The position numbers and the translations under genes were made by a program. Below, one piece after another: positions 1 to 64,000 of a stretch of 64,000 nucleotides of DNA (position 1 is the first letter of the stretch; each line of letters begins with the position of its first letter). The stretch spans positions 1 through 64,000 of the forward strand of contig CALAJT010000013.1 in assembly GCA_937923145.1 (NCBI GenBank). Reading direction: 5' to 3'. Source of the DNA: an uncultured Rubritalea sp. (GTDB lineage: Bacteria; Verrucomicrobiota; Verrucomicrobiia; Verrucomicrobiales; Akkermansiaceae). The notes below the pieces were generated by a model. The model had not been told where the DNA came from and did no database searches. It was given only the letters and a program-made list of their open reading frames with translations.

Positions 1-33
1 GGGGAGCAAAGGGGTCAGTCCTATAATTTAGAA

Positions 34-62
34 TTGACGTAGGTGTTTACTGTGAATATTAA
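34..62 (+). promoter_or_regulatory. Promoter of the REP-associated transposase
   Basis: TTGACG (34-39), a 17-bp spacer and TATTAA (57-62) form a good sigma70-type promoter. The -10 box ends 5 nt before the ATG at 68, so the transcript would start at or next to the start codon. No Shine-Dalgarno sequence is present. The sequence GGGGTCAGTCC at 11-21 lies upstream; I recall similar sequence in front of such transposase genes, but this is not verified. Confidence 0.6.
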
Positions 63-67
63 GGTTC

Positions 68-1051
68 ATGGCACGACCGATAAGGATAGAATTTGCAGGA
101 GCGTTTTACCATGTGATGAGCCGTGGTAATAATGGAGATAAGATTTTCTTTGGCAAGAGGGGGCAAGAAAGCTTTCTTAAAGTTCTCAATGAGACATGTC
201 AGAGAAGCGGTTGGATAGTCCATGCCTACATTTTAATGGGGAATCATTATCACCTTTTGATCGAGACGCCTGAAGCAAATTTAGTAGCAGGCATGAAATG
301 GCTACAGGGAACTTATACTCAAAGAGTCAATGCATGGATGAAGCGCAGAGGGCATTTGTTTCAAGGACGCTACAAGGCGCAACTGGTGAATGCTGAGCAT
401 ACGGAAAGTAAGTATTTTCAGACGGTTGCAGACTACATCCACCTAAATCCCTCAAGAGCCAAAATGATAGGTAAAGGCAAGAAGTGGGAGAGTTTAAAAG
501 ATTATCCTTGGAGTAGCTTGCCAGCCTATTGTGGCTGGAGTTCAAAGCGTCCTAGATGGCTAGAAGTTAGCAAGTTATTAGAGACGTATAGCTTTAAGGA
601 TAATGCTTTAGGGAGAGAATCCTATTTGAATTATCTTGAAGCTAAAGGAGCTGAAACAGGAGAAAGCTACAGTAAATTGATGAGAGGCTGGTGCTTAGGT
701 AACGGTGATTTTAAGCAAAAGATGTTAGATAAAGTTGAGGGTGTTTTGAGCTCTACTAAAAGAGAAAGCGTGAGTGGTTCTGCAATGCGAGAACACAATG
801 AATATGAAGCAGGTAAAATGCTTTTAGAAGGTCTAGCAAAGCTAGGAATACGGCATGAAGATCTAGCTTCAATGAGTAAGTCAGCAGTGGAGAAAAAAGC
901 GTTAGCTGGCTGGATAGGAGGAAATACACTAGCTCCGAGTAAGTGGATAGCGGTTAGCCTTAGTATGGGACACCCGAGTTCTGTCACTCAGGCAAAAGCT
1001 TGGTGCAGAGACAGTAAAGACGGTAAGATGTGGCTAGGTAAATTGAAGTGA
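68..1051 (+). CDS. REP-associated tyrosine transposase (RAYT, Y1/HUH family)
   Basis: A single-strand DNA transposase of the Y1 HUH superfamily, the kind that acts on REP/BIME palindromes. The HUH motif is GNHYHLL (H60 and H62). The conserved GHLFQGRYKA block is near residues 95-104. The likely nucleophile is Tyr123 in ADYIHLNPSR. The first 170 residues form the catalytic domain. The remaining 150 are longer than in minimal family members and look helical, with a possible DNA-binding region around residues 240-320. The frame is intact. It stands alone, with the MidA-like gene convergent. Such proteins are usually domesticated single-copy genes rather than active insertion sequences. No flanking target duplication could be identified. 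Confidence 0.85.
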   Translation: MARPIRIEFAGAFYHVMSRGNNGDKIFFGKRGQESFLKVLNETCQRSGWIVHAYILMGNHYHLLIETPEANLVAGMKWLQGTYTQRVNAWMKRRGHLFQGRYKAQLVNAEHTESKYFQTVADYIHLNPSRAKMIGKGKKWESLKDYPWSSLPAYCGWSSKRPRWLEVSKLLETYSFKDNALGRESYLNYLEAKGAETGESYSKLMRGWCLGNGDFKQKMLDKVEGVLSSTKRESVSGSAMREHNEYEAGKMLLEGLAKLGIRHEDLASMSKSAVEKKALAGWIGGNTLAPSKWIAVSLSMGHPSSVTQAKAWCRDSKDGKMWLGKLK

Positions 1052-1115
1052 AGTCCCACTCAGATCGGCTCGGCTCAGCTCTGCCCTGATGCTGTATCTT
1101 GTAAATACTGATTAC

Positions 1116-1140
1116 TTGATATGAATTTTCATTATATCAA
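1116..1140. terminator. Possible stem-loop between convergent genes
   Basis: TTGATAT (1116-1122) and ATATCAA (1134-1140) form an A/T-rich inverted repeat in the 99-bp gap between the transposase and the convergent MidA-like gene. There is no long T run, so a terminator role is only plausible. Confidence 0.35.
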
Positions 1141-1150
1141 TATTTCAAAG

Positions 1151-2332
1151 TTACTTAATTTTTAAATTATCAATTTCAAGTTTTTCCATAGCATCTGCAT
1201 TTTCAATCTTATGGGTGTGTGCTTCTATGATATGAAACTGATGCCCCATTGTAGTCGGGTGGGTGAGGGTTTGAAATTGGCGGATTAGTTTGAAGTCTAT
1301 GGTGCTGTTTTTTTCCATGTTGGTGAGCCAAGAGGAGGCATGGGTGGTGAGGTAGTGGGACTGGGAGGAGAAGTGGGTGAGTTGGAAGCCTGCGTTGCGG
1401 AGTGCATTTCCTAGCTGGGTGAAGTCTACGTGGGCGGTGATGTCTTTGATTCCAGGGAGGGCTAGCGGATTTTCGTCTGCTTGGTGTTGGTGGTAGCAGC
1501 GGAGGGTTCCGGTCTTGCGTGAGGCTGTGTAGTAGGAGGAGCTGGTGTGTCCGTAGTCGATGGTGATGACTAGGGCTTGAGTGAGTATTTTTTTAGTGTT
1601 AGCGATGTAGGTTTCGATACCTGGACGGTATTCAGTCTGGTATCCCTCTGGTGGTTTGGGGAGTGTTAGCTGGATAGATTTAGTTGCTTTTTGAAGTGAT
1701 TCGGAGAGTGGTTTTAGGGTGAACTTTAACTCACTATCCGAATCTAGAGAGACCATGCGTTCGTTCCATTGGTCATTCTCATATTGAAGTAAATGCACAG
1801 GAAAGGCGTCGATGAGTTCATTGCTTAGTAGAATACCATTTTCACCTAGAGGGGTAGGTTCAGAGTGGTGATGTAGGTTCCTTATATGATCAGCTAGAGT
1901 GATTTTTTGAATTTCTATGACTGATGGGAGATGCTCGATGATGTGGTATTGAAGGACTGCATAAAGTGAGGGGAATGTGGATTTCAAGGTATCTAAAATA
2001 TCGTTAGCGAGCTGCCCTGTATTAGCTCCTTGTTCTACGATATGGAATAGCTTTGGCTGAGCTTGTTCTAGCCATTCTTTATGAATCCTATGAGCGAGGA
2101 TGATTCCGAAGCATGAACCCACACTGACGCTAGTGAAAAAATCCCCTGATTTACCGACATTATCAAGACCTCTGGTGTAGTATCCGTGCTCTGGGTGATA
2201 GAGCGAGAGCTGCATATATGTATTAAATGACATGGGTCCATTCTCTTGGATCGATTCTTTTATAGCAGAACGCAATCTGAGGGTTGCCTCTTGGGCTTTT
2301 TGCGGATATATATGTGGAAGTTCAGTGGGCAT
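1151..2332 (-). CDS. MidA/NDUFAF7-family SAM-dependent methyltransferase
   Basis: A 393-residue class I SAM-dependent methyltransferase of the MidA (DUF185) family. The mitochondrial homologue NDUFAF7 methylates an arginine of a complex I subunit; the bacterial substrate is not established. Visible signatures are the N-terminal block around residues 33-75 (PMSFNTYM, HPEHGYY, GDFFTS), the glycine-rich SAM loop EQGANTGQLA near 100-109, and the family motif NELIDAFPVH near 170-180. Length is normal for the family. It is transcribed divergently from the penicillin-binding protein gene 67 bp away. TAAAGT ends 6 nt before the ATG and could be a -10 box, but no clear -35 was seen. Confidence 0.88.
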   Translation of the reverse strand: MPTELPHIYPQKAQEATLRLRSAIKESIQENGPMSFNTYMQLSLYHPEHGYYTRGLDNVGKSGDFFTSVSVGSCFGIILAHRIHKEWLEQAQPKLFHIVEQGANTGQLANDILDTLKSTFPSLYAVLQYHIIEHLPSVIEIQKITLADHIRNLHHHSEPTPLGENGILLSNELIDAFPVHLLQYENDQWNERMVSLDSDSELKFTLKPLSESLQKATKSIQLTLPKPPEGYQTEYRPGIETYIANTKKILTQALVITIDYGHTSSSYYTASRKTGTLRCYHQHQADENPLALPGIKDITAHVDFTQLGNALRNAGFQLTHFSSQSHYLTTHASSWLTNMEKNSTIDFKLIRQFQTLTHPTTMGHQFHIIEAHTHKIENADAMEKLEIDNLKIK

Positions 2333-2399
2333 GCTTTAACTTTAGGTTCGTGTCTACTGCGGTAACATTTACTCAATCTGTAAAATCTGAATATTAGTC

Positions 2400-4883
2400 A
2401 TGGGCTGGAAGAAGTTTAACTCTCGAAGAAAAGTACGCAAGAAGTCAATTTTTTTGCGTAAGTGGTTTCTCATTATTATTGGCTCAGGATTACTGTTGAT
2501 GCTAGTAGGTTTCATCGTCGCATGGGTCTGGGCTTCTAAGTATAAGGATCGTGCTGATACTTATGATCTGACTTTGATTAATGAGATTGAGCAACCGAGT
2601 ATGATCTTTGACCGAGAGGATGCTGAGGTGGGCAGAATATTCTCTGAGAACCGTGATCCATGTAAGGTGGAAGATGTCTCCCAGCTATTTATCGACACGC
2701 TCATTGCAGCAGAGGATGCCCGATTTTTCAGTCATGAAGGTTACGATGTGAAAGGTATCACCCGTGTTATCTGGCAAACTGCAACTAGTGGTGAGAGTCA
2801 GTCTGGTGGAGCTAGTACTCTAACTCAACAGCTAGCGCGAAATGCGTTTCACTTGCAAGACGAGGCGAACCGCAGAGATGAGAGTACTCATGAGAGAAAG
2901 GTAGTAGAGATTTTCTTAGCAAAACGGATCGAGAGGGAATATACGAAACATGAGATTCTAGAATATTACATTAATCGAGTAAACTTCGGTGGTGGTTTTC
3001 ATGGTGTGCGATCAGCATCACTAGGTTACTTTGGTAAGGAGCCGAAGGATCTAGAAGTTCATGAATGTGCATCACTGGTCGGGTCTATCCGTAATCCAGC
3101 TTACTTTTCACCGACTAAATGGAGCACTGATAAAGAGACAGGTAAAAAAGTGCAAGGTCTGCAGAATCTTCAGGTGCGTAACCGTGTGCTAGATAGAATG
3201 GCGGTCGAAAATATGATCACCGAGACTCAGCGTAATGAATATAAGCTGAGACCCCTGGGTTTAAATCCGAACCCTATCCAACGTGGCACATCACACTTCC
3301 ACGATCGTATCGCTCAGAAATTTGAGAAGGTGTTAGAAGATGCTGGTGTAAGCCAAAGTGATATTGCTAAGGGTGGGTTCAAAATTTTTACTACTGTGGA
3401 TAGAGATATTCAATACGAGCTGGAAGAAAAGATCCAAGAGCATATGACTAAGGTAGAGTCTAGACCAGGTTACGATCATCCTATCTATAAAGATTATGTT
3501 AGGACTGAGGATAGTAAGCCGGAGTATCTTCAGGCTGCTGGAATGATGATAGATCACCATACGGGTGAGGTCTTAGGTTATGTGGGTGGAAGAGATTTTG
3601 TGCATTCACAATATGATTTTATAGCCTCGGGTAAGAAGCCTATGGGTACAGCATTTTTCCCATTCATTTACGCATCTGCGCTAGAGAATGGGCATAATAC
3701 AGGAGAGAAGCAGATCGATGAGGCAATGGATAATCGCCAAGTAATGATCGATGGTGTAGAAGGGATTTTAGGTGAATGGGGTGCTGAAGTTGAGAAGCCA
3801 CGCTACGAGGGAAATATATCTATGCGTCATGCCCTAGCTGATTCTAAGATAGCGGCGACAGTGAGACTCGGCAGAAAGGTAGGCTTGAATAAAGTGTGGG
3901 ACACAGCTGAGGAATTCGGGTTCAGCCGACCTGATGGTAACCTTCTTAATAAGACATTACTAGGTTCTGAGGACGCCTCACTCGATGGTTTAGTAAGATC
4001 TTATGGAGCCTTCGCCAATGAGGGCAGAATGATGGAAGATTTAGTCTGGATCACTAAAATCGAAGATGCCAAAGGAAACGAACTTTATAAGTGGAAGGAT
4101 ACTGAGAGAACTAAGCAAGTGATTAGCAATTCGTCTGCCTTTCTTATGCATACGATGCTTAATGACGCATTGAAAAAAGGAAGTGGCAAGAGACTCTTTG
4201 AAGAAAGTGGGATGGGCAGATTCATGGGTGGAGGAAAGTCAGGGACTACCTATGACTTCAGTAATAACTGGTTTGTTGGCTATAATGGTCGAGTGACCTG
4301 TGGAGTCTGGGCTGGATTTTACGACGGTGCGAATAATGCTATATATCCAGATGCTTTTAGTGTCGACACGGTGATGCCAATTTGGGTCGATACGATGAAG
4401 AAGGCAGAAAGTAAGCTAAGTAGGGGAGTCATAAAGATGCCTGATGAGATAGTGAGTATAAAGATCTGTAAGGCTTCTGGAATGGTAGCGACCAAGAGTT
4501 GTGAAGAATTTGAGCATGATATGGTAACTGGAGAAAAGACTTACGTCAGCACCGCTCACGATGAATACTTTCACCGTACCAAGAGACCTAGAGGAGCCTG
4601 TCCTATTCATGGAGCGAGCTTAGGAAACTTTCATGATGGAGTAGAACTCGGTGAAATGTCTACAATAGAGAGGCTCAATACAGTACCTATTAAGCCAAAG
4701 AAGCCAACCCTTGTAGGGGAAGATCCTTATAAATCAGCCGCTTCAGTTTATGCACAAAAGGGCATGATATCTGTAGTAGTAGGTAGAGGACTAAGCGCGA
4801 TGAATTTCGAGCTATCTGAGGCAGTGAAAGGTGAGGTGATGATCCCTCTGGATGATCCTCCTAGAATGATAATCACGGATTAA
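2400..4883 (+). CDS. Class A penicillin-binding protein, transpeptidase site degenerate
   Basis: An 827-residue bifunctional-type peptidoglycan synthase. A basic cytoplasmic N terminus is followed by one membrane segment (about 22-48). The GT51 glycosyltransferase domain looks functional: catalytic E105 in EDARFFSH, GGASTLTQQLARN at 136-148, and the downstream block ending in GSIRNPAYFSP. The transpeptidase domain keeps the fold and the third motif (K613-S-G-T). Its first motif, SxxK, reads T417-A-F-F420 within GTAFFPF, and its second, SxN, reads S482-K-I. The nucleophile, the general-base lysine and the Asn are therefore all changed. I infer a glycosyltransferase-only enzyme with a dead or altered penicillin-binding domain. 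The C terminus has a Cys-containing extension (from about 680) of unknown role. Confidence 0.9.
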   Translation: MGWKKFNSRRKVRKKSIFLRKWFLIIIGSGLLLMLVGFIVAWVWASKYKDRADTYDLTLINEIEQPSMIFDREDAEVGRIFSENRDPCKVEDVSQLFIDTLIAAEDARFFSHEGYDVKGITRVIWQTATSGESQSGGASTLTQQLARNAFHLQDEANRRDESTHERKVVEIFLAKRIEREYTKHEILEYYINRVNFGGGFHGVRSASLGYFGKEPKDLEVHECASLVGSIRNPAYFSPTKWSTDKETGKKVQGLQNLQVRNRVLDRMAVENMITETQRNEYKLRPLGLNPNPIQRGTSHFHDRIAQKFEKVLEDAGVSQSDIAKGGFKIFTTVDRDIQYELEEKIQEHMTKVESRPGYDHPIYKDYVRTEDSKPEYLQAAGMMIDHHTGEVLGYVGGRDFVHSQYDFIASGKKPMGTAFFPFIYASALENGHNTGEKQIDEAMDNRQVMIDGVEGILGEWGAEVEKPRYEGNISMRHALADSKIAATVRLGRKVGLNKVWDTAEEFGFSRPDGNLLNKTLLGSEDASLDGLVRSYGAFANEGRMMEDLVWITKIEDAKGNELYKWKDTERTKQVISNSSAFLMHTMLNDALKKGSGKRLFEESGMGRFMGGGKSGTTYDFSNNWFVGYNGRVTCGVWAGFYDGANNAIYPDAFSVDTVMPIWVDTMKKAESKLSRGVIKMPDEIVSIKICKASGMVATKSCEEFEHDMVTGEKTYVSTAHDEYFHRTKRPRGACPIHGASLGNFHDGVELGEMSTIERLNTVPIKPKKPTLVGEDPYKSAASVYAQKGMISVVVGRGLSAMNFELSEAVKGEVMIPLDDPPRMIITD

Positions 4884-4902
4884 TACCAATCTCTTGATAG
4901 GC

Positions 4903-4930
4903 TTGCTAAACTAAATAGTCTCGCTACACT
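4903..4930 (+). promoter_or_regulatory. Promoter deciding the GTG start of the zinc-ribbon gene
   Basis: TTGCTA (4903-4908), a 16-bp spacer and TACACT (4925-4930). The -10 ends 6 nt before the GTG at 4937, so transcription should begin at the start codon. This favours GTG 4937 over the internal ATG at 4955. Confidence 0.55.
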
Positions 4931-4936
4931 CCCTGG

Positions 4937-6043
4937 GTGAGCGAAAATTTACAGATGAACACAGAAAATGAAGGATTTGTTTGTCCGCATTGCAGGATAC
5001 TATTCAACTTGCCCAAAAGCTTAGGAGGTAATGGAGCGCATTGCCCTGGGTGTAATAAACTACTCACTATACCATCTGCTAAGGATGGTGTATTAGCACA
5101 GGGAATCACAAGAGCTTCTTACCAGCAAGCAGGTCTATCGTCACTAGAAATATCGCATAATGAGGCGACCAAAGAAGGGCAATGGACTGCTAAAAGGAGG
5201 GGTGAAATTTCTCGATTCGAAGACTCAGATAAAGCTCTACGCTGGATGCTGCCACTCGGTCTGATCGCGGTGACTGTTCTTGGTGGACTAGCATATATTC
5301 TACTTAGTGGAGGCGATAGCCCTAGTGCTAGCCCTATTGCTAGAACACAGATAGAGAGTACTAAAACCAATATAGAAAAGCCCCAGAAAATTATCCAGTT
5401 TAATGAACAAAGCTCTGAGGATACGGAAAATCTTAAAGTGTTTTTAAACAACATGTTTGCTGCCGAAACAGTAGACGAGTTACTTAAGTATTGCCGTCCG
5501 ACTAAAGACTTAAGAGAGAAAATGGTTAAATTCTACAAGGGTGAAATAGTAGATACGAAGAAAATTAAGAATATTAAAAGGAGTGATAACTATAATAGAA
5601 AACCAGGTTTTATTACTTTTAGTGCTTTTACCACTGACTACGAGATAGAGCAGGGAGTGATAGAATATGATGGCGGAATATTTAAGTTAGATTGGGAAAG
5701 CTATACTGCTTATTCTGAGATGACATGGAAGCAAATGAAACTTCTTAAGCCTACTGACCCTGTTGTGCTACGCTTAATAGTTAAAGAGGCTGACTATTAT
5801 AATAACGAATTTGTAGATGAGACTAAATGGCAGTCAATAAGCATAGCAAACCCTCATGAAAAGGAAGAGGTATTACACGGCTATGTTAAGAAGGATAGTG
5901 CAGTGGAGCAAAAAGTAACCAATTTTGGGATGAGTAAAGAAGGCTATACAGTCACGGTGAAGGCACATTTCCCCGAAAATCCCTCCACTGATAACCAAAT
6001 TATAATCAGTGATGTCATCAATGATTCTTGGATCGGCAAATAA
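4937..6043 (+). CDS. Zinc-ribbon membrane protein of unknown function
   Basis: I do not recognise a named family. The 368-residue protein begins with a short zinc ribbon (C16-x2-C19 and C36-x2-C39), followed by a charged linker and one membrane segment (about residues 104-123). A roughly 230-residue domain on the other side of the membrane has alternating strands and helices. Orientation would place the zinc ribbon in the cytoplasm. The gene starts with GTG, supported by a promoter whose -10 lies 6 nt upstream; ATG 4955 is the alternative. It lies 9 nt before the next gene and probably forms an operon with it and the ArgA-like gene. Confidence 0.65.
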   Translation: MSENLQMNTENEGFVCPHCRILFNLPKSLGGNGAHCPGCNKLLTIPSAKDGVLAQGITRASYQQAGLSSLEISHNEATKEGQWTAKRRGEISRFEDSDKALRWMLPLGLIAVTVLGGLAYILLSGGDSPSASPIARTQIESTKTNIEKPQKIIQFNEQSSEDTENLKVFLNNMFAAETVDELLKYCRPTKDLREKMVKFYKGEIVDTKKIKNIKRSDNYNRKPGFITFSAFTTDYEIEQGVIEYDGGIFKLDWESYTAYSEMTWKQMKLLKPTDPVVLRLIVKEADYYNNEFVDETKWQSISIANPHEKEEVLHGYVKKDSAVEQKVTNFGMSKEGYTVTVKAHFPENPSTDNQIIISDVINDSWIGK

Positions 6044-6052
6044 CAAATTCAG

Positions 6053-7450
6053 ATGAGTAAAAAAGATAATAAAATAATCAGAACGACTGATGATAAAGTG
6101 CTAAAGATTAACCTAGATGCGGCTAAATATGGCACATTTGCGGAGATCGGAGCAGGTCAGGGAGTCGCTGAACAATTCTTCAGAGTATCAGCATCTGCTG
6201 GCACAGTCGCTAAGTCTATCTCAGCGTATGATATGACTATGAGCGATGAAATCTACGGGAAAAGTTCCCGCTACGTTTCTCGTGAGAGAGTTACAGCCAT
6301 GCTAGATCACGAGTATGCCCTGCTAGATGAGCGCCTCAGTGAAGCTAGGGGAGACTCTACCACATTCTTTGCCTATTGTAATACTGTTAGAGCAAGAGGG
6401 TATAAGGATACAGGCGAATGTCATGGCTGGATGGGAATCAGACTCCAGCTAAGACCTAATGAAGCACCATGCGATATTCTGTGCCATGTACGATTACTTG
6501 ATGATGAAAACACGGATCAGATGGATGCTCTAGGTGTCTTCGGAGCTAATTTCATATACGCTGCGTTTTACTACAGGGATAACTTAGAGAAGTTTGTGAA
6601 CTCACTCATGGATAATATCTCGCATGATAGCGTAGAGGTAGACATGCTTAAGTTCCTGGGTGAGGGATTCCGCTTCGTAGACAATAGACTCTGCTCACTC
6701 CAGCTAGTGCAGAGCGGTCTAACTGATGCTGCGATGTTCATGCCAGATGGTGAGGTAGTTCAGCCAGCTGAGGTTTTATACAAACGCCCGATCTCACTGA
6801 TTCGTGGTAGTTTCGATCCAGTTACAGAGCTTCATCTAGACATGATGAAGCAGACTAAGAAGAAGTTTTTTACTCAGCTTTCTGCCGAGCAACAGGGCCG
6901 TTACATTGGAATCTGTGAAATATCTATGAACAATCTACTCCGTGGAGACGTAGTAGATCATGTTCATTTCCTTGACCGTGCAGATGCGCTACAAGCTCTG
7001 GGTAAAACAGTACTTATATCACGCTACTCTAAATTCCACAGAGTAGCGACCTATCTCAGTAGATATAGTAGTGAACCTATAGCGATCTCTCTAAGTATCG
7101 GTCTCTTGAATGAGTTATTTAAAGAAAAATGGTCTGATAATCTAGCTGGTGGTATCCTAGAATCATTTGGTAGATTATTCAAGAGCGAGCTAGCCCTCTA
7201 TGTGTATCCTTGGAGAAATAGAAGTGATGATGACCTGGTCACAGCTGAAAAATTCAGAGTAGATGATCATCTCAAGCATCTCTATCAGTTCTTCCTGGAG
7301 AATAAGATGATAAAAGATGTCGAATGTGGAAATAAAGAATTACTGAAATACACAGGGCGCGACATTCAGAAAATGATAATGAATAAGGATGAGACTTGGA
7401 GAAAGTTCGTCCCAGAAATAGCTCATAAAGCAGCAATGCACATCCATTAA
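6053..7450 (+). CDS. Conserved protein of unknown function, often mislabelled 'TonB-dependent receptor'
   Basis: A 465-residue soluble protein with no signal peptide, no barrel-like sequence and no TonB plug, so a receptor function is not credible. From memory, close homologues are widespread in Planctomycetes and Verrucomicrobia and carry misleading names such as TonB-dependent receptor or nucleotide adenylyltransferase. Strongly conserved-looking segments are the N-terminal KINLDAAKYGTFAEIGAGQ region (residues about 16-36), the central LVQSGLTDAAMF (about 222-233) and the C-terminal GGILESFGRLFK. No catalytic motif could be assigned. It lies between the zinc-ribbon gene and an ArgA-like acetyltransferase gene 14 nt downstream. 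Confidence 0.7.
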   Translation: MSKKDNKIIRTTDDKVLKINLDAAKYGTFAEIGAGQGVAEQFFRVSASAGTVAKSISAYDMTMSDEIYGKSSRYVSRERVTAMLDHEYALLDERLSEARGDSTTFFAYCNTVRARGYKDTGECHGWMGIRLQLRPNEAPCDILCHVRLLDDENTDQMDALGVFGANFIYAAFYYRDNLEKFVNSLMDNISHDSVEVDMLKFLGEGFRFVDNRLCSLQLVQSGLTDAAMFMPDGEVVQPAEVLYKRPISLIRGSFDPVTELHLDMMKQTKKKFFTQLSAEQQGRYIGICEISMNNLLRGDVVDHVHFLDRADALQALGKTVLISRYSKFHRVATYLSRYSSEPIAISLSIGLLNELFKEKWSDNLAGGILESFGRLFKSELALYVYPWRNRSDDDLVTAEKFRVDDHLKHLYQFFLENKMIKDVECGNKELLKYTGRDIQKMIMNKDETWRKFVPEIAHKAAMHIH

Positions 7451-7464
7451 TAGCGGATAAGACG

Positions 7465-8514
7465 ATGAATATCTCTGCCGACATAAGAGGATTACTGCAG
7501 TATGTTCCCGAGTTCCGTGGGAAGATATTTGTGGTAGATCTAGACTGGTCTGAGGGTGAAGACACCCTCAAGGCAGAGATCCTCATGGATCTAACAGCTC
7601 TCCAAAAAGTGGGAGTGAAGTTAGTGATCAGTCTTCCAGAGGCGATGACTAGTAGCTTTTATGATTATTCTACTGAGGTAGAATTCAGAGTTTCATCAGC
7701 AGTTAGAAAGCCAGATTCTAGTGATGTGATCGAGGTATTAGAACGTGGTCAAGCAGTGATGGTATCTAGACAGGATGAGCTTCTTTCAGATGTTCTCATA
7801 GATCTTAGTGTGCAACTTAGCGCTAAGAAAATTATAGTAGTATCAGATGGAGCATCATTGATAGAGAATGGCAAGGTTGTGAATTTCATCCATATCTCAA
7901 AGCTCCCACCTGCAGAGGTTAACTCTGCAATACTAGCTAAAGCCAGAGAAGCATGTATTAAAGGAATCTCGCGTGTCCACCTGCTCGACATACAACAACC
8001 TGGAGTAATAGTTAGCGAACTGTTCTCTACTGAAGGTGTAGGCACTATGATCTACACGGACAGCTACAGAGAAGTGCGTTTACTAAGAGAAGAAGATATT
8101 TCTGAGATGCTTTCAATGATAGGTAGATCTGTTAGAAATACCCATCTGGTGCCTCGAACGTATGAGGAAGTGAAAGAAAATATTTCCGACTACTACGTGA
8201 TGGAGGTAGACGATAATGCCGTAGGCTGTGGAGCTCTCTATGAATATGAAGGCTGTGCCGAAATCGCTTGTCTTTACGTCAAGCAATCTCATGAGAAGAC
8301 AGGCTATGGAGCAGATATTGTGAAGTTCTTAGAAAAAGTCGCGAGCGACAAAGGAATCAAAAATGTCTTTGCTTTAAGTAACCGAGCCGCCACATTTTTC
8401 ATGGAAATATTAGATTACTCAGAAGAGTCTACCGATTATCTTCCCGCAGGTAGAAGGCAACGATTGTTAGAGAGTGGTCGAGACTCCAGAGTTTTTAGTA
8501 AGAAGTTGAGCTAG
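7465..8514 (+). CDS. ArgA-like GNAT acetyltransferase with reduced amino-acid-kinase domain
   Basis: The C-terminal 140 residues are a GNAT domain resembling that of classical N-acetylglutamate synthase, with the segment AEIACLYV followed by an acetyl-CoA-loop-like stretch. The N-terminal half aligns in pattern to the amino-acid-kinase-like domain of ArgA: RGLLQYVPEFRGK at the start, and RVHLLDIQQPG...SELFSTEGVGTMIY before the GNAT part. That domain is short: 349 residues in total against about 440 for ArgA. The family's glycine-rich loop after the first strand reads LVISLPE. I infer N-acetylation of glutamate or a related amino acid, with lost or altered arginine feedback. argH also lies in this window, 29 kb away. 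Confidence 0.65.
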   Translation: MNISADIRGLLQYVPEFRGKIFVVDLDWSEGEDTLKAEILMDLTALQKVGVKLVISLPEAMTSSFYDYSTEVEFRVSSAVRKPDSSDVIEVLERGQAVMVSRQDELLSDVLIDLSVQLSAKKIIVVSDGASLIENGKVVNFIHISKLPPAEVNSAILAKAREACIKGISRVHLLDIQQPGVIVSELFSTEGVGTMIYTDSYREVRLLREEDISEMLSMIGRSVRNTHLVPRTYEEVKENISDYYVMEVDDNAVGCGALYEYEGCAEIACLYVKQSHEKTGYGADIVKFLEKVASDKGIKNVFALSNRAATFFMEILDYSEESTDYLPAGRRQRLLESGRDSRVFSKKLS

Positions 8515-8575
8515 CTTTTTTAGCCTGTGAATCTTTCTCTAGCTCATGATAGAACAAGAGCCAGGATGAAATGAT

Positions 8576-11170
8576 TTACTTCTTGGGAGCTTTCTTCGCT
8601 GCCTTTTTAGCCGCTTTTTTTACGGTCTTCTTAGCTGCTTTCTTGGCTACTTTTTTCTTAGCGCCCTTCTTCGCTTCACGTGGTGGGAAGTCGAATACTG
8701 GTCGGCTAGCTTTGTAGTCGTAGAGTAGGTGAGCTTTGAATGGACGCTTAGTTCTGTTAGAGATAAATTCCGTCATTAAAGAACTTTTCTCTCCGCTGAA
8801 CATGAGTAGAGCGTCTTCTGCTGAGACTGGTTGCTGGAGGAGAATCTTAGATATTTTGACTCCTTTTTCTTCCTTTTTTGTCTTCAGTTCAGGGACACGG
8901 TAGAATTTCTCAGTCTGGTAAGCTGTGTATTCTTTGTCGTCATACTTGAACTTACCGATGATCTTTTCATCTGTTAGCTCTTCGTCTTCGTCTTCATCGT
9001 TACCGAAGTCGAAGGCGACTTTGAACTTCTTATCGAGCACAAGAGCTGCTTCAAATGGCTTGTTAAAGCGTGATTTGAATCCCTCTAGTGGTCCGACCAT
9101 TCCTTTGGAGAATAGTTCGTTAGCCTCTTTCTCTTCGAGTAGGCGGCTAGCAATGTGCTTACCCATACGGAAGTCACACTCTAGTTCATGACACTCATAA
9201 GTGGCATCAGTTTGCTTGAGAGTTGGTGCCTGACATTTAGGGCATGGTGCCTTGATGTCTGGGAAAACTTTGTTTTTGAGATGTTCTGCACGTTTCTTCG
9301 CTTTATCTACGATCTCTTCAGTGAAGTTTATCACTTCCTGCATGAAGTCCTTCCGGCTGAGTTTACCTTGCTCCATTTGGCGGAGCTTATATTCCCATTC
9401 GCCAGTCATTGTAGCAGATGTTAGAGTGTCTACTCCGAAACCGTTGAGGGTATCGATGAGGCGCAGTCCGTTAGCAGTCACGTGAATATCACGACCATCA
9501 CGAAGGATGTATTTCTGTCTTAGTAGTGCTTCAATAATAGATGCGCGTGTAGCTGGAGTTCCGAGTCCTCGCTCAGCCATTGCTTCGCGGAGTTCCTCGT
9601 CATCAATAGTCTTGCCTGCTCCTTCCATAGCGGAGAGGAGAGTGGCTTCGTTAAATCTTGCTGGTGGTCTAGTCTCATCGTCCTTGACTTCGACGTGATC
9701 GACACTCGCATCTTCACCTTCATTTACTGGGCAAAGCTCATCTTTACCAGCGGCTACTCCTATTTGTCTGCCATAGACTTCTAGGAATCCAGGGTCGACG
9801 AGGATCTTACCAGTAGTTAGGAAAGTGTCAGCTTCATTTCCGTGATCTACGGTAGTAAGTCTGCGAGTGTTCTCGAAGACTGCGGATGGATAGAAGACGG
9901 AGAGGAAGCGCTTACAAACCAAGTCGAAGAGCTTAGCTTCATCTGCAGATAACTTTACAAATCGGCCAGTAGGGATAATCGCAAAGTGATCAGAAATCTT
10001 TGAGTTATTGAAGATACGCTTAGTAGGAACCATCAATTTCTTACTGATGATGTGCTTCGCATAAGGAGCTAGTGGAGCGTGATCCTTAGAGATAGAGCTG
10101 ATAGTAGAGTTTACTTCGCTGACGTAATCTTCTGGAAGATAACGCGAGTCAGTTCTTGGGTAAGTGAGCATCTTATGGCGCTCATAGAGTGCCTGAGCGA
10201 TACGTAGGGTATTACGTGCGGAGAATCCGAATCTGCTAGATGCTTCACGTTGTAGAGTAGTGAGATCGTAGAGTTGTCCTGGCGCTTGTTTAGTAGGCTT
10301 CTTAGTCTCAGTCACGGTGCCGGTCTTGCCTGTGCAGCGCTCGGCGATCTTGTCTGCGATGGATTTTTCCCAGATACGCTCAGCTCTCGCGTGGGCATTG
10401 TCCGGGTCTTTCTTAAATTCTGTATCGATCCAGCGACCTGCATATTCACCAGCAGACACTGAAAAATCAGCGTGAACTTCAGAATACGGAGTCGACTCAA
10501 ACGCACGGATTTCCTTCTCACGTTTCGCTAGAATGGCAAGTGTAGGAGTCTGAACACGTCCAGCAGATGTGATGTTGAATCCACCGTGACGCGAGCGGAA
10601 ACAAGTAAGAGCACGAGTGGAGTTTAGTCCCACGAGCCAGTCTGACTCAGAGCGGCATTTGGCAGCATCGCCGAGATCTTTCATTTCTTCAGCGGTGCGC
10701 ATCTTGCCCCAGGCTTCGAGGATCGCATTGTTAGTCATCGACTGCATCCAAAGACGGGTCACAGGCTTTTCGACTTTTCCTAACTCTAAAATATAGTTGA
10801 AGATGAGTTCACCCTCACGACCGGCATCACAAGCATTCACGATAGCGGATACGTCTTTACGTCTAGCTAATTTTAGCACCTGCTTCAGACGAGACTCAGA
10901 TTGCTCGATAGGCTGAAGTTCGAATTTCTTTGGCACAGCTGGCAGCACGTCAAACTTCCAAGGGAGATTCTTACCGTTAGGTCCTGTAGGCATTTTCAGC
11001 TCTACTAGGTGACCCACTGCAGAGGTGATTACATGGGTATCGTTCTCAAAATAATAATCGCGTCCTTTCCCTTTCTTTTCAAACTTCCCAACATTGGGAG
11101 CTTTTGCTAGCGACTTAGAGAGATCGGTAGCTACGGATGGTTTTTCTGCGATGATGAGAGTCTTTGACAT
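8576..11170 (-). CDS. topB: DNA topoisomerase III (type IA) with lysine-rich tail
   Basis: An 864-residue type IA topoisomerase that relaxes or decatenates DNA through a transient 5'-phosphotyrosine. The N-terminal Toprim domain has IIAEKPSVA at 6-14 and the acidic DAGREGE at 115-121. The active-site Tyr is in TYPRTDSRY near residue 337. A zinc ribbon (CPKC, then a second Cys pair) near residues 650-680 is followed by small C-terminal topoisomerase-type repeats. The last 35-40 residues are an alanine/lysine tail with AAKK-type repeats like histone H1, which probably binds DNA non-specifically. The RpoD of this window carries the same kind of extension. The gene converges on the ArgA-like gene. 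Confidence 0.92.
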
Positions 11171-11332
11171 GGTTAAGCTTGAGTTAAGGCGGATTTAGGG
11201 ATTTGGAAAGGGAAATTTTCTTGTGAGTGCTAATTATAGAGGGATCAGTCATTATAATGATAGTTTCCCGATTATAAAATGAGGCGGTAGTTGTAGTGGA
11301 TGGATCGCTGGAAATGGGTGTATAGTTTAATC

Positions 11333-11584
11333 ATGACAGATAAAATTTACGACATTGAGACGGAGGTCTTATTCAGTAAACCTAATCAGAAATCAGAGAT
11401 TAAGACTAAACTTCCATCAATATTACTAGTGCTCACAGCGTTGGCGGTAGTAGTTTGTTTGTTGGCGCTTAGCTTTTTCTTGATTAAAGTATTCTTTAAA
11501 TTATTGGGATATATACTCGTAGCAGCTCTAATTTACTATGTAGGACGGGCGATTTATAGATTATTAAAACAACATGGAAAATAA
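11333..11584 (+). CDS. Small membrane protein of unknown function
   Basis: An 83-residue protein starting MTDKIYD, with a polar N terminus of about 30 residues and then two closely spaced hydrophobic segments. I do not recognise a family. The start at 11333 is preferred because TATAGT ends 6 nt before it, the leaderless arrangement seen at other genes here. An in-frame ATG at 11300 would add 11 residues. The stop codon overlaps the next start by one base (TAATG), so the two genes are translationally coupled. Confidence 0.5.
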   Translation: MTDKIYDIETEVLFSKPNQKSEIKTKLPSILLVLTALAVVVCLLALSFFLIKVFFKLLGYILVAALIYYVGRAIYRLLKQHGK

Positions 11585-12012
11585 TGCATAAATTTAAACG
11601 CTACGGATTTCAGTTAAACGATCCTGGAAAAGATCCTGATCAGAAATTTGTGCGTCATGGTGTTGGAGTCCCTGTTAGATTTACTGAGACTCCATCTAGA
11701 AAAAGACTTAAAAAAATTCTTAGCTTTTTGGGAATGATTTGCTTCAGTTGTATGCTGGCTGTTATACCTGTGGCCGTATGTGATGCTCTTGGATGGGTGA
11801 ATGAGACTATTATGGGTGTGTTGGGCTGTATTCTAGTAGTAGTGATTTTCATCTCTCACCTAGGATTTTTCTTTGAAATGGTGGTAGACGCCAGTGGGAG
11901 AAATTGGTTTGCAAAAAGCGCTACGATGCTATGGGTTTATTTATTTGGAGCATGTTTACTAGGAACAGGATGGCATCTGATTAAGCTAGTTTTCGGCATT
12001 GATGGCAATTGA
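11584..12012 (+). CDS. Membrane protein of unknown function
   Basis: A 142-residue protein with a basic N-terminal region of about 45 residues and three hydrophobic segments (about 48-70, 77-97 and 112-135). No family was recognised. It overlaps the preceding small membrane protein gene by one base and runs to within about 30 bp of the preferred pyrF start, so the three genes and recF probably share a transcript. Confidence 0.55.
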   Translation: MHKFKRYGFQLNDPGKDPDQKFVRHGVGVPVRFTETPSRKRLKKILSFLGMICFSCMLAVIPVAVCDALGWVNETIMGVLGCILVVVIFISHLGFFFEMVVDASGRNWFAKSATMLWVYLFGACLLGTGWHLIKLVFGIDGN

Positions 12013-12043
12013 CAAATCTCTGGCTAAAGTCACAATTTGCACC

Positions 12044-12829
12044 ATGCGCTATAGCGATAAATTACAGAAAAGATTAGTTGAAACAGGATCGAGACTTTGC
12101 GTAGGGTTAGACCCTCGTCCAGATCAAACAGCAGGGGGGATTGAGGCCGTGCCTGAGTTTTTGAAGCGTGTGGTGAATGAGACTTGGGAGCATGCAGCAG
12201 CATTTAAGCCGAACATGGCATACTTCGAGGCGATGGGGATACGTGGGTTAGAAATTTTAGAAGAGCTTCTAGGGCAAATGCCAAAAGAGGTACCAATCAT
12301 TCTCGATGCCAAGCGCTCGGATATTGGTGAGACACAGAAGTATTACGCTAAGAGCTATTTTGAAAACTGGAATGTCGATGCAGTGACACTAAATCCATTC
12401 TTAGGCTATGATACGCTTGAGCCATTTCTGGACTGGGAAGGAAAGGCGATCTATGTTCTTGCGGTAACATCTAATCCTGGAAGCGCAGACATTATGCGTC
12501 AGAAAGTAGGTAACCGTTACGTCTTCGAGCTAGTGCAAGACATCGCTGTGCGTGCAAAGAAAGAAGGCAGAAAAACTGATGTAGGAATGGTAGTAGGACT
12601 CACTAATGCGAGCGCAGAAGTGCTAGAGCGAGTGCAAGATTTTCCACTTTTAATCCCAGGTCTAGGTGCCCAAGGCGGCGACCTGAGCAACATGGTAAAC
12701 GGCTCACGTACCGCTCCAGACACCATAAATGTCTCTCGCGGAATTACTGCTAAGGAGATGGACAAGAGCTTTTCTAAAAAGGCGAAAGAATGGGCAGATA
12801 AAATCTCAGCAGCTTACCCAGTCTCTTAG
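12044..12829 (+). CDS. pyrF: Orotidine 5'-phosphate decarboxylase, type 2
   Basis: Catalyses the last step of de novo UMP synthesis, decarboxylation of OMP to UMP. Motifs of the type 2 (longer) branch are LCVGLDPRPDQ near the N terminus, the catalytic DAKRSDIGET (Lys flanked by Asp), VTLNPFLGYDT, and the phosphate-binding GLGAQGGDL. The frame stays open upstream to a TTG at 11999 and an ATG at 12002, but these overlap the previous gene, and the family begins at MRYSDKLQKR, so ATG 12044 is chosen (261 residues). recF follows after 10 nt. Confidence 0.9.
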   Translation: MRYSDKLQKRLVETGSRLCVGLDPRPDQTAGGIEAVPEFLKRVVNETWEHAAAFKPNMAYFEAMGIRGLEILEELLGQMPKEVPIILDAKRSDIGETQKYYAKSYFENWNVDAVTLNPFLGYDTLEPFLDWEGKAIYVLAVTSNPGSADIMRQKVGNRYVFELVQDIAVRAKKEGRKTDVGMVVGLTNASAEVLERVQDFPLLIPGLGAQGGDLSNMVNGSRTAPDTINVSRGITAKEMDKSFSKKAKEWADKISAAYPVS

Positions 12830-12839
12830 CGAGTAAGAT

Positions 12840-13910
12840 ATGTTAGATTCCCTTCGACTACAGAATTTCAGGTGCTTTGAAGCATTAGCGGTAGAGTTAG
12901 AGGGTGAATGTACCTTGTTCGTAGGAGATAATGCACAGGGCAAGACGTCGATTCTAGAAGCCGTCTGTGTGTTATTAAGATTAGGATCACCACGTGCTAA
13001 GAGAATGCAGCCGATGGTGAAATTTGATACTGATGGCTACGGTATCGCAGGTGAATTCATAGACAACTCTGATGAGCGGACTCTCCAAGTCCGCTTCGGT
13101 AAAGCCTCTAGAGGAAAAGTAGTCACAGTAGTAGATGGCGAAGAACTTGGGACGCAAAGTGAATACCTCCAGTCGAGCGGATTAGTCGTCTGGATGGGGA
13201 ATGAAGATCTTGAACTAGTCCGAGGCAGCGGGGGAGTGAGGAGACATTATTTAGACTTCCTCTGCTCACAAATTAATCCTACCTATCGCTCAGCTTTGGC
13301 TAGATATCGAAGAGTTCTGAAGGCCAGGAATTTACTACTTAAGGATGGAGCAAAACGCGACCAAGAAATTAATGCATACGGAGAATTACTCATCGAGTAT
13401 GGCGATCTGTTAGGTTCTGTTAGAGAGAGGATGGTGGCTGATTTACTACCAAAAACAGCTGAAGCACAGGTGACGATCAGTGGTAAATCTGAACAGCTAG
13501 GACTCGAATACATCTCAGGCTCAAGTGGCGACATGAGAACAGCTCTAGACGCAAGCTACGAGAGTGAGAGAAGGCAGCGCCAAACAATCGCTGGACCACA
13601 CCGTGATGAAGTGAAAATTACAATCAACGGAATGCCTGCGATAGACTATGCCAGTGAGGGGCAACAGCGCACCATCGCCCTGGCCCTGAAGCTAGCCCAA
13701 GGCGAAGCTCTGCGAGAGCAGGGCAGTAAAACGCCTATTTTTCTATTAGATGATATCTTCGGCGAGCTGGATTCCAAACGGCGCAATGCCCTGATGACTG
13801 CTCTTCCAGCAGATGCTCAGAAGCTGATAACAACTACTAATGTCGATTGGCTACAAGATGAATTTTCTGAATGGCGAAGACATACTGTAGAGGATGGAAA
13901 GATCAGCTAG
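12840..13910 (+). CDS. recF: DNA replication and repair protein RecF
   Basis: A 356-residue SMC-like ATPase that, with RecO and RecR, loads RecA at gapped DNA. It has the N-terminal LRLQNFRCFE, the Walker A loop GDNAQGKTS at about 30-38, the ABC-type signature region around ASEGQQRT, and Walker B ending in IFLLDDIFGELD. Length is normal. It lies directly behind pyrF rather than in the common dnaA-dnaN-recF arrangement. The 3' end is convergent with the histidine kinase gene 12 bp away. Confidence 0.93.
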   Translation: MLDSLRLQNFRCFEALAVELEGECTLFVGDNAQGKTSILEAVCVLLRLGSPRAKRMQPMVKFDTDGYGIAGEFIDNSDERTLQVRFGKASRGKVVTVVDGEELGTQSEYLQSSGLVVWMGNEDLELVRGSGGVRRHYLDFLCSQINPTYRSALARYRRVLKARNLLLKDGAKRDQEINAYGELLIEYGDLLGSVRERMVADLLPKTAEAQVTISGKSEQLGLEYISGSSGDMRTALDASYESERRQRQTIAGPHRDEVKITINGMPAIDYASEGQQRTIALALKLAQGEALREQGSKTPIFLLDDIFGELDSKRRNALMTALPADAQKLITTTNVDWLQDEFSEWRRHTVEDGKIS

Positions 13911-13922
13911 AGAGTGACTATT

Positions 13923-15902
13923 TTAGACCTTCGGTAAAGTCAGTTGGAAGCAGGCTCCAGATGTATCTTTGCTGGTGAAGACAGTGAGATCACCTTTCAT
14001 AGCTCGTGCTAGACGTTTGCAGAGAGCTAGTCCTAGACCTACGCCGGGCTTAGTGTCAGCGGCTTCTTTCGCAGATTTGTGGAATGGTCTGAAGAGGCGT
14101 TTGCTTTCCTTGGCGTCGACTCCTGGACCTTCATCGCAAACTTGGAAAATGAATGATTTTCGGCTGCTTATGATCTTAACGTCGATTTGATCTCCGTAGA
14201 CCTCTCCAGAGGCATATTTACAAGCATTATCGATGAGGTTAAAGATGATTTGTTCAACTGCAGTGGTGTCTACATGGATAGCCTGTTCTCCTATATCAGA
14301 GGTGTAAATGATGTTGATGAGCATCAGGTCTTCACTGGCTCGCTCGCTGAGTCGTGATTCCATTCTGCTCATTAGATTAGAGATACTGATGCTCTCGATC
14401 TTCGCCTTGGCGTTGCCTTTCTCTATTTGTGAATAAGAGAGAACATTATCTACTAAATGAGTGAGTCGATCAGCCTCATGTTTAAGAGTGCCTAGGTAGC
14501 TTTGGCGCTTCTCTTCCTCGCGCACCATTCCAGATGCGAGTAGGTCAGAATAGAGGCGGAAGGTAGTCAGTGGTGTACGCAGCTCGTGAGTTACTGATGA
14601 GACGAATGACGCTCTACGCTCGGACATATTAATCACGCTACGAAGCATGAAAAAGCTCGCTAGAATTGCAAAAAACGCGCCTAACCAAGCTAAGCCTATC
14701 GGACCATTGAAATAGCTAATAGTGTTAGTACTAAGACTTTTAAATTCATTTGTTTGGAGTCGTAGCGGGAGCTTTACCATAGTTCGGTAGCCGCTTTGTG
14801 TTTTTAGCACCGAGAGGAATTGATCGAAATTCTGCTCTACTGGCAAGAGTTTAGCATCTGGAAAGAGGTCTTCGATTTCGGCTAATAATTTGGCTATGAG
14901 TTTTTCAGAATTAATCCACACACCTTGCACTAAATCGCCACTAGGTTCAGAAACTTTACGCACTAACATTAGCTCACTATTGATCCAAACAGGGGTAAAT
15001 GGAGTAGAAAATGGTTCTTCTAACAGATTTGTATTTGGTTTACTGGATGAAGCGTTATTAAGAGGCTGTGCCTTTATCGTTTTGATCTCTTTTGCTTTCC
15101 TAGCAGTCTTCTGCTTTAACTTGCTCTTTTTCTCTTGCTGGATTTGCTGCTTAAGCTCCCAGGAATCTTTTTTAGATGATTTAATCCGAGACATCGACTT
15201 GGCTCGGACGTTCTTATCTTGAAGAGAAAAATTGGCTTGTGTCTCGGGAGTGTTTTTTCTTTGCACAGCAACTTTGTCTAGTTCCTGTCCTTTATAACTG
15301 AAGTTGTTATCTTGAGCGTGATCTTCCTTGCTGGCTAGCTGTGCAGCGGCCCATTGCTCTAGAGATACTTGAGCTACAGCAAAGGTCAGTGATTTGAAAT
15401 CTGAACCAGGTGCTAGCTGGCTTGTTGTCTGAGAGGCTTTCTCTGCTAGAATACTTTCTAGTTTTTTAAGCTTCATTTTATTGCCAAAATTATCAGCATC
15501 ATCGATGCCATTTCGCGTTAAATAGCCAGAGTTATAGACCTGTGGAGAAATGATTGCAGAGTCATTCTGCGGAACGATATTCCAGTAAAGATTTGTGGTT
15601 TCTGGTGAGTTATAATAAAGTCTATTTGCTTGATTCTTAAGTGATCGGTCAGGTAATGGGAGCATCTCAGGATTATTAAATTCATAAACCGAGCGCTCGT
15701 CTTCTTCTTGGATCATAGAAGCGGCAAGAGTATCCATGCGCCACATGGCGACACGGATACGACCTTGTTTATCAGCCTCGTAAGCGTTCGCTATCTGAGT
15801 GCGATCTTTCTGGACTAGGCGGTAGGTAACGATGCCCAGAGCAGTGATGATAATCATGGCGCAGAACGCTGCGATCACCCAGATAGTGGAAGTCTTATTC
15901 AT
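13923..15902 (-). CDS. Membrane sensor histidine kinase
   Basis: A 659-residue HK with a membrane segment at about 8-28, a periplasmic domain of about 370 residues, and a second membrane segment near 400-420. The catalytic core follows: the H box SVTHELRTPLT, then N, G1 (DEGPGVD) and G2 (GVGLGLALCKRL) boxes. The sensory domain is unusual. It holds a lysine/glutamine-rich, probably extended stretch around residues 235-280 between two more ordinary folded parts. The signal is unknown. It lies 19 nt downstream of its response regulator on the same strand. Confidence 0.9.
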   Translation of the reverse strand: MNKTSTIWVIAAFCAMIIITALGIVTYRLVQKDRTQIANAYEADKQGRIRVAMWRMDTLAASMIQEEDERSVYEFNNPEMLPLPDRSLKNQANRLYYNSPETTNLYWNIVPQNDSAIISPQVYNSGYLTRNGIDDADNFGNKMKLKKLESILAEKASQTTSQLAPGSDFKSLTFAVAQVSLEQWAAAQLASKEDHAQDNNFSYKGQELDKVAVQRKNTPETQANFSLQDKNVRAKSMSRIKSSKKDSWELKQQIQQEKKSKLKQKTARKAKEIKTIKAQPLNNASSSKPNTNLLEEPFSTPFTPVWINSELMLVRKVSEPSGDLVQGVWINSEKLIAKLLAEIEDLFPDAKLLPVEQNFDQFLSVLKTQSGYRTMVKLPLRLQTNEFKSLSTNTISYFNGPIGLAWLGAFFAILASFFMLRSVINMSERRASFVSSVTHELRTPLTTFRLYSDLLASGMVREEEKRQSYLGTLKHEADRLTHLVDNVLSYSQIEKGNAKAKIESISISNLMSRMESRLSERASEDLMLINIIYTSDIGEQAIHVDTTAVEQIIFNLIDNACKYASGEVYGDQIDVKIISSRKSFIFQVCDEGPGVDAKESKRLFRPFHKSAKEAADTKPGVGLGLALCKRLARAMKGDLTVFTSKDTSGACFQLTLPKV

Positions 15903-15921
15903 TAGAAATGATGTGCTTTAT

Positions 15922-16611
15922 TTAAGAAGCGATCATGTAGCCTTTACCTCGCACTGTTTGTAGAATGCTCTGATTATCGTCTCTGAGTTTAGAGCGTAGA
16001 TGTGCGATGTGCATATCGATAGTGCGGGTGGAAATCCCCTTTGGATCTAAGTTCCAGACTTGGCGTAAAATCTCATCACGTGCGATAGCTCTACCGGAGT
16101 TTGAAACTAGATAGTGGAGCAGATCAGTTTCTTTATCAGATAGATCTTCCTTTGTGTTGTCTGAGGCGTAGAGAATCTCTCTTCGGGAAAAACTTGCTTT
16201 CCCGCTACCGAAATCAAATTCTTCAACCTGAGGTGCGCGCTCAGTAGTGCGGCGTAATACTGCATCGACACGAGCAAGTAGTTCGCGAACGCTGAAAGGC
16301 TTAACGATGTAGTCATCGGCCCCCATTTTCAGGCCTTTCACACGATCTGCTTCTTCTCCACGAGCGGAGAGTATGATCACTGGCTGACCTGGGCGGTTGC
16401 GTTTCAGCGCTTCTAGAACTTCGAAGCCACTATGGTGTGGCATCACAAGGTCTAGCAGGAGTAGATTATATTGGGTGGACAGAGCGTAGTTCATGGCTTG
16501 CCTTCCATCTTGAGCTGCCATTACCTGGTAGCCTGAGAATGAAAGAGCATCGACTACTCCCTGCCTTACAGCTGGGTCGTCTTCAGCGACTAGTATCGTA
16601 GGATTATTCAT
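15922..16611 (-). CDS. OmpR/PhoB-family response regulator
   Basis: A 229-residue two-domain regulator. The receiver domain has the acidic pair EDD near residues 10-12, phospho-acceptor Asp in LLLDLVMP (about residue 55), and the conserved Lys in YIVKPFS. The C-terminal winged-helix domain ends in TVRGKGYMI, typical of OmpR/PhoB. It is the first gene of an operon with the histidine kinase and presumably its phosphorylation partner. The regulon cannot be told from the sequence. Confidence 0.92.
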   Translation of the reverse strand: MNNPTILVAEDDPAVRQGVVDALSFSGYQVMAAQDGRQAMNYALSTQYNLLLLDLVMPHHSGFEVLEALKRNRPGQPVIILSARGEEADRVKGLKMGADDYIVKPFSVRELLARVDAVLRRTTERAPQVEEFDFGSGKASFSRREILYASDNTKEDLSDKETDLLHYLVSNSGRAIARDEILRQVWNLDPKGISTRTIDMHIAHLRSKLRDDNQSILQTVRGKGYMIAS

Positions 16612-16690
16612 GGTGTGATAGTATCATAGCCATAGAATCCAGTCCAGATTGTAAAGAGGTTGTAAATTCGATCTTTTTTTTAAAATAAAA

Positions 16691-16719
16691 TCCCTTGTGA
16701 TCTAAGTAATCACAAGGGA
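16691..16719 (-). terminator. Rho-independent terminator of the DUF1508 gene
   Basis: TCCCTTGTGAT (16691-16701) pairs perfectly with ATCACAAGGGA (16709-16719) around a 7-nt loop. On the minus strand the hairpin is followed by TTTTATTTT, fitting termination after the gene ending at 16756. Confidence 0.8.
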
Positions 16720-16755
16720 AATAGAGTGTTTAATCTGCTTAAATAAACTGTAAAA

Positions 16756-17085
16756 CTAGGCGACGAGATCTCTCACTCGTGCATTTGCTACGTTGTTACC
16801 TACAGAGATGACACCGTTTTTTAGTCCACTCTCAGATTTATACATCTGACTTTGTCCTATAATCTGACCATTTGCAGATCTCAATACGAAGAACTTTCGT
16901 CCGTCGGCTGATTCTTTGAGTTCATACATGCGCTCTACTCTGCCATTTGACTGTACTGATGCGACACCGTTTTCACAGCTAGCTTTGTCTTTATAAGCTT
17001 GTCCAGTTAGTATGATCTGTCCGTTTGCTGCTTTGAGTCGGTAATGGAATTTCTTGGTTTTTTCACTTTGGTATATTTCAAACAT
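16756..17085 (-). CDS. DUF1508 (YegP-like) tandem-repeat protein
   Basis: A 109-residue protein made of two copies of the DUF1508/YegP unit. Each contains an FRLKAANGQII-type strand followed by a turn and a helix with GxxSV, seen here as FHYRLKAANGQI...NGVASV and FFVLRSANGQI...NGVISV. The biochemical role of the family is not established; members are short beta-rich proteins found widely in bacteria. The gene has its own terminator. About 75 bp upstream is a promoter motif that is repeated, with identical spacing, in front of the envelope module gene ending at 27483. This suggests co-regulation, perhaps by an ECF sigma factor. Confidence 0.85.
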   Translation of the reverse strand: MFEIYQSEKTKKFHYRLKAANGQIILTGQAYKDKASCENGVASVQSNGRVERMYELKESADGRKFFVLRSANGQIIGQSQMYKSESGLKNGVISVGNNVANARVRDLVA

Positions 17086-17160
17086 AATATTTATTCGTTG
17101 TTAATAAGTTATCTATGGATAAAAGGGCCTCTCTTTTACAGGATTACTCCTCCCTTTGCC

Positions 17161-17193
17161 TATATAGACAGCCGTTCTCAACGAAAAGTCACA
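17161..17193 (-). promoter_or_regulatory. ECF-like promoter motif, copy A
   Basis: Read on the minus strand this is TGTGACTTTTCGTTG, 10 nt, then TCTATATA. A second copy at 27521-27553 has the same two blocks at exactly the same distance. Counting from GACTT to TCTA gives a 17-nt spacer. This resembles the GGAACTT/TCTRA layout of extracytoplasmic-function sigma promoters more than sigma70. It lies about 75 bp before the DUF1508 start. Confidence 0.55.
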
Positions 17194-17209
17194 TTGTATA
17201 TACAATTTC

Positions 17210-18346
17210 TTATTCGACTATTTTAAATATCGATCCCCAGTGATGGCTTAGCATGTACATTTCTCCTTGTGGATCTAGCGCGAATGAGCTGATACTAGGG
17301 ATTGTTTTACCTTTAGCCTGGAGTGTGTCATTCCAATTTTTGTGCTCTGTGGCTTTGCCATTTTTATAAATGAACGACCAGATATTAGATTTAGCATAGT
17401 CTGAGAAAAAGTATTGTCCCTGAAGTTCTTGGATTTTACCGCGATAGACATACCCCCCTGTAATAGAGAGTCCATCTTTGCGATTGTATTCATGCACTGG
17501 ATCTATGTTATTCTTAGGGCGGTCTCCAGCGATGTCTTTCTTAGGGGTAGGATGATTAGCTTCCCTGAGTCTCCAGCCGAAGTTAGCTCCCGCTAGATCA
17601 TCTATGTCTACGGCATTCACTTCTTCATGAGCATTCTGACCTACATCGGCGATGTAGAATGTATTACTATCCCAAGCACATCTCCATGGGTTACGTAGAC
17701 CGATAGAAAGAATCTCTGGCTTACCTATAGCATTCATTTTCTCGTTATAATTTCCATTAGGAATTTTATATCCAGTCTTGCCAGATACATCTATACGTAG
17801 AAGTTTTCCGAGTAGATAATCTAGGTCTTGAGCTCGTGCTTTAGGGTCATTAGCAGCTCCTCCATCTCCTGTACCTATGTAGAGCATTCCATCTGGTCCG
17901 AAGCCAAGCCAGCCACCATTATGATTTCCAAAATCTTGTTTGAACCCAAGAAGCTTCTCCTCCTTGATATCATCTCTACTATTCATGGTAAATCTAGAAA
18001 TGACCGTGTTTCCCTGGAGGTCAATGTAGTTTAAATAAAATCTATTATCATTATCAAAATTTGGTGAAAAGGCGATTCCTAAGAGTCCCTGCTCATTTGA
18101 CTTCGAGCGTACCTTCTTAGTAATATCGAGCAGCGGTTTCTCTATCAATTCACCCTTCTGTCTATCGTAGAGTCGCACTCTACCAGGCTGTTCCAGTATA
18201 TATAGGAAGTCGGAGCTTCCCTTCGGAGCTGCCATATCAGTCGGTCGTTTCAGACCATCAGTAAGTTTCTCTGCACGCGGCGCAGCTATAAGTGTAGTGG
18301 CAGTAGTTAGCAATGACAGGGTTAGGCTAGTAATAGTAAGTTTCAT
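17210..18346 (-). CDS. Secreted PQQ-type glucose/sorbosone dehydrogenase-like beta-propeller
   Basis: A 378-residue periplasmic protein of the GSDH family (soluble glucose dehydrogenase/Yli-type aldose dehydrogenases), which oxidise sugars with PQQ. An N-terminal signal peptide (about residues 1-21) is followed by propeller-blade motifs such as EQPGRVRLYD, GLLGIAFSPNF, YIGTGDGGAANDP, LRNPWRCAWD and ADVGQNAHEEVN. Start ATG 18346 is chosen because it gives a clean signal peptide and TTATAC lies 8 nt upstream. The frame extends to 18376. The true substrate and PQQ use are inferred from the family only. Confidence 0.85.
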   Translation of the reverse strand: MKLTITSLTLSLLTTATTLIAAPRAEKLTDGLKRPTDMAAPKGSSDFLYILEQPGRVRLYDRQKGELIEKPLLDITKKVRSKSNEQGLLGIAFSPNFDNDNRFYLNYIDLQGNTVISRFTMNSRDDIKEEKLLGFKQDFGNHNGGWLGFGPDGMLYIGTGDGGAANDPKARAQDLDYLLGKLLRIDVSGKTGYKIPNGNYNEKMNAIGKPEILSIGLRNPWRCAWDSNTFYIADVGQNAHEEVNAVDIDDLAGANFGWRLREANHPTPKKDIAGDRPKNNIDPVHEYNRKDGLSITGGYVYRGKIQELQGQYFFSDYAKSNIWSFIYKNGKATEHKNWNDTLQAKGKTIPSISSFALDPQGEMYMLSHHWGSIFKIVE

Positions 18347-18418
18347 AATGTTGTGTATAACAACATAAAATAGCATATTATAGATGCTTCGCTAACGAAA
18401 AATTTGGGATTAATCTTA

Positions 18419-18447
18419 TTGAAGCTAGCTACAGAACTGATTAAATA
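18419..18447 (+). promoter_or_regulatory. Promoter of the FAD monooxygenase gene
   Basis: TTGAAG (18419-18424), a 17-bp spacer and TAAATA (18442-18447). The -10 ends 5 nt before the GTG at 18453, predicting a leaderless message and supporting the GTG start. Confidence 0.6.
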
Positions 18448-18452
18448 TTTGA

Positions 18453-19904
18453 GTGGTAGAGAAGGGAGATAATAAATGGACATTTTGTCTAGAATGCCTA
18501 GGACAAGGGAGGAAAAAGAGACGGGTCTCTAAGAAAGCAAAGCGGCTCTATCAAAACGCACTGGATAAATTCGAAAAAGCGAAGAATGTGGGTTTTGCTC
18601 CTACTCGGCCTAAGGGACATTTTGAAACTTGCTCTCACTGCGCTGGCTCTGGTTTAATTCGCACTACAAAGCATGCATTAACAAATACAGAAAATTATCC
18701 AGATGTCGCCATCATAGGTGGAGGAATAGGTGGGGTGGCGCTAGCAGTAGCTTGCTTACACCGTGGGATACCATTCACACTCTATGAACGTGATAAAAGC
18801 TTTGATGAGCGCTCTCAGGGCTACGGACTTACTCTACAACAGGCAAGTAAAGCGATCGAGGGACTAGGCATTTTTTCATTAACAGACGGAGTGATCTCAA
18901 CTAGGCATGTAGTCCATACTACCGATGGAAAAGTGATCGGGGAATGGGGAATTAGGAAATGGCTAGGTTCGAGTGAAAAGTCATTGCCCAGACGCACAAA
19001 TATACACATAGCAAGACAGTCAGTACGCCAAGCTCTACTAGAGCAACTCGGCGAACATGATGAACTGAAGTGGGGGCACCAGTTAGTCGATTTTAAGGAA
19101 CGTAAAGATGGAGGTGTAGACCTTAGTTTTCAAGTCGATGGTGAAATGAAGAGCACCAAGGCGGATCTTGTAGTCGGAGCAGATGGTATTCGTAGTATGG
19201 TAAGGAAGTTATTAATAGGTGAGGAAACTTCCCCGCTACGTTATCTAGGATGTATTGTAATTCTAGGAATTTGTCCATTGGCAGATCTCGGGGGATTAGA
19301 GAATGATTTACTCGATTCCGCCACAGTATTTCAGACAGCGAATGGCAATGAACGGATTTATATGATGCCTTATGATAAAGACTCGGTAATGTGGCAACTC
19401 AGCTTTCCAATACCAGAAGATAAAGCTAAAATACTGAGTGCTAAAGGACCTCTGGATTTGAAGGAAGAGGCTATTCGTAGATGTCAATGGCACGATCCTA
19501 TACCCCAGATTTTAACTGCGACTAAAGTAAATCAGGTTTCTGGATATCCTGTTTACGATAGAGCCTTGCTCACATCTGAACTACTAGAAAAAGAAGATAA
19601 GGTAACTCTAATAGGAGATGCTGCACACCCTATGAGTCCCTTTAAAGGACAAGGAGCAAACCAAGCTCTGCTAGACGCATTAGCTCTGGCTCGTGGTATT
19701 ACTAAGGAATGCCGAGCTTTCTCAAGCTGGAGGGAAGTTGGAATTAGGAAAAGTGTGCTATCCAAATTTGAAGCAGAAATGTTAGAACGCAGCGCAACCA
19801 AAGTTAAGGACTCGGCAGAAGCTGCTGAGTTCCTACATTCAGACACTGTGCTTTATGAAGGCAATGAGCCGAGAGGACGTTGTCTAAAAAGAAAAGAAGT
19901 CTAA
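18453..19904 (+). CDS. FAD-dependent monooxygenase with N-terminal DnaJ-like zinc finger
   Basis: A 483-residue two-part protein. Residues 1-75 contain two CxxCxGxG motifs (C12/C15 and C60/C63) separated by a basic helix, like half of a DnaJ cysteine-rich domain. From about residue 84 it is a p-hydroxybenzoate-hydroxylase-type flavoprotein: Rossmann FAD motif IIGGGIGGVAL, the second motif VVGADGIRS, and GDAAHPMSPFKGQGANQAL near 388. It should hydroxylate an aromatic or polyprenyl-type substrate with NAD(P)H and oxygen; the substrate cannot be read from sequence. The zinc finger may bind nucleic acid or a partner protein. GTG start, supported by the promoter. Confidence 0.8.
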   Translation: MVEKGDNKWTFCLECLGQGRKKRRVSKKAKRLYQNALDKFEKAKNVGFAPTRPKGHFETCSHCAGSGLIRTTKHALTNTENYPDVAIIGGGIGGVALAVACLHRGIPFTLYERDKSFDERSQGYGLTLQQASKAIEGLGIFSLTDGVISTRHVVHTTDGKVIGEWGIRKWLGSSEKSLPRRTNIHIARQSVRQALLEQLGEHDELKWGHQLVDFKERKDGGVDLSFQVDGEMKSTKADLVVGADGIRSMVRKLLIGEETSPLRYLGCIVILGICPLADLGGLENDLLDSATVFQTANGNERIYMMPYDKDSVMWQLSFPIPEDKAKILSAKGPLDLKEEAIRRCQWHDPIPQILTATKVNQVSGYPVYDRALLTSELLEKEDKVTLIGDAAHPMSPFKGQGANQALLDALALARGITKECRAFSSWREVGIRKSVLSKFEAEMLERSATKVKDSAEAAEFLHSDTVLYEGNEPRGRCLKRKEV

Positions 19905-19955
19905 ATCTAGGTTCTTACCATTTTGGGTCTTGAGCTAAGCTTAGAGCGTGATTTA

Positions 19956-20561
19956 TTAATTACTAAGGTAATCACTTAGTAATTCACGTAGAGCTGTTCT
20001 AGCACGGAAGAGTTGGCTTTTTACTGCTGGGACGCTGATCTCTAACACTTCAGCGATTTGCTCGTATGGCATGTCCTCATAGCGTCTTAGGATAACCGCC
20101 ATGCGTTGCTTCTCGGGGAGCGCATTGATTGCACTATCTACCTGTGCTCTGAGCTCGACTTTGAGGATTTCTTCGTCAGGTAGTTGTGAGTGCTGGTCAG
20201 CTATTTCGGTAAATGAATTTTGCTCCTGCTCCTCAAGCGAATGTTCCTTGCGACGTTGCTTTCTACGAGTTTCATTGAAGACGAGGTTTCTGACAATGGT
20301 GAACAGGAAGGTCGTAAATTTAGCTTTCACTTCATAACGAGGTGCACTTTTCCACAACCTTAGGAATACTTGCTGAGCGATATCCTCAGCTTCAGAGGCA
20401 TTACCCAGTATTTTAGCTACAGTGCCTATGACTGCGTTTTGGTGGATTTTCACCAGCTCACAGAACGCAGCTTGGTCTCCACATTTGGCTCTCATCATTA
20501 GCTCGACGCTACGCAGGTTTTGCGCATTATTTGAGTTGATTTGAGAGTGAGTCTTAGGCAT
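19956..20561 (-). CDS. ECF-type RNA polymerase sigma factor
   Basis: A 201-residue sigma70-family factor with only regions 2 and 4. Region 2 shows EAEDIAQQVFLRLW and the promoter-melting helix with FLFTIVRNLVFNETRR. Region 4 has ALPEKQRMAVILRRYEDMPYEQIAEVL and the recognition helix VPAVKSQLFRARTAL. A polar acidic linker of about 35 residues joins them. No anti-sigma gene adjoins it. The paired promoter motif at 17161 and 27521 is a candidate target, but I did not see the motif in front of this gene itself. Confidence 0.9.
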   Translation of the reverse strand: MPKTHSQINSNNAQNLRSVELMMRAKCGDQAAFCELVKIHQNAVIGTVAKILGNASEAEDIAQQVFLRLWKSAPRYEVKAKFTTFLFTIVRNLVFNETRRKQRRKEHSLEEQEQNSFTEIADQHSQLPDEEILKVELRAQVDSAINALPEKQRMAVILRRYEDMPYEQIAEVLEISVPAVKSQLFRARTALRELLSDYLSN

Positions 20562-20618
20562 AGGTCTTAAGTTAATTACAACACCAAGAAGTGGATATAG
20601 TTGTAGATTTTCTCAGCA

Positions 20619-21416
20619 CTATACTTCGATAGAGCTATCATCTGACTGATTGTCAGTAGCTCGCAGATTTAAATAATTGTCGATCTCTTCTCCTGGATTG
20701 TGAGCGCGCATGAGAGTTTCACCTACTAAAATGGCATTTGCTCCGGCATTTAGGACTCGCTGAGCATCTCCTGAATTTCTGATTCCAGATTCACTTACCA
20801 TGATAATATCCTCTGGCGCTTCCTCGATCAGCTTTTCAGTGGTGCCTAGGTCCGTAGTAAATGTCTTGAGATTGCGGTTGTTAATACCGATGAGATCAGC
20901 CCCCAGATCCAATGCTGCCTCCATTTCTGGGAAATCATGGACCTCTACTAGAACGTCTAGTTGAAAGTCACGGGCCACGTTATATAGTCTCTTAAGGTTA
21001 TCATTCTCTAGTCCAGCTACGATTAGCAAGATAGCATCTGCACCAGCAATTACGGCTTCATAGATCTGTGTCTCGTGAATCATGAAGTCTTTACGTAGAC
21101 ATGGGATAGGAGAGTTTCTGGCGATTCTTGATAGGTAGGATAGGTGTCCTTTAAAGTATTTTTCATCGGTCAGGATAGACATACAGCTAGCTCCACCATG
21201 AATATACATATTGGCTTGTTTCACTGCATCGAAATTAGGATCGATGATGCCGGCGGAAGGGGATGCCTTCTTCACCTCTGCGATCACGCCCAGCTGCTCA
21301 GGACCACGATCCAGTGCTGTGCGAAACCCTTTAAAATCGTTGCGCTCCAGTGCTGCAGCTTTGAGTTTAGCAGCACGGGGTAGAATTGCTTCCACCTCGA
21401 TTTTCTTATAATTCAT
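20619..21416 (-). CDS. trpC: Indole-3-glycerol phosphate synthase
   Basis: Closes the pyrrole ring to form indole-3-glycerol phosphate in tryptophan synthesis. A 265-residue TIM barrel with the family landmarks VIAEVKKASPSAG (catalytic Lys), SILTDEKYFKG, CLRKDFMIHE (catalytic Lys), VEVHD, GINNRNL and MVSESGIRN. Start ATG 21416 (MNYKKIEV) is favoured by homology; an in-frame GTG at 21443 would add 9 residues. No other trp gene lies nearby, so the pathway genes appear dispersed. Confidence 0.93.
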   Translation of the reverse strand: MNYKKIEVEAILPRAAKLKAAALERNDFKGFRTALDRGPEQLGVIAEVKKASPSAGIIDPNFDAVKQANMYIHGGASCMSILTDEKYFKGHLSYLSRIARNSPIPCLRKDFMIHETQIYEAVIAGADAILLIVAGLENDNLKRLYNVARDFQLDVLVEVHDFPEMEAALDLGADLIGINNRNLKTFTTDLGTTEKLIEEAPEDIIMVSESGIRNSGDAQRVLNAGANAILVGETLMRAHNPGEEIDNYLNLRATDNQSDDSSIEV

Positions 21417-21546
21417 TATTTCGGTTAACTTATCCACGGGCACAGACTAGTTTGGACTTCAGCTTTGTAAATCTGATTTTTTTCCTAAAATAATGCTTGA
21501 TCATCACTGCTGATGTTGTAGAAACCGCTCACGAAACGCTTAAAAA

Positions 21547-21621
21547 GCGGGTGTAGCTCAGTGGTAGAGCGTGACCTTGCCAAGGTCAATGTCGAGAGTT
21601 CGAATCTCTTCACCCGCTCCA
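21547..21621 (+). tRNA. tRNA-Gly (anticodon GCC), CCA encoded
   Basis: A full cloverleaf can be drawn. Acceptor GCGGGTG (21547-21553) pairs with CACCCGC (21611-21617). The D arm is GCTC/GAGC. The anticodon stem TGACC/GGTCA encloses loop TTGCCAA. The T arm is GAGAG/CTCTT (with a G-T pair) around TTCGAAT. The discriminator is T and CCA is encoded at 21619-21621. Confidence 0.95.
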
Positions 21622-21688
21622 TGATATTTGTTTTGATTCTTATTCTTTCCCTTGCTGATTTGTTCTTAGAGTTTAAAATCGTAATAGC

Positions 21689-22567
21689 ATGTTCTCTGAA
21701 TCCATAGAAATCATCCAAAAATCCTACTCAGGCTATTGGCAATATTTGGTCAGGGAGGTCAGTAATCCTAGCTGGAATAATTATTTCTATTGGCTGATTG
21801 GTATTTCTGTTTTCTTTTTCATTCTTGAAATAGCTCGGCCTTGGAGAGCTGAGCAAGCCAGATTTCGTAAAGACTTCTGGCTCGATGCCTTTTACATGTT
21901 TTTCAATTTCTTTCTCTTTTCTTTGATCATTTATCACGCTGGCTCAGAGCTTGTGGTGACATGGTTTAAAGAACTTCTAGCCTCATTCGGAATTAATAAC
22001 CTAGTAGCTATTCATATAGGTAGTTGGGCTGTCTGGGTGCAATTGGTCATTCTCTTCATATTGCGAGATTTCATTCATTGGAATGTCCATCGCCTTCTTC
22101 ACAGAGTCCCTTGGCTCTGGGAATTTCATAAGGTTCACCACTCTGTAGAGGAAATGGGCTTCGCTGCTCACTTACGTTATCACTGGATGGAAAATGTGGT
22201 CTATAAAGTCATTGAATACATCCCACTTGCTCTCATCGGATTTGGGATAAATGAATTCATTATTGTGCATGTTTTTACGACCATAGTGGGGCACTTTAAT
22301 CATTCTAATCTTCGTCTCCCGTTGGGACCGTTCAAATATCTATTCAATAACCCTCAAATGCATATCTGGCACCATGCTCATAAACTTCCAGCTGAACACC
22401 GCTATGGGATGAACTTCGGACTTTCTCTCAGTATATGGGATTACCTCTTCCGTACGGCATACATCCCCCATAATGGTAGAGATATTAAACTAGGATTTCA
22501 CGGCATGAAAAAATTCCCCAAAACCTTCTGGGGACAAATCACCCATGGCTTTCGGAGGAAGAAATAA
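21689..22567 (+). CDS. Sterol desaturase/fatty acid hydroxylase family membrane protein
   Basis: A 292-residue integral membrane di-iron oxygenase-like protein. It has at least three hydrophobic segments in its first 130 residues and the expected histidine clusters: HWNVHRLLH, HKVHH, HFNHSN and HIWHHA. Members hydroxylate or desaturate lipid substrates; the one here is unknown. A weak promoter (TTGCTG, 16 bp, TAAAAT) ends 9 nt before the ATG. Confidence 0.85.
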   Translation: MFSESIEIIQKSYSGYWQYLVREVSNPSWNNYFYWLIGISVFFFILEIARPWRAEQARFRKDFWLDAFYMFFNFFLFSLIIYHAGSELVVTWFKELLASFGINNLVAIHIGSWAVWVQLVILFILRDFIHWNVHRLLHRVPWLWEFHKVHHSVEEMGFAAHLRYHWMENVVYKVIEYIPLALIGFGINEFIIVHVFTTIVGHFNHSNLRLPLGPFKYLFNNPQMHIWHHAHKLPAEHRYGMNFGLSLSIWDYLFRTAYIPHNGRDIKLGFHGMKKFPKTFWGQITHGFRRKK

Positions 22568-22630
22568 GGTCTCTCATGAGACGATAAATTTTTCATTGCA
22601 AATCTCGTAATTTCAAGGCACACAACAGAC

Positions 22631-24238
22631 GTGCTTACTATAAGAAATCTTACAAAAACCGTCGGGGGAAGAACCTTGTTCGAAGAAGCAAAAATGACCA
22701 TTAACTGGGGCGAACGTGTCGCTCTAGTAGGTCCTAATGGTGCGGGGAAATCCACTCTATTTAGAGCTATTTTAGGTGAAGACGAGCCTGACAGTGGAAC
22801 TGCTGAGGTGGATGAATACGCGATAGTGGGCTACCTAGCGCAGGAAGCTGGTGACCCAGGCGTTGAGACTATTTTAGAAATAGCGATCGGGATCACACCT
22901 GAGGTTGCTAAGGCTATCAAGGTGATGCGTGAGTCTGAGAATAATGGCACCACAGATAGTGACGATTTTGCGAATGCACAGGATACTTTTGATGCTGCTA
23001 ATGGCTATGCTCTGGAGCCTAAGGCGAAGAAAATTCTATCAGGACTTGGTTTCAAACAAGAGCAGATGAATGAGCCCGCGAATACTTTTTCTGGTGGTTG
23101 GATCATGCGAGCGAACCTTGCTAGACTTCTAGTCCAAGAGCCAGATCTGCTCATGCTTGATGAGCCTACTAACCACCTTGATTTACTCTCATTGCTATGG
23201 TTGCAGCGCTATCTGATGAACTACCCTGGAGCACTACTCCTCATCTCGCACGACCGTGACTTCATGGATGAAATCATCGAAACTGTCTACGAAATCGATG
23301 AAACAAAGCTCATCTCCTATACAGGTAACTACAGCGATTATGTAGATCAGCGCGAGAAGCGTTATAAGCAGAAAGTTCAGGCTTACCGTGCCGCTCAGAA
23401 AGAGATAGACCGAGTTCAAGAGTTTGTGGATAGATTCCGTGGAGTTGGCTCGAAGGCATCTCAGGTGAATGAGCGTATGAAGACGATTCAAAAGCTGAAA
23501 GACAAGCTCATCAAACCGCAATCCACGCGCAAGGTATTCAAGTTCAATTTCCCCCAACCACCGAGATCTAACCAGATAGTGGCAGAGTTAAAAAAGGTGA
23601 AGCAAGCCTATGGCGATAAGGTAATCTATGATGGTCTAGATCTGATCGTGGAGCGCGGTGATCGCCTCGTTCTAGTAGGACCTAATGGAGCAGGTAAGTC
23701 TACATTGATGAAGATCATCGCTGGTCAACTTGAGATCCAAGGTGGTGAAGTCGAAGTCGGCTATGCTACTAAAATGGGTTACTTCTCTCAGCATAGAGCA
23801 CTAACGATGAATGAATCTAACACAGTTCTTGATGAAGTAATGTCATCTAATGGTGAACTCAGAGAAGATGAAGCTCGCTCTATATTAGGGTCATTCTTAT
23901 TCCGTAAGAACGATGTCATGAAGCGTGTGCGTGTGCTTTCTGGTGGTGAAAAATCGCGTTTGAACCTAGTAAAGTTCCTTGTCGATCCACCTAATTTACT
24001 CCTTATGGATGAGCCTACTACCCACTTGGATATTCTTTCTATTGAGGCACTAGTCTCAGCTCTGAAGCAATACAAGGGAACGCTTGTATTCATCTCACAC
24101 GATGTCCACTTCATCCGGAATCTGGCTGAAACTACTCTACATATCGATACTGGCGTAGTCACTCGTTACACAGGTGGGTATGATTACTTCCTAGAGAAAA
24201 GCGGACTCGATGACGATCGCTCAGCGGTCACTTCATAA
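22631..24238 (+). CDS. ABC-F family ATPase
   Basis: A 535-residue protein with two ABC domains and no membrane segments, of the ABC-F class that acts on ribosomes. Domain 1 has Walker A GPNGAGKST near 35-43, signature FSGGWIMRANLARLL and Walker B LLMLDEPTNHLD. Domain 2 has GPNGAGKST near 357, LSGGEKSRLNLVKFL and LLLMDEPTTHLD. The basic interdomain linker (about 235-300) with KASQVNERMKTIQKL corresponds to the ABC-F arm. It starts with GTG. rlmN begins 14 nt downstream, so two ribosome-related genes are probably co-transcribed. Confidence 0.9.
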   Translation: MLTIRNLTKTVGGRTLFEEAKMTINWGERVALVGPNGAGKSTLFRAILGEDEPDSGTAEVDEYAIVGYLAQEAGDPGVETILEIAIGITPEVAKAIKVMRESENNGTTDSDDFANAQDTFDAANGYALEPKAKKILSGLGFKQEQMNEPANTFSGGWIMRANLARLLVQEPDLLMLDEPTNHLDLLSLLWLQRYLMNYPGALLLISHDRDFMDEIIETVYEIDETKLISYTGNYSDYVDQREKRYKQKVQAYRAAQKEIDRVQEFVDRFRGVGSKASQVNERMKTIQKLKDKLIKPQSTRKVFKFNFPQPPRSNQIVAELKKVKQAYGDKVIYDGLDLIVERGDRLVLVGPNGAGKSTLMKIIAGQLEIQGGEVEVGYATKMGYFSQHRALTMNESNTVLDEVMSSNGELREDEARSILGSFLFRKNDVMKRVRVLSGGEKSRLNLVKFLVDPPNLLLMDEPTTHLDILSIEALVSALKQYKGTLVFISHDVHFIRNLAETTLHIDTGVVTRYTGGYDYFLEKSGLDDDRSAVTS

Positions 24239-24252
24239 GCCAAATAAACACA

Positions 24253-25347
24253 ATGTTAAATAAACCACTACCAAGTCTCCTCGGTCTGACCAAGGATGAC
24301 ATGATCGAAATCTTCGAGCAACACGATGAGCCCGCATACCGTGCAGGTCAGGTGTTGGAGTGGATCTATAGGCACCGTGCAGGGAGTATCGATCAGATGA
24401 CGAATCTCTCCGAGCCACTGCGTGAAAAACTTACAGAGCAATTTCGTTTCAAGACAATGGAGAAGGTCAAAGTCCAAGGGGCGGGTGACACCACTCAGAA
24501 ATACCTCTTCAAACTTCACGATGGTCGCTATGTAGAAACTGTATTGATCCCGGCTTCAAAGGGTCTTTATGGAGACAAAGCTGACCGTCTAACAGCTTGT
24601 GTTTCTTCACAGGTTGGCTGTGCTTATGGCTGTAAATTTTGCGCATCTGGTCTAGCTGGTTTGACTCGTAATCTCACTGCAGATGAGATAGTCGGTCAGC
24701 TCATGGAAGTGGAAGCTCTCTCTGGTAAGAAGATTAATAATATCGTCTTCATGGGGATGGGTGAGCCACTTGCTAATATTAAGAATTTAGAAAAAGCTCT
24801 CGATATCATCACTGGTCAATGGGGTATGAATATTGGGGCGCGTCATATCACTATTTCTACCTCAGGCTTAGCTCCGATGATTAAGCAGCTAGCTGATCGT
24901 CCACAGCAGATCCGTCTAGCTATTTCGCTACACGGTGCTACGGATGAGGTGCGTGATAAGATCATGCCGGTGAACTCTAAGTGGGATATCGACGCACTTT
25001 TCGAGGCACTGCATTACTATAAGAATAAGAGTAATAAACGACTCACACTTGAGTATATTTTAATCAAAGGAGTGAATGATTCTCTGGATCAAGCTACCAT
25101 TCTAGCCAAACGTGCTAAGTCACTAAAGGCGCTAGTAAATGTCATCCCCTATAATACTGTAGAAGGTCTAGACTGGGTGCGTCCTGATGATGAGCATTGC
25201 CACAGGTTTAGAAATACAGTGCGTGATGCTGGAGTAACGACCACTATGAGGATCGAGAAAGGTCACGATATTGACGCTGCTTGCGGACAGCTTAGGCTAA
25301 AGCAGGAAACAGAAGAGGGGATAATCAAAGCTCCTATTAAAGCTTAG
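24253..25347 (+). CDS. rlmN: Dual-specificity 23S rRNA/tRNA adenine-C2 methyltransferase
   Basis: A radical-SAM enzyme that methylates C2 of A2503 in 23S rRNA and of A37 in some tRNAs. The 4Fe-4S motif Cx3Cx2C is C123, C127, C130 in GCAYGCKFCASG. Other family blocks are VFMGMGEPLAN, HITISTSGLAP, RLAISLHGATDEVRDKIMP and VNVIPYN. A C-terminal catalytic Cys lies in DIDAACGQL. Length (364) is normal. Its last 11 bp overlap the 3' end of the convergent coiled-coil gene. Confidence 0.95.
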   Translation: MLNKPLPSLLGLTKDDMIEIFEQHDEPAYRAGQVLEWIYRHRAGSIDQMTNLSEPLREKLTEQFRFKTMEKVKVQGAGDTTQKYLFKLHDGRYVETVLIPASKGLYGDKADRLTACVSSQVGCAYGCKFCASGLAGLTRNLTADEIVGQLMEVEALSGKKINNIVFMGMGEPLANIKNLEKALDIITGQWGMNIGARHITISTSGLAPMIKQLADRPQQIRLAISLHGATDEVRDKIMPVNSKWDIDALFEALHYYKNKSNKRLTLEYILIKGVNDSLDQATILAKRAKSLKALVNVIPYNTVEGLDWVRPDDEHCHRFRNTVRDAGVTTTMRIEKGHDIDAACGQLRLKQETEEGIIKAPIKA

Positions 25348-26086
25348 TAACTCTCTTTTCATGCAGTTTTGCAGCATGTTTCTGCCAAATACCATTTTTA
25401 CCAATCACTTGATTTGGGTCGACCCCAATTTTGGCTAAGATTTTATCAAACTGATCATTCGTCCAGAGTGCGATTTGACGATAGCGATAAATACCTAATA
25501 TATTAATCTTAGAAGAAATGTCAGGTGATAGTAAGTCTATTTCTGTTAAATCATCAACGTCATCAGGCTCTTCTTGAAATACGATTCCTAGTTGAGAATC
25601 AATCGTAACAAGTTCATCAGCAAAATCATTTAGAATAGCTTCCATGATATCGATTCCTGAGAATGTGTCACCATGAGTTTCATCGACGATCTTAGAGAAC
25701 TTGCGAGTTATTACAGCATTCTCTTCTTTGAGCGCACTTAGTTCTTTAGATTCTTTATTACGTTCTAACTCCATTTCGTCAAGCTGCTTGCGCAGATCTT
25801 GAGCTTTAGATTCAAAGCTATTATTCTCTTCATTCAATACTCCAGACTCTTTCTGTGTTAAAATGTTTTCATCTGATAATTGTTCCCATTCTTCAGAGAG
25901 GTTTGCCTGCTTTTGGTAAAGTAGATTAAGCTTATCAACTAAATTATGATGCTCATCCATAGCTTCATTAAAGCCCTTACAGTGCTTAAACCATTTAGCC
26001 CAAGCGAACCACAGTCCGAGTGAAAAGAATACCATTATGGGTAGGAAAAGACTGAGTAAGTAGATAAATTTTTGGAAGTGTTCCAT
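25337..26086 (-). CDS. Membrane-anchored coiled-coil protein with C-terminal helix-hairpin-helix-like domain
   Basis: A 249-residue protein with an N-terminal membrane segment (about 8-30). A long charged coiled coil (about 40-130) follows, then a C-terminal segment of about 65 residues that resembles the helical hairpin repeats at the end of some L21- and NADH-dehydrogenase-associated proteins: ISSKINILGIYRYRQIALW, then DQFDKILAKIG. Function unknown. It is the last gene of a three-gene module (BON-like protein, small membrane protein, this protein) and probably spans the inner membrane to connect to an envelope complex. Confidence 0.65.
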   Translation of the reverse strand: MEHFQKFIYLLSLFLPIMVFFSLGLWFAWAKWFKHCKGFNEAMDEHHNLVDKLNLLYQKQANLSEEWEQLSDENILTQKESGVLNEENNSFESKAQDLRKQLDEMELERNKESKELSALKEENAVITRKFSKIVDETHGDTFSGIDIMEAILNDFADELVTIDSQLGIVFQEEPDDVDDLTEIDLLSPDISSKINILGIYRYRQIALWTNDQFDKILAKIGVDPNQVIGKNGIWQKHAAKLHEKRVTKL

Positions 26087-26098
26087 GAGAGGGAGGGA

Positions 26099-26353
26099 TT
26101 ATTGATTAGTTGAACCTTCAGGCTGATCACTATCTTTGAGATGGCTAGCTAGCTTTTCTTGGTGAGACTCTAGAATAGTAATCTTATCGCGGAGTTTAGA
26201 GTTGGTAGTCTGAATTCTACCTACGTTAACTTTATAATGTCTCCAGAGCAGGTAGCCAAAGAAAAAGCCGATTACTGTGAAACATAAGCCTATTATCAGC
26301 ATCGTTTCTAATCCGTGGATATAGAACCATTTTCCTAGTGCTAGATGAATCAT
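26099..26353 (-). CDS. Small membrane protein with coiled-coil tail
   Basis: An 84-residue protein with a hydrophobic segment at about residues 15-38 and a basic, then heptad-like polar tail. No family was recognised. Its ATG overlaps the stop of the upstream 377-residue gene by 4 bp (ATGA), so translation is coupled. It is the middle gene of the module. Confidence 0.6.
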   Translation of the reverse strand: MIHLALGKWFYIHGLETMLIIGLCFTVIGFFFGYLLWRHYKVNVGRIQTTNSKLRDKITILESHQEKLASHLKDSDQPEGSTNQ

Positions 26354-27483
26354 GATTTTTTATTGCTATAGTTAGATGGTTTGGAGTGATAGGAGCCTGA
26401 GGTGTCATCTTCTACCTTGTTAGGGCTCGCAGAGGGAGTATTATTAATTTTATCACCCTTTACTCTGAGAAAATCGTCGTAGACGTCGAGATTTTTAGGA
26501 ATCGATTGGAAAGATCCTCTTGCTTTAAAATAGTCCTCTTGTTTTTTATAGATACCCTCGATGTATAGCCCATCTTTAGTGTATTCTATTTTAGCAATTC
26601 CCTCAGTCTGTTTCAAAAAATCACCTATGAACCGCTCTGGGATTCCAAGCCACCAGACCTCAAGATCCTGGTCAGTGTAGCTGAAGTTATTTGCAACGTA
26701 GGTCTTTTCATTGACTCCGATAGATGCAGTATGCGAGCTGGCTACTAGCTGGTATATGGCATCGCCCATCTCTTTGTTAGGCAGTGTACCGTGGAGTATA
26801 ATTTTATTATTACTAAGTCTTTCTAGTGTAAAATCTAGGCTTGGAGCTTTAATGAGATTAAGATTGTTAGAGATCACCTCATCATCGTCTGTTGAAAGAT
26901 TTTCAAATTCTCTGATTGTTTCTAGAATGGCTTGTTCGGTAGTCATTTCGCCAGCGAGCTTAGTTTGCATTGGAGTCCATTCTAACGAAGCACTTTGAGC
27001 TTTACATAAGTAGTATCCACATGACTCGAATAATAGGTCTCTATTTCGAATCGTAGTGAGCTCGTTGTTAACGATCAGTTCATCTGTAGATATCTGATTG
27101 TATGGAAATTCAGTGGAAGCTTCACAAAGTGTTTCTATCAACTGTTGCTTTTCATTTTCAGATGCTATTTCTCCTATGATTGAAAGTGTGTTTTTGCGGC
27201 TGTTTACTGCTATAGCGAAGTGGGGCATATTAGTCTTTAGCGGAGTATGTAGAATTCCGTTCGCAGTAGGCTCTATGTTTGGTGTAGTTGTTTCTCTTAA
27301 ATGATCATGATCAGCTACAGCTACATGATTAGAGGACACGGTGACTGTATTCTCGGCCAGACCTTGCTTTATTATTCCCTGATAGAGTGGCTTGCTGAGG
27401 AATGTCAGCGATGCCAGGGCTATGAGAAATATTGATATGGATAGGAGTGAGTGCATTATGGAACTGAGGCTAGAAGCATTCAA
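26350..27483 (-). CDS. Membrane-anchored envelope protein with BON-like repeats
   Basis: A 377-residue protein with one N-terminal membrane segment (about 10-30) and a large outward domain. Two or three units of the type 'strand NTLSIIGEIASENEKQQL..., helix, strand' resemble BON (bacterial OsmY and nodulation) repeats, one near residues 98-145 and another near 215-255; this assignment is tentative. A low-complexity Ser/Asn tail of about 35 residues ends the protein. It is the first gene of the three-gene module. The shared ECF-like promoter motif (27521-27553) lies just upstream and would give a leader of about 30 nt, which suggests expression under envelope stress. Confidence 0.6.
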   Translation of the reverse strand: MNASSLSSIMHSLLSISIFLIALASLTFLSKPLYQGIIKQGLAENTVTVSSNHVAVADHDHLRETTTPNIEPTANGILHTPLKTNMPHFAIAVNSRKNTLSIIGEIASENEKQQLIETLCEASTEFPYNQISTDELIVNNELTTIRNRDLLFESCGYYLCKAQSASLEWTPMQTKLAGEMTTEQAILETIREFENLSTDDDEVISNNLNLIKAPSLDFTLERLSNNKIILHGTLPNKEMGDAIYQLVASSHTASIGVNEKTYVANNFSYTDQDLEVWWLGIPERFIGDFLKQTEGIAKIEYTKDGLYIEGIYKKQEDYFKARGSFQSIPKNLDVYDDFLRVKGDKINNTPSASPNKVEDDTSGSYHSKPSNYSNKKS

Positions 27484-27520
27484 AAAAGAACTTTAGCGAA
27501 AATCTGCCAAACTCTACACA

Positions 27521-27553
27521 TATATAGACTGAAAATGACAACAAAAAGTCACA
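27521..27553 (-). promoter_or_regulatory. ECF-like promoter motif, copy B
   Basis: On the minus strand TGTGACTTTTTGTTG, 10 nt, then TCTATATA, matching copy A at 17161-17193 in sequence and in exact spacing. The N10 between the blocks differs in sequence, which argues for a functional site rather than a recent duplication. It lies 38 bp before the start of the BON-like gene. Confidence 0.6.
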
Positions 27554-27693
27554 TGTAGAGCATTTATATTTAGAATTATTTTATAGTATGCTTACTTATT
27601 TAGATTGGCTTAATAAATAAATAGGCTCATCAGTATTTTTTGCAAAACTTTAGCTATAACGCTCGAAATACCTTGACGTAGAGCAGTAGATGA

Positions 27694-27757
27694 AGGAGAT
27701 TTCCGCTTCAACAGTACTTTCTGTGTGCACCGATCTGCACACGCTCAATATTCTCCT
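27694..27757 (+). promoter_or_regulatory. Structured rpoD leader
   Basis: GTGTGCA (27723-27729) pairs perfectly with TGCACAC (27736-27742). Farther out, AGGAGA (27694-27699) can pair with TCTCCT (27752-27757), enclosing that hairpin. The structure ends about 20 nt before the rpoD ATG. A possible -35 TTGACG lies at 27673. This is one of the few genes here with an evident long leader. Confidence 0.4.
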
Positions 27758-27777
27758 GATATCAAACATTACTCACT

Positions 27778-29712
27778 ATGGCAGCCAAAAAAGCAGTTAA
27801 GAAATCAGCCAAGAAAACGGCAAAAAAATCCACAGCTAAGAAAGCGATTAAAAAAGCAGCTAAGAAGGCACCTAAAAAGGTTGTAACACAGCCAAAGAAA
27901 GTCACTAAGAAAGCGGCTAAAAAGGTAGCAAAGAAATCTGCAATAAAAAAAGTTGCTAAAAATGCACCAGCTAAGAAAACGGCAACTAAAAAGGTCGCTA
28001 AAAAAGCAGCTAAGAAGGCAGTAAAGAAATCTAAGTTAGAAGCCATGCTCGAAGCTGAAGAAGCTGAAAAGGTAAAGCGCGCTAGCAAGAGAAAAGCTCC
28101 CAAGAACAGAATCGACACACCTGAAATGCAGGAGAAAGTGCGCGAACTGATCAAGCTAGCTAAAGAGCAAGACTATCTCACCTACGATGACATCAACGAG
28201 ATCCTACCTAATGATATGGTAGAGCCTGCTGATGTGGAAGCTATCTTAGAGCGACTTCGTTCTATGGAGTTCGACATCATCGATGCCTCTGAAGTGGACC
28301 GTTACCGTACGGCTAAGAAAGATGGTAATGACGCTACAGAGACTAAGACTGAACAGAAACTAGACATTCTAGATGATCCAGTCCGTATGTATCTCAAGCA
28401 GATGGGACAAGTGCCACTTCTCACTCGTGAGCAAGAGGTCGAAATATCTAAGCGTATCGAAGATGCTGAAATCAAAGTACAACACTATCTTCACCGTTTC
28501 GGCTTCGTAGCACAGTCTTACATCAATCTAGCTGAGAATTTAGTGAAAGGGAAAGAGCGTTTTGACAGAGTGATTCTGGATAAGAAGATCGAGAGCAGAG
28601 AGCGCTACATGAAAACGCTGCCTAAACTCTGTGATCAACTCCGTGAATCACACGAAGAAACAGATCTCACATTCCGGAAGCTACATGCCAAGAACCCACG
28701 TGGTAAAGCAAAGCTAGAAGCAGAGTTAGAGAAACAACTTAACAACATTGCTAAGCTTTATGGCAGATTCTACTTCAAGCAGAAAGTAGTAGAAGATTTC
28801 TGTGAAGAGGTAGAAGAATATCAGAAAAAATTATGGAAATTCGCACGCAAGCTTAAGACGAATCCTAAGGACAGTGAGTTTGAGACTAAGATTCGCGAAA
28901 CTCAGCAACTCTCTTGGCATACCGCTGAAGGCTTTGAAGATAATAACAAGGATCTCCGTGCATGGATGAAGAAAGCGTATGGAGCTAAGACTGAAATGGT
29001 CGAAGCGAACCTTCGTCTCGTTATCTCGATTGCTAAGAAATATACAAACCGCGGACTTTCATTCCTCGATCTTATTCAAGAAGGAAACATGGGTCTGATG
29101 AAGGCTGTTGAAAAATTCGAATATCGCCGAGGCTATAAATTCTCAACTTACGCAACATGGTGGATTCGCCAAGCTATCACCCGTTCTATAGCGGATCAGG
29201 CTAGAACGATCCGTATCCCAGTGCACATGATTGAGACCATTAACAAGCTCATGAGAGTGCAAAAGCAACTGGTGCAGGAATATGGTCGTGAACCTACTCC
29301 TGACGAGATCGCAGACGAGATTCACCTACCAGTGGAGCGTGTCCGTGCAGTTCTCAAGATGGCTCAGCAGCCTATTTCACTCCAGGCGCCAGTAGGTGAC
29401 TCTGATGATACATCATTCGGTGACTTCATCGAAGATAAGGCAGCAGACAACCCGATGGAAGAAGCGGGATTCGCGATGCTTAAGGAAAAGATCATTGATG
29501 TTCTGGACACTCTCACCGAGCGTGAGCGCGAGGTGTTAGAGCAACGATTCGGACTTAAAGATGGCTACAGTAGAACGCTAGAAGAAGTGGGTCGACAGTT
29601 TCAGGTCACTCGTGAGCGTATCCGTCAGATCGAAGCCAAAGCACTCCGTAAGATGCGCCACCCGACTCGTATCAGAAAGCTCGAAGGATTCATAGAGCTA
29701 CCGAATATGTAA
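27778..29712 (+). CDS. rpoD: Primary RNA polymerase sigma factor with lysine-rich N-terminal extension
   Basis: A 644-residue housekeeping sigma70. Residues 1-95 are an alanine/lysine-rich extension with AAKKA-type repeats resembling histone H1. Region 1.1 follows ([12 protein letters not shown]), then region 1.2 ([22 protein letters not shown]), the non-conserved insert, region 2 ([39 protein letters not shown]), region 3, and region 4 ([32 protein letters not shown]). The extension is not part of the usual factor and presumably binds DNA non-specifically. A strong terminator follows. Confidence 0.95.
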
Positions 29713-29738
29713 TCGGCTTTAGATTATTTTAAGAAATA

Positions 29739-29772
29739 AAAAGGGCAGTGAGAATAATCTCACTGCCCTTTT
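29739..29772. terminator. Bidirectional terminator between rpoD and the selenoprotein gene
   Basis: A 15-bp perfect stem, AAAAGGGCAGTGAGA (29739-29753) with TCTCACTGCCCTTTT (29758-29772), closes an ATAA loop. T-rich tails on both strands fit termination of rpoD on plus and of the convergent gene on minus. Confidence 0.9.
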
Positions 29773-29809
29773 ATTTTGTAACTTATTAGTTTATCTGTTC
29801 AATTTTAAA

Positions 29810-30475
29810 TTAGAGAGAGGTAGATTCGTCCTTCTTCATATCTACGAACTTAGCGCCAGATGAAGTTATCGCAGCCTTTACCGCTTCTTCATCGATAGCT
29901 ACGTCCTTGTTGAGGTAGAGTTCGATTTTGTTGTTAACGAAAGCTGATGAAACGACATCCATTTTTTCTAAAGCCACACGGACTTTTTCTGCGGTGTCAC
30001 TTCAGCTACCAGTGCCTTTTACATTGATAGTGTAGGCTGCTACTGGTGTAGTAAGCTCTGCACTTTCCATGGATACGAGACCTAATCCCTTAGCTGTGAG
30101 TTGCTTTGTGATTTCTTCCTTGTTGAGCTCAGTACCTGCTTCGACGAAGACGGTAGCTCTCAGACCAGAAAGTTTAACTTTAGTAACTCCAGATTGTGCT
30201 GTTAAGACTGAACTAGTCTTATTTCCCACTCCTCAGCCCTTGCCAGATACTGTGACGATGTAAACTGGTACATTCGTAGCTGTATCTGCTGTATCTGGTG
30301 TTGGTGCTGCTTCTGTTGCTACTTCTGGTTTAGCTGTTTTAGCTGGTGCTTCTGTGGCTGGCTTGTCTGCCTGAGTCGTCGGTGCATCTGCATCTTCTTT
30401 GCATGAAGCAAGGAAGCAGAATGCAGTGCCAAACGATCCAACAGTTACGACTTTAGTGAATTGTTTTAATTTCAT
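29810..30475 (-). CDS. Predicted selenocysteine-containing lipoprotein with two HMA-like domains
   Basis: A single 222-codon frame if the TGA codons 81 (30233-30235) and 158 (30002-30004) are read through; it ends at TAA 29810. An N-terminal signal with lipobox FLASC (C25) is followed by an Ala/Pro/Thr linker to about residue 68. Two tandem domains of about 75 residues follow the beta-alpha-beta-beta-alpha-beta pattern of heavy-metal-associated (HMA) proteins. HMA domains have GMxCxxC after the first strand. Here the blocks read SGKG-U81-GVG and KGTGS-U158-SDT, so each TGA falls where the first Cys belongs, and the second Cys is absent. Both TGAs are followed by SECIS-like hairpins. I infer a periplasmic, outer-membrane-anchored selenoprotein for metal or redox chemistry. 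No sel genes are in the window. Confidence 0.75.
29970..29986 (-). promoter_or_regulatory. SECIS-like hairpin after the second TGA
   Basis: On the transcript AAAGUC pairs with GGCUUU (one G-U pair) around the loop CGUGU. The loop begins 22 nt after UGA codon 158 and has G at its second position, within the usual limits for bacterial SECIS elements (loop about 16-37 nt from UGA, G in the first two loop positions). Confidence 0.5.
30203..30221 (-). promoter_or_regulatory. SECIS-like hairpin after the first TGA
   Basis: On the transcript UAAGACU pairs perfectly with AGUCUUA around the loop AGUUC. The loop begins 19 nt after UGA codon 81 and has G at the second position. Placement and shape match the hairpin after the second TGA although the sequences differ. 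Confidence 0.55.
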
Positions 30476-30601
30476 AGTATTATATTTATAATAAGTTACG
30501 GCAGAAAGTTACTCTATATCTCACTTGTGTCTAGGGCTGATTTCAGAAAAAGTTGTTACTTAATTCTTCTCAATTACTAGAATATTAGTGATATTCAGTG
30601 A

Positions 30602-31585
30602 ATGCAGAAACTACGTAAAATTGATTGCCATGTTCATTTAGTCGGAGATGGATCTGCAGGAAGTGGATGCTGGTTCCGGCTGCCTGGACTGTGGAAAAAA
30701 TTTCTAGGACGAATGATGATTAAGGGAGTGGGTTTGCCGACTGGTCTTATGAAAGATGGTCTAGACGAAGCCTATGCTAAGAATCTAGTAAAGCAGGTAA
30801 AAGAAAGTTCACTAGATGCTGTGGTAGCTCTGGCTCAAGATATCCCCTATGATGAAAGAGGAAATTCTATGGCGGATGAAGCACAGTTCTATGTACCTAA
30901 TGAATACGTAGCGAAGCTAGCAAAAGAGAATCCTGAAATTATTGGCGCATGCTCGATCCACCCTGGACGGCCTGATGCGATGGGCGAATTAGAGCGGTGT
31001 ATTGAAGCGGGGATGCCAGTTCTGAAGTTGCTGCCTAACTGTCTCAATATCGACTATTCTGAGAAAAGGTTCATTCCATTTTGGGAACGCATGGCCGAGG
31101 CAAAAATGATTCTACTCTCACATACTGGAGGGGAAATGACGGTGAAAGTATTTGATCACGCATTCAGTGATCCTAAGAAATTAGAAATTCCGTTAGAGTG
31201 TGGAGTTAGAGTAATCGCCGCGCACTCGGCAGGGAGGAGCGGGATTTTCGATATGGACTGGACTGCTGATCTGCTGGATATGTTTAAGAAATACCCTCAG
31301 CTGTATTCGGATAATAGTGCGCTCTGTAGTATTAATAGGGCGAGAACGCTTAAGCACATCTTACCAAGGGGAGTAAATCAACGAATCATCCACGGTAGTG
31401 ATTATCCAGTTCCCGTATCAGGGTTGGGTCCATTCTTGATGGGTGAACTAAGTTGGTCCGACTATAGAGAAACTTCTGGGTCTAAAATCCCGAACATCAT
31501 AGAGCGTGATTACCAGCTGAAAAAGCACATAGGATTTTCAGCTGATACATTCACGCGTATGGATGAACTTTTAAATGAAGTCTAA
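30602..31585 (+). CDS. Amidohydrolase-family (amidohydrolase_2) metal-dependent hydrolase
   Basis: A 327-residue TIM-barrel hydrolase. The metal-binding HxH is in IDCHVHLVG at the N terminus; later barrel histidines are in LLSHTGGE and IAAHSAGR, and the catalytic Asp is in IIHGSDYPVP. The arrangement fits the decarboxylase/lactonase-like amidohydrolase_2 group. Substrate unknown. The gene stands alone between divergent and convergent neighbours. It ends 3 bp before the cysK stop on the other strand. Confidence 0.82.
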   Translation: MQKLRKIDCHVHLVGDGSAGSGCWFRLPGLWKKFLGRMMIKGVGLPTGLMKDGLDEAYAKNLVKQVKESSLDAVVALAQDIPYDERGNSMADEAQFYVPNEYVAKLAKENPEIIGACSIHPGRPDAMGELERCIEAGMPVLKLLPNCLNIDYSEKRFIPFWERMAEAKMILLSHTGGEMTVKVFDHAFSDPKKLEIPLECGVRVIAAHSAGRSGIFDMDWTADLLDMFKKYPQLYSDNSALCSINRARTLKHILPRGVNQRIIHGSDYPVPVSGLGPFLMGELSWSDYRETSGSKIPNIIERDYQLKKHIGFSADTFTRMDELLNEV

Positions 31586-31588
31586 AGA

Positions 31589-32557
31589 CTAGATGTCTGA
31601 AACTTCTAGCTGTAAAACTTCAGCTTTTACTTTCTCTGCCAGTGGCGTTGAGAGATAGCGTTCAGTAGATGAAGCCGCCATCACTACGATACGCTTGCCT
31701 TCATATTCAGGACGCTTAGCGAGCTGCATAGCTGCCCAGACTGAGGCTCCACTAGAAATTCCAGCAGGGAGACCTTCGACCTGTGCTAGCTCTTGGGCAG
31801 TTTCAAATGCATCTTCATTTTCTACCAAGATACACTCGTCTATGATGTCAACATTGAGATTATTAGGGATAAAGCCAGCACCGATCCCCTGGATCTTATG
31901 TGGTCCCGGGCTGCCACCAGAGATAACTGGGCTATTGGTAGGTTCTACTGCTATTATCTTTACGTTAGGATTACGTGATTTTAGAACTTCACCTACACCA
32001 GTGATGGTTCCACCAGTTCCTACACCTGCTACGAATGCATCTATGTTACCATCGGTAGCATCCCAGATTTCCTCTGCAGTAGTTTCGCGGTGAACTTGTG
32101 GGTTAGCAGGATTATCAAATTGTTGTGGCCCGAAAGCTCCTTCACCGTGTTCTTCTATGAGCTGCTTTGCCTTAGCGATTGCTCCACCCATACCTTTAGC
32201 AGCTGGGGTGAGAACGATCTCAGCTCCAAGCATGCGTAGTAAAATACGGCGTTCCACAGACATGCTCTCTGGCATAGTAAGCACACAGCGGTAGCCTTTT
32301 GCTCTAGCGATGAATGCAAGACCAATACCTGTATTTCCAGAAGTCGGCTCGATGATTACACCGCCTGGCTTGAGTCTGCCACTGCGCTCAGCATCTTCGA
32401 TCATTGCCTTGCCAATACGGTCTTTGACACTGAACAGAGGGTTGAAAAATTCTCCTTTTACGAGGATCTCTGCCTTGAGACCTTCCGCGATTCCGTTGAG
32501 TCTGATGAGTGGTGTGTTGCCGACGGTGTCGACCATGCTATTTGCTATTTTGCTCAT
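31589..32557 (-). CDS. cysK: Cysteine synthase A (O-acetylserine sulfhydrylase)
   Basis: Forms cysteine from O-acetylserine and sulfide using PLP. Landmarks: NTPLIRLNG, the PLP lysine in NPLFSVKDR, PTSGNTGIGLAFIA (substrate loop), the phosphate-binding GTGGTITGVG, and SSGASVWAAM near the C terminus. Start ATG 32557 is chosen because a TTGACA promoter lies immediately upstream; the frame extends to 32596, but that region is the -35 box itself. 322 residues. Confidence 0.93.
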   Translation of the reverse strand: MSKIANSMVDTVGNTPLIRLNGIAEGLKAEILVKGEFFNPLFSVKDRIGKAMIEDAERSGRLKPGGVIIEPTSGNTGIGLAFIARAKGYRCVLTMPESMSVERRILLRMLGAEIVLTPAAKGMGGAIAKAKQLIEEHGEGAFGPQQFDNPANPQVHRETTAEEIWDATDGNIDAFVAGVGTGGTITGVGEVLKSRNPNVKIIAVEPTNSPVISGGSPGPHKIQGIGAGFIPNNLNVDIIDECILVENEDAFETAQELAQVEGLPAGISSGASVWAAMQLAKRPEYEGKRIVVMAASSTERYLSTPLAEKVKAEVLQLEVSDI

Positions 32558-32567
32558 AATGAATCTA

Positions 32568-32596
32568 TAACTACTCTTCTCAGGTTTTTTTGTCAA
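32568..32596 (-). promoter_or_regulatory. cysK promoter
   Basis: On the minus strand a consensus TTGACA (32591-32596), a 17-bp spacer and TAGTTA (32568-32573). The -10 ends 10 nt before ATG 32557, leaving a leader of about 4 nt. It decides the start codon of cysK. Confidence 0.65.
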
Positions 32597-32650
32597 ACTG
32601 AGATAGTGACTTTATCCTAGGATCTCTAATTTAGAAGAGGCAAAAAAAAT

Positions 32651-32674
32651 CCCTAGATCCATTAGAATCTAGGG
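32651..32674 (-). terminator. Terminator of the small lipoprotein gene
   Basis: CCCTAGAT (32651-32658) and ATCTAGGG (32667-32674) form an 8-bp stem with an 8-nt loop. On the minus strand it is followed by ATTTTTTTTG. Confidence 0.8.
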
Positions 32675-32699
32675 TTATTTAGATTGTATTTATAAGGGA

Positions 32700-33014
32700 C
32701 TATGGAAGTCTTGGCTTCCAGCTTCCGTCATAAGCTGAACTTGGAGCAGCAGTTGGCGCATATGAATTACGAGGTGTAGAAACTGGATTAGGAGCTACGC
32801 TTTTAAGTCCTCTTGGCTCTTGGTAGGCAGGGCTTGTGCCATCATAGTGATACGTTGTGAAATTACCATCATGATGAGTGTCCTTTACAAGACGTCCCTT
32901 GTGATCGTAGTGCTTCACTTCGAGTGGTGCGCTTGATTTGTTGCCGCAGCAACCGCATGATGAAAATACCGTTGCGAGAACGGCAGTAGCTAAGGTAAGA
33001 AGTAATGTTTTCAT
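32700..33014 (-). CDS. Small lipoprotein of unknown function
   Basis: A 104-residue protein with signal peptide and lipobox VFSSC (C20) followed by CCGN, so several Cys cluster at the mature N terminus. The mature part has HYDHKGRLVKDTHHDGNFTTYHYD, a segment like one YD/RHS-type repeat, then a Pro/Ser-rich tail. No known family. It has its own terminator and probably its own promoter. Confidence 0.6.
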   Translation of the reverse strand: MKTLLLTLATAVLATVFSSCGCCGNKSSAPLEVKHYDHKGRLVKDTHHDGNFTTYHYDGTSPAYQEPRGLKSVAPNPVSTPRNSYAPTAAPSSAYDGSWKPRLP

Positions 33015-33049
33015 GTAACTAAATCATTATCATTAAAAAAAATTCCCGT

Positions 33050-33877
33050 CTAGTGTAAACTTCCGCTACGAAGATGATTTAGACAATGAATAGTGTTTCC
33101 ACTAGGAGAATTCCATTGAAAGGAGTTCATTATGGCTGAGTGAACCCAGTCTAGAGAAGCAGATACTGCATCTACCATTTCTACTCCGTGAGCTAATTGG
33201 GCGGTTATAGCCGCTGAAAGTGTGCAGCCTGTGCCATGGGTGCAGGCGATGTCTATCTTAGATGCAGTGAAATGGTGAGCCAGGCCCTCATGCCAAAGTA
33301 TATCTAGTCGGTCATCATCCCCTGGTAAATGACCACCTTTTAGCAGACAAGATGTGTTAAATTTCTCTGCTAAATCTTGCGCCGCTTTTTCTAGATCATC
33401 CTTTGTCTCTACAGGTCTGCCTAGTAATACTGATGCTTCAGGCATATTAGGAGTAATTAGGGTAGCGAGTGGTAGAAGCCTGTCTTTATAAGCGCTGATC
33501 GCTGATTGATCCACTAGACTAGCGCCTGATGTAGCAACCATAACTGGATCTACTACGAGAGCGATATCTGATTTTTCTAATAATTCGTAAGCCGCTACTA
33601 AGTGCGCCTTAGAATAAAGCATCCCAGTCTTAACAGCTTTGATAGGGTAAGTGCTAAGTAATATTTCAAGCTGCTCCTGTAAGATAGCAGGGGGAACAGG
33701 ATGGATAGATTCTACATGCTCAGGAGTTTCGGCAACTACACAGGTTACGGCCGTGAGACCATGGCATCCATGAAAGGAAAAAGCCTTCAGATCTGCTTGG
33801 AGACCAGCGCCTGATGAGCAGTCTGATCCCGCGATGGTGAGTGTGACGGGAGGTTGGACAGAGTTTGGAATATTCAT
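33050..33877 (-). CDS. thiD: Hydroxymethylpyrimidine (phosphate) kinase
   Basis: Phosphorylates HMP and HMP-P in thiamine synthesis. A 275-residue ribokinase-fold protein with LTIAGSDCSSGAGLQADLKAF near the N terminus, VVDPVMVATSGASL in the middle, and the anion-hole motif HGTGCTLSAAI near residue 220. Its ATG overlaps the stop of the upstream alpha/beta hydrolase by 4 bp. No other thi gene and no THI-box riboswitch were seen upstream. Confidence 0.93.
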   Translation of the reverse strand: MNIPNSVQPPVTLTIAGSDCSSGAGLQADLKAFSFHGCHGLTAVTCVVAETPEHVESIHPVPPAILQEQLEILLSTYPIKAVKTGMLYSKAHLVAAYELLEKSDIALVVDPVMVATSGASLVDQSAISAYKDRLLPLATLITPNMPEASVLLGRPVETKDDLEKAAQDLAEKFNTSCLLKGGHLPGDDDRLDILWHEGLAHHFTASKIDIACTHGTGCTLSAAITAQLAHGVEMVDAVSASLDWVHSAIMNSFQWNSPSGNTIHCLNHLRSGSLH

Positions 33878-34635
33878 GATATGATTTTATCTAGTTGAGA
33901 GATGAATTTGACGATTTGTTTAGCGGCGGCCTTTGGTCGAGATTGGAAAAGTAGATGAGGTGAGTCGAACCAGCGAGTCTCAGCATGGGGTAAATGACTC
34001 TCTAATTGATTCTGGATGTCCCATGGTATCAGTGCATCATGCTGTGCTTGTAACAGAAGAAGTGGGGTGTCTGAAATGGCAGGTAGGTTAGCTTCCTCCA
34101 GAGTCAATACGCTACGCAATCTCTGCGAGAGTATTTTAGATGGGATAGAGTTAAGTAAACTGCGAAGTTTGTTGAGCTTTTTCTTCTTAACATTTTCTCC
34201 GAGCAGAAAGTGCTTCAGAGCTGCTCGTGGAGGTGACACCATAAATAATGGGCGTAGTGGCAATAGACCGAAAGTCATATTCACTGGGCTGGCGCAAAAC
34301 CCAGCAGCGATGACGACAGCGCTCACCTTATCTGGGTTAGCGTCTGCTAGACGAAGAGCGATGGGTGCCGAGAAGGACTCTGCGATGATCAATAATTTAG
34401 GTGTCTCAATGCTATCAATATTAATTTCCTGTTGAATCCATTTAACAAGAGAACCATATTTCTGCTTAATGTTTTGAGGGTAGGTTAGAGCATTGTAGTT
34501 AAACGTCAGCCCTTTTTTAGCTGAGCGTTTATTTAAATGCCTGATAAGAGCAGCATATAAATCAGCTGTCCCATGCAAGCCAGGAAGCAGTAGGCAATCT
34601 ATAGATTGAGTCGGTTGAATCGATGAATCATTCAT
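33874..34635 (-). CDS. Alpha/beta hydrolase
   Basis: A 253-residue hydrolase-fold protein. The nucleophile is probably the Ser in IAESFSAPIAL near residue 87; a late Asp is in LLLQAQHDALIPW and the terminal His in DSPHLLFQ. The segment after the start (LLLPGLHGT) fits the oxyanion-hole strand. Substrate unknown. The 4-bp overlap with thiD suggests a linked function or simply an operon. Confidence 0.75.
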   Translation of the reverse strand: MNDSSIQPTQSIDCLLLPGLHGTADLYAALIRHLNKRSAKKGLTFNYNALTYPQNIKQKYGSLVKWIQQEINIDSIETPKLLIIAESFSAPIALRLADANPDKVSAVVIAAGFCASPVNMTFGLLPLRPLFMVSPPRAALKHFLLGENVKKKKLNKLRSLLNSIPSKILSQRLRSVLTLEEANLPAISDTPLLLLQAQHDALIPWDIQNQLESHLPHAETRWFDSPHLLFQSRPKAAAKQIVKFISQLDKIIS

Positions 34636-34745
34636 TGCATTAAGTGATCACATAAAAAATTTCGTGCGATCTGTACTATGATAGCATTTCCTTGAAGCAT
34701 AGCAAGAAAAGTCGATTGCTTTTCAGACGATTTTACAAACCCGAT

Positions 34746-35570
34746 CTATTGATTCGCTGCTGCATCTCTGATCTTCTTGAGATATTTAATATAGCGTTGA
34801 TTCGCATTGAAGTCAGGATCTTGTTTAGGGTATCTAAATGGATTGTTATCACCATATAGAGCCCATGGTCCCCGTGTGCGGATGCGGTAGAAATCGATAA
34901 ATCTCCAGTGCACTTTATCCCCTGATTTCATGCCTAGATAATCACGGATAGCAGGGGATACATCGATACCTGCTCCCTTATTTTCCTTATTCTTAGGTGG
35001 CTTTCCTAGGAATACATATTCGTAGTCAGTGGTAGTCCAGGGACCACAGTCTTCCCATTGTGCGTAGCATACCTTTCCTTTGAAAACGATCTGCACCCAG
35101 CGTCCTTTACAGGTAGTTTTCCCTGGTGGCTTCATTGCCCTGCGGAACCATGGAATGACCTTAGATGCCTCCGGTTTATGCTGACGATGGTTGATCACAT
35201 CATTGTAGGGAAGGGCTACGTAAAATGAGTTCTGTCTCGGCGTAAATGCGATGGGGCGGAAGCCTACGCGTAGTGCTTTATTCGGGTTGTCATAACCGCC
35301 ATAGTTACGCTGCCATTTAGTGTCCCATGAGCTCGCTTTATTAGGAGTGAGATTACGTGGTGTAGGCTCTTCACCCACCCAGAAGACAGTCGCAGTGATA
35401 TTCTTATGCCAAGGATATGCCCTAGTCTTGTATGGATCTTCAGGTCGTTTCACTCCTCCAGTAGGAGTCGTAATGCTAGGGCCAGATTTCTTAGAATTCT
35501 GCGCTTCAGATTGCTGAGTCATTACTAGAAATACTAAGAGAATGCTCGCTATAGAAAATACTGGTTTCAT
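34746..35570 (-). CDS. Secreted protein of unknown function, possible double-psi beta-barrel
   Basis: A 274-residue protein with a signal peptide ending near residue 23 (QSEA|QNSKK). The mature part is rich in Trp, Tyr and Pro, with one Cys pair around TCKGRW and KVCYAQWEDCGPW. The stretch from there to GIDVSPAIRDYLGMKSGDKVHWRF resembles the double-psi beta-barrel of RlpA/expansin-like proteins, but I am not sure. It lies 2 bp after rdgB, so the two are co-transcribed. Confidence 0.55.
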   Translation of the reverse strand: MKPVFSIASILLVFLVMTQQSEAQNSKKSGPSITTPTGGVKRPEDPYKTRAYPWHKNITATVFWVGEEPTPRNLTPNKASSWDTKWQRNYGGYDNPNKALRVGFRPIAFTPRQNSFYVALPYNDVINHRQHKPEASKVIPWFRRAMKPPGKTTCKGRWVQIVFKGKVCYAQWEDCGPWTTTDYEYVFLGKPPKNKENKGAGIDVSPAIRDYLGMKSGDKVHWRFIDFYRIRTRGPWALYGDNNPFRYPKQDPDFNANQRYIKYLKKIRDAAANQ

Positions 35571-35572
35571 GC

Positions 35573-36190
35573 TTACTTATTTAGATATTGGACTACTTTC
35601 TTCAGGGCATTAGCGCGGTGGCTGAGTGTGTTCTTAATCTCCTCACCTAGCTGTGCAAATGTCTGGTCATAGCCATCAGGAACAAATAGAGGATCGTAGC
35701 CGAAGCCACCATCGCCAGTCAGTTCAGAGATGATACTTCCCTCAACTGATCCATCGAAATACGCCAGGACTTCACCAGCCTGAGCCAATACCATCACACA
35801 GCGAAATCTAGCTGATCGTAAAGTGTTCGCATCTAGCTTGCCTAACTCGTTCATTAGTTTAGCATTGTTTGCTTCATTATCTCCATCTTTGCCAGCATAT
35901 CTAGATGAGTAGACTCCAGGTTCTCCGCCAAGTGCATCCACTTCGAGCCCACTATCATCAGAGAGTATGATGCCTTCTGTAAGCTTACTGATTTCTACTG
36001 CCTTAAGCGTAGCATTCTCTAGAAATGTAGTGCCAGTCTCAGCTACTTCAGGAAAATGACTGCATTCCTCAGCATTTAGATCGATCACTTCATAAACAGC
36101 GCCTAGCATTGAGCGTATTTCTTCCGTCTTATGGGAGTTTCGGGTAGCAATGAGAAATCGTTGCATAGAGTCTGATACTGAACTTAACAT
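35573..36190 (-). CDS. rdgB: XTP/dITP diphosphatase (HAM1 family)
   Basis: Hydrolyses deaminated purine nucleoside triphosphates, keeping them out of DNA and RNA. Family blocks: FLIATRNSHKTEEI, FLENATLKA, DDSGLEVDALGGEPGVYSSRYAG, GYDPLFVPDG and LSHRANAL. ATG 36190 (205 residues) is preferred over ATG 36166 because a promoter places its -10 6 nt before 36190. Operon with the secreted protein downstream. Confidence 0.92.
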   Translation of the reverse strand: MLSSVSDSMQRFLIATRNSHKTEEIRSMLGAVYEVIDLNAEECSHFPEVAETGTTFLENATLKAVEISKLTEGIILSDDSGLEVDALGGEPGVYSSRYAGKDGDNEANNAKLMNELGKLDANTLRSARFRCVMVLAQAGEVLAYFDGSVEGSIISELTGDGGFGYDPLFVPDGYDQTFAQLGEEIKNTLSHRANALKKVVQYLNK

Positions 36191-36196
36191 GACTAT

Positions 36197-36224
36197 GTAT
36201 TATGAGAGATACTCGGAGATTCAA
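36197..36224 (-). promoter_or_regulatory. rdgB promoter
   Basis: On the minus strand TTGAAT (36219-36224), a 16-bp spacer and TAATAC (36197-36202), ending 6 nt before ATG 36190. It predicts a leaderless message and decides the longer rdgB start. Confidence 0.6.
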
Positions 36225-36293
36225 GCGCGGAATAATGAAATTTTTACACATTTTGAAAAAGAGATCGCCAGTCAGTGTCGCTATAGTTTATAG

Positions 36294-36818
36294 ATGAAAC
36301 ATATGAAGAAGATATTTGCAGCTTGTTTGATAGCATTCAGTCTCACCTCAGTAACAGCCTCTGCGCAAGAAGGTGAGGTAGATCCAGTGCAGTCTGCCAA
36401 TGACGCTCTGCCAGACGCATCTAAAAAAGTTCAGAAAAAAGCCTGGCTCACTTCCATAGAGGAAGGTCTTAAAAAAGCTAAGGCACAGAACAAACTCGTA
36501 TTAATCGAATTCACTGGCTCTGACTGGTGCCCACCTTGCATGATGATGGCTAAGAAGGTATTCAGCAAAAAAGCTTTCCTAGAGGGAGTGAAAAAAGACT
36601 TCGTCATCGTCAAACTAGATATGCCTAACAGCAATGCTGATCTTAAAAAAGCGAACGGTGAGTTGATGAAAAAATATAAAGTCAGAGGCGTTCCTACAGT
36701 CCTACTCTTCGATGCCGAAGGAAAAGAATTTTCACGTTTCGTGGCATCTCAACACAGAACAGTGAAGGACTTTCTCAAGAAGCTCGATACTGCCAAGCGC
36801 AGAAAAGACATGTTTTAA
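36294..36818 (+). CDS. Secreted thioredoxin-fold protein
   Basis: A 174-residue protein with a signal peptide (cut near residue 25, SASA|QEG) and a thioredoxin_7/DsbD-gamma-like domain. The redox motif is CPPC in GSDWCPPCMMM near residue 80, and the cis-Pro is in RGVPTVLLFD. It probably acts as a periplasmic disulfide reductase or metal-site maintenance factor. TATAGT ends 6 nt before the ATG, again suggesting a leaderless message. Confidence 0.85.
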   Translation: MKHMKKIFAACLIAFSLTSVTASAQEGEVDPVQSANDALPDASKKVQKKAWLTSIEEGLKKAKAQNKLVLIEFTGSDWCPPCMMMAKKVFSKKAFLEGVKKDFVIVKLDMPNSNADLKKANGELMKKYKVRGVPTVLLFDAEGKEFSRFVASQHRTVKDFLKKLDTAKRRKDMF

Positions 36819-36839
36819 GCAACTTCAGCACACTTACCT

Positions 36840-37106
36840 ATGGATCCATATAAATCTCCACAATCTAAGGTCGATAGTGCATCAAACTTGAATTGCAGTT
36901 CGTCTAGTGGAGTTACTAATGCAGACAATCTTTTGGGGCCTAGTCCTCACTGCGGTAGCATTAATGGCAAGAAAAGTACTTTGTCCCAGCAACGACCGAG
37001 CATCATTTTCTTTCTGCTAGTGGGATGGATTTATTTATTGGTTAAATTAATTACACGCAAGACTACCGTCCTATGTGGCGACTGTGACGAGTATTATAAA
37101 GTCTAG
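36840..37106 (+). CDS. Small membrane protein with Cys pairs
   Basis: An 88-residue protein beginning MDPYKSPQSKV, a start shared in my memory by many small uncharacterised membrane proteins. One hydrophobic segment lies at about 53-69. A C-terminal CGDC motif with an upstream Cys could form a zinc or redox site. It begins 21 bp after the thioredoxin-fold gene and may be co-transcribed with it. Confidence 0.5.
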   Translation: MDPYKSPQSKVDSASNLNCSSSSGVTNADNLLGPSPHCGSINGKKSTLSQQRPSIIFFLLVGWIYLLVKLITRKTTVLCGDCDEYYKV

Positions 37107-37153
37107 TCAGAAATTAAACGTGCATCTTCACATATCTCAGTTATACAAAGCGC

Positions 37154-38503
37154 ATGTGGAAAGGCAGATTCGCTCAAGCAACAGCAGACCTCGTGCAGCA
37201 ATACGGGGAATCCATCTCTTATGATTGGAGACTTTATAAGCACGATATAGCAGGCTCTATAGCCCACGCGCGTGCTCAGGTACAAGCAGGATTACTCAAC
37301 GACGAGGAGTTTTCTCAAATAGAGAACGGTCTTCGTGAAATTGAGAAAGACATCGATGCTGGAAACTTCGATTTCTCAATAGAACTCGAAGACATCCACA
37401 TGAACATCGAGTCCGAGCTCACTAAACGCATCGGTGCAGCAGGAGGGAAACTCCACACAGCCCGCTCACGCAATGACCAAGTCGCTACCGACACACGTCT
37501 ATACTGCCGTGAGCAAATCGGAGTTATTTCTGATCATCTCAGCGCATTACAGAATGCTCTGCTAGATAAAGCGGAAGAATACGCAGGCGCAGTCATCCCT
37601 GGCTATACTCACTTACAACGTGGTCAGCCAGTCACCGTAGGTCACCATCTACTAGCCTACGTAGAAATGATAGCCCGTGATCTAGATCGCCTAAATGATG
37701 CTCGTAAGCGTGTCAACGTATCACCACTAGGATCAGGAGCGCTCGCGGGATCTACTATTAATCTCGACCGTGAGCAGATCGCCGCCGAGCTAGGCTTCGA
37801 TAGTATCACGACGAACTCTATGGACGCCATTTCAGACCGCGACTATATCATGGAGTTACTCTTCGATTTCGCTCTCGTAGGCACACACCTCTCAAGACTA
37901 TCTGAGGACCTCATACTTTGGTGTTCTAGCGAGTTCGGCTTTGCCACACTCAGTGATGCACACACCACCGGCTCATCACTCATGCCGCAGAAAAAGAATC
38001 CAGACGTATGCGAGCTCACTCGTGGTAAAACTGGTAGACTCTACGGAAATCTAGTTTCGCTCCTCACCTCTGCAAAAGGTCTCCCATTGACCTATAATCG
38101 TGACCTTCAGGAAGATAAAGAGCCTCTATTTGACTCTATTGACACTCTAATCATCGCCCTGAGCGTAAATACTGAGATGATTTCTGACATGGTGGTAAAT
38201 GTAGATGCATGTGAAGCTGCCGCTAGTGATCCTTTACTATTGGCGACAGACCTAGCTGACTACTTAGTGAAGAATGGAGTGCCTTTTCGCTCTGCTCACG
38301 AGCTTGTAGGTAAAGCTGTTGCGGTATCTGTGGAGACCAAGACACCACTTGATAAACTGGATCTAACAAAAATTTCCGAGCACTACGGTGCTGATGCCAA
38401 AGATGTTTTCAACCTCCAAACTGCGCTCGCTGCTAGGACGAACCCTGGCGCCCCAAGTATAGAAAATGTAATTAGTCAAATTTCTCACTGGCGGAATCAA
38501 TAA
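37154..38503 (+). CDS. argH: Argininosuccinate lyase
   Basis: Last step of arginine synthesis: argininosuccinate to arginine and fumarate. The fumarase/aspartase-superfamily signature GSSLMPQKKNPD is present near residue 277. Other blocks are SRNDQVATDTRL, PGYTHLQRGQPVTVGHHLLAY, GSGALAGST and TYNRDLQEDKE. 449 residues, normal length. TTATAC lies 7 nt before the ATG. Confidence 0.95.
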   Translation: MWKGRFAQATADLVQQYGESISYDWRLYKHDIAGSIAHARAQVQAGLLNDEEFSQIENGLREIEKDIDAGNFDFSIELEDIHMNIESELTKRIGAAGGKLHTARSRNDQVATDTRLYCREQIGVISDHLSALQNALLDKAEEYAGAVIPGYTHLQRGQPVTVGHHLLAYVEMIARDLDRLNDARKRVNVSPLGSGALAGSTINLDREQIAAELGFDSITTNSMDAISDRDYIMELLFDFALVGTHLSRLSEDLILWCSSEFGFATLSDAHTTGSSLMPQKKNPDVCELTRGKTGRLYGNLVSLLTSAKGLPLTYNRDLQEDKEPLFDSIDTLIIALSVNTEMISDMVVNVDACEAAASDPLLLATDLADYLVKNGVPFRSAHELVGKAVAVSVETKTPLDKLDLTKISEHYGADAKDVFNLQTALAARTNPGAPSIENVISQISHWRNQ

Positions 38504-38506
38504 TGT

Positions 38507-38534
38507 TTGTATACTCATGTTGGATAACTATTAT
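38507..38534 (+). promoter_or_regulatory. Promoter of the GYF-domain gene
   Basis: TTGTAT (38507-38512), a 16-bp spacer and TATTAT (38529-38534), ending 8 nt before ATG 38543. The leader would be 1-2 nt. Confidence 0.5.
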
Positions 38535-38542
38535 TTAACATT

Positions 38543-39688
38543 ATGAGTGAACAACTTTGGTACTACATTGACGCAGCAAATGCCCAGCACGGGCCTATCA
38601 CCATCCCACAACTACAGGCTCTAGTGGCCAACAATGTAGTAAATCCAGCCACGACCGTTTGGACTGAGGCTCTTGGCGATCAGTGGATACCTGCTAGTAA
38701 CGTAGAGGGATTATTCCCAGCGGACATCCCTGTAGAGCTTCATCCAGAGACCGCATCCGTAGCAGTCCAAGCTTCAGCTCAACCTGCAGACCCTGCTGTA
38801 GTAGCTGAAGAAATAGCCCATGCTGTAGCTCCACCAGAACCTGCTCCTACACTTTTAGCTGCTCCAGCTCCAGCTCCAGCTCCAGCTCCAGCTCCAGCTC
38901 TCGCAACACCAGCAGTAGCGGCACCCGCTTTACGTGCTCCAGATCCTATCGCTGCTGAGCCCCAGCAGCCGCAGCTTGCGCCTACATCCCCGATGCTAGC
39001 CTCGACACCTACTACCCAACCAGTGGCTGGTACAGTAGCTCCAATACCAGGAGTAGCAGCTCCAGCGCCTGTTCAAGCAGCAGCTCAGGCTCAAGCCCAA
39101 GCAGCGGCCCAAACACAGGCAGTGCCAGTTGCTGAAGATAAACCTAAGAAAGGCAAAAATGTTTTAGGTATCATTCTCTTAATAGTAGGTCTCGGAGTCG
39201 CTGGATATGGAGGCTCTCTACTTTCATCACCAGACAGCGCAGGTCTCGCATACGGTCTACTGGGTGGAGGTGGCGTAATCGCAATACTAGGTCTCATCAT
39301 GACTCTGAAAGGCAAGAAGGTCGTAGACTCAGTAGCAGTTGGGGCAGGTGGCACACTTCCAGCTGGAGGTGAGCTGGGTTCACTAGGAGGAATTCCAGCA
39401 GCCGCTCCCGGAGCAGCCCCAGCAGGAACTTTTGATGTATCTGCCACTGCAAACGTAGAGCCCATCCCAGCAGGAACAGCCCCAGTAGCCATCAAGGCAA
39501 ACCCGCTTATGCCGACTAATCCAGCTGCTGACGTAGCCGCTAAGCCTAGCCCGTTCGCAGGAGTATCAGCCGCTACTAAGCCAAACCCACTTCTCGGAAA
39601 CGCAGCAGCCATTAAGCCTCAGAACAAGCTGAATACCAAACTGCCAGCTCAGCCTGTAACTCCACCAGCAGACGCTGGTCAGAGTTAA
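38543..39688 (+). CDS. GYF_2-domain membrane protein with Ala/Pro-rich linkers
   Basis: A 381-residue protein. The N-terminal 60 residues form a GYF_2 domain (WYYIDAANAQHGPITIPQLQ ... WTEALGDQWIPAS). A long Ala/Pro/Gln-rich disordered region follows, including an (AP)6 run. Two hydrophobic segments (about 207-227 and 233-252) follow, then a second Ala/Pro-rich tail. GYF domains bind proline-rich peptides, so the protein may bind its own linkers or a partner. Function unknown. Confidence 0.75.
   Translation: MSEQLWYYIDAANAQHGPITIPQLQALVANNVVNPATTVWTEALGDQWIPASNVEGLFPADIPVELHPETASVAVQASAQPADPAVVAEEIAHAVAPPEPAPTLLAAPAPAPAPAPAPALATPAVAAPALRAPDPIAAEPQQPQLAPTSPMLASTPTTQPVAGTVAPIPGVAAPAPVQAAAQAQAQAAAQTQAVPVAEDKPKKGKNVLGIILLIVGLGVAGYGGSLLSSPDSAGLAYGLLGGGGVIAILGLIMTLKGKKVVDSVAVGAGGTLPAGGELGSLGGIPAAAPGAAPAGTFDVSATANVEPIPAGTAPVAIKANPLMPTNPAADVAAKPSPFAGVSAATKPNPLLGNAAAIKPQNKLNTKLPAQPVTPPADAGQS
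38861..38900 (+). repeat. Hexanucleotide tandem repeat (GCTCCA)
   Basis: Six full GCTCCA units plus GCTC inside the GYF gene encode Ala-Pro dipeptides. Slippage would change length by two residues per unit without breaking the frame. Confidence 0.9.
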
Positions 39689-39715
39689 TCACTTTACCCT
39701 AACCTAACAAAGCTT

Positions 39716-39748
39716 ACCCTTAACTAGGAAACTGGTTAAGGGTTTTTC
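39716..39748 (+). terminator. Terminator of the GYF-domain gene
   Basis: A 12-bp stem (one G-T pair) capped by GAAA: ACCCTTAACTAG (39716-39727) with CTGGTTAAGGGT (39732-39743), followed by TTTTC. Confidence 0.85.
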
Positions 39749-39810
39749 TTTTCATTTACCAAACTACCACTACAGTCCCGAAAATTTTAACGACTGACAA
39801 TTTAAGACTT

Positions 39811-42369
39811 ATGAAACCGACCGCAGCTTTTCCATTTGATACCTTTGAGCCTAAGTGGCAAGCCCACTGGGAAAACAACGACACCTTTAAAGTAGCCAAC
39901 CCTGGCGAAGAAGGATTCGATGCTACTAAGCCGAAATACTTCGTGCTCGATATGTTTCCTTACCCATCAGGAGCAGGTCTCCACGTTGGTCACCCAGAAG
40001 GCTACACAGCTACTGATATCCTAGGTAGATACAAGCGAATGAATGGTCACAATGTCCTCCACCCGATGGGCTGGGACGCATTCGGGCTACCTGCTGAGCA
40101 ATACGCTATCAAGACAGGTCAGCATCCGCGTGTCACTACTGAGCAGAACCTCGATAATTTCCGCCGTCAGCTGAAATCACTAGGTTTTGGCTACGACTGG
40201 AGCCGTGAGATCAACACCACTGACGCAGAATACGTCAAGTGGACACAGTGGATATTCATCCAGCTCTATAATTCTTATTTCTGCGAAAAAGAGAAGAAAG
40301 CCAAGCCAATCTCCGAACTAGAAGCCAAAGGCTATACCCGTGAGCAGATGGACGAAGAACGCCTCGCATTCATTTCAGAAGCACCTGTGAACTGGTCACC
40401 AGATCTAGGCACAGTTTTAGCAAATGAAGAGGTAGAAGAATGGAAATCAAAAGGGCACACTGTAGAGCGTCGCCCACTAAAACAATGGATGCTACGTATT
40501 ACAAAATTTGCACAGCGCCTCATAGATGATTTAGGACCACTCGACTGGCCAGAATCTATCAAAATGCTTCAGACAAACTGGATCGGAAAATCAATCGGTG
40601 CTGAAGTTAAATTTAATATCCAAGGCAACGAAATAGAAGTCTTCACCACTCGTCCAGACACACTCTTCGGAGCTACATATATGGTGCTAGCTCCTGAGCA
40701 TTCACTCGTCTCAGATATCATATCAGCAGAACAGAAAGAAGAAGTCGAAGCCTACGTCAAAACCTGCGCTACCAAGTCAGATATGGAGCGTGGTGAGATG
40801 AATAAGGATAAGACAGGTATCTTCACAGGAGCCTTCGCTACTAACCCAGTAAACGGAGAGCAAATCCCAGTATGGATCGCTGACTACGTGATGATGGGCT
40901 ATGGCACCGGAGCTATAATGGCTGTCCCTGGACACGATGAACGCGACTACGAATTCGCAGAAAAATTTGAGCTTCCTATTATTCAAGTAGTAACGCCAAA
41001 GGGCGAAGAAAAATGGCAAGGATTCACTGGTAACGGAACTTCCGTAAACTCAGGGTTTCTCGATGGCATGAAGACTAAGGATGCTAAGAGAGCTATGATT
41101 TCATGGCTTATCGACAACAACAAAGGCAAACCACAAACCAATTTCAAACTCCGTGACTGGCTCTTCTCACGCCAGCGCTACTGGGGTGAGCCATTCCCTA
41201 TCATCTGGGAAAATGGCAAGCACAGCACCGTCCCTGAAAGCGAGCTTCCTGTCCTCCAGCCAGACTTAGAAGACTTCAAGCCTACAGGTGACCCACGCGG
41301 GCCACTCGTCAAAGCTACAGACTGGATCAAATACAGCGAGACCGCCGAGCGCGAGACTAACACCATGCCACAATGGGCAGGCTCATGCTGGTATTACCTC
41401 CGCTACTGCGATCCTAACAACACAGAGCGATTCATCTCAAAAGAAGCCGAAGAATACTGGAGCAGCGATGGCGCAACTGTAGACCTCTACGTAGGCGGTA
41501 CCGAGCATGCTGTGCTCCACCTCCTCTACGCCAGATTCTGGCACAAGGTAATGTTCGATCTCGGACATCTAACAACTAATGAGCCATTCAAAAAACTCGT
41601 AAACCAAGGGCTCATCCTAGGTGAAGACGGAGCTAAAATGTCTAAGTCAATCGGTAATGTAGTGAGCCCGGACGACGTAGTAGATCAATACGGGGCAGAC
41701 TCACTACGCCTCTACGAAATGTTCATGGGACCTCTCACTCAGGTGAAGCCATGGCAGATGAAAGGAGTCGAGGGCGTATCACGTTTCCTAGCGAAAGTGT
41801 GGCGAGTCGCGATGACTCAAGCGGAAGACGAAAGCTGGAGCCTCTCTGACAAAATCACAGACGAAGCACCAACCGATAAAGCTCTTCTTAAAGTCACTCA
41901 CGAGACTATCAAAAAAGTGACTGAAGACATCGAGAAAATGAGCTTCAATACTGCAATCTCTCAAATGATGATCTGCACCAATGCCTTCACCAAGGCAGAC
42001 AAGGTGTCAGCAACATTGCTCCGAGATTTCCTCAAGTGTCTCAATCCATTCGCTCCACATATCACCGAAGAAATTCATTCTCACCTATCCGAGTCCTACC
42101 CATCAGCGAAATGCTCCACAGGCAATATACTCAGTGATCGTGGCTGGCCTAGCTTCAAGGAAGAATACCTAGTAGAGTCAGAAGTCACCGTGGTGATCCA
42201 GGTAAACGGCAAACTCCGAGCCAAGCTAACAGTCGCCAAAGACATCAGCAAAGAAGACATGGAAGCCCTGGCCCTAGCCGACGAAACTGTAAAGACCTAC
42301 ACAGATGGCAACACTGTCCGTAAAGTCATAGTGATCCCAGGCAAGCTAGTGAATATCGTGGCGAATTAG
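39811..42369 (+). CDS. leuS: Leucyl-tRNA synthetase
   Basis: An 852-residue class I synthetase. The HIGH-type motif is in [12 protein letters not shown] near residue 55 and the KMSKS loop in [11 protein letters not shown] near residue 608. The connective-peptide editing domain lies between, with [19 protein letters not shown] and the catalytic Asp region [10 protein letters not shown]. The C-terminal anticodon-binding and tRNA-contact domains are complete. Standard length. No T-box or leader peptide was seen upstream. Confidence 0.97.
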
Positions 42370-42397
42370 CTTTTAAAACAGATTTAGCTCATTCAAT

Positions 42398-42439
42398 TAA
42401 CCTTGTATCTTCCGGATTGATTCCGAGATTCTAAGGTTA
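42398..42439. repeat. Inverted repeat behind leuS
   Basis: TAACCTT (42398-42404) and AAGGTTA (42433-42439) enclose an imperfect inner stem. It may end the leuS transcript, but no T run follows. Confidence 0.4.
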
Positions 42440-42454
42440 AAGAGACGAATGCAA

Positions 42455-42556
42455 TGTGACTGCCTCCGCTTCTGAAGGGGCCTAGGTTTCACTGCCGTGG
42501 GTTTCAACCCACGGGATACTACTATAGAAATAAGAATGAGCTGGAGGCACAGTGGA
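42455..42556. mobile_element. REP/MITE-like nested palindrome
   Basis: An intergenic, non-coding structure of about 100 bp. Imperfect outer arms around CCTCC (42461-42470) and GGAGG (42541-42550) enclose a perfect 8-bp hairpin CCGTGGGT (42495-42502)/ACCCACGG (42507-42514) with a TTCA loop. The shape is that of REP-type elements mobilised by REP-associated transposases, one of which lies at the start of this window. No second copy was found within the window. Confidence 0.45.
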
Positions 42557-42567
42557 ATGTGTGGCTA

Positions 42568-44547
42568 TTATTCTCCAAGCTCTTTATTCAGCTTCTCAAT
42601 CTCGTCAGTAACCTCAGTCCAACGAGAATATGCTTTTTCTAGTTTTTCGGCTAGGGCTGAGTAGGCGATAGAGGATTCCTGCATCTTGGCGCCATCGGAG
42701 GCTATTTCTGGTTTTTCCATGTGGGCTGAGAGAGTCTTTTGGGCTTTTTCGATTTCAGCAATTTCTGCTTCCTTAGTTACAAGCTCTTCTTCAAGTGGCT
42801 TGAGAATCTTACTACGCTTTTGGCGGTTCTCTGCATCGAGCTTACGCTGCTCTTTACGTGAGAGTTTTTCGCCATTGGCACCTGTGGTTACTTTCTTTGA
42901 CTTCTTAGCGAATTGAGCCTGAGCTTTAGCTGCATTTTTCTCTTCTTCCTTTTTCTCTAGGAAATAAGTGACGTTACCTGCGAATAATCGAGGCTCTTCT
43001 TCTGGTCGAAACTCTAGTGTCGTAGTGACGATGGAGTCTAGGAACTGACGGTTGTGGGAAACGATGAGGTAGGAGCCAGGATATTCATTAAGCGCTGCTT
43101 GGAGCACTGCTTGAGATTGGACATCAAGGTGGTTAGTCGGCTCATCGAGAATGAGGAAGTTGGCAGGCTGGATGAGCATGCGAACGAGCGCGACACGTGA
43201 GCGTTCACCACCGGAGAGGACTCCGACTTTCTTGAATACATCATCACCACGGAAGAGGAAACAACCGAGAATGTTTCGCACGAGTGGCGCGTTCTCGCGA
43301 GAGGCTACCATTTCACAGGTCTCCATCACGGAAAGGTCTGGGTCTAGTTCGTCTGCATGGTTCTGTGAGAAAAAGGATATAGCGGACTTACTGCCGAGTG
43401 TGAAGTCACCAGAGTCGGGTTCTTCTTGTCCAGTGATGAGTCGGCAGAATGTGGATTTACCCGCTCCGTTAGGTCCTACGATTGCGATGCGAGCGCCCTT
43501 TTCTACTTCGAAGTTGAAGCCTTCGAAAATTTCAGTTTTGCCATAGGATTTACTGGCATTTTCTAGTTTAGCTACTGACTGTGCACTTGGAGGTGGCTTT
43601 GGGAATGTGAAGCTCATTACTGCGTCTTCTACTTCTACCTGAATGAGTTCAATCTTATCAAGAGCTTTGATTCTAGACTGAGCCTGGGTCGCTTTGGATG
43701 CCTTAGCTCGGAAGCGCTCAATGAATGCCTTTTGCTTTTGGATTTCTTTTTGCTGGGCAAGGTATGCTTTGATCTTAATCTCTTTTCTAGCCTTAGACTC
43801 AGTGAGGTAGTAGGAGTAGTTACCTGCGTATTCTTCTGCTTTACCATGGGCGAATGCGATCGTGCGTTTAGTAAGTGCGTCGAGTAGTGAGAGATCGTGA
43901 GAAATGATGACGATAGCACCAGGATATGCGAAAAGGTATTGCTCCATCCATTGCTGGGAATCTATGTCGAGGTGGTTAGTCGGCTCATCGAGTAGCAGCA
44001 CTTCTGGCTCCTGGAGGAAAAGTTTCGCCATCGCGATACGCATCTGCCAACCACCTGAGAATTCGGAGCAATCACGATTAAAATCGCTGCGCTTGAACCC
44101 TAGTCCAGTGAGTGCGGATTCGATCTTCGGTTTGATACGGCTTGGGTCAAAGTGTTCTAGTTGGTGCTCTTTTTCACCAATTTTATCTAGTACATCGTAG
44201 AAGGGTTGTTCGTTTGGATCCATATCACCTAACTTTTCAGAGAGGACATCGATTTCGGTCTGTAGTGCCTTTGCCTCGGCAAATGCAGACTCAGTTTCGT
44301 CCCAGAGAGTGATGCCAGAGATATGGATGCCTTCCTGTGGAAGATAGCCGATACGGCAGTTCTTAGGTTTAACGATTTTTCCCGCATTCTGCTCTAGAAC
44401 ACCACCGAGGCATTTCATGAGAGTGGATTTACCAGCACCGTTATGTCCGGCAAAGGAAATACGCTCCTTTTCAAGGATGGTAAATGAGAGGTCGTCAAAG
44501 ATGACGCGTGGGCCGAATTCTACCCTAAGTTGTTTGATTGCAAGCAC
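42568..44547 (-). CDS. ABC-F family ATPase (Uup/YheS-like)
   Basis: A 659-residue tandem ABC protein without membrane segments. Domain 1: Walker A GHNGAGKST, signature FSGGWQMRIAMAKLF, LLLDEPTNHLD. Domain 2: GPNGAGKST, LSGGERSRVALVRML, LILDEPTNHLD. A basic arm lies between the domains. The C-terminal 120 residues form a Lys/Glu-rich coiled coil like that of Uup/YheS proteins, which bind ribosomes or DNA. GTG 44547 (MLAIKQLRVEFG) is chosen as start because homologues begin there; the frame stays open to 44607. Confidence 0.88.
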   Translation of the reverse strand: MLAIKQLRVEFGPRVIFDDLSFTILEKERISFAGHNGAGKSTLMKCLGGVLEQNAGKIVKPKNCRIGYLPQEGIHISGITLWDETESAFAEAKALQTEIDVLSEKLGDMDPNEQPFYDVLDKIGEKEHQLEHFDPSRIKPKIESALTGLGFKRSDFNRDCSEFSGGWQMRIAMAKLFLQEPEVLLLDEPTNHLDIDSQQWMEQYLFAYPGAIVIISHDLSLLDALTKRTIAFAHGKAEEYAGNYSYYLTESKARKEIKIKAYLAQQKEIQKQKAFIERFRAKASKATQAQSRIKALDKIELIQVEVEDAVMSFTFPKPPPSAQSVAKLENASKSYGKTEIFEGFNFEVEKGARIAIVGPNGAGKSTFCRLITGQEEPDSGDFTLGSKSAISFFSQNHADELDPDLSVMETCEMVASRENAPLVRNILGCFLFRGDDVFKKVGVLSGGERSRVALVRMLIQPANFLILDEPTNHLDVQSQAVLQAALNEYPGSYLIVSHNRQFLDSIVTTTLEFRPEEEPRLFAGNVTYFLEKKEEEKNAAKAQAQFAKKSKKVTTGANGEKLSRKEQRKLDAENRQKRSKILKPLEEELVTKEAEIAEIEKAQKTLSAHMEKPEIASDGAKMQESSIAYSALAEKLEKAYSRWTEVTDEIEKLNKELGE

Positions 44548-44656
44548 GGCGCAGGTGTAAGCAGAACTTCCACAATCATAAAGAAAAATCTGCAATGTCT
44601 CAGTCACTTAAGACGAGTTTGACAAGTGGAGCCTGATTTTTTATTTGTATAGGCAC

Positions 44657-45054
44657 ATGAATAAAAAATTAAACAGTGTTGGGTGGTTCGAGATTTATGT
44701 CGAGGACATGGATAGGGCAAAGAAATTTTATGAAGCAATGCTCGACCTAAAATTAGAAAAGCTCCCTATTCCAGAGGGAATGCCAGGTGAGATGTAGTCG
44801 TTCGGCAGTGATGAATGTGCAGATGAATTACCAGGTGCGCAGTGGGTGCTCTTGTGAAGATGGAGGGCTTCGGACCTGGACCTGGTGGAAGCCTAGTTTA
44901 CTTTAACTGTGACGACTGCTCAATGGAAGAAGCTAGAGCTGGGGAGTATGGGAGGGCGATTGTTCAGAGTAAGTTCTCTATCGGAGAATATGGTAACATA
45001 GCTCTACTGGAAGATACGGAAGGGAATATGATAGGGTTGCATTCTAAAGTCTAA
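44657..45054 (+). pseudogene. Decayed VOC (glyoxalase-like) gene
   Basis: Translation from ATG 44657 gives a clear VOC start (VGWFEIYVEDMDRAKKFYEAML) but meets TAG at 44795-44797 after MPGEM, where homologues have Trp. Around 44842-44847 one extra G (GTGGGTG) shifts the frame. Only in the shifted frame does the rest of the domain appear (GALVKMEGFGPGPGG ... IGEYGNIALLEDTEGNMIGLHS), to TAA 45052-45054. Two independent lesions make this a pseudogene of a small single-domain VOC protein, unless sequencing errors are involved. Confidence 0.85.
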
Positions 45055-45067
45055 AGGCAACCCTATC
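45030..45067. terminator. Stem-loop between the VOC pseudogene and the porin gene
   Basis: A perfect 11-bp stem, GATAGGGTTGC (45030-45040) with GCAACCCTATC (45057-45067). It overlaps the end of the pseudogene and lies 10 bp past the stop of the convergent outer-membrane protein gene. The T tract is weak on both sides. Confidence 0.6.
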
Positions 45068-45076
45068 ACAAATAAA

Positions 45077-46249
45077 TTAGCGAACCTCTCCTGGACCAAA
45101 GTCAAAGTTAATTTGAAGCCAGAGAGTGTCTTCTGTGTCACCACTTTCTAATTCGTCGTGGTTATATTGGAGTCTAGCATGACCACCGAATTGTTCTGTG
45201 AAGCTGAACTGGTGAGTGAGTGCGAGTGATAAACGCTTACGCTCTTCAGTCTCAAACTCACCGTCTTCTACACCCTCTACCCAGCCGTAGCGGGCAGTAA
45301 CATTCCAGTTATCGTGGAAGGTATGACCTGCTTTTACCATGACACTTTGTTGTCCAGCTGAGCCGATATTTGTAGAGTCTGCTTCATCTACCCATTCTAC
45401 ATTTCGGTGAGTATATTCTACTCCTGCTACCCATTCCTTACCGCCAGACTCTAGACCGTTTTCTCTCCATTTGTAGAGATAGTCTGCTGAGAAAAGTTCG
45501 CTGTCTCTGTCGAAGCCATTTTCCCCTTGAGCATAGTTGAGCCCGATAGTGTGGTAGTTAAAGTCGTTAGCATTGTAGTTTAGTTGGGCTCTGACTGTGA
45601 AAAGTTGACCATTGAAATATGATTTTTCAGTAGTTTCCTCAGCATGATTATGATCAGCATCCGAGTGATCCTCTTCCTCTCCGTGTTCATGCTCGATAGC
45701 ATTTCCATAACTACTAGAGATAATGAAATTTCCTGCACTGTAATTTTTAACCCAGCTGAGTTCTAGACCTTCTGTACGTAGTCCTTCTTCGCCTAAGAAT
45801 AGTCCATTAGTCAAGTTAGCGTCTACGAAGTCCCAGCCGTGGAGATGAACATTATTCTGCATTCCTATTCTATTGAGATAACGACCACCTCTGACTTCGA
45901 AACTCCCTCCTAGGGCTTTAAGGTTTTTTATTTTCAGGAATCCTTCTTCCCACTCAGAATCAAATTCATCATCTTCATTGAGAAAAATATTTGTGTTGAT
46001 GAATCCTTCTAGGAATTCATTTGCTCTCAAACTAAGTCCTAGATCGATTCCTTGTAGAGTTACTTCCTCACGTGGATCATGAGCATGAGTGGGCAGACCT
46101 TTTCCTGTGCCTACTGCTACAGAGGAGTGTGCCGTTACATCTAGGACAGAGCTCTCATTATTGAAGGGTAACTTAAAACCAGATTGAGCCGAGCTGATGA
46201 GTGAAGTTGCGATGAATAGTGAAGTTGTAATCTCGTATTTAAAATTCAT
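45077..46249 (-). CDS. Outer-membrane beta-barrel protein with His-rich loop, metal-uptake candidate
   Basis: A 390-residue protein with a signal peptide (about 1-23). The sequence has alternating amphipathic strands typical of porin-like barrels and ends with a barrel-type last strand (WLQINFDFGPGEVR). A loop near residues 187-206 is extremely rich in His, Asp and Glu (EHEHGEEEDHSDADHNHAEE), and a HAHDPREE segment lies near residue 55. These suggest binding of zinc or a similar metal. Just upstream, a 21-bp palindrome lies between the -35 and -10 boxes, a typical repressor layout. A Zur- or Fur-type regulon is an inference. Confidence 0.7.
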   Translation of the reverse strand: MNFKYEITTSLFIATSLISSAQSGFKLPFNNESSVLDVTAHSSVAVGTGKGLPTHAHDPREEVTLQGIDLGLSLRANEFLEGFINTNIFLNEDDEFDSEWEEGFLKIKNLKALGGSFEVRGGRYLNRIGMQNNVHLHGWDFVDANLTNGLFLGEEGLRTEGLELSWVKNYSAGNFIISSSYGNAIEHEHGEEEDHSDADHNHAEETTEKSYFNGQLFTVRAQLNYNANDFNYHTIGLNYAQGENGFDRDSELFSADYLYKWRENGLESGGKEWVAGVEYTHRNVEWVDEADSTNIGSAGQQSVMVKAGHTFHDNWNVTARYGWVEGVEDGEFETEERKRLSLALTHQFSFTEQFGGHARLQYNHDELESGDTEDTLWLQINFDFGPGEVR

Positions 46250-46255
46250 GAGGAA

Positions 46256-46284
46256 CTAATGCAACTAAATTGCATTAAGGTCAA
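46256..46284 (-). promoter_or_regulatory. Promoter and operator of the His-rich outer-membrane protein
   Basis: On the minus strand TTGACC (46279-46284), a 17-bp spacer and CATTAG (46256-46261), which ends 6 nt before the ATG. The perfect palindrome TAATGCAA-CTAAA-TTGCATTA (46257-46277) fills the spacer and -10. Size and A/T-rich ends resemble FUR-family (Zur) boxes, but I cannot match a specific consensus. Confidence 0.6.
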
Positions 46285-46363
46285 ATAGATTTGTTAATTT
46301 ATATAATTTTATTTATAAGTTACTGATAGCCAATTTAAAAAATGAATATGAACTGATCAGTTG

Positions 46364-46391
46364 TTTACAAACTTGATCTTGTTTGTAAATT
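46364..46391 (+). promoter_or_regulatory. ppnP promoter with palindromic operator
   Basis: TTTACA (46364-46369), a 16-bp spacer and TAAATT (46386-46391), ending 6 nt before ATG 46398. A perfect 9-bp inverted repeat, TTTACAAAC (46364-46372) with GTTTGTAAA (46381-46389), spans the -35 box, spacer and -10, as an operator would. Confidence 0.6.
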
Positions 46392-46397
46392 TTCATC

Positions 46398-46712
46398 ATG
46401 GAATTTAAAAATGTCACTGCAAATGCTAAAGCTAATCTCTATTTTGATGGTAAAGTAGTCTCTCACGGGATCGTTCTAGAAGATGGCTCTACTAAAACAT
46501 TCGGTATTATTTTTCCAGGCGAATACCACTTTGGCACCGAGGCTGCTGAGCGCATGGAGATCACAGATGGGGAGTGCACTTATGTGATCGATGGTGAAGA
46601 CTCAACTCAAAGTTGTAAGGCTGGAAGTAGCTTTGATGTAGCAGCAAACTCAGGCTTCACTATTAATGTAAGCGATACAGTCTGCCAATATATCTGCTCT
46701 TATATTAAGTAG
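46398..46712 (+). CDS. ppnP: Pyrimidine/purine nucleoside phosphorylase (DUF1255 cupin)
   Basis: A 104-residue cupin-fold protein of the YaiE/PpnP family, which phosphorolyses a broad range of nucleosides to base and ribose 1-phosphate. Family motifs are KANLYFDGKVVSH, the GIIFPGEYHFGT block and MEITDGECTY. Length is normal. A perfect palindrome overlaps its promoter. The 3' end overlaps the convergent small membrane protein gene by 8 bp. Confidence 0.9.
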   Translation: MEFKNVTANAKANLYFDGKVVSHGIVLEDGSTKTFGIIFPGEYHFGTEAAERMEITDGECTYVIDGEDSTQSCKAGSSFDVAANSGFTINVSDTVCQYICSYIK

Positions 46713-47055
46713 GATGAAGAGGGTTGTCTGCTTTTTCACAGGCTCTTTTCATATTTGCAAATATAGAGATAAGAAATAAAGCGCTGCAGACATTTCTAAT
46801 AGTATTTAGATTTCTAAATAAGAAGCTCTCTTTGCGTAATTTTTGAATAGTCATTCTTTCCAATACCCACTTGATTTTTCGAACGCCTGACTCATCTAAA
46901 ATTGAGCTGACGTCTGGCTTATCAATCTGCTCTCTGATGTTGCTGGCTCTTTCATACAACTTCTCATCCATAGAAATAAGGCTTATTTCTAGAATGAATG
47001 TAGCCAATATAATATAGAATAAAGGCGAACCTAATTTAGAAAATAGTGATAACAT
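46705..47055 (-). CDS. Small membrane protein of unknown function
   Basis: A 116-residue protein with hydrophobic segments at about 9-27 and 86-103 and a charged helical middle. No family was recognised. It starts 9 bp after the mtfA stop, which suggests an operon, and overlaps the end of ppnP on the other strand by 8 bp. The lack of homology that I can recall makes it less certain than its neighbours. Confidence 0.5.
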   Translation of the reverse strand: MLSLFSKLGSPLFYIILATFILEISLISMDEKLYERASNIREQIDKPDVSSILDESGVRKIKWVLERMTIQKLRKESFLFRNLNTIRNVCSALFLISIFANMKRACEKADNPLHPT

Positions 47056-47064
47056 AAGCTGATT

Positions 47065-47880
47065 TTAGTTAAGCCATTCAAGTGGGTCTACCCCATAATA
47101 TTCCTTTAACAGCTCGTAGAGTTCTGAATGGTCTTCATGAAGTTGCTTAGGCTTTTCGTAGAAGGTCTCAGTTGCTACGGCAAAAAATTCGGCTGGGTTA
47201 GTAGCACCGTAGTCATCTATGACAGTGGGTTTGTTCTTTCCAGTTTTCTTTATGAGCTGCTCGAATGCTGGCTTCATGGTGGTGACCCAGTTCCTGTAGA
47301 ATCCTCCTGTTTCGAGGAAGGGAACTCCATCTCCTAGACCATCCTCTTGATCCAATTGATGAGCGAATTCGTGGATGGTGACGTTGTGACCGTCCTCTTG
47401 ATTTCTGCCGCCAGAGACTACGCTAGCCCATGAGAGGACGATAGATCCTGTTGTCCAGCTTTCTCCTAGACGGACGCTCTCTTCTCCATGTTCGCCGATA
47501 GCTATGTAGGCATCTGGGTAGACGGAAATAGTGCGGAGTTTCGCATAGAGATCGTGTCGGATACGTAGTAATAATAAACATGCTTGGGCTGCGATGACGC
47601 GTTGCATGTGCGGAGTGACTTCTTCTAAACCGCCGCAGGGAGCGTAGGCTTTCTCGGCATTGAATACATGGATGAGTCCTTCGAGTTCATGTTGTAGGTT
47701 TTCAGGTAAACGATTATATAGAGGGAAATCTTCAACAAGTTCCTTACGCTGGCTGTCATTGAATCTCTGCTTAGCGAGTTCGTTTCTGCGAGCCGAACGC
47801 TGCTTGTTCAGCATCCGGATGAGGAGAAACGGGATTAGGAATAGCAGTGAAAGTAAGCAGATTCTGAGTAGGACATCCAT
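47065..47880 (-). CDS. mtfA: MtfA-type zinc metallopeptidase (M90)
   Basis: A 271-residue peptidase of the MtfA family. In E. coli MtfA binds the repressor Mlc and is a zinc-dependent aminopeptidase-like enzyme. An N-terminal hydrophobic segment (about 4-22) is followed by the soluble domain with the gluzincin motif HEFAHQLD near residue 167. The downstream Glu ligand is probably in NPAEFFAVATETFYEKP. Family signatures LSWASVVSG and EDGHNVTIHEFAHQ are present. Confidence 0.88.
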   Translation of the reverse strand: MDVLLRICLLSLLFLIPFLLIRMLNKQRSARRNELAKQRFNDSQRKELVEDFPLYNRLPENLQHELEGLIHVFNAEKAYAPCGGLEEVTPHMQRVIAAQACLLLLRIRHDLYAKLRTISVYPDAYIAIGEHGEESVRLGESWTTGSIVLSWASVVSGGRNQEDGHNVTIHEFAHQLDQEDGLGDGVPFLETGGFYRNWVTTMKPAFEQLIKKTGKNKPTVIDDYGATNPAEFFAVATETFYEKPKQLHEDHSELYELLKEYYGVDPLEWLN

Positions 47881-47941
47881 GGGTTGATCCTAGCAGAGAT
47901 TAAGTTAGAATCTATAGAGAACTTTTGAGACTGCCATTGGC

Positions 47942-49351
47942 TTAACTGAAAGGAAGAAATCTCCAAACAGATAAAAGTGCTAAACTAAGGATGGCGATGA
48001 TGCTGAGCCAAAACCAAATTTTATAACCCATGCCTGTATCCAAAGACTTAGGAATCGTTTTACGGTGAAAGTGGATGCCTGCAATGACGACAATCAGAAG
48101 CATCACGGATGTAGCGACTCCACCCATGATGACCATGGCGGCAGGTTCTTCAAAGAGGAAGTAAGCGACGATCCATATAACAGGGATGATGAAGGAAAGT
48201 CTAGCGATCCATTTCTCACGCTGAGCCTGATCTCTGTAGTCCAAGAAACCTAAGCTTGAGAAACAGTCTGCAAATGTCCGTGAGAGTGCTGCTAGTGTCG
48301 CTAGAAGTGTGGAAAATAGGACTACGAAAGCACCGAGTAGAAAGACTCCTTTAGCTCCCTGACCGAAGGTGCTAGTAAACATAGCACTCAGTGTAGGGAT
48401 GAGCTGCTCTCCATCTCCGAGTCCACCATTTGCTCTGAGAATTGATGCCCCTAATAGGTAAAAAGCAATCGTCATAACGGTGTAGACCACCATGGATAGT
48501 ATAGCATCCATATACATGATGCGGAGCCAGCCATTTGTGCGCTCAGCCCACTCTTTTTCATCCTTTGCAGACTTAGGTCTAGAACCTGTCTTCGTAGCAT
48601 AGCCTTTTTCTAACAGCCAGTAGTTGTAGTGCATGATTTCATCACCACCTACACCCGTGATGCCAAATGCTCCGATAGCAACACCTAGAAGAGCACCCTT
48701 GAGAATCGAAGGGTTAAAGGTTAATCCCGAGCTCATGTTATCTAGAGTCAGAGCTGTGCCTTCTGTTAGAGGAGCGGCATTTCCTATCATGAACACTTTT
48801 GCTAGAGCGAAGAATATAAGAATAGTGAATAAACCAATCAAGACAATCGATGTCTTTTCGATCAAAGAATATTTGCCTCCAAAGACTAGTAGCGAGACAA
48901 GGAAAGCCCAGATGAATACCCATACACTAGCAGAGATGCCAGGGATCACCATTTCACTAGCTAGCGCTACTGCTCCTAAAATACCTCCTACTTGTAGTAG
49001 CTTGAAAGGCATGAGTCCGATCCAAGACCAGACTGCCCAGTTGCCCTTGCCAAAGCGAGGTCCTGGGAGGTTATTTAGTGACTCCATAGTAGTCTGACCA
49101 GATGAGATAGTGTGGCGTCCATATTCTAGCTGGAGAGCGACCTTCACGAGACAAGAAATAATGATCACCCAGAGACAAACAAACCCAGCTTCAGAGCCAA
49201 ACTTGGTGGTAGCGATGAGTTCTCCAGAACCAACGATAGAAGCGGAGAGAATAAGACCAGGTCCTAGGTAGCGCATTTTCGCTAGGAATCCTGTAGGAGG
49301 TGGTGCTACTAGGCTTGAATCTCGGGAGTAAGGATCTACTGGGGTGTTCAT
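47942..49351 (-). CDS. Nramp-related transporter lacking the canonical DPGN motif
   Basis: A 469-residue membrane protein with about 11 hydrophobic segments in the LeuT-fold order of Nramp proteins. In the first helix, Nramp manganese/iron transporters have DPGN. Here GPGLILSASIVGSGELIATT reads VGSGE at that position. The sixth-helix region reads GVGGDEIMHYNYWLLEKG rather than the A/M-P-H of Nramp. The protein therefore probably carries a different cation or another solute. From memory, similar 'Nramp-like' proteins are common in Planctomycetes and Verrucomicrobia. The substrate is unknown. Confidence 0.75.
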   Translation of the reverse strand: MNTPVDPYSRDSSLVAPPPTGFLAKMRYLGPGLILSASIVGSGELIATTKFGSEAGFVCLWVIIISCLVKVALQLEYGRHTISSGQTTMESLNNLPGPRFGKGNWAVWSWIGLMPFKLLQVGGILGAVALASEMVIPGISASVWVFIWAFLVSLLVFGGKYSLIEKTSIVLIGLFTILIFFALAKVFMIGNAAPLTEGTALTLDNMSSGLTFNPSILKGALLGVAIGAFGITGVGGDEIMHYNYWLLEKGYATKTGSRPKSAKDEKEWAERTNGWLRIMYMDAILSMVVYTVMTIAFYLLGASILRANGGLGDGEQLIPTLSAMFTSTFGQGAKGVFLLGAFVVLFSTLLATLAALSRTFADCFSSLGFLDYRDQAQREKWIARLSFIIPVIWIVAYFLFEEPAAMVIMGGVATSVMLLIVVIAGIHFHRKTIPKSLDTGMGYKIWFWLSIIAILSLALLSVWRFLPFS

Positions 49352-49702
49352 AATGTATTAGGTAATGGATTAAAGTCGCTCTAAAATTGACTAAAGCTTA
49401 GCATAGGAGGTCTTTGCTTTTTAGTGATTCAGTGGTAATGCAGAATTTGTATAGTATTATAATATTAAGTGAAGAACATTTAAGTTGCTGATCCCATTTT
49501 GTGATGTAGTTGATCGCCATTATGCGTTTTCAATAATTATCTCAGTATGAAAATTCCTTGCTAACATTATGTTTAAGTTAGCGATCTGTAGAGATGAACC
49601 TGTTGTGAAATCAAAATCACTTTTAATGGTAACGATGGGCTTAAAACATCTGATGGTAAAGCGTTGGCTTCATTTGAAATAGCTGTTTTAATACTCAATA
49701 AT
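49352..49702. other. 351-bp intergenic region, mostly without recognisable content
   Basis: A/T-rich sequence between the Nramp-like gene start and the PLD gene end. Apart from a possible esterase remnant near 49607-49684 I see no gene, RNA or strong hairpin. The first 50 bp should hold the Nramp-like promoter, but no good -35/-10 pair stood out. Confidence 0.5.
49607..49684 (+). pseudogene. Possible remnant of a sialate O-acetylesterase-like gene
   Basis: One frame reads EIKITFNGNDGLKTSDGKA followed by LASFEIA, which resembles the C-terminal strand region of sialate O-acetylesterase-like proteins (pattern V-x-L-T-F ... GL ... GFxIAG). No start, active site or remainder is present. At only about 26 codons the match is suggestive, not secure. 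Confidence 0.3.
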
Positions 49703-50242
49703 TTATGCAATTGGGTCAGGGCAATATTGACGCCTCTGGCACTTTAAGCAGTGATCACCTAGATACAGAGAGTCGATCCATTCAATCAGGGGGTCGACAT
49801 GCTCTTTTTCATCAGTCAGTATCCCTGCCTCAAAGTTCCGTTTATGTGGAGATTTAGCACCTAGTCCAGCGCCTGTTAGATTGGCAGATGTGATGAAAGC
49901 TTGCTTGCCATCTATCACGATAGCCTTTGTGTGAACTCTCGGGCAGAGGATACGCTCGAAAAGATCGCTATTTATTAATGCTGGGTATTTATCAAAGTCC
50001 TTGCGGAATCGAGGTCCAGGTTCTTTGGCATGGATGAGGCGGATCGCAACACCCTGCTCTACTAGATCACTGAGTATTTCTAGGAAGGGGACAAAGCGTT
50101 GTTTTCTTCCTATGCCCAGTCCTTTTCCTACATGAAGGTCTTTAATATCAGCAGTGACAATCCAGAGGAATTTCTTAGTAGACGGGACTAGCTCCGCCAT
50201 GATTCGATGGTAAATGGCTTCGTTGAGGAGGAGTTCGGTCAT
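49703..50242 (-). CDS. Small phospholipase D-like protein with C-terminal Cys cluster
   Basis: A 179-residue protein with a single HKD motif (HTKAIVIDGKQ, then SANLTGAG), so it should act as a dimer if enzymatic. The last 15 residues contain CLKCQRRQYC, a possible zinc knuckle. Such minimal PLD proteins can be nucleases or phosphodiesterases; no specific role is evident. The gene lies 7 bp after the NUDIX gene and is probably in the same transcript. Confidence 0.75.
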   Translation of the reverse strand: MTELLLNEAIYHRIMAELVPSTKKFLWIVTADIKDLHVGKGLGIGRKQRFVPFLEILSDLVEQGVAIRLIHAKEPGPRFRKDFDKYPALINSDLFERILCPRVHTKAIVIDGKQAFITSANLTGAGLGAKSPHKRNFEAGILTDEKEHVDPLIEWIDSLYLGDHCLKCQRRQYCPDPIA

Positions 50243-50249
50243 TGAGTTG

Positions 50250-50786
50250 TTAGATGAGGTTCTTCTGCTTAGCTATCCAGAGTGATGCTTGGATTTTAAA
50301 ATCGATGAGATAACCTTGAATCTTTTTTTCAGCAAGAAATGAGTCCATGAATGCGAGTGGTATAATATGCACAGTAATGTCCTCACCTGCTACTCCTCCA
50401 CCATCACCGACCTCTGTTAGCTCAGTAGCTGCAAAGAGGTGAGTGATCTCTGGAGTCATCCCAGCAGATGTTGGGGATGCTATAAGAGGTGTGATCGTTC
50501 CAGAGTAGCCGGTCTCTTCGATGAGTTCACGGTTTGCAGTATCAGCGAGTGATTCGTCTGCGAACTCTACCTCATCACCTACTAGACCAGCGGGGATTTC
50601 GATTACTCTACATTGAGTAGGGACGCGGAATTGCTCGATTAAGATGATATTTTCTCTATTTAGAATAGGCAGTATTCCTACGCAGGAGGTAGAGTTAGGT
50701 CGCTTAGTAAACTCCCACTTGCCATTTTGGTAGAGTCCGAGATACTTACCCTCAGCGATAGTCTTTATTTCGTCTGAATTACTCAT
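50250..50786 (-). CDS. NUDIX hydrolase (ADP-ribose pyrophosphatase-like)
   Basis: A 178-residue NUDIX protein. The box is recognisable in ADTANRELIEETGYSG, with the REx2EExG metal-binding core near residues 88-95, preceded by RVIEIPAGLVGDE as in ADP-ribose pyrophosphatases. The N-terminal strands (YLGLYQNGKWEF) also fit that subgroup. It probably hydrolyses ADP-ribose or nucleotide sugars. Confidence 0.85.
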   Translation of the reverse strand: MSNSDEIKTIAEGKYLGLYQNGKWEFTKRPNSTSCVGILPILNRENIILIEQFRVPTQCRVIEIPAGLVGDEVEFADESLADTANRELIEETGYSGTITPLIASPTSAGMTPEITHLFAATELTEVGDGGGVAGEDITVHIIPLAFMDSFLAEKKIQGYLIDFKIQASLWIAKQKNLI

Positions 50787-50880
50787 CTTAGCAAGATGGT
50801 GATCTCGGAACGAAGAATGGTCAAGGTAGTAAACTATATAGCAAACATTTTGAATGTTATCTGAATCTCAGAATAGAATA

Positions 50881-50908
50881 TTGCATTCGTATTTAGCTGC
50901 TCTAATCT
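50881..50908 (+). promoter_or_regulatory. natAB-type operon promoter
   Basis: TTGCAT (50881-50886), a 16-bp spacer and TAATCT (50903-50908), ending 9 nt before ATG 50918. The leader would be about 2-3 nt. Confidence 0.5.
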
Positions 50909-50917
50909 TCAACAAAC

Positions 50918-51679
50918 ATGATAAAAGTGAGCCAGGTGCATAAAATTTACCCGAGTAGTAAAAAGGGAGAAGATGTGCATGCGGTGAATGACGTCAGTTT
51001 TGAGTGTAAACCAGGACGTGTCTTTGCCCTGCTCGGCCCCAATGGAAGCGGGAAGACAACGATGCTCAGAATGATTTCGACAATGATGCAACCAACTCGT
51101 GGATCTCTAGCTGTGGCTGGGCTAGATACGTCTAAGGACACGGAGAAGATCCGAAAGACGCTTGGATTTCTGACTGGAAGTGCAGGGTTACATGAAAAAC
51201 TTAGCGCTGCTGAATCGCTTGAATTCTTTGGTCAACTACATGGCATCAGAGGCGACGAGCTTCGCAAGCGGAAGGAATTCTTAATAGAGCGATTCGAGCT
51301 AGGCGAATTCCTCAATAGAGCGACAGGCAAGCTCTCTATGGGACAAAAACAACGCGTAATGCTAGCAAGAACGCTCATCCATGATCCTCAGGTAGTGATC
51401 TTTGATGAAGCAACTACAGGTCTCGATGTTCTTGCTGCTAAAGGATTGATAGAGATTATCCGTGATTGTAGGCAGGAAGGGAAGACAGTGCTTTTCTCTA
51501 CTCACATCATGGGGGAAGTAGCCATGCTAGCTGATGATGTGTCAATCCTACACGAAGGACGGCAGATCTATTCCGGTACTATGGATGAGTTAAAATCCCA
51601 GCAACAGAGTGTTAGCCTAGAAGACGAATTTATAAAACTGTTAGAAAGCGCAACAGAGAAGTCAGGGGGTAACTCATGA
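50918..51679 (+). CDS. ABC exporter ATPase (NatA-like)
   Basis: A 253-residue ATPase with Walker A GPNGSGKTT near residue 38, signature LSMGQKQRVMLARTL and Walker B VVIFDEATTGLD. It pairs with the following permease, overlapping it by 4 bp, and the pair resembles NatAB sodium exporters. The exported substrate is inferred from family resemblance only. Confidence 0.85.
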   Translation: MIKVSQVHKIYPSSKKGEDVHAVNDVSFECKPGRVFALLGPNGSGKTTMLRMISTMMQPTRGSLAVAGLDTSKDTEKIRKTLGFLTGSAGLHEKLSAAESLEFFGQLHGIRGDELRKRKEFLIERFELGEFLNRATGKLSMGQKQRVMLARTLIHDPQVVIFDEATTGLDVLAAKGLIEIIRDCRQEGKTVLFSTHIMGEVAMLADDVSILHEGRQIYSGTMDELKSQQQSVSLEDEFIKLLESATEKSGGNS

Positions 51680-52845
51680 TTGTGGTTTGGGCGACATTTA
51701 GAAAAGAAATCAGCGAGGTCCTGCGAGACAAGCGAACTCTTTTACTTACCATTCTAGTTCCCATGGTTTTCTATCCAGCTTTAATCATGTTGGCTGGTGG
51801 ATTAGGAGCTAAGCAGCAGATGAAAGAGCAGGAGCGAAAGATCTATGTGGGAATTAACAGTGAGGAAGTGTCGCAGGAATTCGTAACTATGGTCATGGAT
51901 CAGCAGGGAAAAGACGAGAGCATCGTATGGAAGCTATTAGAAAAAGAAACTAGCGTCAAAGAATCACTCCAAACTGGAGCTTACGATATCATTATCGACA
52001 CAGAGCATGTGAAGAACGGAGAAGATAAACCTTATTATGAATTAACCATGCACTTCTTTTCCACCGCGAAAGGGGAGACTGATTTAGCAAGAGTGGAAGC
52101 AATATTCGCCAATTTGAAAGCTGAGATGATCGAGTCCAATATGGGTAAGATCATCGATATCTCCGAATACAAAGACTACGCCAGTGTTCGTGAAAGTACA
52201 GGCAGTAAGTTTGGTGGGATGGCAGCCTACTTTATAGTATTTCTAGCATTCACTGGCTGTATGGCAGTCGCTGTGGATGTAGCCGCTGGTGAGAAGGAGC
52301 GCGGCACCCTAGAAGCCATGCTGGTGACTCCAGCTTCTTTCTGGGAGATCACATTTGGTAAGCTAATATTTGTAGTAGTCATGGGCTTACTGTCGGTAGG
52401 TTCTACTGCATTAGGTATTGGTAGTATGGTTCTAGCAATGGGAAGTGCTGTCGAGGGTATGAGTCTGGGTGGTGTAGGATGGGTGAGTATACTGGGTATA
52501 CTACTCTTGATTTTAGTAACAGTATTTTTCTTTGCCGTGCTGCTCTTTACAATGTCGATCTTGGCGAGATCTAGTAAGGAGGCACACATGCGCTGCTCAC
52601 TACTAATGTTATTAATAGCTATGGCTCTAGTCTATTGCACACTGCCTGGGGTGGCCTCGACAGGAACTATCTTATTCATTCCAGTGCTTAATGTAGCTCT
52701 CTCTCTCCGAGCTCTTTGGGAAGGGTCTATGACACTGTTAGATTATACTACAGTAGTTGGTTCACTGGTAATACTTTGTGCTTTGATCATCTATTATGTA
52801 GACCGTAAGGTGAGCAATGATGCTGAGAGTATGCTCTTGAAATAA
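51676..52845 (+). CDS. ABC exporter permease (NatB/ABC-2 type)
   Basis: A 389-residue permease with one N-terminal membrane segment (about 20-42), an extracytoplasmic domain of about 140 residues, and five or six membrane segments in the C-terminal half. The conserved cytoplasmic turn EKERGTLEAMLVTPAS is typical of NatB-type ABC-2 permeases. The start overlaps the ATPase stop (ATGA). Confidence 0.85.
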   Translation: MIVVWATFRKEISEVLRDKRTLLLTILVPMVFYPALIMLAGGLGAKQQMKEQERKIYVGINSEEVSQEFVTMVMDQQGKDESIVWKLLEKETSVKESLQTGAYDIIIDTEHVKNGEDKPYYELTMHFFSTAKGETDLARVEAIFANLKAEMIESNMGKIIDISEYKDYASVRESTGSKFGGMAAYFIVFLAFTGCMAVAVDVAAGEKERGTLEAMLVTPASFWEITFGKLIFVVVMGLLSVGSTALGIGSMVLAMGSAVEGMSLGGVGWVSILGILLLILVTVFFFAVLLFTMSILARSSKEAHMRCSLLMLLIAMALVYCTLPGVASTGTILFIPVLNVALSLRALWEGSMTLLDYTTVVGSLVILCALIIYYVDRKVSNDAESMLLK

Positions 52846-52847
52846 AA

Positions 52848-52885
52848 TAAGCGCACTCAGTCTACATTCAGACCAAGCACGCTTA
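52848..52885 (+). terminator. Stem-loop after the exporter operon
   Basis: TAAGCG (52848-52853) and CGCTTA (52880-52885) enclose an inner GTCT/AGAC stem. It lies just behind the permease stop and between convergent genes. No strong T run. Confidence 0.45.
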
Positions 52886-52912
52886 TGAAATTTATGATTT
52901 AGAGGTAAGAAA

Positions 52913-53455
52913 TTACTTCATGATAGCATCCATCTTCTTGTCGATGAATTCATATGCCTCTGGACTAGCAGTCTTGATGCGTTGCATGTGACCCATAAGT
53001 GCGCCCATTGCTGCTCCAAACTTAGCTTTAACTTCAGGAGCTGCCTCTAGTGCTGCCTCCATCTTGTCATCACCACCCATAGCTGCCATGCCTTTTTTAA
53101 CCATGTTACCTGCATTTTCAAGTGCTGGCATAGCTTCTTTAGCTGACTCAAGATCTGTTACTCCTTCGAGTGAAGAGTTTATCTTGTCGAACATACCTAC
53201 GATGCCGCTAGCGCCTTTTGGGATCGCTGCCATAACTTTAGCCTTAGCGTCTGTAGCAGCGTCTTCGATTTTAGCTTTTGCATCTGCAGCAGCTGCTTCT
53301 ACCTTATCCTTACCTTCAGCAGTCGCCGCTGCTACTTTCTCCTTAGCGTCTGCAGCTGCTTCGCCCGCTTTCTTCTCAGCATCTTTACAAGATACGATAG
53401 AAAGTGGAAGTGCGAGGCCTAGACCGAGTGTTGTGAGTTTAGTTGTTAACTTCAT
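52913..53455 (-). CDS. Lipoprotein with amphipathic Ala/Lys/Asp helical repeats
   Basis: A 180-residue protein with lipobox SIVSC (C23). About four 11-13-residue repeats of the AAADAKxKxEAA kind (residues 28-70) follow, like LEA or apolipoprotein helices. A helical C-terminal domain of about 110 residues with no known match completes it. Probably a periplasmic or outer-membrane-attached structural protein. A possible promoter (TTGCCT, 17 bp, TAGAAG) lies 9 nt before the start. Confidence 0.65.
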   Translation of the reverse strand: MKLTTKLTTLGLGLALPLSIVSCKDAEKKAGEAAADAKEKVAAATAEGKDKVEAAAADAKAKIEDAATDAKAKVMAAIPKGASGIVGMFDKINSSLEGVTDLESAKEAMPALENAGNMVKKGMAAMGGDDKMEAALEAAPEVKAKFGAAMGALMGHMQRIKTASPEAYEFIDKKMDAIMK

Positions 53456-53578
53456 AGTGCTGGTCTTCTAGTATTTCATAGGGCAATAGGCAATTCTAAA
53501 TAGTGACAATAAGAGCGATCTCTATGGATGTATCGATTCAGTCGATACTCAAGAGTTCGTGTAAATCACTTAATAGCT

Positions 53579-54268
53579 TTAAAATCCCAACTCTTCTTTC
53601 TTCCCTAGAAATTTAGGCGACTTTGAAACTAGACAATCTAGTAGCATTTTAACTCTGGCGAGGCGTTCTCTATAGTTTGTTTTCTGCGCTGCCTTTCCCG
53701 AGACATCCTTTGCATTAATCCCTATAAAATCAATACCTGCTTTTTCTGCTAAATAGGCTGCACGTTCATTGTGGAATTTCTGGGTTACAAAAATGACTTC
53801 AGTAACCTCGAAGACTTCCTTCAATCTGACAACTGAATCTAGAGTCCTAAAGCCGGCGTAGTCACAGACGATTTTATTCTCGGGCACACCTTTCTTTATC
53901 AGAGCCTGTTTCATGTCTTCAGGTTCATTATAGTCATCCGAGCCATTGTCTCCAGACACGATGAATCCACGAATTCTATCTGTCTGCCAAAGCTCAGCTG
54001 CGGCATCTATACGATATTTAAAATACAAATTATCACGATTCCCAATCTTCTCAGCACATCCAAATACCAGTGCCACACGTTTGTCTCCCTTATTCAAAGG
54101 CATGTCTGGAATGTTATCGTAAAGCTTTCCTTCAGCCGCTCTTATAGCCGCCTTATTAGCCCACCAGATCAAGGTAGCACACATCAAGGCTCCTATCACT
54201 GCTAAGATCAGAGCATATTTCCAGAACTTCCATGTCCAGAGAATGCTTATGGTGTTTAGAATCTTCAT
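53579..54268 (-). CDS. SanA/YdcF-type DUF218 membrane protein
   Basis: A 229-residue protein with one N-terminal membrane segment (about 15-34) and a DUF218 domain: ALVFGCAEK, FIVSGDNG, DYAGFRTLDSVVRLKEVF, and IFVTQKFHNERAAYLAEKAGI. This matches SanA, linked in E. coli to vancomycin exclusion and envelope integrity. The biochemical activity of the family is unresolved. Confidence 0.85.
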   Translation of the reverse strand: MKILNTISILWTWKFWKYALILAVIGALMCATLIWWANKAAIRAAEGKLYDNIPDMPLNKGDKRVALVFGCAEKIGNRDNLYFKYRIDAAAELWQTDRIRGFIVSGDNGSDDYNEPEDMKQALIKKGVPENKIVCDYAGFRTLDSVVRLKEVFEVTEVIFVTQKFHNERAAYLAEKAGIDFIGINAKDVSGKAAQKTNYRERLARVKMLLDCLVSKSPKFLGKKEELGF

Positions 54269-54387
54269 GTTAATGTGAGTAATTTAGGGGATTAGAGTAT
54301 CTATCAGATTTTTACATACGGTGAAAATAACGTAAGTCAAAAACGACGTAATTTGGATTCGACTTATAAAGCTGACTCTCGAAAAAA

Positions 54388-54417
54388 ATACCCAGCCTCC
54401 TGATGAAGACTGGGTAT
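54388..54417 (-). terminator. Terminator of the tpiA transcript
   Basis: ATACCCAG (54388-54395) with CTGGGTAT (54410-54417); on the minus strand the hairpin is followed by seven T residues. Confidence 0.85.
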
Positions 54418-54439
54418 TAAATTTTAGTTACTAGTGCAA

Positions 54440-55204
54440 TTAAGCTACTGCATTTCTGATGAGCTCTAGGAATGAATCAGCTTCGAGTGCTGCTCCGCCT
54501 ACGAGTGCACCGTCGATGTCTGGCTGTCCTAGGAGTTCTGCTGAGTTAGCGCCTTTGACTGACCCGCCGTATTGGATGCGGACAGCAGCAGCAGCTTCTG
54601 CTCCGTAGAGTTCTTCTACTACTGAGCGGCAGAACTTCTGGGTGTCTTGTGCTTGCTGTGCAGAGGCTGTTACGCCAGTGCCGATAGCCCATACTGGCTC
54701 GTATGCCATGACTAGATTTGAGATGTCTGATACGCCTTCGAGACCTTCTTTGATCTGTGAGCTGAGGACAGCTTCGAGCTGTCCACCTTCGCGCTCAGCG
54801 AGAGTTTCGCCGATGCAGAAGATAGGTGTCATGTCAGCGGCGAGAGTCTTCTTGATCTTAGCGTTGATCTGAGCATTTGTCTCACCGTAGATGCTACGGC
54901 GCTCTGAGTGTCCGAGGATTACGTAGTTGACGAATAGCTCCTTGAGCATGTCAGTGCTAGTCTCTCCTGTGAATGCACCATTTTCATTCTCTGACACTGT
55001 CTGAGCGGCAAGTCCGATAGCAGGGTTAATGTCATTGATGAGTGCAGATGCAGTCGGGATAGATAGGCTGTTAGGTGCGATGACGAGGTCAGCTTGCTCA
55101 GCGAGTTCGCCAGCAGCTCCGAGGAAAGTCTCTAGGAATGCAGCTACTTCAGCTGGTCCCTTGTTCATTTTCCAGTTGGCAGCGATGATTAGTTTACGTG
55201 ACAT
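54440..55204 (-). CDS. tpiA: Triosephosphate isomerase
   Basis: Interconverts dihydroxyacetone phosphate and glyceraldehyde 3-phosphate. A 254-residue TIM barrel with AANWKMNKG (substrate Lys), LGHSERR (catalytic His), YEPVWAIGTG (catalytic Glu) and the phosphate loop YGGSVKGAN. It lies 35 bp after pgk with no terminator between them. The leader has no Shine-Dalgarno and is an unstructured AAC/ACA-rich stretch. Confidence 0.96.
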   Translation of the reverse strand: MSRKLIIAANWKMNKGPAEVAAFLETFLGAAGELAEQADLVIAPNSLSIPTASALINDINPAIGLAAQTVSENENGAFTGETSTDMLKELFVNYVILGHSERRSIYGETNAQINAKIKKTLAADMTPIFCIGETLAEREGGQLEAVLSSQIKEGLEGVSDISNLVMAYEPVWAIGTGVTASAQQAQDTQKFCRSVVEELYGAEAAAAVRIQYGGSVKGANSAELLGQPDIDGALVGGAALEADSFLELIRNAVA

Positions 55205-55239
55205 ATTTTTTTGTGGTTGTTGTTGGTAGTTAGTTAAAT

Positions 55240-56436
55240 TTATTTGTTAGAAAGTGCAGCAACTCCAGGGAGTTCTTTGCCTTCTAGTAGTTCTAATGAT
55301 GCTCCACCGCCTGTTGAGAGGAAGTCGAAGTCGCCTGGGTTACAGAACTTATTGGCAGCGGTGACTGAGTCGCCACCACCTACGATGGTGAGTGCGTCTG
55401 AGGCTGCTACTGCTTTTGCTAGTTCTATTGTTCCTTTGGCAAAGTTGGTTTTCTCGAATACGCCCATTGGACCGTTCCAAAGAATTGTTTTTGCTCTTGC
55501 TACTACTACTTTGAAGTCTTCTATCGCTACGTCACCGATGTCAATTCCTTCCCAATGTTCTTCTATCTCTCCGCCTTCTGAATAAGGGGCGGTGACTTTG
55601 GTTTCTGCGTCGTCTTTGAATTCTTGGGCTATGCGTGTGTCAGTAGGGAGGTGGAATTTGATTCCTTTTTCCTCTGCTTCTTTGATTAGCTCTAGTGAAA
55701 GGTCCATGAATTCATCTTGCACGAGTGAATCACCGATCTTGTAACCTTGAGCTTTTCTGAAGGTGTAAGCCATTGCTCCACCGATTAGAAATTCGTCAGC
55801 CTTTTCCATCATTGAGCGGATAACTTGAATCTTGTCACCTACTTTTGCTCCACCCATGATTACTAGGAATGGGCGCTCTGGCTCAGCTAGTTTTTCGAGA
55901 AGGAACTCAAGCTCGCTCTCGATGAGGAATCCCATAGCGCTCTGTGAAACGTGGTGTGTGACTCCTTCTGTAGATGCGTGTGCTCTGTGAGCTGTGCCGA
56001 AAGCATCGTTCACAAAGATGTCTGCATTGCCTGCAAGTGCTTTGGCGAATTCTGAGTCGTTAGCTTTTTCTCTCTCGTCGAAACGTGTGTTCTCTAACAG
56101 AACTGCATGTCCTGACTCAAGCTGAGCGCGGAGTAGTGTTGCGTTTTCACCGATGGTGTCGTCTGCGAATGCTACTGGTGCACCGAGTAGCTCAGCAAGG
56201 CGTAGACCCACTGGACGTAGTGAATATTTCTCCTCTGGAACACCCGCTGGGCGACCCATGTGTGAGCAGATTACAAGCTTAGCTCCATTCTCTAACAGAT
56301 GTTTGATAGATGGAAGAGCGGCTTGGATACGAGTGTCGTCAGTGATTTCGAGGTCAGTGTTATAAGGGACGTTGAAGTCACAACGCATGAGGACTTCTTT
56401 GCCGTTTACTTGGATATCTTTGATGGAAAGTTTCAT
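55240..56436 (-). CDS. pgk: Phosphoglycerate kinase
   Basis: Transfers phosphate from 1,3-bisphosphoglycerate to ADP. 398 residues, complete: RCDFNVPYN, ICSHMGRPAG, LLENTRF, VNDAFGTAHRAHAST, the hinge and nucleotide region MGGAKVGDKI, WNGPMGVFE and GGGDSVTAA. It lies behind gapA, but a strong terminator and a 14-bp tandem repeat sit in the 127-bp gap. Confidence 0.96.
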   Translation of the reverse strand: MKLSIKDIQVNGKEVLMRCDFNVPYNTDLEITDDTRIQAALPSIKHLLENGAKLVICSHMGRPAGVPEEKYSLRPVGLRLAELLGAPVAFADDTIGENATLLRAQLESGHAVLLENTRFDEREKANDSEFAKALAGNADIFVNDAFGTAHRAHASTEGVTHHVSQSAMGFLIESELEFLLEKLAEPERPFLVIMGGAKVGDKIQVIRSMMEKADEFLIGGAMAYTFRKAQGYKIGDSLVQDEFMDLSLELIKEAEEKGIKFHLPTDTRIAQEFKDDAETKVTAPYSEGGEIEEHWEGIDIGDVAIEDFKVVVARAKTILWNGPMGVFEKTNFAKGTIELAKAVAASDALTIVGGGDSVTAANKFCNPGDFDFLSTGGGASLELLEGKELPGVAALSNK

Positions 56437-56443
56437 TTTTTGA

Positions 56444-56488
56444 AGTAGTTAGTAGAGAGTAGTTAGTAGAGAGTAGTTAGTAGTAGAG
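56444..56488. repeat. Three 14-bp tandem repeats in the pgk leader
   Basis: AGTAGTTAGTAGAG occurs at 56444-56457 and 56458-56471, and with a 3-bp insertion at 56472-56488. In the transcript this is a CU/ACUAAC-rich, probably unstructured 5' leader directly before the pgk start codon. Confidence 0.85.
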
Positions 56489-56494
56489 AAAAAA

Positions 56495-56525
56495 ACAGGG
56501 GAGACTAATAGTTAGCCTCCCCTGT
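56495..56525 (-). terminator. Terminator between gapA and pgk
   Basis: ACAGGGGAG (56495-56503) pairs with CTCCCCTGT (56517-56525), with inner CTAA/TTAG pairing. On the minus strand a run of six or more T follows. It should end or attenuate the gapA transcript before pgk. Confidence 0.85.
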
Positions 56526-56563
56526 GGAAAATTTAGTTCATGTCGTTAATGATTAACTATGAA

Positions 56564-57637
<1,074 letters not shown>

Positions 57638-57738
57638 TCAATAGGTTGTTTGTGTTAATTATGTATTTTATAGAGTGTAAAATCGACAGTTGACGATTAT
57701 CGCTAAGAATGACGTAAGAAAATACAGGACATTTAAGC

Positions 57739-57767
57739 TTGGAAATGTATTCTGAGGGAGTTAAATA
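57739..57767 (+). promoter_or_regulatory. Promoter of the hydrolase-araB-araD operon
   Basis: TTGGAA (57739-57744), a 17-bp spacer and TAAATA (57762-57767), ending 9 nt before ATG 57777. Predicted leader of about 3 nt. No AraC-type direct repeats were seen nearby. Confidence 0.5.
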
Positions 57768-57776
57768 TATAAAATT

Positions 57777-58583
57777 ATGCCATCATTCACTAAAAACGAT
57801 TTTACAATGCACTATGAAGTGCATGGAGAAGGAGAGCCTGTATTATGCATCATGGGGATTACAGCCCCTGGAGAATACTGGGCTGACCATTTAGAGCACT
57901 GGGACAAGAAATTCCAATGTATAGCTCCTGATAATAGAGGCGTAGGGTTTAGTGATAAACCTGCTGGAGACTATAGCACAGAAATGCTGGCTGCTGATCA
58001 TGTAGCACTTTTAGATCATCTAGGTATTGAAAAAGCCCATGTTGTAGGCTGTTCTATGGGGAGCGTGATAGCTCAGCAGGTAGCACTGATCTATCCTGAG
58101 CGGGTTAAAAGTGTGACATTGATGTGTACCTGGGCTAGATGCGATGATTATGCTAAGTCTGTGTTTAATCACATAGTGGTTGCAAAGGCACACCTTAAGG
58201 GTGAAGAGCTTCTAGAGTATTTACAGTTACTTATTTTTGACAAGCGTAGCTGGGATGATCCAGAATTCCACCAATCAATGCTAGATGCTCGTGAGGATGC
58301 TAAACAAGCCCAATACCCACAGCCTCTTCATGGTCTAGCTGGACAATGCGCAGCATGCACATCTCATAACACTCTAAATGATCTTAAGAATTTAAAAGCT
58401 CCCGCACTGGTGATAGGTGGTGAGACAGATCAGTTCACACCTAGATGGATGGCTGAGGAAGTGCATTTGAATTTGCCGAACAGCACACTCCACCTTTACC
58501 CAAGATCAGGACACGCATTTCACTGGGAAAATCTAGAAGACTTTAATGAGCGCGTGGCAGACTTCATCTCTAACAATATTTAA
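57777..58583 (+). CDS. Alpha/beta hydrolase in the arabinose operon
   Basis: A 268-residue hydrolase similar in layout to 3-oxoadipate enol-lactonase-type enzymes. DNRGVGFSDKP and the nucleophile elbow VVGCSMGSVIAQQ (Ser about residue 94) are present; the late acid is in VIGGETDQFTP and the catalytic His in GHAFHWEN. It is 3 bp upstream of araB, so it belongs to the operon. A role in releasing arabinose from an ester or in lactone opening is only a guess. Confidence 0.78.
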   Translation: MPSFTKNDFTMHYEVHGEGEPVLCIMGITAPGEYWADHLEHWDKKFQCIAPDNRGVGFSDKPAGDYSTEMLAADHVALLDHLGIEKAHVVGCSMGSVIAQQVALIYPERVKSVTLMCTWARCDDYAKSVFNHIVVAKAHLKGEELLEYLQLLIFDKRSWDDPEFHQSMLDAREDAKQAQYPQPLHGLAGQCAACTSHNTLNDLKNLKAPALVIGGETDQFTPRWMAEEVHLNLPNSTLHLYPRSGHAFHWENLEDFNERVADFISNNI

Positions 58584-58586
58584 ATT

Positions 58587-60266
58587 ATGTATTCTATAGG
58601 ACTCGATTACGGCACTAACTCATGTAGAGCATTAGTGGTCAACTTAGAATCTGGCGCTGAGCTAGGTTCTGCTATTTTTCCCTATCCATCAGGAGAAATG
58701 GGTATCCTCACAGATCCCACAGATCCAAATGTAGCCAGACAAAATCCTCAGGATTATCTAGATGGATGCGTATCTATCATCCGTGGTGCGATCGCTGAGA
58801 CTGCTAAAATAGACTCAGATTTTTCTGCTGATAAAGTAATAGGCATAGGAGTAGACACTACAGGCTCTACTGTGATTCCTGTGAATGAAGCTGGAACTCC
58901 ACTTGCTCTAACAGATACTACTCTGAAAGATAATATGAATGCGAAAGTGTGGCTCTGGAAAGATCATACTTCATATCGTGAGGCGGAACAGATCACTAAT
59001 TTAGCTAAAGACATGCGCCCTGAGTATCTGGCAAAATGTGGAGGCACATATTCATCAGAGTGGTGGTGGTCTAAGATTCTGCACATCAAAAATATCGATT
59101 CAGAAGTTTTCGAAGCAGCATTCTCATTCGTAGAACATTGTGACTGGCTCACAGCGGAACTCTGCGGAGACACGAACCCGCTCACTCTCAAACGCTCCGT
59201 TTGCGCAGCTGGTCATAAGGCGATGTTCCATGCTGGCTGGGGAGGATTACCTGACAAGGAATTCCTCACTCAGCTAGATCCAGCCATAGCAGAACTACGC
59301 GACAGACTCTTCAATAAAGCATACCCCTCAGATGAAAAAGCAGGTGATCTTTCACCAGAATGGGCTGAGAAGTTAGGTCTTTCAGCAGGAATAGCTGTGG
59401 CTGTGGGAGCATTTGATTGCCACATGGGCGCCGTGGGTGCCGGTGTAAAAATCGGAACTCTCGTTAAAATCCTCGGAACATCTACTTGCGACATCACTGT
59501 AGCGGATCAGTCCGTAGCAGACGTCCCAGGACTCTGTGGTCAGGTCGATGGCTCAGTAGTGCCAGGGCAGATAGGTGTAGAAGCTGGTCAGTCAGCAGTG
59601 GGCGATATTTTCCTATGGCTTATCAATCATGTAGTCCCTGAATCATACGGAAAAGACATGGGCGAAAAGTTTGCAAAACTAGGAGCTGAGATCGAAAAAC
59701 TCTCACCAGGTGAAAGTGGCTTACTAGCTCTCGACTGGAACAACGGTAACCGCACAGTCCTAACAGACGTAAGACTATCAGGATTACTCATAGGTCAAAC
59801 CTTACAAACACAAGCTCACGAAATCTACCGTGCTTATATAGAAGCAACTGCATTCGGAGCATTCACTATTATTTCAAGAATGGAAGAATACGGAGTAGAG
59901 GTAAATGAAGTTGTCAATACTGGCGGACTATCTCTAAAGAATCCAACTCTTATGCAGATATACGCAGATGTTATTGGCAAGCCAATGCGCGTCTCAAGTG
60001 TGGACCAGACTTGTGCTATGGGAGCTGGATTATTCGGTGCTGTGGCAGCAGGATATGCTGATCTTGAGACGCTTCAGGAACGAGCAGTTAGTTATCTAGA
60101 CGTCGTTTACAAGCCGATCCCAGAGAATCAAGAAATTTACAAACGACTCTACTCACTCTATAAAACTCTCCACGATGCCTTCGGCAAAACAGGAGCACAA
60201 GGAAGTATAGAACACGTCATGAAAGACCTCATGGATATTCGCGACGAACAACGTAAAGCCAACTAG
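58587..60266 (+). CDS. araB: L-ribulokinase
   Basis: Phosphorylates L-ribulose to L-ribulose 5-phosphate. A 559-residue FGGY-family kinase of the AraB subgroup: SIGLDYGTNSCRALVV, GIGVDTTGSTVIPV, LWKDHTSYREA, GGTYSSEWWWSKI, LGTSTCDI, GQSAVGD and NTGGLSLKNPTLMQIYADVIG. It lies 4 bp upstream of araD. The isomerase AraA is not in the window. Confidence 0.94.
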   Translation: MYSIGLDYGTNSCRALVVNLESGAELGSAIFPYPSGEMGILTDPTDPNVARQNPQDYLDGCVSIIRGAIAETAKIDSDFSADKVIGIGVDTTGSTVIPVNEAGTPLALTDTTLKDNMNAKVWLWKDHTSYREAEQITNLAKDMRPEYLAKCGGTYSSEWWWSKILHIKNIDSEVFEAAFSFVEHCDWLTAELCGDTNPLTLKRSVCAAGHKAMFHAGWGGLPDKEFLTQLDPAIAELRDRLFNKAYPSDEKAGDLSPEWAEKLGLSAGIAVAVGAFDCHMGAVGAGVKIGTLVKILGTSTCDITVADQSVADVPGLCGQVDGSVVPGQIGVEAGQSAVGDIFLWLINHVVPESYGKDMGEKFAKLGAEIEKLSPGESGLLALDWNNGNRTVLTDVRLSGLLIGQTLQTQAHEIYRAYIEATAFGAFTIISRMEEYGVEVNEVVNTGGLSLKNPTLMQIYADVIGKPMRVSSVDQTCAMGAGLFGAVAAGYADLETLQERAVSYLDVVYKPIPENQEIYKRLYSLYKTLHDAFGKTGAQGSIEHVMKDLMDIRDEQRKAN

Positions 60267-60270
60267 AATC

Positions 60271-60966
60271 ATGACAAACGAACTTAAACAACAAGTAGTA
60301 GATGCTAACCTAGAACTCGTAAATGCTGGACTAGTCACCCTAACGTGGGGAAATGTCAGCGGCATAGATCGCGAGTCAGGACTGATAGTGATCAAGCCTA
60401 GCGGAGTAGATTATGATAAGCTAACAGTTTCTAACATGGTGGTAGTGAATCTAGATGGGGAAGTAGTCGAAGGCGACCTTAAGCCATCCTCAGACACCAA
60501 GACACACCTAGAGTTATACAGAAAATTTCCAGAGATAGGAGCAGTAGTTCATACCCACAGCCCGAGTGCCACGGCATTCTCTCAAGCTGGTGTAGGACTA
60601 CCCTGCCTTGGGACTACACATGCAGATCATTTCTACGGAACAGTGCCTATAGTAAGAGCTCTAACAGCAGAGGAAGTCGCTGAAGATTATGAGCATTTCA
60701 CAGGAGTAAGCATCGTAGAGCATTTCGAAAATGCAAAAATTAATCCTATCGAGATGCCTGGAACTCTGCTCAGCCACCACGCACCATTCACATGGGGCAA
60801 GACTCCCGCGAAAGCAGTAGACAATAGCGTAGCCCTCGAAGCCTGTGCATCAATGGCGCTCATGACCTATCAGCTGAACCCTGATGTAAAGCCTATACCA
60901 GACCATATCCTTAACCAACACTATCTCCGTAAACACGGAGCTAATGCTTACTATGGACAAGGCTAG
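60271..60966 (+). CDS. araD: L-ribulose-5-phosphate 4-epimerase
   Basis: Converts L-ribulose 5-phosphate to D-xylulose 5-phosphate, feeding the pentose phosphate pathway. A 231-residue class II aldolase-like zinc enzyme: LTWGNVSGIDR, IKPSGVDYD, SSDTKTHLELYRKFPEIGAVVHTHS (zinc histidines), THADHFYG, and HHAPFTWG. Last gene of the operon. Confidence 0.95.
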   Translation: MTNELKQQVVDANLELVNAGLVTLTWGNVSGIDRESGLIVIKPSGVDYDKLTVSNMVVVNLDGEVVEGDLKPSSDTKTHLELYRKFPEIGAVVHTHSPSATAFSQAGVGLPCLGTTHADHFYGTVPIVRALTAEEVAEDYEHFTGVSIVEHFENAKINPIEMPGTLLSHHAPFTWGKTPAKAVDNSVALEACASMALMTYQLNPDVKPIPDHILNQHYLRKHGANAYYGQG

Positions 60967-61091
60967 CATTCCTAGGAATTAGGATCTGTGTTTATCTATA
61001 CTCATCCATGGCATCCGTGTTGTTATTTAGCAAAGATTGATCAGAGTAGCACAGATGGTGACAGATTGATGGGTAAATAGATAATGCTGAT

Positions 61092-61120
61092 TTGACGAAT
61101 ATCCTAGCGCATCCTATAAT
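61092..61120 (+). promoter_or_regulatory. Near-consensus promoter of the ligase-repair operon
   Basis: TTGACG (61092-61097), a 17-bp spacer and a perfect TATAAT (61115-61120), which ends 5 nt before ATG 61126. This is the strongest promoter seen in the window. A start site 6-7 nt after the -10 would fall on the ATG itself, giving a leaderless message. Confidence 0.75.
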
Positions 61121-61125
61121 GCAGA

Positions 61126-63828
61126 ATGATAGCTGGGACTCCGAAAGGAAAATTAAAATTTGATCCTAAATCTCTTCATTTCGAGGAGATTGGCTTGTAT
61201 TTAGACGGTCACCGACCGAAATCTCTGGCTTTCGTCTCGCATGCTCATGCAGATCACTTCGCTCCGCACGATAAGATCATCTGTAGCAAAGGGACAGCTT
61301 ATCTGTTAGAGAAAAGATTCCGTGTCGACCCAGCTCAGCTTATAGGTTTGGATTGGGATTCACCCTATCAGATTGATGATCACACTATCCGTCTTTTTCC
61401 AGCTGGACACATAGCAGGATCAGCCATGATTCTCATTACTAAGGATGATGAAAGTTTGCTCTACACTGGCGACTTCAAAACTAGGCAATCTTTAACAGCC
61501 GAGCCTCCTATTTTCCCGAAAGCAGATATTCTAGTGATGGAATCTACGTTCGGTTTACCTCATTTCGAATTTCCCTCTGCCGAAGTTATCCACCGAGAAT
61601 TAGTAGAGTTCGCGGAGGCGGCTTTAGCAGATGACTGTGCGCCAATAGTGCTAGGATATTCTCTAGGTAAGGCGCAAGAAGCTCATGCGATTCTAGCCGA
61701 AGCAGGAATCCCAGTCGTTCTACACCGCACAGTCTATGAGATGGCGAAGGCATTCAACACACTAGACATCTATCCACTCCCAGAACCTCAGCGGTTAGAA
61801 AAGAAAATCCCTGAAGGACATGCGCTGATAGCGCCTCCGAATATGATCCGCTCTAGAGCACTGAGAACGATTAAAAAGAAGCGTTCAGTTATGCTCACAG
61901 GATGGGCTCTAAACCCTAGCGCTATCTACCGCTACCAAACGGACGAAGTAATCTGCCTATCAGATCACGCTGACTTCCCTGGATTGCTAGAGGCAGTGGA
62001 AAAAGTAGACCCTACGCTAATCTATACCTTGCACGGATCTACCAAGGAATTCGCTGCGGAGCTCAGATCTAGAGGTCGCGAAGCATGGTCGATCTACGGA
62101 GACGATCAGCTAGAACTACTAGCTAAACGGTCGCTCTCATCTGTAGATCATTCCGCCCCAGATCTCGAAAGACCAGACTGCCAAATGTCGCAACTTTCAG
62201 ATTTACTGCAGCAACTTCAGTTAAACGGATCGCGTCTTAAGAAAATCGAACTACTCGCGGATTTCATAAAGCCACTTAATGAGACAGATCTAAAAATCGT
62301 GCTGAACTGGCTCCGCGAAACTCGGATCAATCGCCTAGGACCATCGATCATCAAACAAGGGATATTGCAAGCTGCAGCCCAACCACTAGCTCGCTACAAA
62401 ACGATATCAGCTCAGCAAAATGACTCAGCAAGAACGGGACGCATCATGCTGGAGCTAGCGATGTTAGATCCACATTCGTTCTCTTTTCAAAATATCCATG
62501 CAGAGTTTACTAAGATCAACGAGATTTCGGTTCAATTAGAGAAAGTCAGCCTCTTTACAGCCTTACTAAAACGAAATCACCCGCGAGAAGGGGAGACAAT
62601 CATTCGCTTAGCAAGTGGAGGTATACGAGCAGGGGTTAAAGACGGTCTGTTAGAAGAAGCTGCCGCTAAAGCATTCGGAGTGAAATCCACTGAGCTTCGT
62701 CGTACACACATGCTTACAGGCAACCTTGCTGAGACCGCTATTTTAGCAAAAAATGACGAGTTAGACACTGCCAGACTTGAAGTAGGCACGGCAATCAAAC
62801 CTATGCTAGCCTCACCAGCGACTGATGTAGAAAAGATTCAAGAGTGGCACGAAAAACTAGACACTGATGCACCACTCTGGGTCGAAGAAAAATACGATGG
62901 TATCCGTGCTCAGCTACACGTCAGCAAAATAGAAGCTCACCTTTACTCCCGAGATTTAAAACCTCTCGATGAACAATTCCCTGAGCTAGTCGCTGCCGCG
63001 AAATCTCTGCCGCCCTGTATTTTAGACGGTGAGATAATCGCCTTTATGCCAGGAGCAGATGCGAAGAAGCTTACTTTTAACGACATTCAAAAACGCCTAG
63101 GTCGTAAGAATATGTCACTAGCTCAGGGAGATCTTTTCGGAGGTTCATCCGTGCCTGTTTCATTCGTAGCCTTTGACTGTCTCTGGTCTAAATCTTCTAA
63201 GGGCAATCTTTTTGAGCAGCCTTTGACTGAGCGCAGAGCAGAACTTGAAAGCTTAAAATTAAAGTATCCTTTTCAATGTATTGGTCTTGAAAGAATCTCA
63301 CCTGATAACTCTAGCCGATTAGAGGAAGCCTTCAAATCTGCATTAAAAGACGATAACGAAGGGCTCATTCTCAAAGATGACCGCACTTCTTACCAACCAG
63401 GCAGAAGGGGCAGGGCATGGATGAAGCTCAAGGGGGTGATGCCTACGCTAGACTGCATCGTCATCGCAGCCCAGCAGGGACATGGTAAACGTGCTGGAGT
63501 GCTGTCGGATTATACCTTTGCTATCCGAGACGATGAAACAGGTGATCTAGTGATACTAGGTAAAGCTTATAGTGGTCTAACAGATGATGAAATCGAAGAA
63601 CTCACTGTCCACTTCGAACGTACCACAATAGGTAGACCACAGCGCAAAATTCATGAGCTAGATCCGACGACAGTTTTAGAAATAGCATTCGATAGAATTT
63701 CTCCATCGAAGCGTCACAACTCAGGATTAGCCCTAAGATTCCCACGTATCAAGGCGATCCGTAGAGACAAGACGATAGATGATATCGACACCCTATCAAC
63801 TGCCCGAAGCCTAGTCTACAAAAAGTAA
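61126..63828 (+). CDS. Fused MBL-fold exonuclease and ATP-dependent DNA ligase
   Basis: A 900-residue fusion of two proteins usually encoded separately in the 'ligase-associated DNA damage response' cluster. Residues 1-340 are a beta-CASP metallo-beta-lactamase exonuclease: VSHAHADHFAPHD, AGHIAGSAMI, YTGDFKTR and SDHADF. Residues from about 355 are an ATP-dependent ligase: an N-terminal helical domain, the adenylation motif EEKYDGIRAQLH (Lys near 589), LYSRDLKPLDEQFPEL, ILDGEIIAF, EGLILKDDR and the terminal LRFPRI. The next gene encodes the matching DEXH helicase. It probably repairs double-strand breaks or nicks. Confidence 0.92.
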   Translation: MIAGTPKGKLKFDPKSLHFEEIGLYLDGHRPKSLAFVSHAHADHFAPHDKIICSKGTAYLLEKRFRVDPAQLIGLDWDSPYQIDDHTIRLFPAGHIAGSAMILITKDDESLLYTGDFKTRQSLTAEPPIFPKADILVMESTFGLPHFEFPSAEVIHRELVEFAEAALADDCAPIVLGYSLGKAQEAHAILAEAGIPVVLHRTVYEMAKAFNTLDIYPLPEPQRLEKKIPEGHALIAPPNMIRSRALRTIKKKRSVMLTGWALNPSAIYRYQTDEVICLSDHADFPGLLEAVEKVDPTLIYTLHGSTKEFAAELRSRGREAWSIYGDDQLELLAKRSLSSVDHSAPDLERPDCQMSQLSDLLQQLQLNGSRLKKIELLADFIKPLNETDLKIVLNWLRETRINRLGPSIIKQGILQAAAQPLARYKTISAQQNDSARTGRIMLELAMLDPHSFSFQNIHAEFTKINEISVQLEKVSLFTALLKRNHPREGETIIRLASGGIRAGVKDGLLEEAAAKAFGVKSTELRRTHMLTGNLAETAILAKNDELDTARLEVGTAIKPMLASPATDVEKIQEWHEKLDTDAPLWVEEKYDGIRAQLHVSKIEAHLYSRDLKPLDEQFPELVAAAKSLPPCILDGEIIAFMPGADAKKLTFNDIQKRLGRKNMSLAQGDLFGGSSVPVSFVAFDCLWSKSSKGNLFEQPLTERRAELESLKLKYPFQCIGLERISPDNSSRLEEAFKSALKDDNEGLILKDDRTSYQPGRRGRAWMKLKGVMPTLDCIVIAAQQGHGKRAGVLSDYTFAIRDDETGDLVILGKAYSGLTDDEIEELTVHFERTTIGRPQRKIHELDPTTVLEIAFDRISPSKRHNSGLALRFPRIKAIRRDKTIDDIDTLSTARSLVYKK

Positions 63829-63829
63829 T

Positions 63830-64000
63830 ATGCACAAATCTCTATCAGATTGGATCAAGAAAAAGAAATGGAAACCATTCCAATTTCAGAAAGACACGTG
63901 GCAAAGTTTCCGAGAGGGGAACTCAGGGGTGCTCCATGCACCTACTGGTTTTGGTAAGACATTAGCAGTCTATCTAGGACCACTCTCTGAAACCCTAGAT
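63830..64000 (+). CDS. Ligase-associated DEXH-box helicase, 5' part only
   Basis: Starts 1 nt after the ligase stop (TAATATG) and runs off the window end after 57 codons. It shows the Q-motif-like WKPFQFQKDTWQSF and Walker A APTGFGKTLA, typical of Lhr-like superfamily 2 helicases. The neighbours make the ligase-associated helicase the natural reading. Confidence 0.85.
   Translation, partial: MHKSLSDWIKKKKWKPFQFQKDTWQSFREGNSGVLHAPTGFGKTLAVYLGPLSETLD

Follow-up and report, generated by a model that had tools for sequence, protein, structure and literature searches.

A gene on the minus strand of a 64,000-nucleotide stretch of DNA from an uncultured Rubritalea sp. (the window, by which we mean this whole stretch) appears to encode an exported protein with two tandem HMA-type domains, in which both in-frame UGA codons are decoded as selenocysteine (Sec or U); judging from sequence comparison and a structure model, we put the probability of this reading at about 0.93. 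To our knowledge, the gene is the first described member of its family, which would add a double-Sec entry to the prokaryotic selenoproteome; in this bacterial group, descriptions of selenoproteins are very few.

Gene, product and surroundings

When TGA was translated as U, the frame extended over 221 codons from ATG to TAA, and its sole interruptions were the TGA triplets at codons 81 and 158 (Table 1), in agreement with the preliminary description of this DNA, which named no strand. The product consists, in this order, of a lipoprotein signal (lipobox LASC, residues 22–25), an Ala/Thr/Pro-rich linker and two domains of ~75 residues. At the third residue after each TGA, where the second Cys of an HMA-type motif had been reported as replaced, we likewise read Gly for U81 (UGVG) and Thr for U158 (USDT). 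The designation of the product as a lipoprotein applies to the window copy and several relatives, whereas other relatives have an ordinary-looking signal peptide.

Table 1. Coordinates of the candidate selenoprotein gene and associated features in the window
Feature	Positions	Strand	Basis
Gene for a predicted 221-aa exported lipoprotein with two Sec	29810..30475	-	ATG 30475, TAA 29812-29810; translation and homologues
Predicted signal peptide, lipobox LAS-C, Cys25 (codon 30403-30401)	30401..30475	-	Read from translation
UGA codon 81, putative Sec in domain 1	30233..30235	-	Translation, homologue alignment
UGA codon 158, putative Sec in domain 2	30002..30004	-	Translation, homologue alignment
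HMA-like domain 1, residues 68-142, beta-alpha-beta-beta-alpha-beta	30050..30274	-	AlphaFold model, VIA-align
HMA-like domain 2, residues 145-217, beta-alpha-beta-beta-alpha-beta	29825..30043	-	AlphaFold model, VIA-align, profile alignment
Candidate SECIS hairpin 1, AAGACU-AGUUC-AGUCUU, loop start 18 nt past UGA	30204..30220	-	Covariation
Candidate SECIS hairpin 2, AAAGUC-CGUGU-GGCUUU, loop start 21 nt past UGA	29970..29986	-	Covariation
Strong hairpin with T/A flanks between the selenoprotein gene and the convergent sigma-factor gene	29738..29775	.	Fold, -25.4 kcal/mol

The gene is flanked by a convergent gene for a sigma-70-type factor and by a divergent amidohydrolase gene, and the strong hairpin on the sigma-factor side is likely a bidirectional terminator. 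The sigma-70-type factor (window 27778–29712) carries a very long, histone H1-like N-terminal extension that is rich in Lys and Ala (AAKKA repeats). Among the stop codons of 19 ORFs around the gene, we counted 2 TGA, 11 TAA and 6 TAG, and none of the 18 neighbouring ORFs reads through TGA. Since TGA ends two of these 19 ORFs, it is an ordinary stop in the window genome and the code is unchanged, as had been stated beforehand, although the ABC-F ATPase gene at 22631–24238 ends in TAA. If TGA coded for Trp, Gly or some other amino acid in this lineage, the open frame would look similar, but such a code is highly improbable in view of this use of TGA as a stop, the absence of TGA readthrough in the neighbouring ORFs, the complete Sec system that co-occurs with the gene and the SECIS-like hairpin after each TGA (see below).

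Conservation of the two in-frame TGA codons

A search of 58 relatives yielded 19 genes including the window's own, all of which have exactly two in-frame TGA codons. The order-wide search of 387 Verrucomicrobiales genomes, in which strong homologues were defined by E below 1e-40, gave 50 matches, and every one of them had exactly two TGA and zero other stops, which goes far beyond what chance would give; no homologue at this threshold in the 387 genomes was without the two TGA. In an alignment of 18 members, two of the eight invariant columns are the Sec positions, which lie 76–77 residues apart with one Sec per domain. Differences from the nearest homologue pile up at third codon positions past both UGA codons (45 versus 19 and 19; 29 versus 19 and 12). 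The scattered stops or ordinary residues that would have spoken against a selenoprotein were thus absent from the homologues, 50/50 of which keep both UGA codons.

It could still be proposed that TGA is a true stop here or that the gene is decaying, with an 80-residue lipopeptide as the functional product and the rest a pseudogene or a sequencing artefact. As TGA ends two of the 19 nearby ORFs, some termination at UGA81 must take place, chiefly under selenium scarcity; as an explanation of the gene, however, this proposal has a negligible probability, because all 50 homologues are open past both TGA with no other stop, third-codon-position bias continues after both UGA, and the SECIS hairpins covary.

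The preliminary description had suggested looking for Cys at both positions in homologues; all homologues carry Sec instead. No Cys-containing orthologue at the Sec positions was found among the 50, and CxxC was found only in more distant HMA proteins, one of them in the window genome itself. The usual support from Sec/Cys pairs is therefore missing for this family; such pairs are commonly adduced for a selenoprotein but are not required. Since no Cys orthologue appeared in our searches, unlike the situation for most selenoproteins, selenium may be indispensable to this family rather than an upgrade. Ordinary Cys is also nearly absent beside Sec: in 30 of 33 genes there is none from 20 residues before the first Sec onward, so that selenium itself is probably the working part. 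One of the remaining three genes has Cys only past the true stop. Two members, L050 and L063, are natural variants of the family with one core Cys each (GCGU just before the second Sec, and TTAC, respectively).

The family appears to be confined to Verrucomicrobiales in the searches run. In a phylum-wide sample of 388 genomes, matches at 1e-8 occurred only in the window genome and in two genomes of the same taxonomic family. Breadth beyond Verrucomicrobiota was assessed by one pattern-limited scan of contigs with a narrower alignment, which returned five loci, all from Verrucomicrobiota and most of them titled Verrucomicrobiales, Akkermansiaceae or Roseibacillus; no relatives were found in plasmid records, in viral contigs or outside Verrucomicrobiota. 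Gene finders have probably truncated or missed members of the family. One of its hosts, Roseibacillus persicicus (strain KCTC 12988, locus L040), is cultured, which makes the family testable.

A covarying hairpin after each UGA

The selenoprotein reading of the gene is strongly supported. Each UGA has its own covarying hairpin, in line with what a bacterial SECIS element should look like. In 33 genes with 66 sites, which share descent and are not independent events, a stem of six base pairs with a five-base loop lies at a fixed offset from UGA (loop at 18 nt for site 1 and at 21 nt for site 2), typically AAGGCC-CGUGC-GGCCUU or AAAGCC-AGUUC-GGCUUU. Two of the stem pairs join a third codon position with another third codon position: at pair 3, 31 sites have G-C, 33 have A-U and two are exceptions, and pair 6 is C-G, U-A or G-C in all 66 sites with no exception. 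Compensatory stem changes recur at both sites and across genera, and in one lineage the stem has been swapped for AGAUUG-CGAUCU. In the loop, all 66 sites have G at position 2 and 64 of them have U at position 3; Ser codons in the loop are AGU then UC(N), as the hairpin demands. All six pairs are formed at 51 of the 66 sites, compared with 1.9 expected (maximum 6) when synonymous codons were resampled.

In loop and spacing, the hairpins follow the rules of a published bacterial SECIS model (PMC13188914), and the limit of this model for minimum free energy (−7.5) is reached at 52/66 sites, including both sites of the window gene (−8.7 and −10.3). At window site 1, where the full-length minimum free energy is no better than the synonymous null, the evidence is the conserved 17-nt hairpin and not total energy. 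The homologues, the SECIS covariation and the use of TGA as a stop led us to reject a pseudogene, a sequencing error and a reassigned code.

Selenocysteine machinery of the hosts

The preliminary description had proposed a genome search for selA, selB, selD and tRNA-Sec, and all four are present in the window genome (selA, 502 bits; selB, 285 bits over cut-off; selD, 375 bits; tRNA-Sec, 60.6 bits versus a gathering score of 47). The selD gene (L111; contig C27:12128–13054) also contains an in-frame TGA, within the well-known CGGU motif, so that SelD itself would be a selenoprotein. It shares its contig with selB, at a distance of a few kilobases, whereas selA was located on C9 and tRNA-Sec on C18. 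Across the 387 Verrucomicrobiales genomes, selA was found in 47 of the 50 family-positive genomes versus 71 of the 337 others (Fisher 2e-24). The three family-positive genomes without a selA match (G607, G727 and G039) each have selB over cut-off, and a selA missed in a draft genome is therefore the likely cause; every family host (n = 50) has selA or selB.

Domain architecture and predicted fold

AlphaFold, given an alignment of six sequences as input, predicted two beta-alpha-beta-beta-alpha-beta domains, mostly at a pLDDT of about 90. Each domain, ferredoxin-like in fold, gave a VIA Z of about 10 (HMA7, 10.7; CopZ, 10.4) with an rmsd of about 2 Å. When the family profile was compared with the tandem domains of CopA (7e-9), U was aligned over the first Cys of GMxCxxC; at i+3, where the second Cys would stand, domain 1 has Ala, Gly or Ser and domain 2 mostly Thr. 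The tandem HMA-like interpretation offered earlier, with Sec on the position of the first Cys, is thus upheld by both the profile comparison and the predicted fold, and the two-ligand GMxCxxC motif of HMA domains is not retained, with Sec at the first position and Cys absent from the second. In direct comparison with Pfam PF00403 at an E limit of 1, 11 of 18 members matched; the best E was 1.2e-7, L040 was over the gathering score, and the window protein alone gave no match by sequence. Superposition on CopA over both domains by Foldseek gave an rmsd of 14–15 Å; the packing of the model differs from that of CopA.

Relation to known families

The N-terminal tandem HMA domains of CopA/ATP7B and the metallochaperones CopZ/MerP share the domain fold (VIA Z 9–10.7, rmsd about 2 Å), and their first GMxCxxC Cys aligns with the Sec of the window family. 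The latter differs from them in having no second Cys, in having Sec for Cys and in being a free-standing exported (lipo)protein with no ATPase. The nearest described family, the metal-binding (seleno)protein NF041115 (UxxU_metal_bind, listed as 'putative mercuric reductase'; PMC13188914), likewise has an HMA-type domain whose metal loop contains Sec, but it has two ligands (UxxU, two Sec) in one domain, whereas the window family has a lone Sec with no Cys partner in each tandem domain. This model matched 15 of the 18 members of the window family, but weakly (best E 1.2e-6) and far below the 95-bit cut-off, and the window protein itself was not among the matches listed. The Sec-containing cation-transporting P-type ATPase and the MerT/CopZ fusion selenoprotein NF045683 also have Sec in a soft-metal site of the CxxC type, but they are membrane transporters or fusions in which the second ligand is kept (UxxC for the ATPase in the catalogue; PMC13188914).

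A catalogue from 2026 covers 119 families and subfamilies of prokaryotic selenoproteins; UxxU NF041115, the P-type ATPase with UxxC and a protein of the MerT type are in it, and a tandem HMA family with a lone Sec per domain is absent (PMC13188914). NCBIfam release 20 contains no model that the window family is shown to pass, and the literature on HMA or Verrucomicrobia selenoproteins yielded general catalogues only. Because it is absent from both the 119-family catalogue and NCBIfam release 20, we call this a new family of the HMA selenoprotein kind.

Possible roles of the two selenocysteines

Judging from the sequence comparisons, SelB and tRNA-Sec decode each UGA as Sec, steered by its own downstream hairpin. 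The product would be exported and, in this species, lipidated, and it is predicted to fold into a tandem pair of HMA-type domains; in either domain a single Sec takes the place of the first ligand in what was once a GMxCxxC loop, and the second Cys is gone. As Cys is absent from 30 of 33 genes in the part that begins shortly before the first Sec, no soft ligands or redox groups would be available besides the two Sec, Met and the lipid-bearing Cys. Being usually the sole selenol or thiol groups of the mature core, they may well act as a pair, and we infer that paired action of the two selenolates is their simplest use. We tentatively favour, at somewhat under even odds, a clamp outside the inner membrane, in which a soft metal ion such as Hg(II), Cu(I), Ag(I) or Cd(II) would be bound between the domains by a pair of selenolates, each domain contributing one. 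Points against such a clamp are that no conserved metal-resistance genes adjoin the family and that each domain is without the second HMA ligand. At a similarly cautious level, the family could be described as Sec-only, its two domains forming one bis-selenolate metal site between them (or a diselenide switch) on the outer side of the cytoplasmic membrane. If true, the HMA metallochaperone site would here have a selenium-specific counterpart of which no cysteine form exists. Two Sec without a Cys partner in metal-type domains also offer a clean test of the role of a selenolate at a soft-metal site.

The loss of the second ligand from each domain (Ala, Gly or Ser at i+3 in one and mostly Thr in the other) is also what might be expected if the two Sec formed a reversible diselenide or selenenyl intermediates, in a periplasmic redox or peroxide-scavenging protein for which the HMA fold is a mere scaffold. 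They are nearly always the sole selenol or thiol groups, and redox proteins make up the majority of catalogued selenoproteins (PMC13188914). We nevertheless consider this role less likely than the clamp, because metal binding is typical of HMA domains, because the protein has no thioredoxin-type or peroxidase motif, and because no redox partner was seen in the conserved neighbourhood.

It is also known that a metal can be shared by HMA domains that face each other across an interface, as exemplified among the VIA matches by the HAH1-Cd-MNK1 adduct (3cjk). The two domains might hence work independently, each lone Sec combining with a ligand of another molecule (a homodimer, a P-type ATPase or an efflux partner) in metal handover, and the failure of the two modelled domains to superpose together on known two-domain HMA proteins (Foldseek rmsd 14–15) would be in keeping with this. 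Such independence is less likely still, however, since the strict retention of both Sec in 50/50 homologues suggests a joint need and no conserved partner gene lies nearby. In the neighbourhood comparison, no conserved metal operon or metal-resistance genes were found near the homologues, and different genes adjoin them elsewhere; the gene context does not discriminate among a metal clamp, a diselenide and metal handover.

Other HMA selenoproteins in these genomes

The same bacteria have other HMA selenoproteins (UxxxC/UxxxC, UxxxC and UxxC), which are likewise exported and have UGA in the same loop with a hairpin after it; they differ from the window family in keeping a Cys after Sec, and their profile similarity to it is weak (E 1e-4 to 1e-6). 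The UxxxC spacing, one residue longer than CxxC, is apparently uncatalogued. Single-domain exported UxxxC proteins occur in several relatives (L074, L075, L081, L083, L084, L085, L088, L089 and L090). Another small HMA-like family has Sec/Cys pairs (L076:1780–2133, minus; L078 from 1472, plus; L077:1614–1982, plus), with CGGC in G025, a genome with no selA match, and UGGC or UAGC in selA genomes.

The window genome itself carries a second double-Sec tandem HMA protein (L071:1979–2542, minus; contig C47:5478–6041) with UASGC and UAGGC, both of the UxxxC type; a hairpin with an AGGCU loop follows either UGA, the DNA of the two domains hardly differs around the sites, and the match to NF041115 (78.9 bits) is under the 95-bit cut-off. 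A Cys version on contig C48 (L072:1893–2486, plus), with tandem CDSC and CGSC HMA domains, passes NF041115 (109 bits). Together with the window gene, tandem HMA proteins of the CxxC, UxxxC and lone-U types are thus found in one genome.
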